From positions 1 to 20,717 of IMG/VR virus record IMGVR_UViG_3300015360_000231: 20,717 nt of DNA, one strand, 5' to 3'. The DNA comes from a virus. Below are positions 1-20,717 of the stretch, piece after piece; the first letter of the stretch is position 1; each line of letters opens with the position of its first letter. The notes below the pieces were generated by a model that had not been told where the DNA came from, made no database searches, and saw only the letters and a program-made list of their open reading frames with translations. Position numbers and translations under genes: made by a program.

Positions 1-50
1 ATACCGGCTATCGCTTAAGCGCACGAAGGATCAAGTAAGGGATTAGGGTC
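1..50 (+). other. Left edge: probable 3' end of an upstream plus-strand gene
   Basis: All three plus frames close before the next ATG, with stops at 16-18, 36-38 and 44-46, so an upstream gene very probably ends here. The frame cannot be chosen from so few codons. The frame ending at 38 reads TGYRLSARRIK and the one ending at 46 reads YRLSLKRTKDQVRD; either could be the tail of a structural protein. Confidence 0.25.
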
Positions 51-329
51 ATGAGCACAGAGGTAACAGTGATAAATGAGCGCACTACAGGCGGCGCTGG
101 CGAAGCTAACTCGGGTGGCGGCGGCGGTGGAACGGGCACTAGCTCATCGTATTCGGCAACGGCTGGCGGCGGTGCTGGTGGATATTGCGAGCACATTTAC
201 TCGACTGTAGCTGCAAGCTACACATATACAGTTGGCGCTGGTGGCGCTGGTGGCGTCGGATCAGGTTCAGGATTTTCGACGGGCGGCGCAGGTGGTAGTG
301 GGATAATTATCGTCGAGGAGTATTACTAA
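51..329 (+). CDS. Glycine-rich tail tip-like protein
   Basis: A 92-residue protein dominated by glycine with serine, alanine and threonine. Glycine runs lie near residues 14-28, 39-44 and 62-85, and it ends in GGAGGSGIIIVEEYY. Glycine-rich stretches closed by a short hydrophobic GIIIVEEY-type end are familiar from tips of phage tail fibres and adhesins, where glycine-rich loops form polyglycine-II-like bundles that contact the receptor. Here the segment is a free-standing gene rather than the end of a long fibre. It sits directly before the tail genes, with its stop immediately followed by the next ATG at 330. I infer a virion tip or receptor-contact role; low complexity makes homology-based naming unsafe. 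A start at 51 gives MSTEVTVINE; no strong SD is visible. Confidence 0.6.
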   Translation: MSTEVTVINERTTGGAGEANSGGGGGGTGTSSSYSATAGGGAGGYCEHIYSTVAASYTYTVGAGGAGGVGSGSGFSTGGAGGSGIIIVEEYY

Positions 330-1904
330 ATGGCTTACATCGGAATGGAAGCCCGCATTGCACTTGGTCCCATGGGACTTCTGACGGACATCCCCCCGTC
401 TGACATTCCGCCCGGAGCACTCATTCGTGCAGAGAATATTTCCTTCGAAACTGGACTTCTCACGAAGGCTCCGGGATCACTGCGCTACAACACTCAAGTC
501 CTTCCGGCTGGCATCGTGGCCCTCATCGACTATTGGCCTAATCCCGTCACTCAGCGCCTTATCGCCGCATGTACGAATGGATCACTCTATCGTGACATCG
601 GAGACAGGTTGTTTAACGGCGCTACGGCTATCGCAACAGGACTCGGAACACTTACTCCGCGCTCGATGTTCGTCGAGGGAGGGCAGGAGACTGCATCCCG
701 CTCAAAGAAACTCTTCTTCTTTTCTGGCTCCGCTCAAGTAAAGGTCCTCTCCGGAGACGAATCGACCTTTGCTAACATCGCTAACCCCGCTACGGATTGG
801 ACGACGCCGAACTTTCCAACTATTGGCCTCGTTCACCGTAATCGCCTATGGGCGTTCATGGGTCAGCGAGCTTACGGGAGTGATACGGGAAACCACGAAA
901 ACCAGACCACGAATAATCTTACGCAGAATATCTTCCCAGGCGAGGGCGGGTCGATCATCGGCGCTCATGTCTTTAAAAGCAGACTCTTTGCCTTCAAAGA
1001 GGGCGGATTCGTCTACTACCTCGATGACGAAAACGTAGATTCCGATAACTGGAATTGGCTCAAGCTCGCCTCAAATTTCGGTCTCTGCTCACCGCACGGA
1101 ATAATCGAAGCCATTAATGACATGATGGCGGTAAATGAGTCGGGATCTCCTATTAGTTACAATGCGACAAATGCACTTGGTGAAATTGAATCTGCCGACA
1201 TTCTCCGTATGCTTCAAATAGAGGAGTATTTTCGCAACAGTACAAATCTCGCAGGACTCGAAAACCTCCATGCGATCTACTACGAGGCGAAGAAACAGGC
1301 TTTCTTCACTTGGCGCACAACTTACCGCACGACGAACGACACACTTTTTCATATCGACTTTAATAAAGAAGCGGCGAGAGCCTCTTTCTGGTCAAAAGAC
1401 CAGGCCGATTGCCTAGCCCTTCGTCGCGACATTAATCGCGTCCGCAGACCCATTTACGGATCAGCGGACGGATATGTTTACTTGATGGATCAAGAAGATC
1501 GCCTTGTCGGTGGTGCGGGTTACACCGGAGCATTCAAGCTCGGTCACACGGACTTTAAATGGCTCGATACTCGGATTGCAGAAAAAAATAAACTATTCGA
1601 CTTCTTATCAGTGGAGTTCGTTCCTACTGGAACCTGGAACCTCTCCGTTGACGTCTACATTGACGGAACATTTAGTGAAACAATTAATTTCCTTCAGGAC
1701 GTCAGGGACGACGGTCTGGACACCTTCACACTCGATACCGACCCACTCGGACGAGAGGAGACCCAGACAATTCGTAAGCCGCTCCACGGATCGGGGCGGC
1801 GCATTTCTTTCCATGCTTATCAAGCTGGAGAGAATCAGAATTTCGCAGTAGCATCAATTACGATAGGATTCCGCGCTTCAGCGGAGCAAGCAACGAGAGT
1901 TTAG
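330..1904 (+). CDS. Tail nozzle / stabilisation-like beta-rich tail protein
   Basis: A 524-residue protein with the composition of a beta-sheet structural protein: many short hydrophobic strands separated by G, D and N turns. Early residues include DIPPSDIPPGALIRAENISF, followed by a lysine/proline/glycine segment and recurring motifs such as LIAACTNGSLYRD, LWAFMGQRAYGSD and GSADGYVYLMD that look like blades of a propeller. This pattern (start near PPGAL..A.N, then 'values along the mesh' blades) is typical of podoviral tail nozzle or P22 gp10-like stabilisation proteins, which plug the distal end of the short tail. GAGGAG at 315-320 lies 9 nt before the ATG. Position between a tip-like protein and the tail fibre gene supports the call. 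No catalytic motif is seen. Exact family remains uncertain. Confidence 0.6.
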   Translation: MAYIGMEARIALGPMGLLTDIPPSDIPPGALIRAENISFETGLLTKAPGSLRYNTQVLPAGIVALIDYWPNPVTQRLIAACTNGSLYRDIGDRLFNGATAIATGLGTLTPRSMFVEGGQETASRSKKLFFFSGSAQVKVLSGDESTFANIANPATDWTTPNFPTIGLVHRNRLWAFMGQRAYGSDTGNHENQTTNNLTQNIFPGEGGSIIGAHVFKSRLFAFKEGGFVYYLDDENVDSDNWNWLKLASNFGLCSPHGIIEAINDMMAVNESGSPISYNATNALGEIESADILRMLQIEEYFRNSTNLAGLENLHAIYYEAKKQAFFTWRTTYRTTNDTLFHIDFNKEAARASFWSKDQADCLALRRDINRVRRPIYGSADGYVYLMDQEDRLVGGAGYTGAFKLGHTDFKWLDTRIAEKNKLFDFLSVEFVPTGTWNLSVDVYIDGTFSETINFLQDVRDDGLDTFTLDTDPLGREETQTIRKPLHGSGRRISFHAYQAGENQNFAVASITIGFRASAEQATRV

Positions 1905-1912
1905 GAGAGATC

Positions 1913-4267
1913 ATGCCGGGAGCGTTATTTTCACGACTAAAGACCTGGGTCGCGACGGAAGACGTCACATACAGTGACCTCAATGCGGAATTTAATAACA
2001 TTCTGCAAAACCTCCTTCCCGCAATGGTCGATGATTATTCGACGAATGTTTCGCAAATGCAGGTGATGACAGATCCAGGAGAAGTCGGAACCGAGTCTCT
2101 TGCGACAACCCTCGCGGGTGAAATAGCGCGTCTGCGCTTTTCGCTGAAGTCTGTTACGGGAAAGGACTACTGGTACGAAAGTCCAGATACGACACTTGCC
2201 GATCTCGTAAATGCAATCGGAACGGGACTCGCAACGAATCGTATTTCTTCCGGTAAGGTCTCTGCAAATTCCAGCCAACTCGTTGCACTTGATCCAGACG
2301 GAACTGCTGCGACTATTGTCCTGGACGGAACACCTACTAATTTTGTTTACTACATCAATGGCGTCGTCTATACGGTCACAACAGACATTACTATAACGGG
2401 ACTAAGTACTGCACCCGCAATAAACAACACCGCCCTCATAAATGACACACTCCTTGCGGATAATCAGTTCACACAGCATTTGGGTGAATACGGAACGACC
2501 ATTACGATTGATGCGGCAGGAACGGAAATTACAAACAAAGTCGGTCAATATGCGGCCTTCTCCATTAACAACGGAGCAGATACTGAGTATTTCATCGCTT
2601 ATATAAATTCCGCGACACAACTCACAAAAGCATGGAGAGGTTGTTTCTTTAATTCCAGCCAGGCGACAGTTAAACGCATTAAGTTCTCCGACAATGATAC
2701 GATTACACTTCTGCGCCTGACTTGGATATTCGGTAATACATCAAGCGGACTCGCCGTTACCTATAGTACTCCGACTTATGCAGCGACCCAACCCAGTGCT
2801 CCGAGCACAGGTGATTACTGGTTTGACCTTACGGCATCTACCTGGAAGACCTATAACTCAACGACGTGGGTCGCTGCGAATGCCACTCTTATCGGTGTCT
2901 CTGCTCAGACCTCTACTGCATGCGTCGCTGCAAGGACCTTTGATTCTTCTGCTGCGTTTTCCTCTTTCAGTTCAATTGAACTCGAATATGTCTCAAGTAC
3001 TGTTGTGCGAGCGAGGAATCACTTCGCGTCTGTTGCGGTAGGCTCATCGACGATTCGCTTCGGACTACAACTCCCTACGTGGGATATTGCAGCGAATCTC
3101 GATTCCGGTGTCGTCGAAGCTGCAAGTACATTTTATTACCTCTACGTAAAAGAATCCGGTGCGCCTGTTATTTCCGACATTGCTCCGAGTGATATGCGCG
3201 GAAGTCGTTATGGACTATATCACCCTGCAGAAATGTGGCGTTGTATAGGACGGATTAAGAATAATGCAAGTTCTAACTTCGATGAATCCACGGTGCAGGG
3301 TTTCGGCAATATTGCCCTCTCCGGTGACATCGGACAAGAAGCCTCGATGGAAACACCCTTTTCTTTAAACACTTCTGTTGGATCAAATAACTTAACCATT
3401 ACGTTGATGGATCGATTCGGTGACGTTCCAAGCCAACTTGCTCCGGTGAAATTCTCCTTCCGCAATACAACAGCTACAACGGGACAGAAGTACACAAGGT
3501 CACTTTACAAGCCACTTACGATTGTAGTACCCAATGCAGCGACACTCGGGCATACGTCAAACGTAGGTCAATATGTATGGGTCGCAGTTATCGACGATAA
3601 CGGAACCTTAGATCTCGGTGTCTCTGGTGTTTCTCCCTTTGCAGAATCTTCCCTCGCTACACCAACTCAAGTCAGTTCGGGTGCGACATCGGGATACGTG
3701 CTTTACTCGAGTAGCTCCATTGCAGGGAATCGTTCCTTTCACCTCTGCGGAAGACTTACATCAACGCAAACAACAGCCGGAACGTGGGCTACTGCGATCT
3801 CTGAGGTGAGCCTAAACGCAGTACCGCGCATAAACCGCACTCAGCCTATATCTTACACGCCAACCTTTACGGGCTTCGGATCGCCCACTGGAATTGTCGT
3901 CTTGTCCCATCGTGAGGGACGCCATCTTATTATTGATGCTGCTGTTCAATCGGGTACTCCAACTGCAGTCGGGGCAAGCTTTACTATTGGCTTTGCGGGG
4001 ACAAACACACCCGCTAATATAACAATCGACACAGGTCTTTATGGGTCACTTTCGCGTCCCGTTGGTGTCTACGGAACAACTATTAATGGCGGTGGCGGAC
4101 TTACTGTTTATCAAAACAGCGGCACAACTATTGGTTTCGGTCAGTACTACACAAGTGCTGCGCAGGCCCTTCAAGCTACAAACGGAAACGTAATTGCAGT
4201 TATCACGAGTACACTCTCCTTTACGGCGAAAGTCGCAATTGCCGGATGGCACGAGTACGGGCCGTGA
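1913..4267 (+). CDS. Tail fibre / appendage protein
   Basis: A 784-residue protein. The N-terminus (about residues 1-100), containing the motif DVTYSDLNAEFNNIL, resembles the virion-attachment region of many phage tail fibres. The middle is a long, serine/threonine/alanine-rich beta repeat region with APSTGDYWFDLTASTWKTYN near residue 300, a phrase common in fibre shafts. The last ~140 residues, beginning YTPTFTGFGSP, look like a beta-sandwich C-terminal domain often found on phage receptor-binding or collar proteins. AGGAG at 1903-1907 lies 5 nt before ATG 1913. The role inferred is host recognition or adsorption. No peptidase, lyase or chaperone motif was recognised. It is the longest tail gene in the window and is followed by a cupin-like gene with a 4-nt overlap. 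Confidence 0.75.
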   Translation: MPGALFSRLKTWVATEDVTYSDLNAEFNNILQNLLPAMVDDYSTNVSQMQVMTDPGEVGTESLATTLAGEIARLRFSLKSVTGKDYWYESPDTTLADLVNAIGTGLATNRISSGKVSANSSQLVALDPDGTAATIVLDGTPTNFVYYINGVVYTVTTDITITGLSTAPAINNTALINDTLLADNQFTQHLGEYGTTITIDAAGTEITNKVGQYAAFSINNGADTEYFIAYINSATQLTKAWRGCFFNSSQATVKRIKFSDNDTITLLRLTWIFGNTSSGLAVTYSTPTYAATQPSAPSTGDYWFDLTASTWKTYNSTTWVAANATLIGVSAQTSTACVAARTFDSSAAFSSFSSIELEYVSSTVVRARNHFASVAVGSSTIRFGLQLPTWDIAANLDSGVVEAASTFYYLYVKESGAPVISDIAPSDMRGSRYGLYHPAEMWRCIGRIKNNASSNFDESTVQGFGNIALSGDIGQEASMETPFSLNTSVGSNNLTITLMDRFGDVPSQLAPVKFSFRNTTATTGQKYTRSLYKPLTIVVPNAATLGHTSNVGQYVWVAVIDDNGTLDLGVSGVSPFAESSLATPTQVSSGATSGYVLYSSSSIAGNRSFHLCGRLTSTQTTAGTWATAISEVSLNAVPRINRTQPISYTPTFTGFGSPTGIVVLSHREGRHLIIDAAVQSGTPTAVGASFTIGFAGTNTPANITIDTGLYGSLSRPVGVYGTTINGGGGLTVYQNSGTTIGFGQYYTSAAQALQATNGNVIAVITSTLSFTAKVAIAGWHEYGP

Positions 4268-4707
4268 GTAATTTAATTAAACCCAATTCGGAATTAGCGC
4301 CGGAAGCATTAGAGATACGTCAGGATATTCTTGCTCTCGAAGCTGCATGTATGGCGATGCCCGAGGAGCAACGGTTTCATCAACTTCCTCTTACACATCA
4401 TTTCACTGACGGTATCTACGTTCGAACATGCATGATGAGAGCGGGCGATGTTATCGTAGGCAAAATACACAAACTCGAGCATACGGTTATTATTAGCATG
4501 GGCCGTGCTCAAGTAACCTCGGAGGAGTTTGGCGATAGGGTACTTTCCGCACCTATGGTTTTCGTTAGTCCGCCCGGAGTAAAACGCGCATTACTCATTG
4601 AGGAAGATATGATCTGGAGTACGGTCCACCCTAATCCGACAAATACCCAGGACTTGGCAGAACTTGAAAAGCAGCTAATAATGGAATCCTATGAGGAGGG
4701 CGTATGA
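4264..4707 (+). CDS. Cupin-like small virion-operon protein
   Basis: The conserved-looking core reads GIYVRTCMMRAGDVIVGKIH, then HTVIISMGRAQV, APMVFVSPPGVKRA and DMIWSTVHPNP. The spacing of G, H, glycine-rich turn, P-G and H is that of a single-domain cupin (double-stranded beta barrel), with candidate metal or ligand histidines in GKIHKLEH and TVHP. Similar small cupin-like proteins recur in phage tail or internal-virion operons; their job is unsettled. I chose the GTG at 4264 because it makes a GTGA overlap with the preceding stop; an in-frame ATG at 4246 (six codons earlier) is equally open and lacks an obvious SD. The stop overlaps the next ATG (4704) by ATGA. Confidence 0.65.
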   Translation: MSNLIKPNSELAPEALEIRQDILALEAACMAMPEEQRFHQLPLTHHFTDGIYVRTCMMRAGDVIVGKIHKLEHTVIISMGRAQVTSEEFGDRVLSAPMVFVSPPGVKRALLIEEDMIWSTVHPNPTNTQDLAELEKQLIMESYEEGV

Positions 4708-5519
4708 GTTTTATCGCAGTCGGAGCGGGTGCCATAGCAGTCGGTGGAGCCATACAGTATACTGGCGCAAGGAAAGCTGCAAAAGCAGCGCAGAAATCGG
4801 CGAGGGCAAAAGCAGCAGAAGCCTATCGCCAGCGTACCGAGACCATGGCCTACGCCAAAGAGAATCAAGCAAACACTCTCTCTGCGATGAATTCAATCGA
4901 GGAGTTAAATGCATTCGGCCAGTCACTCGGTTATGCGCAAAAGCAAGCTGACCAAGACCAGCGACTTATTGATTCGATCGATCCCGCACTCATGGACGCA
5001 AGTAAGCAAGTCCTCGGTCTCCTCAAAGGCGATACATCGGGTGTTGGAAACATAGTAAATAATCAACGAGCAATGCAACGGCAGAAACTCCTTTCATCGC
5101 TTCGCGAACAACTCGGACCCGGTGCAGAGACCTCAACGGCAGGCATACAGGCACTCACTCGGTTTGACTCTGAGTCAGCGAGTTTAAGTGCATCGACACA
5201 GGGCCAGTCTCTCGCGTCACTCATGGGGCTCATCAATGGGCGTCCGACAAATGCAGGTGCAGGTAATATCGCACAGATCGGACAACTCTACGGAAACCGC
5301 GCCAACCGCATGGGTAATGCAACAATGCAAACCGGACAGTCAACTCTAAATGCCATGATGGGCACGAATGCTCAGGTTCTTGAGACGACGGGACATCAAT
5401 ACCTGGGTGCCCAACTCAACGGAAGGGCAATGCAACAGTTTGGCGGACAGATAACACAAGCTGGAGCAACAGTAATGGGTGGCGCAGCAAGTGGCGGAAT
5501 GGGTGGCCGGAGCAGGTAA
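4704..5519 (+). CDS. Ejection/internal virion protein with N-terminal membrane-like helix
   Basis: A 271-residue protein starting MSFIAVGAGAIAVGGAIQYT, a glycine/alanine-rich hydrophobic segment resembling the N-terminus of small podoviral ejection proteins. This is followed by an Ala/Lys/Gln-rich, likely helical stretch (about residues 22-75) with KAAKAAQKSARAKAAEAYR, then a Gln/Asn/Gly/Met-rich C-terminal half ending GGAASGGMGGRSR. By analogy with T7 gp14-type proteins it may insert into the host envelope during DNA delivery; this is inference from composition and neighbourhood, not a sequence match. GAGGAGGG at 4693-4700 is the SD, and the ATG overlaps the cupin-like stop (ATGA). Good confidence that it is a gene and virion associated; moderate for the ejection role. 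Confidence 0.65.
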   Translation: MSFIAVGAGAIAVGGAIQYTGARKAAKAAQKSARAKAAEAYRQRTETMAYAKENQANTLSAMNSIEELNAFGQSLGYAQKQADQDQRLIDSIDPALMDASKQVLGLLKGDTSGVGNIVNNQRAMQRQKLLSSLREQLGPGAETSTAGIQALTRFDSESASLSASTQGQSLASLMGLINGRPTNAGAGNIAQIGQLYGNRANRMGNATMQTGQSTLNAMMGTNAQVLETTGHQYLGAQLNGRAMQQFGGQITQAGATVMGGAASGGMGGRSR

Positions 5520-5582
5520 AGTAAAACCGACCACATAGACAGTAGCTGAAGGAAACCATGAAGACACAGGAAACATATCTTA

Positions 5583-5888
5583 ATGCCAGGCAAAGGTAAA
5601 GTTACGCTAAACGAAATGATGGGCGAACGAGGTGAAAAGGGCGGAGCAAAGAAGCTCTCCCTTGATGACCTCAGTACAATCCTCGGTGAGCGAATGCCGA
5701 AGCTCGAGTTCTCTCCCGTTGGGCGTCTTCGTCTTACAAATGCCCTTCGTCTGCGCTTCGGCGATCAATACCGTAACCTTCCCGGCATTACTGACATCAT
5801 TAAGGATTTTGACAAAGAAGCTGCGTTTAGTGTGAAGCTGCAAGAGATTAAACAGATTAAGTATACTCCGAAGAAGGAGAATAAATAA
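5583..5888 (+). CDS. Small protein of the ejection gene cluster
   Basis: A 101-residue basic protein, MPGKGKVTLNEMM at the start and KYTPKKENK at the end, with a charged helical body (LSLDDLSTILGERM, LRLTNALRLRFG, IIKDFDKEAAF). I do not recognise the family. No membrane segment or catalytic motif is visible. It sits between two large ejection-type genes and shares a TAATG junction with the next gene, so it is probably co-translated and may be a virion component or assembly factor. The AGGAAA at about 5567-5572 lies ~10 nt before the ATG. The 63-nt gap before it (5520-5582) is the largest within the virion operon. Confidence 0.6.
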   Translation: MPGKGKVTLNEMMGERGEKGGAKKLSLDDLSTILGERMPKLEFSPVGRLRLTNALRLRFGDQYRNLPGITDIIKDFDKEAAFSVKLQEIKQIKYTPKKENK

Positions 5889-7069
5889 TGGCGTCGATTT
5901 CTGACATGATGGTGCAGAGTGAACTGGAGGCAACAGATCCGAGGAAGTTTAACGATCTGTCCCAGTCATTTATGAATGGTGCGGCGTTAGCGCAAAGAGC
6001 GCAGGAACTGCAACAAAGGCAGGGAGCACTTGCGCAGCAAAAAGATGACCACGAAGTTATGAAACTGGAAAAAGTGGGTAGTTGGTTTGAGACCGCCTCG
6101 AAGATGCCTGACGGTGCGGCCAAGAGCGCATTCATTAAGGACTTCGTCCCGAATGGAATTAAAGCACTAGGAATTAGCGATAAGATTGACCCAACTGTAT
6201 TAAAAATGGGACAGGGTGACCCCCGGCTATTTAGTTTCATAGGTCAAAAAATACGTGAAGGTGTAGTTGATGTAGGCATATTAAGTAACGCGGAAAGTGT
6301 AGCTAAAGTTGCAGCATCGCCCGAGTTCGCACAATTCGGTGGCGTCGAGGCAATCAATGCCACAATGAATGCATATCGCCCACAACTTGAGAAGCTACAA
6401 GACGAACGCACTCAGCAAGAAGCAACGAAAGAGAATGCAAGGATTGGAGCAGCGGCACAAATGGGCCGTCAGGTTCAAGAGCAAAACGCATCACCGAAAG
6501 TTGCTGCAAGTAAAAAAATTCTCCTCGATTATCAGCATTACGTCAATGAAGGCGGTTCGGCTAAGGTCGATACAGGCATTGCGAAACTAGAAGAGATTCG
6601 TGACGCACTGATAAAGGGTACGATCAAAACGGGTGGAATATCGAAATCAATTCCCGGCCTTAGTAGTGATGCAGTACAGTCACAGCTTGACCCAGGGACG
6701 CAGGCCGCAGCGGAGCAGGTCCGATCCGCCGTTAACCTAAAGAGCGTCCTCGATTCAAGCTTCTCTGACGCTGCCGCGAAACAGGCATATGCACAGGCGT
6801 TTAGTCCTCCCCTTCCGAACGCCGAGAATATCAAAAAGCTAACCTTCACGATCAATGAAATGAAGGCGAAGAAGACTTCACAACTTAGAAACTTCAACCA
6901 AGCGGGTCTCACTGTTGAGGGGTCCGGTGTACCGCGTTTCACTGAGGCGCAGAAAAAGGCCTTTTCCGCTCTCACCCCAGAGCAAAAGCAGGACTTTTTC
7001 AATAAAGCGCAACAGAAGTTCAACGGCGCAACTCTCCCCGACATAATGAAAGCAATAGGAGCGAAGTAA
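5888..7069 (+). CDS. Coiled-coil internal virion/ejection protein
   Basis: A 393-residue, Gln/Ala/Lys-rich, strongly helical protein. The N-terminal ~70 residues include a Q-rich coiled-coil stretch (ALAQRAQELQQRQGALAQQK), and the centre and C-terminus are also helical (KLQDERTQQEATKENAR; FTEAQKKAFSALTPEQKQDF). No membrane segment, lysozyme or protease motif is apparent. Size, helical composition and order (small membrane-like protein, this, then a very large protein) mirror podoviral ejectosome operons such as T7 gp14-gp15-gp16. A clear AAGGAG at 5874-5879 lies 8 nt before ATG, and the start overlaps the preceding stop by one base (TAATG). Function is inferred from context. Confidence 0.6.
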   Translation: MASISDMMVQSELEATDPRKFNDLSQSFMNGAALAQRAQELQQRQGALAQQKDDHEVMKLEKVGSWFETASKMPDGAAKSAFIKDFVPNGIKALGISDKIDPTVLKMGQGDPRLFSFIGQKIREGVVDVGILSNAESVAKVAASPEFAQFGGVEAINATMNAYRPQLEKLQDERTQQEATKENARIGAAAQMGRQVQEQNASPKVAASKKILLDYQHYVNEGGSAKVDTGIAKLEEIRDALIKGTIKTGGISKSIPGLSSDAVQSQLDPGTQAAAEQVRSAVNLKSVLDSSFSDAAAKQAYAQAFSPPLPNAENIKKLTFTINEMKAKKTSQLRNFNQAGLTVEGSGVPRFTEAQKKAFSALTPEQKQDFFNKAQQKFNGATLPDIMKAIGAK

Positions 7070-7070
7070 A

Positions 7071-9470
7071 ATGGCAGACCCACTTAAGAGTGCGAATTCA
7101 GCCCGGCCCGGCTCGTTGAAGAGTCCTGTCCCGAGAGCGCCCTCCTCGCCCGTTGATGACCTCATTGGGAGTTTCGATGCACCGGAAATGCCTGCTGGCA
7201 CCCCCGCAGATCCGGTAAACTCGCTCCTCGGGTCGTTTGATTCGCCAGAGGAAACAAGTGCGGGCATGAGTCCGGGTGAGTTTGCTCCAGAGGAATTCGC
7301 CGCTCCAGAGGGAATCGTCCAGGACAACATCAATCAATTTAAGCCGCAGAATTTCATCGATCGCCTTCAGGCGGGACTTGCCGCAAACGACACCGAGAAG
7401 GTCGGCTTACTGAAGAAGAAGTACGGCGATAAGAATGTTGCGGTCAAAGACGGAGCGATCTATTACCGCCGCACAGACGGAGATAAACTCAAACGCCTCG
7501 ACCCCGCCACCTTCGAACTCATCTCGGATCTCATTCCTGACTTTGCACGTGAAATGGTCTCGGAAGTGGCGATGATTCCCGGTGAAGTAGCAGGAGCTAC
7601 TGCCGGAGCAGTTGCGGGAATGGGATTCGGTGCGCCAGTAACTGCGACCGCTGGAATGCTCGCCGGACGAGTCGCTTCTGTCCCACTTGCTAATGCGGCG
7701 GCAGATAAAGTCGCAACAATGGCGGGAGTACCGCAGGACGAAAATCGTTCTCTTATGGCGGAAAATGCAGTCGGCATGGGGGCAGAAGCCGTTATGCCCT
7801 TCGTTGGCTCAAAGATCAGTAAACTACTCACTAAGCGTATTCCGGGAACTGCCGCATATAAGGCAGCTAGAGAAGCGGGTGAAAAGGAAGTCGTTGCACT
7901 CTCGCGACAAAGCGAAGAGGTCATTGCTGCAGCAAAGGCCCTCGAGGACGAAGGCATCCCCGTCAACATGATGGCGCAGCAGGTGCATAATACGTCTCCA
8001 CAGCTTAATGCAAAAGTGCAAGACGTAGAGATGCTTCCGCAGTTCACTGCTAAACAACAGGAGTTTGCGGAAGGCTACGGAAACGCCCTCGAGCAGACTC
8101 TCGGTGAGATTGCTCGTAGGGGTAATCCGAACGGTCCCGTATCTTCGTCCAGGCTCGCCACAACAGTAACAAACGCCGTTGAGTCAATCGAGCGTAACGA
8201 AGGACAGGCCGTTGGGCGCTTTCGTGCGAAAGCCCTCGCCGTTCTCGGAAACAAGAAGCAACAGCTTCCGGCAGAGACGAGTCAAAACGTCGTAAATATA
8301 ATGAAGGAGCTTGGGTTTCAGGCCCGCTCACAGAAGATCGTTTCAGTAACAAAGGCTAACTGGACCAAAGACGGAACACGTAATCAGATCAATCGCACAA
8401 TGTGGGTGCCACCGAAAGATCTCGCTCCGATCGTTGGACGCCTCGGACTCGACGAAGGTCAGACTCGTGCCGTAATTAATTCGCTTAACGAATACGGTCA
8501 GCTTATTTCACGTGGGAACGAGGCGCGTCTCACCGACGTCGAGCGACTGATTAAACGAATGGGTCCGCTTAATGAGAAACTACGTGGCTCCTCTTTCGGT
8601 GGAACATGGGGCAGACTTACGGGTGAACTTCGTCAGCATCGTCGCGAGGTAATCGGAAATGCCCTCGGAGATGACATTGAAAAGAGCGCCTTTAATTCCG
8701 TAATGGATGACTTTTCAATGATACGTAATAATACAGAACAGCTAAGTTCTGTCCTTCGTGGCGACGTAACGGCAAAGACAATCGTCGGAGGCTTCTTTCG
8801 CGGTAAAGAGAACCTCGCTAATGTTCGTGCACTTAAATCCATTGTCGGTAAAGACTCCTCCGAATGGGGCTCGATGAAAGAAGAGTGGATTAACCAACTC
8901 ATGGTGAAGCATTCGGGCAACGGTCCTACGGGATTTAAGTCTGAGGCCTTCATGAATGACCTGAAGAAGAATTACGGCGATGACTTCGTTCGCGAAGTAC
9001 TTGATGACGGCAGGGCTGGACCTAACTACGACACCGTTAAGAATCTCCTCACAGTGGGGAAACGAATCGAAGCCTCAACGAGGGGACTTAAGGTCGATCA
9101 GTTAACGGAGCAGCGAAAAGCCGCCCTCATGGAAGGTCTTCTCGGCTGGGTCAGTAATGCACCCTTTCGTATTTTAAATGGAGCGAAGAAGATCATCGGT
9201 GCAGGGGGAGAACGAGAGTCTGCCCTCATGGAGATAATGAATCGCGACGGATACGAGAAGTATATTGCGGGCTACAAGGGGAAGAATCGCGGGGAGCTAT
9301 CAAAGAAGCTCGAAGCATTGATGCTTGATTACAATGCGAGACGTGCTGCAACTACACGCACTAATCAGGTTCTCGACGCCGGTAAGGACATAATGAAGCG
9401 TGGTGGTAAGTCAATGACACGTTTTGATGTACAGACAATGACACCCGAAGCAATGACACCGGAAGAATGA
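7071..9470 (+). CDS. Large ejection/internal virion protein
   Basis: A 799-residue protein. Residues 1-80 are a Pro/Ala/Ser/Glu-rich, probably disordered tail containing two imperfect copies of a short motif: DLIGSFDAPE (30-39) and SLLGSFDSPE (51-60). Residues ~94-145 form a compact lysine-rich domain (FIDRLQAGLAANDTEKVGLL; YYRRTDGDKLKRL). Residues ~163-215 are a Gly/Ala/Val-rich amphipathic or membrane-active stretch with GEVAGATAGAVAGMGFGAPV. The remaining ~580 residues are long charged helices ending TMTPEAMTPEE. I could not find a lytic transglycosylase E/ES motif, unlike T7 gp16. The role proposed is forming or crossing the envelope channel during genome delivery. TAGGAG at 7056-7061 lies 9 nt before the ATG. 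The stop overlaps a small downstream ORF (ATGA). Confidence 0.65.
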   Translation: MADPLKSANSARPGSLKSPVPRAPSSPVDDLIGSFDAPEMPAGTPADPVNSLLGSFDSPEETSAGMSPGEFAPEEFAAPEGIVQDNINQFKPQNFIDRLQAGLAANDTEKVGLLKKKYGDKNVAVKDGAIYYRRTDGDKLKRLDPATFELISDLIPDFAREMVSEVAMIPGEVAGATAGAVAGMGFGAPVTATAGMLAGRVASVPLANAAADKVATMAGVPQDENRSLMAENAVGMGAEAVMPFVGSKISKLLTKRIPGTAAYKAAREAGEKEVVALSRQSEEVIAAAKALEDEGIPVNMMAQQVHNTSPQLNAKVQDVEMLPQFTAKQQEFAEGYGNALEQTLGEIARRGNPNGPVSSSRLATTVTNAVESIERNEGQAVGRFRAKALAVLGNKKQQLPAETSQNVVNIMKELGFQARSQKIVSVTKANWTKDGTRNQINRTMWVPPKDLAPIVGRLGLDEGQTRAVINSLNEYGQLISRGNEARLTDVERLIKRMGPLNEKLRGSSFGGTWGRLTGELRQHRREVIGNALGDDIEKSAFNSVMDDFSMIRNNTEQLSSVLRGDVTAKTIVGGFFRGKENLANVRALKSIVGKDSSEWGSMKEEWINQLMVKHSGNGPTGFKSEAFMNDLKKNYGDDFVREVLDDGRAGPNYDTVKNLLTVGKRIEASTRGLKVDQLTEQRKAALMEGLLGWVSNAPFRILNGAKKIIGAGGERESALMEIMNRDGYEKYIAGYKGKNRGELSKKLEALMLDYNARRAATTRTNQVLDAGKDIMKRGGKSMTRFDVQTMTPEAMTPEE

Positions 9471-9637
9471 TAACCTTCCTTACCGAAGAGGTTCGGACGC
9501 AGTATCATCTCCTCGGGCTAGACCTTCAGCGAGAGATTCAGCTTCTCGCAGATCATCTTCTCGGGGAGAACAAGTCCATTACTATACTTTTTGCGGACGC
9601 CACGTACTCAGAGGTGTCGATCAGGATCGATGAGTAG
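9467..9637 (+). CDS. Small unknown protein ending the virion operon
   Basis: A 56-residue ORF beginning MITFLTEEVRTQYHLLG and ending SEVSIRIDE. Its ATG overlaps the TGA of the large ejection protein gene by the ATGA arrangement used repeatedly in this window, and the predicted protein alternates hydrophobic and charged residues as a helix-strand fold would. No SD is needed if translation is coupled. Its last 30 nt overlap, on the opposite strand, the 3' end of the helicase/primase gene. No family recognised. The main alternative is a chance ORF, but the exact start overlap and even amino acid usage favour a gene. Confidence 0.5.
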   Translation: MITFLTEEVRTQYHLLGLDLQREIQLLADHLLGENKSITILFADATYSEVSIRIDE

Positions 9638-10822
9638 GGTGAGATTCTGACTCGAATCACAAGCAAGCCAGCCCGAGTTAAGCATAAAGTCGATTGTCTT
9701 TTGAATTGCCTCGACATTATTACCACTCCCGAGACCATGCGCCTGGAGTGCTTTGCGGTTCATTTTCCCACCATTCTTCTTTAGTGCCTGCGAGATCATT
9801 TGCGTAACACCGTTTTGACTTTGCTTATCCGCAATAACGGCCTGTGTGATAATAAAGGCATTATCCTTCGTTACGTCTTCAATGAGAGCTTTTCCGCGCT
9901 CCCAGTGCGATTCATTTAACTCAAGGCGATCATTTTCCGCAACAGACAAGAGCATGCAGATTTTCATGAGATTCGTCATCTTACGCGCCATAATGGATTC
10001 CATGCGTGGCGAATTCAGTCCGATTAAATAACGATCAAATTCCGGCTGTTCTCTTTTCCACGACTCGATAAATCCCGTCGATGCAGTAAAGCGTCCTTTG
10101 ATTTTATTTATAAGTGCAAGGTCATGAATTAGCGCCTGGCGCATCTTCTCATCCACTTCAATCGACTCGTCCCACTTGGCTTCTCTGACCTGCCGATCCT
10201 TTGATATGACGTAAATAAAGCGAGAGGCGAGACCACCCATGACGGATTGTTCGTTCACGAGGTTCTTTAAGTAGTCGAATGTCGCGCCCGCAAGGAGATT
10301 AAAACACGCATTGGGAATCTCCGTAATTTCCTTCTCCGACTTGAGCTTCTTGCGAAAGACCTTCGGGCAATCGTAAAGTGCCGTAATCGTAGCGTTGAAA
10401 TCACCGAATAGGTTTTGCAGAGCCGAAGCCGACGCTTCACTCGCATAGAAGTATCCACTTGAGTGAAAGACAATCTTAGGCCCGAAAGTCATCTCCGAAA
10501 GAACGCGCATCATTTCGATAAGACCAGGCTCTGTAATTTGATTCGGAATAATCTTCAGGTCAGGACTGAGCGTCTCGCGTATTTCTTCCAATAAGTCCAC
10601 CCCGCGATCAATCGCGGTTGACTTGCCTACACCCGGATGGGAAACGAGCAGTGTGAATATGTTTGGGTAATGCATCACCATTCCTTGATTTACCCAGACC
10701 TTACGCTCAAGTGCTCCGGCGAGAATAGAGAGTCCAATCCATTCGTGGAATGAATCGGGGCAGAAATTATCTCGTGCGTAGGCGAAATAGGCATCGAGGA
10801 AATCAGGGAATTTTCTCATCAT
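9608..10822 (-). CDS. P-loop helicase/primase-helicase (DUF3987-like)
   Basis: A 404-residue product from ATG 10822. Walker A is SHPGVGKST (about residues 61-69), followed ~60-80 residues later by IVFHSSGYFYASEA, which fits a Walker B/DE position, and AGATFDYLKNL plus ASRFIYVI, matching motifs of phage DUF3987-type ATPases. These proteins act as replicative helicases or helicase partners of primases; no primase catalytic TOPRIM or AEP motif is evident. The reading frame is open 10 codons further upstream, but AAGGAG just 7 nt before the ATGATG pair decides the start at 10822. The gene starts inside the 46-aa ORF and is last in the replication operon. Its 3' end overlaps the converging virion operon by 30 nt. 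Confidence 0.75.
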   Translation of the reverse strand: MMRKFPDFLDAYFAYARDNFCPDSFHEWIGLSILAGALERKVWVNQGMVMHYPNIFTLLVSHPGVGKSTAIDRGVDLLEEIRETLSPDLKIIPNQITEPGLIEMMRVLSEMTFGPKIVFHSSGYFYASEASASALQNLFGDFNATITALYDCPKVFRKKLKSEKEITEIPNACFNLLAGATFDYLKNLVNEQSVMGGLASRFIYVISKDRQVREAKWDESIEVDEKMRQALIHDLALINKIKGRFTASTGFIESWKREQPEFDRYLIGLNSPRMESIMARKMTNLMKICMLLSVAENDRLELNESHWERGKALIEDVTKDNAFIITQAVIADKQSQNGVTQMISQALKKNGGKMNRKALQAHGLGSGNNVEAIQKTIDFMLNSGWLACDSSQNLTLLIDPDRHL

Positions 10823-10943
10823 CTCGCTTCTCCTTAAGCTTTGCGAGTACACGTTGGATAATCTCTTCTCGCTTTTCCTGTAGAAAAAGAGTGACTTCCT
10901 CTTCGATTAGAGTCGCTACGTTAATTTTGCGCGGTTCTTCCAC
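10803..10943 (-). CDS. 46-aa helical protein between polymerase and helicase
   Basis: A GTG-initiated ORF whose first base is the last base of the polymerase TAG (TAGTG), preceded by GAGGAG inside the polymerase 3' end at suitable spacing. The product starts MEEPRKINVATLIEEE and ends KEKRDDEKIP; it is highly charged (Glu, Lys, Arg) and should form one long helix. Its last 20 nt overlap the helicase start in another frame, and the helicase SD lies within it. No family recognised. It could be a small replication accessory protein or a translational coupler between polymerase and helicase. The tight junctions and SD make a real gene likely. Confidence 0.6.
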   Translation of the reverse strand: MEEPRKINVATLIEEEVTLFLQEKREEIIQRVLAKLKEKRDDEKIP

Positions 10944-13204
10944 TATTCAATCTCCTCTAGCCTCGCCATACATCGACCCGCCTTCGTCTCAACGGGAATA
11001 ATCATCCGCCCTCCGGAAAGTGTAACCTCCGGATGCCACGCCATGAGTTGATGACAGGCTTTAGCGTACTGCGCTTCCCGTCCCTCGGGGACGAGGGAGA
11101 TGAGCGCATCGTGACCTTGATAAATGAGACGAAACTTTAGTCTTCCCGCTTTTCGTTCATCCATCAAGTGCAGCATCATATGATTCGTAACCCAAGGAAT
11201 TGTATGTTGCGGACGCCATGCGTAGGCTTCTTTGAACATATCGTCGCCAAAGCGCCCGTAGAAGTACCGTTCCCAGCCGGATGGCGCAGTAAGCTTGCGC
11301 TTTAGGTTAAGTTCGCGGCGAACCCACGCATGCCAACGCGGTATTCCGGGGAATAGACCGTAATAGGCCGCTGTGATGGCCTCGGCGTCTTTTCTCGTAA
11401 TCACCATGTCGAGTTCGTTAAAGACCGTTTCGACGAAGACTCCAGGCTTCATGAAATAATTAAGCCCGTGTCCGGCCTTCTTGCCGAGTTGACGCCACGT
11501 TGACTTGAACTCGTCCTTTGGAATGGCGTCGGGGTCTTTGCCCATTTGAAGGACGATGGCGCGTCCGACGTGCGTATGGACGTCCGCTCCTGATTCGAGC
11601 ATGTCGATTAAGGTCTTGTCCGCTGAATCATAAGCGACGAAGCGTGATTCGGCCTGGCGGAGATCCGTCTCGACGAAAGTCCACCCCTCCGGCGCAACGA
11701 ACATCTGTTTAATTGAGACGTCGCCACCTTCACGCGGAATTGTCTGGATGTTGAAGCCACGGTCCCAGGGGTCTTTTCCACCCGACCAGCGCAGTGTCTC
11801 CGTGCCTGCTCCATTGAGTGAATAGGGGAGTCTGCCGTCTGGACGAACGACGAAATCAATATAGGAGGAAAGCGCCTTACCGAGAGACTTAATGTCCTGC
11901 AGTGCTGCAAGTTCACGCAACTCGGGATGCTTGAGGCGGATCTTCTTTATTGCTGACGAATCAACGCTCTCTTTGTATCCACCCGAGGCTTTGTCATATT
12001 TCTTCGGTATCTTCACGTTCTTCGCCTTCAGGTATTTCATTACCTGTGGGGAGGAGCGGGGATTTAACTCGCCTCCGGTGGCGGAGTGGAAGTCGGCGGT
12101 AAGGGTCTTAATCTTTGACTCGACCTCGATTCGCAATGCTTCACGAGTTTCGAGAGAAAGAGGCATTCCAACGGCGCACATTTCACGGATAGGCTCAGAT
12201 AGGCGCATGAGATAAGAAGTAAATAGGCCATCGAGTTTCCGTACTCGGAGATCGGATAACTGAGCGCCTTTCGCCTCAAACGTACCAGTGGTGTCTCGAC
12301 AGTTATATATATAATGTTTAGTCCAGTCACGTACGTTACCCCAGTCCTTCTTCTTGCCCTCTTCGTCTGTAACCTTTCCGTCATCCTTCCAGTATGGCCG
12401 CTTCGTGTAAATGCGTCCAACATTTCCGAGATTCGACTTAAGCTCAGGCCAAAGGAACTTCATCGCCCACATAGTGTCGAAGATTTCTCCTTCTGTTCTT
12501 ATTCCGTAGGCTGAGAAATAAGAGAGGTCATAGATATGGTTCTGCAGGATCTTCCGGCTAGGAGACGTGAGAACTCCTGATATGGCTCGCCAGAGTTCAA
12601 AGTAAGAATGATCGGAGAATCGGTCGGGGAGCACATTAATTGCAATAGCATCGGATGCACTCCAGGCGAAACCAACAGTGTTAATTTGTCCATATCCGGT
12701 TTCGACATCGACTGCCACTTCTGGTCGTTCGGCAATGTCTGAGAGAATTGCAAGGGATTCCTCCAGTGAGGGGTTAAGGATGAAACGCTCAGGCGGGGTA
12801 ATCCAAGTGGGCTCAAGCACTTCAATGGCACGACGAAAGGCGAGTTCTTGGTATAGCCCAAGCTCGGGTTGTTTTTGTATTCGACCGAGGTCGTAGGTCG
12901 GGATAAAATACTGTCCCTCTGAAATTACAAGGGGGCTTAACTGCCACTTATCTATTCCGCGCTTTTGTGTAAAATGACGCAGTACTTTCTCGCCGAGACC
13001 AACAATTACACTCGCATTATTATAGTGAGTGTTTTCATTAAAGAGGTCGATGCGGACACGGTCGGGTGAGATACCGGCGCGAAGGAGTCTTCCTCGAAGG
13101 GACTCCCACTGCCACCCGGAGAACATTCCGAGGTGATCAGTCGAGCCCGCACGTACTTCGTCGATTATGATGACAATCTGGGATGATGGATCAGTCGGCG
13201 TCAT
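10943..13204 (-). CDS. Family A DNA polymerase with 3'-5' exonuclease and UDG-like N-terminal region
   Basis: A 753-residue replicative polymerase. Residues ~1-135 resemble a uracil-DNA glycosylase fold: VIIIDEVRAGS, then SVIVGLGEKVLRHFTQKRGI (~65-84), then FIPTYDLGRIQKQPEL (~100-114), where an active enzyme would have a YHP-type histidine motif; here it is TYDLG. Residues ~150-320 are a DnaQ-like 3'-5' exonuclease: DVE (D166, E168), NHIYD (D226) and YNCRD (Y300, D304). Residues ~330-753 are the polymerase: motif A FVETDLRQAESRF (D514, E519), motif B RQLGKKAGHGLNYF (R571, K575, Y583) and motif C YQGHDAL (H698, D699). All key exonuclease and polymerase residues are present except that motif C has HDA rather than HDE. 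The SD before ATG 13204 is weak (TAGAG). It follows the SSB gene by 28 nt and joins the next ORF by TAGTG. Confidence 0.92.
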   Translation of the reverse strand: MTPTDPSSQIVIIIDEVRAGSTDHLGMFSGWQWESLRGRLLRAGISPDRVRIDLFNENTHYNNASVIVGLGEKVLRHFTQKRGIDKWQLSPLVISEGQYFIPTYDLGRIQKQPELGLYQELAFRRAIEVLEPTWITPPERFILNPSLEESLAILSDIAERPEVAVDVETGYGQINTVGFAWSASDAIAINVLPDRFSDHSYFELWRAISGVLTSPSRKILQNHIYDLSYFSAYGIRTEGEIFDTMWAMKFLWPELKSNLGNVGRIYTKRPYWKDDGKVTDEEGKKKDWGNVRDWTKHYIYNCRDTTGTFEAKGAQLSDLRVRKLDGLFTSYLMRLSEPIREMCAVGMPLSLETREALRIEVESKIKTLTADFHSATGGELNPRSSPQVMKYLKAKNVKIPKKYDKASGGYKESVDSSAIKKIRLKHPELRELAALQDIKSLGKALSSYIDFVVRPDGRLPYSLNGAGTETLRWSGGKDPWDRGFNIQTIPREGGDVSIKQMFVAPEGWTFVETDLRQAESRFVAYDSADKTLIDMLESGADVHTHVGRAIVLQMGKDPDAIPKDEFKSTWRQLGKKAGHGLNYFMKPGVFVETVFNELDMVITRKDAEAITAAYYGLFPGIPRWHAWVRRELNLKRKLTAPSGWERYFYGRFGDDMFKEAYAWRPQHTIPWVTNHMMLHLMDERKAGRLKFRLIYQGHDALISLVPEGREAQYAKACHQLMAWHPEVTLSGGRMIIPVETKAGRCMARLEEIE

Positions 13205-13232
13205 ACGTGCGGTACTCTAGTTGCGTTACTGT

Positions 13233-13613
13233 TTAGTTCATTTTAACGGGACGAATGCGCTTCACTTCAGTGTAACCCGTGGGCTCACCGTTGCGAACGC
13301 CATCGACAAGTTCAATCTCAAGCTGTTTTCCGACAAGTTGTTCTGTGTCGAATGAACCAGTGAGAGACTGACCCGTTGCAGCTTTGTAGAACTGCTGAAG
13401 GCGGAAGGCTCCTTTGCCAGACGTTGCAGTCTTGTCGAAGATACGACGTCCGTTATTCTTCGCTTCGTCTTCACCGTATGTCTCAAGTTCCCAATTGATG
13501 TAAGAACCGCCGTTGGGCCATTCCTTTACTTCGCCTTTCTTAACGATGACTTTGTAGGTCCCAGCGGATACTTGATCCTGGATGTCGCTGAAATCCGGTT
13601 GTATTAGTGCCAT
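13233..13613 (-). CDS. Single-stranded DNA-binding-like protein (DUF669-like)
   Basis: A 126-residue small beta-rich protein: MALIQPDFSDIQDQVSAGTY at the start, then KGEVKEWPNGGSYINWELE, GRRIFDKTATSGKGAFRLQQ and QLEIELVDGVRNGEP near the end. The order G-x-Y...GGSYINW...GR.IFDKT...F.LQQF.KA..G matches the DUF669/phage SSB-like pattern, an OB-type fold thought to coat single-stranded DNA. Its place between a Sak4-like ATPase and DNA polymerase supports this. AAGGAG sits 8 nt before the ATG, the strongest SD in the operon, consistent with an abundant protein. A perfect stem-loop precedes it. No acidic C-terminal tail of the classical SSB type is seen; the end is RPVKMN. Confidence 0.7.
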   Translation of the reverse strand: MALIQPDFSDIQDQVSAGTYKVIVKKGEVKEWPNGGSYINWELETYGEDEAKNNGRRIFDKTATSGKGAFRLQQFYKAATGQSLTGSFDTEQLVGKQLEIELVDGVRNGEPTGYTEVKRIRPVKMN

Positions 13614-13632
13614 TAGTACTTCTCCTTGTTGT

Positions 13633-13647
13633 GGGACTTTGTGTCCC
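13633..13647 (-). promoter_or_regulatory. Stem-loop in the leader of the SSB-like gene
   Basis: On the minus-strand transcript, GGGAC ACAAA GTCCC forms a perfect 5-bp stem with a 5-nt loop, between the Sak4-like stop and the SSB SD. No U-run follows, so it is not an obvious terminator. It may be an mRNA-processing or stability element. Function inferred only. Confidence 0.35.
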
Positions 13648-13655
13648 GGTTAAAC

Positions 13656-14387
13656 TTAATTGTATTTCTTTGCTAAACTATTCCAGTTTAGTTCGATCGG
13701 GTTCGGAAGTTTCGGTATCTGACTACGGCAGAAGTCATAATACGGATCAGCCTTCGTCTGCGCAAAGGGCTTACCGTCTTTCATGTAAACGCGGTAAACC
13801 TCCTCGAAGTAAATCGGAAGCTCCTGAGCGAACGAGCCATCCATAATAGGTGAGCGAATGATCTCACCCGTCAGATCAGATCTGTCCGTCTTTACGTGCG
13901 CCGTCATAATGACATTCATCGGCAGTGAGAGAAGACCGGGAATGAGCTTCATGAATTCGCGCTTAAGGATGCCATAATCCTGCATGCCGGGCTGTACTCC
14001 CTGCGCACAGGCAACGCGCTTAATGCCAGGATTCGTCCTGACGATATGAGAGAGAACCGCCGCCGAGAAGGTCGTTGCCGAGTCAATCACGAGGGTCTTA
14101 AACTTCGGTGCGGACTGCGCTGGAATTAACTCCTCTTTGATTATCTTTTGCATCTCTACGATGGGGTCACTTCCGTCGAGGCGCTGACTCATGCTGCGAA
14201 CGTCGATATTTTCGAGGCGCTCTTTGTCAGACGCATACCATGCAGCGGCGGAATTTACCTTACCGTCGAAGTCGAGGAATAGAATCGGACAAGGTGCACC
14301 CGCAGCAAAACAGGTCTTCGTTGATCCGGGAGGCCCAACAAGGAGCATTTTTATATTCGCCGAGGTCTGGACATCGCTTAACTTCAT
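13656..14387 (-). CDS. Sak4-like RecA-fold ATPase (recombinase/annealing helper)
   Basis: A 243-residue product from ATG 14387. Walker A GPPGSTKT (18-25), a FLDFDGK strand-turn (~37-43), Walker B TLVIDSATTF (~98-107, D102), and a sensor-like strand NVIMTAHVKTD match phage AAA_24/Sak4-type proteins. These are small RecA-core ATPases that promote single-strand annealing or exchange, usually together with an SSB, as here. The frame is open 42 codons upstream, but ATG 14387 overlaps the nuclease stop as ATGA and is followed at once by the fold, so it was chosen. No DnaB or MutS features are present. Second gene of the operon. Confidence 0.78.
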   Translation of the reverse strand: MKLSDVQTSANIKMLLVGPPGSTKTCFAAGAPCPILFLDFDGKVNSAAAWYASDKERLENIDVRSMSQRLDGSDPIVEMQKIIKEELIPAQSAPKFKTLVIDSATTFSAAVLSHIVRTNPGIKRVACAQGVQPGMQDYGILKREFMKLIPGLLSLPMNVIMTAHVKTDRSDLTGEIIRSPIMDGSFAQELPIYFEEVYRVYMKDGKPFAQTKADPYYDFCRSQIPKLPNPIELNWNSLAKKYN

Positions 14388-15412
14388 GACGGAGTGCCTT
14401 TCGTGAATTTTGCAGAGAGAATGTTTTCGCGCATAGACTTCGGAGCGGAGCAAACGGAAAGAAAAGTACAACCGCCGTACATAGTGCAGGAATTCACAGG
14501 ACCAATCGGCCATGAGTTCGTCTCAAGCATATTGACGTAATCCTTCGCTGCACGAACAACGGCTTCCTTGAACTCATCAAAATCAAAGACGTCACGGGTT
14601 GTAATTTGACGCGGATAATGGGGGAGCGACCCCCGTGACGTCTTTGGCTTTTCTTTAACTTGTAGGCAATTTACGAGGAAGCCAAACGTCGGAAGTCCGA
14701 AGACCTCACGTGCACCATAAAGGTAACCCGTATACTGATGATTGGGCTTCAGGCGATTGTAGAAATCATTCCCGACGACTGATGAGGTCTTATGATCCGC
14801 AACGAGGACTTCACCTGTGTGAATGTGTCGCACTCCGAGATCGATCGTTCCGAAGTACTCAACGACAAGGTCAGCGCAATCGTGGACGACGACGGAGAAC
14901 TTCCGCTCAACGAAAGGACCCTGCTCGTCTACGATTGCAACATATGGATCATCAATGAAGGTCTTGAAATAGTGGTAGAGTATCCAGACGCCATTTTGAA
15001 TCGAACGCTTGTCGGTTTCTGGGAGTGCAGAGAGTGCCTGAGCCTTCTCGATAAACCCCGCAAGTGCCCTCGTAACGAGTCCATCGGGAACACCATGTCC
15101 ATAGGCGAGAAGCTCACAGTCTTCGATTTTCGGAAGGATGCGCTCCTCGACTGGACCTGAGTAGAAGATCTCAAGGGCTTTATGGACTGCAGAACCGAAG
15201 ATCGTAGCTGGACTTTCGTACTCAGCCCGCCAACGTGAGTGAAGGAGGAGATTCGCTTTTCGCGGACACTCCTGAATAACAGATACAGATGAGGAATTAA
15301 TACGGACTTTAGTCCGTCCGTCGTCCAGTTTCGTGACAGAAATCATCTCCTTGGGCGGTTGCGCTGCGATAGCAGGCACGACCTCACCGAGGTTTACGTC
15401 TACATGAGCCAT
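14384..15412 (-). CDS. Cas4/RecB-like PD-(D/E)XK nuclease with probable Fe-S cysteines
   Basis: A 342-residue protein. SSVSVIQECPRK (~41-52) is the N-terminal helix of the RecB/Cas4 superfamily with C49. FGSAVHKALE (~72-81) supplies the motif-I histidine H77, GTIDLGVR the acidic residue D191, and LVADHKTS D206 and K208 of the PD-(D/E)XK core; HQYTGYLYG is the following QxxxY helix. Three further cysteines, C309, C315 and C321, near the C-terminus together with C49 match the Cas4/AddB four-cysteine iron-sulphur layout. Phage members act as 5'-3' exonucleases or end-processing enzymes that expose strands for a recombinase, fitting the Sak4-like gene that follows by ATGA overlap. It is the first gene of the operon; a GGGGA 9 nt upstream is a weak SD. 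Confidence 0.82.
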   Translation of the reverse strand: MAHVDVNLGEVVPAIAAQPPKEMISVTKLDDGRTKVRINSSSVSVIQECPRKANLLLHSRWRAEYESPATIFGSAVHKALEIFYSGPVEERILPKIEDCELLAYGHGVPDGLVTRALAGFIEKAQALSALPETDKRSIQNGVWILYHYFKTFIDDPYVAIVDEQGPFVERKFSVVVHDCADLVVEYFGTIDLGVRHIHTGEVLVADHKTSSVVGNDFYNRLKPNHQYTGYLYGAREVFGLPTFGFLVNCLQVKEKPKTSRGSLPHYPRQITTRDVFDFDEFKEAVVRAAKDYVNMLETNSWPIGPVNSCTMYGGCTFLSVCSAPKSMRENILSAKFTKGTPS

Positions 15413-15448
15413 TTTGTTTATCCCCAGATTGCTTTAATGGTGTTACAC

Positions 15449-15479
15449 GCCGATAAAACACTGAATAAACTTCATCGGC
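15449..15479. promoter_or_regulatory. Dyad GCCGAT / ATCGGC in the divergent control region
   Basis: GCCGAT at 15449-15454 is mirrored exactly by ATCGGC at 15474-15479, 25 bp centre to centre. The arms touch the -10 and -35 of the minus-strand promoter candidate, so a regulator binding here could control the replication operon. A chance hairpin is possible. Confidence 0.3.
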
Positions 15480-15481
15480 AA
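15453..15481 (-). promoter_or_regulatory. Candidate sigma70-like promoter for the replication operon
   Basis: Read on the minus strand, TTGCCG (15481-15476), 17-nt spacer, TTTTAT (15458-15453), about 40 bp before the nuclease start. Each hexamer matches 4 of 6 consensus bases. Confidence 0.3.
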
Positions 15482-15495
15482 GGACATTTTTCATG

Positions 15496-15524
15496 TCGCT
15501 ATGCGCTTCGTCACCGCATATAAT
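15496..15524 (+). promoter_or_regulatory. Candidate sigma70-like promoter for the lysis operon
   Basis: A perfect TATAAT at 15519-15524 lies 36 bp before the start at 15560. The hexamer 17 bp upstream (TCGCTA, 15496-15501) is a poor -35. Confidence 0.4.
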
Positions 15525-15559
15525 AGACGTCACAGTACATTAATTTGCGAGGGCCACGG

Positions 15560-15811
15560 ATGGACTTATTCGTTATATGGCTGGGGGATATGCTCCAGTC
15601 CGAAATCATTAAAATGACAATTGCTTTTATGCTTGCTGCGAGACTGCACCGTCAGTGGGTGAAGAAGGACATGACGGAACAATTTGGAAAGATTACGTCT
15701 GCGATCGACAATCTGGCGGATAAACTAACGTCGGATATTCGTTTTCACTCCGAACGAATCGATGATCTCTCAAGTCGTGTGACTACAGTAGAGAGGAAGA
15801 TCGGAACATGA
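15560..15811 (+). CDS. Small membrane-anchored coiled-coil protein (holin/antiholin or spanin candidate)
   Basis: An 83-residue product. A hydrophobic N-terminal segment (about residues 1-28, MDLFVIWLGDMLQSEIIKM plus IAFMLAA) is followed by a basic turn RLHRQWVKK and a C-terminal coiled coil with heptad pattern ITSAIDNLADKL and RIDDLSSRVTTVERKIG. One membrane helix plus a coiled coil resembles haemolysin-XhlA-type holin helpers or an inner-membrane spanin without a recognisable match. A TTG start at 15545 is open, but GCGAGG 7 nt before ATG 15560 fixes the start. It is first in the lysis cassette and overlaps the next ORF by ATGA. Confidence 0.6.
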   Translation: MDLFVIWLGDMLQSEIIKMTIAFMLAARLHRQWVKKDMTEQFGKITSAIDNLADKLTSDIRFHSERIDDLSSRVTTVERKIGT

Positions 15812-15954
15812 GTGGTATTACCGAGACCTTAGTCTTGATTTCCATCCACACTCTCACCGCACTGTGCATCCTTTTTATCGGTGCATGTATGATCACCCTT
15901 GCAATCGATGAAAGCATGAAGATCGTTAAACGCATAATCCGGAGGATTAAGTAG
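15808..15954 (+). CDS. 48-aa single-helix membrane protein (holin-like)
   Basis: Very small ORF with start ATGA-overlapping the preceding stop. The product, MSGITETLVLISIH then LTALCILFIGACMITLAI and a basic end KIVKRIIRRIK, has one strong transmembrane helix of about 20 residues followed by a positively charged tail. That is the shape of pinholin-size proteins or holin regulators; a positive-inside cytoplasmic tail is predicted. It lies between two membrane- or lysis-linked genes and shares a TAGTG junction with the next. No sequence family was recognised, but the composition is unlikely by chance. Confidence 0.6.
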   Translation: MSGITETLVLISIHTLTALCILFIGACMITLAIDESMKIVKRIIRRIK

Positions 15955-16178
15955 TGGAACTAATTAAGTCGGAACTCGGTACTGAAGGTGAAGTAGCTGT
16001 TCTTCTAGGTAATGGAAAGTTGTCTCTCGTTGCGAAATATGACTCTAAGGGCTTTGATGGCGAAATGAAGTTGTCAGTTGATTCTGATTATTTCATCGAC
16101 GCTCTCGCTGCAAAGATTCCGGGTCAAATCGACGACGCAATCTTCTCCGTCCTTAAGGTCGCACTGAAGCAATTGTAG
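15954..16178 (+). CDS. Small conserved-looking phage protein of unknown function
   Basis: A 74-residue GTG-start protein (GGAGG 15941-15945, 8 nt upstream; TAGTG junction). The sequence MELIKSELGTEGEVAVLL, GKLSLVAKYDSKGFDGEMKL and DYFIDALAAKIPGQ suggests a small beta-hairpin followed by a helix (DDAIFSVLKVALKQL). No membrane segment or signal peptide. Its position between membrane-protein genes suggests a lysis-operon role, but I do not recognise it. Confidence 0.55.
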   Translation: MELIKSELGTEGEVAVLLGNGKLSLVAKYDSKGFDGEMKLSVDSDYFIDALAAKIPGQIDDAIFSVLKVALKQL

Positions 16179-16188
16179 TTGGTGCGCG

Positions 16189-16551
16189 GTGAAGGATTCA
16201 ATTAAACTCCTGCTCATTCAAGTCCTGGGTAAGCAGGCCTTCGCCGCACTCGTGCGAATTCCCGGTTTCGGCTTCGTCTTCGCCCTCCCTGTAGTACGAA
16301 CCGTTGTGCAGTTTATTATTGATCGAATAATAACGTGGGCTGTGCAGGAAACCGCTGTAGGTCTCTCAGTGCTTTGGATTCAAATTGATATGGCAGGAGA
16401 GATTAATTCTGCCCTAGATGCAGAAGCGAAACTTCGCGACATGCTTGAACACCCGCAGCGTTATTCTTATCATGAGCAAAAACTGATCGAGGAGCATTTC
16501 GATGATTCAACGGTGGATCTTATACAGCTTGGCATTAAGCGTCTCGGCTAA
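16189..16551 (+). CDS. Membrane protein of the lysis cassette (holin candidate)
   Basis: A 120-residue GTG-start protein. Residues ~16-65 are strongly hydrophobic: AALVRIPGFGFVFALPVVRT, VVQFIIDRIITWAVQ and TAVGLSVLWIQID, consistent with two membrane helices with a short positive loop. The remaining ~50 residues are acidic and helical (AEAKLRDMLEHPQRYSYH). Two helices and small size fit a class II-type holin. Only a weak SD is visible (TTGGTG). Its 3' end is overlapped by the next gene by 50 nt in another frame, as often occurs in lysis operons. Which of the three membrane proteins is the holin cannot be decided from sequence alone. Confidence 0.6.
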   Translation: MKDSIKLLLIQVLGKQAFAALVRIPGFGFVFALPVVRTVVQFIIDRIITWAVQETAVGLSVLWIQIDMAGEINSALDAEAKLRDMLEHPQRYSYHEQKLIEEHFDDSTVDLIQLGIKRLG

Positions 16552-16822
16552 TTTCGTCTTTGCCTCAGGCTGTGCAGTGAATATTAGAAATATTGAATTC
16601 TGCCGCGACAAAGGCAAGCTCGGTGCAACTTGTGCTTATTGGCTTAATGCGCGTGAGACGAAACGCACCGTAAGGGTTCTTGAGTGGAATGCCAAGCGCC
16701 TCGGAATGGTTTGCACGAGTGAAGAAGGTATGGGTAATATTAATGCACTTATCGAAACATTTTGTCAGTCACGCAAATGCGTTGAACAGGTTAAGGAACT
16801 TGTGAAGGCGCTTAAGGGGTAA
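16502..16822 (+). CDS. Exported cysteine-rich protein, possibly a spanin-like or periplasmic lysis factor
   Basis: A 106-residue protein with a signal peptide, MIQRWILYSLALSVSANFVF, with a cleavage possibility after A21 (VFA|SG) or a lipobox-like ASGC at 21-24. Six cysteines (C24, C34, C44, C71, C88, C93) in a mature part of only ~82 residues suggest disulphides in the periplasm. It contains no proline-rich Rz1-like region. GAGGAG at suitable spacing precedes ATG 16502, which lies 50 nt inside the upstream gene in the +1 frame; a nested Rz/Rz1-style architecture is thus possible but unproven. Immediately upstream of the endolysin. Confidence 0.6.
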   Translation: MIQRWILYSLALSVSANFVFASGCAVNIRNIEFCRDKGKLGATCAYWLNARETKRTVRVLEWNAKRLGMVCTSEEGMGNINALIETFCQSRKCVEQVKELVKALKG

Positions 16823-16825
16823 ACG

Positions 16826-17590
16826 ATGAAGCTAGGCGACACGGGTGATAATGTTAAGGCGATGAAGGTAAAGATCAATCGGTTTGGTTATGACCTCGAC
16901 ACCAACAATAATTATTTCGGCTTCAAAACTGACGGCGTAGTAAGAGCCTTTCAGGTTCGTTACGGTTTAGTAGTGGATGGACAAGTTGGTCCTCAGACAA
17001 TGGCAAGACTTGATCAAGGGATGGGAGACGAGCCAAAGCCACCAACTAATCCCATTTGGTTAGAGTATGCAAAGACGTTTGACAGCAAGAAAGAAACTGA
17101 CAGTAAATTTAACCCTTGGCTCTCGGGCTTCTGGAAAATTGTGGGCCTCCCAAATTTCAAGACTATTGTAGGTTCAAGCTTTGCGTGGTGCGGTCTTTTC
17201 GTCGCGGTCATGCTCTACAACAACGGAATACCTCATTTAAAGAGTGGCGCTGGAGCCCGTAACTGGGCTAAGTACGGCGTTGATATCGATTGGAAAAAAG
17301 ACGGCATTCCCAGAGGCGCAATCGTTCACATAAACCACAAGGGCAACTGTTCGAGCGGTTCAAGCAATCACGTAGGCTTTGCTGACGGTGATTGTACGGC
17401 TCAAGACCTACTCAAAAAGGGCGCTAAGATTAATATCTTCGGTGGCAATCAGAGTAACACTGCGAAGGTTTCAACGTTCGGAGCGTTTGAAATCTGCGAA
17501 GCTCGTTGGCCAGAGACCGTCGCTAAGCCAGGGCCAGTAACGAAGTCCATAAACTGCAGTGGCAGTGGTTCATCTGAATCAACGCGCTAG
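16826..17590 (+). CDS. Endolysin with peptidoglycan-binding and CHAP/NlpC-like amidase domain
   Basis: A 254-residue protein. N-terminal PG_binding_1 motif: KLGDTGDNVKAMKVKINRFG, then TDGVVRAFQVRYGLVVDGQV, GPQTMARL (residues ~2-62), the standard three-helix binding repeat. After a Pro-rich linker (PKPPTNP) comes a cysteine hydrolase core: SSFAWCGLFVAVMLYNNGI (catalytic C122), PRGAIVHINHKG, SNHVGFADGD (H182) and IFGGNQSNT (N208), matching the TIGR02594/CHAP-NlpC style of phage lysins. It cleaves peptidoglycan, probably as an endopeptidase or amidase. There is no signal peptide, so release needs a holin. AAGGGG lies 6 nt before ATG. The C-terminus overlaps an opposite-strand ORF by 12 nt. Confidence 0.88.
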   Translation: MKLGDTGDNVKAMKVKINRFGYDLDTNNNYFGFKTDGVVRAFQVRYGLVVDGQVGPQTMARLDQGMGDEPKPPTNPIWLEYAKTFDSKKETDSKFNPWLSGFWKIVGLPNFKTIVGSSFAWCGLFVAVMLYNNGIPHLKSGAGARNWAKYGVDIDWKKDGIPRGAIVHINHKGNCSSGSSNHVGFADGDCTAQDLLKKGAKINIFGGNQSNTAKVSTFGAFEICEARWPETVAKPGPVTKSINCSGSGSSESTR

Positions 17591-17812
17591 GTGAGAAGTA
17601 CTACGCGACTCGAGCCTATCCTCGATCAACTTAAGCAACTCCTTGAGCGCCTTGAGTGTATTATTCAACCCAATATCGAGAGGGGAGTTGTCCTCCAGCA
17701 TGACCTCTCGCATGGAGTTGAGCGAACGCCGGAGCTTAACGACTTCGCGTTTCTTCCCATGCAGATGATCAATGAGATCAGCCATTGACATATTTGTCTC
17801 GTACTCGCGCAC
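17579..17812 (-). CDS. Lone minus-strand coiled-coil protein
   Basis: A 77-residue GTG-start protein: MREYETNMSMADLIDHLHGK, then basic KKREVVKLRRSLNSMREVML and a leucine-spaced helix TLKALKELLKLIEDRLESRS. It should form a dimeric coiled coil; no catalytic motif. A very strong SD, GGGGAGGG (17826-17819), lies 7 nt before the GTG, which is why I prefer it over the 65-codon opposite-strand ORF at 17591-17788, which lacks an SD. It is the only minus-strand gene between the lysis and phosphoesterase blocks and its 3' end overlaps the endolysin 3' end. A hairpin covers the SD. Function unknown. Confidence 0.55.
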   Translation of the reverse strand: MREYETNMSMADLIDHLHGKKREVVKLRRSLNSMREVMLEDNSPLDIGLNNTLKALKELLKLIEDRLESRSTSHLAR

Positions 17813-17815
17813 CGT

Positions 17816-17841
17816 GTTCCCTCCCCGTTAGCGACGGGAAC
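17816..17841 (-). promoter_or_regulatory. Hairpin overlapping the SD of the lone minus-strand gene
   Basis: On the minus strand GTTCCC (17841-17836) and GGGAAC (17821-17816) form a 6-bp stem with a 14-nt loop; alternatively CCCGT and ACGGG (17838-17834/17828-17824) form an inner 5-bp stem with loop of 5. The two stems share bases, so they are mutually exclusive, and both include part of the GGGGAGGG SD at 17826-17819. This could restrain translation. Inferred. Confidence 0.35.
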
Positions 17842-17883
17842 TAGACTTTCGTTCTCCCCTAAATCTGTCAACATCTTACGTAT

Positions 17884-18588
17884 ATGACAACCAATGTCCT
17901 CGGTATCTCGGACCTGCAGATCCCGTTTGAACACCGCGATGCGCTGGATTTCACTCTCCACGTAGATCAGATGTTCTTCCCCGATAAAAAAAGAATCGTG
18001 GTGAACCTCGGGGACGAAGTCGATCAGCATACGGTCGGAAAGTGGCCCTCAAACCCCAGCGGTAAGTCCGGAGGGGATGAACTCAAAGAAGCAACTCATC
18101 GACTACGGGACTGGTACAAGGCCTTTCCCCATGTGCGTATCTGTACCAGTAACCATACATACAGAGCATGGAAGAAGGCCTACTTAAGTGGGATTCCCGC
18201 TCAGTTCATGCGCGAAGTGGGTGAAGTATATGGTGCGCCTGTTGGATGGAAGTGGGCAGATCGCTGGACTATCGACGACATACTCTTTGAGCACGGTGAG
18301 TTCGTAAGTGGTAAATGCGCGGCACTTCTCGCAGCGGAGCAAAACCGCATGAAAACCGTAATCGGTCACCAACATAGTCACGGTGGAGTTATTTACTCGG
18401 CCTCCTTTGATGGGCAGATATGGGGAATGAATACCGGGTGTCTTATCGACGTTGACCAGTATGCGTTTGATTACGGACGGGGACTGAGGAAGAAGCCTAC
18501 ACTAGGCCTCGGAGTGATTAAAAATGGCATTCCCTATTTCATCCCGATGATCCTTACAAAGAACAAACGATGGGCAGGTCGAGTATGA
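17884..18588 (+). CDS. Metallophosphoesterase (calcineurin-like)
   Basis: A 234-residue protein with the full calcineurin-like motif series: SDLQIPFEH (D10-x-Q12, where a histidine is commoner), NLGDEVDQH (G43, D44, D47), TSNHTYR (N90, H91), EHGEF (H137) and GHQHSHGG (G161, H162, H164). Such phage enzymes hydrolyse phosphodiesters of DNA, RNA or nucleotides using two metal ions; the exact substrate is unknown. It starts at 17884, the first possible start after a TAA at 17860-17862, yet no SD is visible upstream, so initiation may be leaderless or weak. Its C-terminus overlaps the next gene by ATGA. It is the first gene of a three-gene plus-strand unit. Confidence 0.8.
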   Translation: MTTNVLGISDLQIPFEHRDALDFTLHVDQMFFPDKKRIVVNLGDEVDQHTVGKWPSNPSGKSGGDELKEATHRLRDWYKAFPHVRICTSNHTYRAWKKAYLSGIPAQFMREVGEVYGAPVGWKWADRWTIDDILFEHGEFVSGKCAALLAAEQNRMKTVIGHQHSHGGVIYSASFDGQIWGMNTGCLIDVDQYAFDYGRGLRKKPTLGLGVIKNGIPYFIPMILTKNKRWAGRV

Positions 18589-18839
18589 TTAATCTTCCCG
18601 TGATTCACGTAATGTGGCGGGACTCTGAGTCATCAAATGAATGGACACCGCTTAATGAGGTAACGCCGGAACTTGACCTCACGCATACGGTCGGCTTCCT
18701 CGTAAAAGAAGAGGAATCATTTCTGCTTCTTGCGCTGAGCTACGATCCAGGGACAGAATCCATTAATGGATATAAGAAGATTCCGCGCAGTGCGATCGAA
18801 AAGACGAGGAAAATATGTTCGATCAAGATGACGAAATGA
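18585..18839 (+). CDS. Small phage protein with IPR-type C-terminus
   Basis: An 84-residue protein from ATG 18585 (ATGA overlap with the phosphoesterase stop, AGGT 7 nt upstream); an ATG five codons earlier is open but less well placed. It reads MINLPVIHVMWRDSESSNEW, LTHTVGFLVKEEESFLLLAL, and YKKIPRSAIEKTRK. The HVMW.D...W pattern, the TVGFLV hydrophobic core and the IPRSAI end recur in small phage proteins of unknown function. Its overlap into the next gene suggests a co-translated pair. No catalytic residue is apparent. Confidence 0.55.
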   Translation: MINLPVIHVMWRDSESSNEWTPLNEVTPELDLTHTVGFLVKEEESFLLLALSYDPGTESINGYKKIPRSAIEKTRKICSIKMTK

Positions 18840-19009
18840 CCTTTGATGTTGAAGCGAATGACGATGATACGGAAATTGCCCTAGTTGTGCGATCTCCGTC
18901 CGGGAAGAAGATCGATCAGCGCGAATTCATAGTGGCCCTCGAGCGGTATCTGCATGAGGTCGTACAAGCGGACATTTACTTTACACAAACGAGCGCAAGT
19001 CGCCATTAA
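18815..19009 (+). CDS. Small acidic protein of unknown function
   Basis: A 64-residue protein, N-terminally very acidic (MFDQDDEMTFDVEANDDDTE), then a more ordered part IALVVRSPSGKKIDQREFIV and LERYLHEVVQADIYF. ATG 18815 lies inside the preceding gene in another frame, with GAGGA a few nt upstream. The acidic start could interact with basic proteins or nucleic-acid binding partners, but nothing definite can be said. Last gene of this unit. Confidence 0.5.
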   Translation: MFDQDDEMTFDVEANDDDTEIALVVRSPSGKKIDQREFIVALERYLHEVVQADIYFTQTSASRH

Positions 19010-19035
19010 GGACCTGCGCCGTTTGAAGAAACTAA

Positions 19036-19365
19036 TTAACCGCCTGTTGCGTAGAGGTAGGTCATCTGGACCTTTTCGCCGTTAACAGAACTGTCCACCC
19101 AGAGATTACTGAGTTGAATGCCCTGACTACCGCCACGAATACCCGCACCCATTTCCGCACCGAGAGAGAAGCCAATTCCAGGGGAAAGACTTGCGATATA
19201 TATAGTGGAGCTTACGGTACTGAGACCGACGTAGATGACCCCTCCGTTGGCTTTTGCGGCTTCGAAATAAACAGAAACAGGCTTGATGTCGGTGTCGGTC
19301 ACGCACTGGATTTCCGTTCCTGCTGTAGTAACGGTAATTGTTGAGTGGATCGGGGTGACTGCCAT
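19036..19365 (-). CDS. Small beta-rich virion-like protein
   Basis: A 109-residue protein: MAVTPIHSTITVTTAGTEIQ, then GVIYVGLSTVSSTIYIASL, and QLSNLWVDSSVNGEKVQMTY near the end. The alternation of valine/isoleucine strands and glycine/serine turns, without acidic or enzymatic motifs, resembles small accessory virion proteins found near phage structural genes (for example in tail-spike or capsid-decoration gene sets). AAGGAG 5-6 nt before ATG is a good SD. It stands on the minus strand among apparent non-structural genes, away from the plus-strand virion operon. Last gene of its transcription unit; it converges with a plus gene, leaving a 26-nt gap. Confidence 0.65.
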   Translation of the reverse strand: MAVTPIHSTITVTTAGTEIQCVTDTDIKPVSVYFEAAKANGGVIYVGLSTVSSTIYIASLSPGIGFSLGAEMGAGIRGGSQGIQLSNLWVDSSVNGEKVQMTYLYATGG

Positions 19366-19436
19366 AGTGGCTCCTTCGTTTTAGTGTTTTATCTTTGAAG
19401 TCTGACGGGAATTAGTCAGCCAGACAAGGGTATATT

Positions 19437-19754
19437 CTAGTGCTCCGGGGGGTGATATTGCTCGCTCTCTTCGGGGAGGTCGGGTCCGAAGGTATGTGTT
19501 TTATTTCCTCCCGCTGGGAGAGGTAGTGCGCTTTCCTTATTGGCCTTCACTGGGACTGCGACCTTAGTCTCAACTAGAGCTAGGTCTTCGTCGGTTTCAG
19601 CGCGGACGGGACGAACGATTCGCTCGATTACGCCAATCTTTACGCGAAACATCCATGCAAGCTGCTTTTGCGTGTACTTGCCCTCAGTGTATAGCGCGAG
19701 CACTTCCTCTCGCTGATCGCGCCTTAACGCTGGCTCGCGTCCTTTGCCTGCCAT
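19437..19754 (-). CDS. Helix-turn-helix DNA-binding protein
   Basis: A 105-residue product from ATG 19754. REEVLALYTEGKYTQKQLAW (residues ~15-34) followed by MFRVKIGVIERIVRPV is a canonical homeodomain-like HTH: a first helix, the turn of a T-Q-K-Q-L type, and a recognition helix RVKIGVIERI. The C-terminus (ETDEDLALVETKVAV.., ending EQYHPPEH) is longer and acidic. It may be a transcription regulator or a small terminase subunit, which also starts with an HTH; no terminase oligomerisation pattern is clear. A TAATG junction with the preceding 18-codon ORF and a longer in-frame start (19823, MESCARG...) are both possible; 19754 is preferred because of the junction. Confidence 0.6.
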   Translation of the reverse strand: MAGKGREPALRRDQREEVLALYTEGKYTQKQLAWMFRVKIGVIERIVRPVRAETDEDLALVETKVAVPVKANKESALPLPAGGNKTHTFGPDLPEESEQYHPPEH

Positions 19755-19810
19755 TACGCGAACTCGGTGGTGTGGGTCATTTGCTCTCCGATGCGGTTGG
19801 TTTGCTTCAC
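19754..19810 (-). CDS. 18-codon mini-ORF joining two genes
   Basis: GTG at 19810 overlaps the TGA of the upstream gene (GTGA), and the TAA at 19754-19756 overlaps the ATG of the HTH gene (TAATG). The product would be MKQTNRIGEQMTHTTEFA. An internal ATG of the same frame is preceded by CGGAGAG, a fair SD. It may be a translational coupler rather than a functional peptide. Confidence 0.3.
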   Translation of the reverse strand: MKQTNRIGEQMTHTTEFA

Positions 19811-20088
19811 TGTTCATCCCACGGGCGCATGATTCCACCGTTTTTCATATCTAAGTAACGATTCGATTTTTCGCCTGTCATTTGCACCTCGATAAATTGA
19901 GCGAGCTCGCGCGTCTTTTCGCGTCCGAATGCGCAGGCTTCGGGCTCTGTATCGAAGGGACCAAATTGAAACGGCTCCCCGATCTGAACCTCTCCGGCGA
20001 AGTTCCAGATCGTAACCTCATAGAACCATTTTCCTTCGTCTGGCCCTTCGTCGGCGATTCCCGCGCGGCCTCGAATTCTTGGTATCAT
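19807..20088 (-). CDS. Small unknown protein, W/F-rich
   Basis: A 93-residue protein beginning MIPRIRGRAGIADEGPDEGK, with WFYEVTIWNFAGEVQIGEPF, QFGPFDTEPEACAFGREKTR and MRPWDEQ at the end. The WFYEVTIW...GPF.TE.EA..FG..K.RELA pattern is a small alpha/beta fold with a DNA- or protein-binding-size domain; comparable strings occur in small phage proteins, function unknown. Start overlaps the upstream stop by ATGA at 20085-20088; the 3' end overlaps the mini-ORF. Confidence 0.55.
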   Translation of the reverse strand: MIPRIRGRAGIADEGPDEGKWFYEVTIWNFAGEVQIGEPFQFGPFDTEPEACAFGREKTRELAQFIEVQMTGEKSNRYLDMKNGGIMRPWDEQ

Positions 20089-20372
20089 TCTTCACTGTCG
20101 CCGGAACCGAAACGTGAGCCTTTCGGTTTAATCGGCGTCACTTTCAACGTCGGGCTTGATGAAATTCCATAGTGCTTCATAATTTTGGTTTTAAACGCTG
20201 CGAGAATATTATTCACCTCAATGCCGTTCATGTAGCGAATCTCTGAAACAAAGGTCTCGTTCACGGGAAATCTTGCGCCTCGGTGAAATTGCTCCATCGC
20301 TTCGCCGTGAAAGATCTCTATCGGTGCCGCGTCGTAATCATCCCACGTCGGCTTTTTGCTCGCTTTACTCAT
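20085..20372 (-). CDS. Small unknown protein with basic C-terminus
   Basis: A 95-residue protein from ATG 20372. MSKASKKPTWDDYDAAPIEI, then GARFPVNETFVSEIRYMNGI and a basic end KVTPIKPKGSRFGSGDSEE. The SD GGAGGGGG lies shortly before the ATG and excludes a longer upstream frame. No recognised family; possible nucleic-acid-associated small protein from its charge. Overlaps the preceding gene by 8 nt. Confidence 0.5.
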   Translation of the reverse strand: MSKASKKPTWDDYDAAPIEIFHGEAMEQFHRGARFPVNETFVSEIRYMNGIEVNNILAAFKTKIMKHYGISSSPTLKVTPIKPKGSRFGSGDSEE

Positions 20373-20634
20373 CTGTTTCCCCCTCCAAACCCTTGCGCGG
20401 CTTGCAATGCATCTTGCCGCACCAACAACAGCGGCCATCAGGGAATGATTGGTAAAGACTAAGTCGACACATTGTTTTCGCGTAAGGCCTAGCGAGTAGC
20501 GTAACGCACAATGCTCGCCAAAACACTTCACTTGCCCACGTTTTGACGGCCCGCTTGAAATAAGCATTGCGTCTGTGTCGACGATCTAGCTTTAGATATT
20601 CGTGTTTAACTTCACTACCCCTGTCCTCGCCCAT
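20365..20634 (-). CDS. Small basic protein with cysteine cluster
   Basis: An 89-residue, strongly basic protein from ATG 20634: GEDRGSEVKHEYLKLDRRHR, a helical middle, and a cysteine cluster DGRCCWCGKMHCKPRKG (C69, C70, C72, H76, C77, with C56 nearby). This may bind zinc, as in minimal zinc-ribbon folds. GGAGGGG lies 6-7 nt before ATG. The ORF is open 26 codons upstream, but the SD and the TGATG overlap with the preceding gene fix this start. Function unknown. Confidence 0.5.
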   Translation of the reverse strand: MGEDRGSEVKHEYLKLDRRHRRNAYFKRAVKTWASEVFWRALCVTLLARPYAKTMCRLSLYQSFPDGRCCWCGKMHCKPRKGLEGETDE

Positions 20635-20717
20635 CACTTCCCCTCCACCACGCCGCGAATTTCGGCGAGTGCTTTCCGCGCAGTGTCTCGGCATCCACCA
20701 CAATTCCCGCATTCAGC
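20634..20717 (-). CDS. Partial gene: C-terminal part of a cysteine-rich small protein
   Basis: The right-hand edge contains the last 27 codons of a minus-strand gene, ending ...KALAEIRGVVEGK and containing AECGNCGGCRDTA, a C-x2-C-x2-C cluster. It shares a TGATG junction with the next gene. The 5' end is outside the window, so the full protein cannot be judged. Confidence 0.5.
   Translation of the reverse strand, partial: AECGNCGGCRDTARKALAEIRGVVEGK

Follow-up and report, generated by a model that had tools for sequence, protein, structure and literature searches.

A phage-type family A DNA polymerase with an N-terminal uracil-DNA glycosylase fold devoid of catalytic motifs, and repeated loss of the catalytic histidine among related polymerases

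The stretch of DNA analysed here (the window, a viral sequence record 20,717 bases long) encodes a family A DNA polymerase whose first 135 residues, as judged from its relatives and a predicted structure, belong by fold and descent to the uracil-DNA glycosylase (UDG) superfamily, and in which the catalytic motifs of a UDG are gone. Related viruses seem to have lost the glycosylase pocket several times while keeping the domain, a pattern of sequence change which suggests that the domain is now a structural handle and not a repair tool. The fusion of a UDG domain to a phage polymerase is already known from SPO1 and phiLo, and the link is old, since chains in the PDB carry the name 'Phage SPO1 DNA polymerase-related protein'. 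Our literature search found no account of repeated pocket loss with the UDG domain kept on phage polymerases, PMC2147016 naming a UDG gene in a figure legend; the search was thin on subscription journals, and so the pattern may be published. Related polymerases with intact to wholly lost pockets form a natural series on otherwise similar enzymes, with which one could test why phage polymerases carry UDG domains, and uracil repair should not be read into such phages from fold alone.

By its sequence the open reading frame (ORF) is a family A DNA polymerase with a 3'-5' exonuclease, catalytic residues of both being present (Table 1). PF00476 is matched at 106.7 bits (cut-off 34.3), PF01612 at 23.7 bits, barely above its cut-off of 23.6, and the match to the phage polymerase family phrog_17 begins at residue 53. 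In alignment A4 the exonuclease residues D166 and E168 and the downstream Y300 and D304 are invariant, while D514, K575, Y583, H698 and D699 of the polymerase are invariant or at least 90% conserved. Motif C (residues 698-700) reads HDA in the window and HDS in the relative L002 and in the A4 consensus; that of E. coli Pol I is HDE. In both the window and L001 the ATG is preceded, at a distance of five codons, by an in-frame stop, so the start is not far mis-set. The preliminary description had the reading frame, its coordinates and the peptides right, VIVGLGEKVLRHF being residues 66-78 and FIPTYDLGR residues 100-108. The genes around it, encoded in the same direction, resemble genes for replication.

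Table 1. Features of the polymerase gene and its neighbourhood in the window (residue numbers refer to the polymerase).
Feature	Position	Strand	Basis or remark
Family A DNA polymerase ORF, 753 aa	10943..13204	-	PF00476 E 1.6e-30, PF01612 E 4.7e-5, phrog_17 E 1.1e-72
N-terminal domain with predicted UDG fold, residues 1-135, catalytic motifs lost	12800..13204	-	Profile match to relatives and structure model
Motif 1 (GEAPG) remnant, D15-E16-V17-R18	13151..13162	-	Alignment
Short loop, residues 55-65, at end of Asn strand and following segment	13010..13042	-	Alignment
W87-Q-L-S90, counterpart of WRGS in relatives	12935..12946	-	W and S retained
Motif 2 counterpart, T103-Y-D105-L106-G-R108 (YHPxxxxR in relatives)	12881..12898	-	His to Asp, Pro to Leu
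3'-5' exonuclease domain, residues 151-261	12422..12754	-	Pfam stretch
Polymerase domain, residues 355-743	10976..12142	-	Pfam stretch
DUF3987/primase-like ORF	9608-10852	-	Same strand as polymerase
DUF669/SSB-like ORF	13233-13613	-	Same strand as polymerase
Sak4-like AAA ORF	13656-14513	-	Same strand as polymerase
PD-(D/E)XK exonuclease ORF	14384-15412	-	Same strand as polymerase

A UDG fold over residues ~1-135 had been proposed in the preliminary description, and is upheld by the Pfam matches of relatives, by profile comparison and by a predicted model. Searched alone, the window polymerase failed to match a Pfam UDG family even with the threshold at E <= 10, its residues 1-162 matched no Pfam family at E <= 0.01 and its residues 1-145 no PHROG; the domain alone drew a single weak match in the PDB (E 0.36), a designed protein, and two weak matches among phages (E 7), and a search of genome_contigs for the polymerase clade found no relative. 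Because the window protein alone lacks a Pfam UDG match, its likeness to UDGs exceeds the reach of a plain family scan. Relatives were obtained by scanning with the aligned window polymerase and five relatives, the best 80 of 124 encoding loci being kept. PF03167 (UDG) was matched by 67 of 71 aligned N-terminal domains, with a best E of 3.4e-33, the exceptions being the window and its three closest relatives; scanned singly, L002, L004 and L022 had no match, as the window, nor did L102 (outside the 71), and the next relative, L005, matched at E 6.5e-7. In the PDB the profile of this N-domain family recovered UdgX and family 4 UDGs (E 4e-33 to 2.5e-21) as well as the polymerase of Thermus phage phiLo (9qhs; E 5.6e-9).

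A profile of the window clade (n=4) matched the N-terminal domains of 66 other polymerases over 135 columns at 97.8% probability (E 5.3e-12) in an initial run and over 124-134 columns at 96.8% (E 2.8e-10) in default runs, and the single window sequence matched the same profile at 95.8% (E 7.4e-9). Reversed sequences reached 0.1%, the best of 30 column shuffles an E of 0.0083 and a probability of 4.8%, and three exonuclease/polymerase profiles an E of 0.14 or worse; the match of the window clade is more than chance. The preliminary description had suggested a structure model as a check, and an AlphaFold2 model of residues 1-162 (pLDDT 88.6, pTM 0.77) aligns with both family 4 UDG and UdgX, on an input of which 67 of 71 rows match PF03167 and which may bias the model towards a UDG fold. 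VIA-align Z scores were 15.0 against TM0511 (132 residues, 3.4 A), 14.2 against TthUDGa (127 residues, 2.2 A), 13.1-14.2 against UdgX and 10.5 against the phiLo polymerase (122 residues, 2.7 A). The full-length polymerase is modelled as one confident body (pLDDT 91.9, pTM 0.90), for which the best solved matches listed are polymerase theta and Klenow fragment, at Z about 34 and over residues ~138 to the end; the phiLo structure 9qhs does not appear among the top 50 matches.

Loss of the catalytic His motif and an unrecognisable GEAPG-type motif were likewise correctly described beforehand, the HP counterpart in the window being D105-L106 and the GEAPG site reading DEVRA, and the loss is wider than was seen then, taking in the Asn region and a segment that lies between the second and third strands. 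Typical relatives read VGEAPG...PFVG...ITNV...ALGN...GITxWRGS...TYHPAxxxR, and the window IIDEVRA...MFSG...(Asn counterpart absent)...GLGE...GIDKWQLS...TYDLGRIQK. Family 4 UDGs carry a four-Cys iron-sulphur cluster, and there is no Cys in window residues 1-135; where an active family 4 UDG has GEAPG in motif 1, HP[SA] with the catalytic His in motif 2 and an Asn in the TNV strand, the window has DEVRA, YDLG and no aligned counterpart, respectively. The residues of the GEAPG, Asn and HP motifs presumably have the roles in uracil contact and catalysis that the UDG literature assigns to them. All six scored positions (Gly, Glu and Pro of motif 1, the Asn, His and Pro of motif 2) are changed or missing, with a motif 1 register that is uncertain by one residue, HHalign placing E16 on the Glu and the alignment with L102 and L005 placing D15 there. 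The Asp and Arg of the motif 1 remnant are common to the window, L002, L004, L022, L005 and L102, and Asp also takes the place of the motif 2 His in L002, L004 and L022. At window residues 55-65, L102 has 26 more residues and the profile of the other relatives about 44 more. This shortened form is found in the window, L001, L002, L003, L004 and L022, and L102, 41-42% identical to the window, is a halfway form that keeps more of the middle segment and reads VDFPR and SYLPDR. It is very improbable that the domain is still a glycosylase of changed chemistry or substrate: Mug/TDG-type glycosylases act without the motif 2 His, and an acidic residue stands at or beside the motif 1 Glu (D15/E16), but every one of the six positions is altered or missing and the motif 2 counterpart YDLG is unlike the NPSG of Mug.

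The family 4 UDGs TM0511, TthUDGa and S. tokodaii UDG, together with UdgX, share with the window domain the predicted fold over about 125-132 residues, the order of strands and helices, and the VIVxLG and GI-x-x-R/Q regions. The window domain differs from them in lacking GEAPG, the TNV Asn and the HP motif, in its length (about 135 residues, against 192-229 in the solved chains), in being fused to a polymerase and in carrying W-x-x-S. That UDG-like domains occur on phage family A polymerases had also been pointed out, and PF03167 matches the N-terminus of SPO1 gp31 (E 3.2e-23) and that of the phiLo polymerase (E 3.5e-22); SPO1 keeps IHP, with QENPF as its motif 1, and phiLo keeps GEAPG and NHP, whereas the window has lost these motifs. 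Relatives from viral contigs and phages (such as L023, L024 and L009) share the window's domain order, in which a UDG-like domain comes with an exonuclease and a polymerase, as well as W-x-x-S, but retain GEAPG, TN[VI] and HP intact.

Across 79 aligned polymerases the motif 2 His is present in 40 and absent in 39. Gly, Glu, Pro, Asn and His are all kept in 33 of these rows, and in 21 both His and Asn are absent and motif 1 is altered, the Asn column being a gap in four far rows (L013-L016). In a larger set of 84 aligned rows, 42 are His-less, with Ser (18), Ala (6), Asp (5), Pro (4), Thr (3) or other residues in its place. On the exonuclease-polymerase tree (79 rows) the His state changes 17 times, of which 11 changes are forced by well-supported branches; the trees were built quickly and carry SH-aLRT support alone, L005, L014, L045, L023, L025 and L058 are on long branches, and the tree program warned of the place of L014. 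Some of these changes may be domain swaps, as the silent sites of L068/L069 (below) would allow, and the count was therefore repeated on a tree of the UDG domain itself (73 rows), giving 13 changes with 4 forced. The Asn is kept in 42 of 79 rows, with 12 changes; there are 8 changes at the motif 1 Glu, 6 at the Pro of HP and 2 at the Asp of DLRR, and the LG glycine, kept in 76 of 79, changes once. Rows with His keep the Asn in 34 of 40 cases, against 8 of 39 without (Fisher 6e-9, rows counted regardless of kinship); on independent pairs the two losses agree in direction in 4.7 of 11 cases and are opposed in none (median p 0.06), and a link between them, as seen in these alignments, is suggestive only.

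Some far N-termini are of separate note. Those of L013, L015 and L016 (mycobacteriophages Muddy and JacoRen57, Gordonia phage Gibbous) and L014 (Vibrio phage 29Fa.3) likewise resemble UDG domains that have degenerated; the HP place in this group reads TIALG, SIAPG or SYDAG, and the N-termini of L013 and L014 have no Pfam match. In L010 and L019 (EBPR podovirus 3 and Polaromonas phage Tiera) only a YRGS/WRGS-like stretch is recognisable by eye, and these are perhaps further-eroded UDG domains.

The W-x-x-S motif has a different distribution. W is found in 74 and S in 78 of the 84 aligned rows, and in 71 and 74, respectively, of the 79 aligned polymerases, with 6 and 2 changes on the tree; the counterpart of S90 is present in all 73 core rows and never changes, either there or on the UDG-domain tree (73 rows). 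W is retained in 37, and S in 36, of the 39 rows without His. Both are absent from four solved free-standing UDGs (TM0511, TthUDGa, S. tokodaii and a UdgX mutant chain, reading VRGN, VRGK, VRGK and HRGE) and, by eye, from four of four free-standing phage UDGs (LRGN, EQGV, CRGQ, VRGM). Because they are missing from all eight free-standing UDGs examined, W and S look like a polymerase-specific contact, and we infer that in the window's polymerase group the pair may touch the polymerase body. The fused domains of SPO1 (VRGK), phiLo and several far phage rows also lack W-x-x-S, and the motif therefore does not mark fused domains at large.

The UDG-like domain has a dN/dS of 0.02-0.31 in the nine of 13 His-less pairs for which it was computable (dS being saturated in the others, and the value for the window and L001 resting on 2 changes), and was thus constrained after the loss of His. 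Its dN/dS exceeds that of the exonuclease and polymerase in most pairs with both values, and the median ratio of terminal branches, UDG-like domain to exonuclease-polymerase, is 1.91 in His-less tips and 1.20 in tips with His (Mann-Whitney p 4e-5), or 1.87 and 1.29 without six far rows (p 5e-4), with motif columns excluded and tips that are not independent. By these sequence measures constraint is relaxed, not gone. The domain could be a decaying relic, with no job beyond not disturbing folding and under trimming, as its outpacing of the rest of the enzyme in His-less tips, the shortened segment of the window clade and the still more eroded look of L010 and L019 would have it; this we hold to be unlikely in view of the purifying selection, the unchanging S90 counterpart, the retention of W and S in His-less rows and the confident joint model with the polymerase. 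As a separate observation, the UDG-like domain is more diverged at silent sites than the exonuclease-polymerase part in L068/L069 (36/138 against 6/375 sites), L085/L086 and L044/L048, in which the 5' end of the polymerase gene may have been swapped by recombination.

We consider it somewhat probable that residues 1-135 are a former family 4-type UDG domain which has lost uracil flipping and excision and has been kept as a structural, docking or DNA-holding module; of the functions that might be inferred for it this is the likeliest, because the motifs are gone, the domain is kept and a group-specific motif is nearly fixed. We hypothesize that a family 4-type UDG domain became joined to the replicative family A polymerase of a phage, would then have stopped flipping or excising uracil, and would have been retained as a rigid structural module packed, through a putative surface, on the exonuclease-polymerase body, where it probably strengthens the enzyme's hold on DNA or on a replisome partner, that is, in processivity or docking. 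Some observations weigh against such a module: the faster evolution in His-less tips and a domain dN/dS above that of the exonuclease and polymerase also fit slow decay, W changes 6 times on the tree, near the 8 of the motif 1 Glu, and SPO1, phiLo and several far phage rows have no W-x-x-S. More tentatively, the constant job of the fused domain in this group of phage polymerases may be that of a non-catalytic, polymerase-anchored module for DNA holding or docking, marked by W-x-x-S, with glycosylase activity as an optional extra that was switched off many times and the window as an extreme, trimmed case. If true, the fused domain would be to these phages what the processivity factor D4 is to vaccinia, but built into the polymerase.

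Vaccinia D4 and EBV UNG are, we presume, related to the window domain only at the superfamily level, and they differ from it in being separate, unfused UNG-type proteins that are themselves catalytically active. The proposed module would nonetheless be likened to D4, acting in cis. According to PMC4450493, the support that vaccinia D4 gives to processive synthesis does not depend on its glycosylase activity, and according to PMC5934625 a catalytically inactive EBV UNG restores viral replication in full; in both a UDG serves as a replication part with no need of catalysis, as envisaged here.

Three functions had been guessed at in the preliminary description (DNA binding, processivity and uracil sensing), and the last appears the least likely for this domain, which lacks counterparts of the residues that contact uracil in UDGs. 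Archaeal family B polymerases have a read-ahead pocket, to which an altered UDG pocket reading template uracil or a modified base with no excision could be likened; UDG pockets are base pockets, D15, R18, D105 and R108 are kept at the old motif sites in the window, L002, L004 and L022, and the solved relative 9qhs from phiLo is titled 'with modified template'. Such a sensor seems improbable, given that phiLo itself retains GEAPG and HP, that the window lacks the Asn region and the intact motifs by which family 4 enzymes contact uracil, and that related records give no sign of altered-base metabolism for the two families sought: dUTPase (PF00692) was found in none and dCMP deaminase (PF00383) in one of 43 records, many of them fragments. 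These 43 were searched out of 70 first named, being mostly longer contigs, with two near-copies standing in for others. PF03167 was matched in 38 of them, once each and with no second match, in open frames of 759-886 aa; it was absent from the records of the window, L002, L004, L022 and L102.

Several related polymerase genes have oddities of their own. In L004 (3995-7246), and also in L101, the polymerase ORF has about 330 extra residues, starting CLAKGMKVVTEKG, after the YN of the third exonuclease motif, and from its sequence this insert may be an intein. Motif C of the L005 polymerase (3358-5562) is aligned as GKS and not HD, with the exonuclease DxE and UDG HP motifs present, and L005 is possibly a polymerase-dead enzyme. 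The ORFs of L094 (3734-6997, 1087 aa), L070 (2198-3247, 349 aa) and L071 (3725-5482, 585 aa) are of unusual length, possibly reflecting insertions, introns or frameshifts. In L011 (Vibrio phage vB_VspS_VS-ABTNL-3) the polymerase match is split, falling on two annotated ORFs that are separated by a third.
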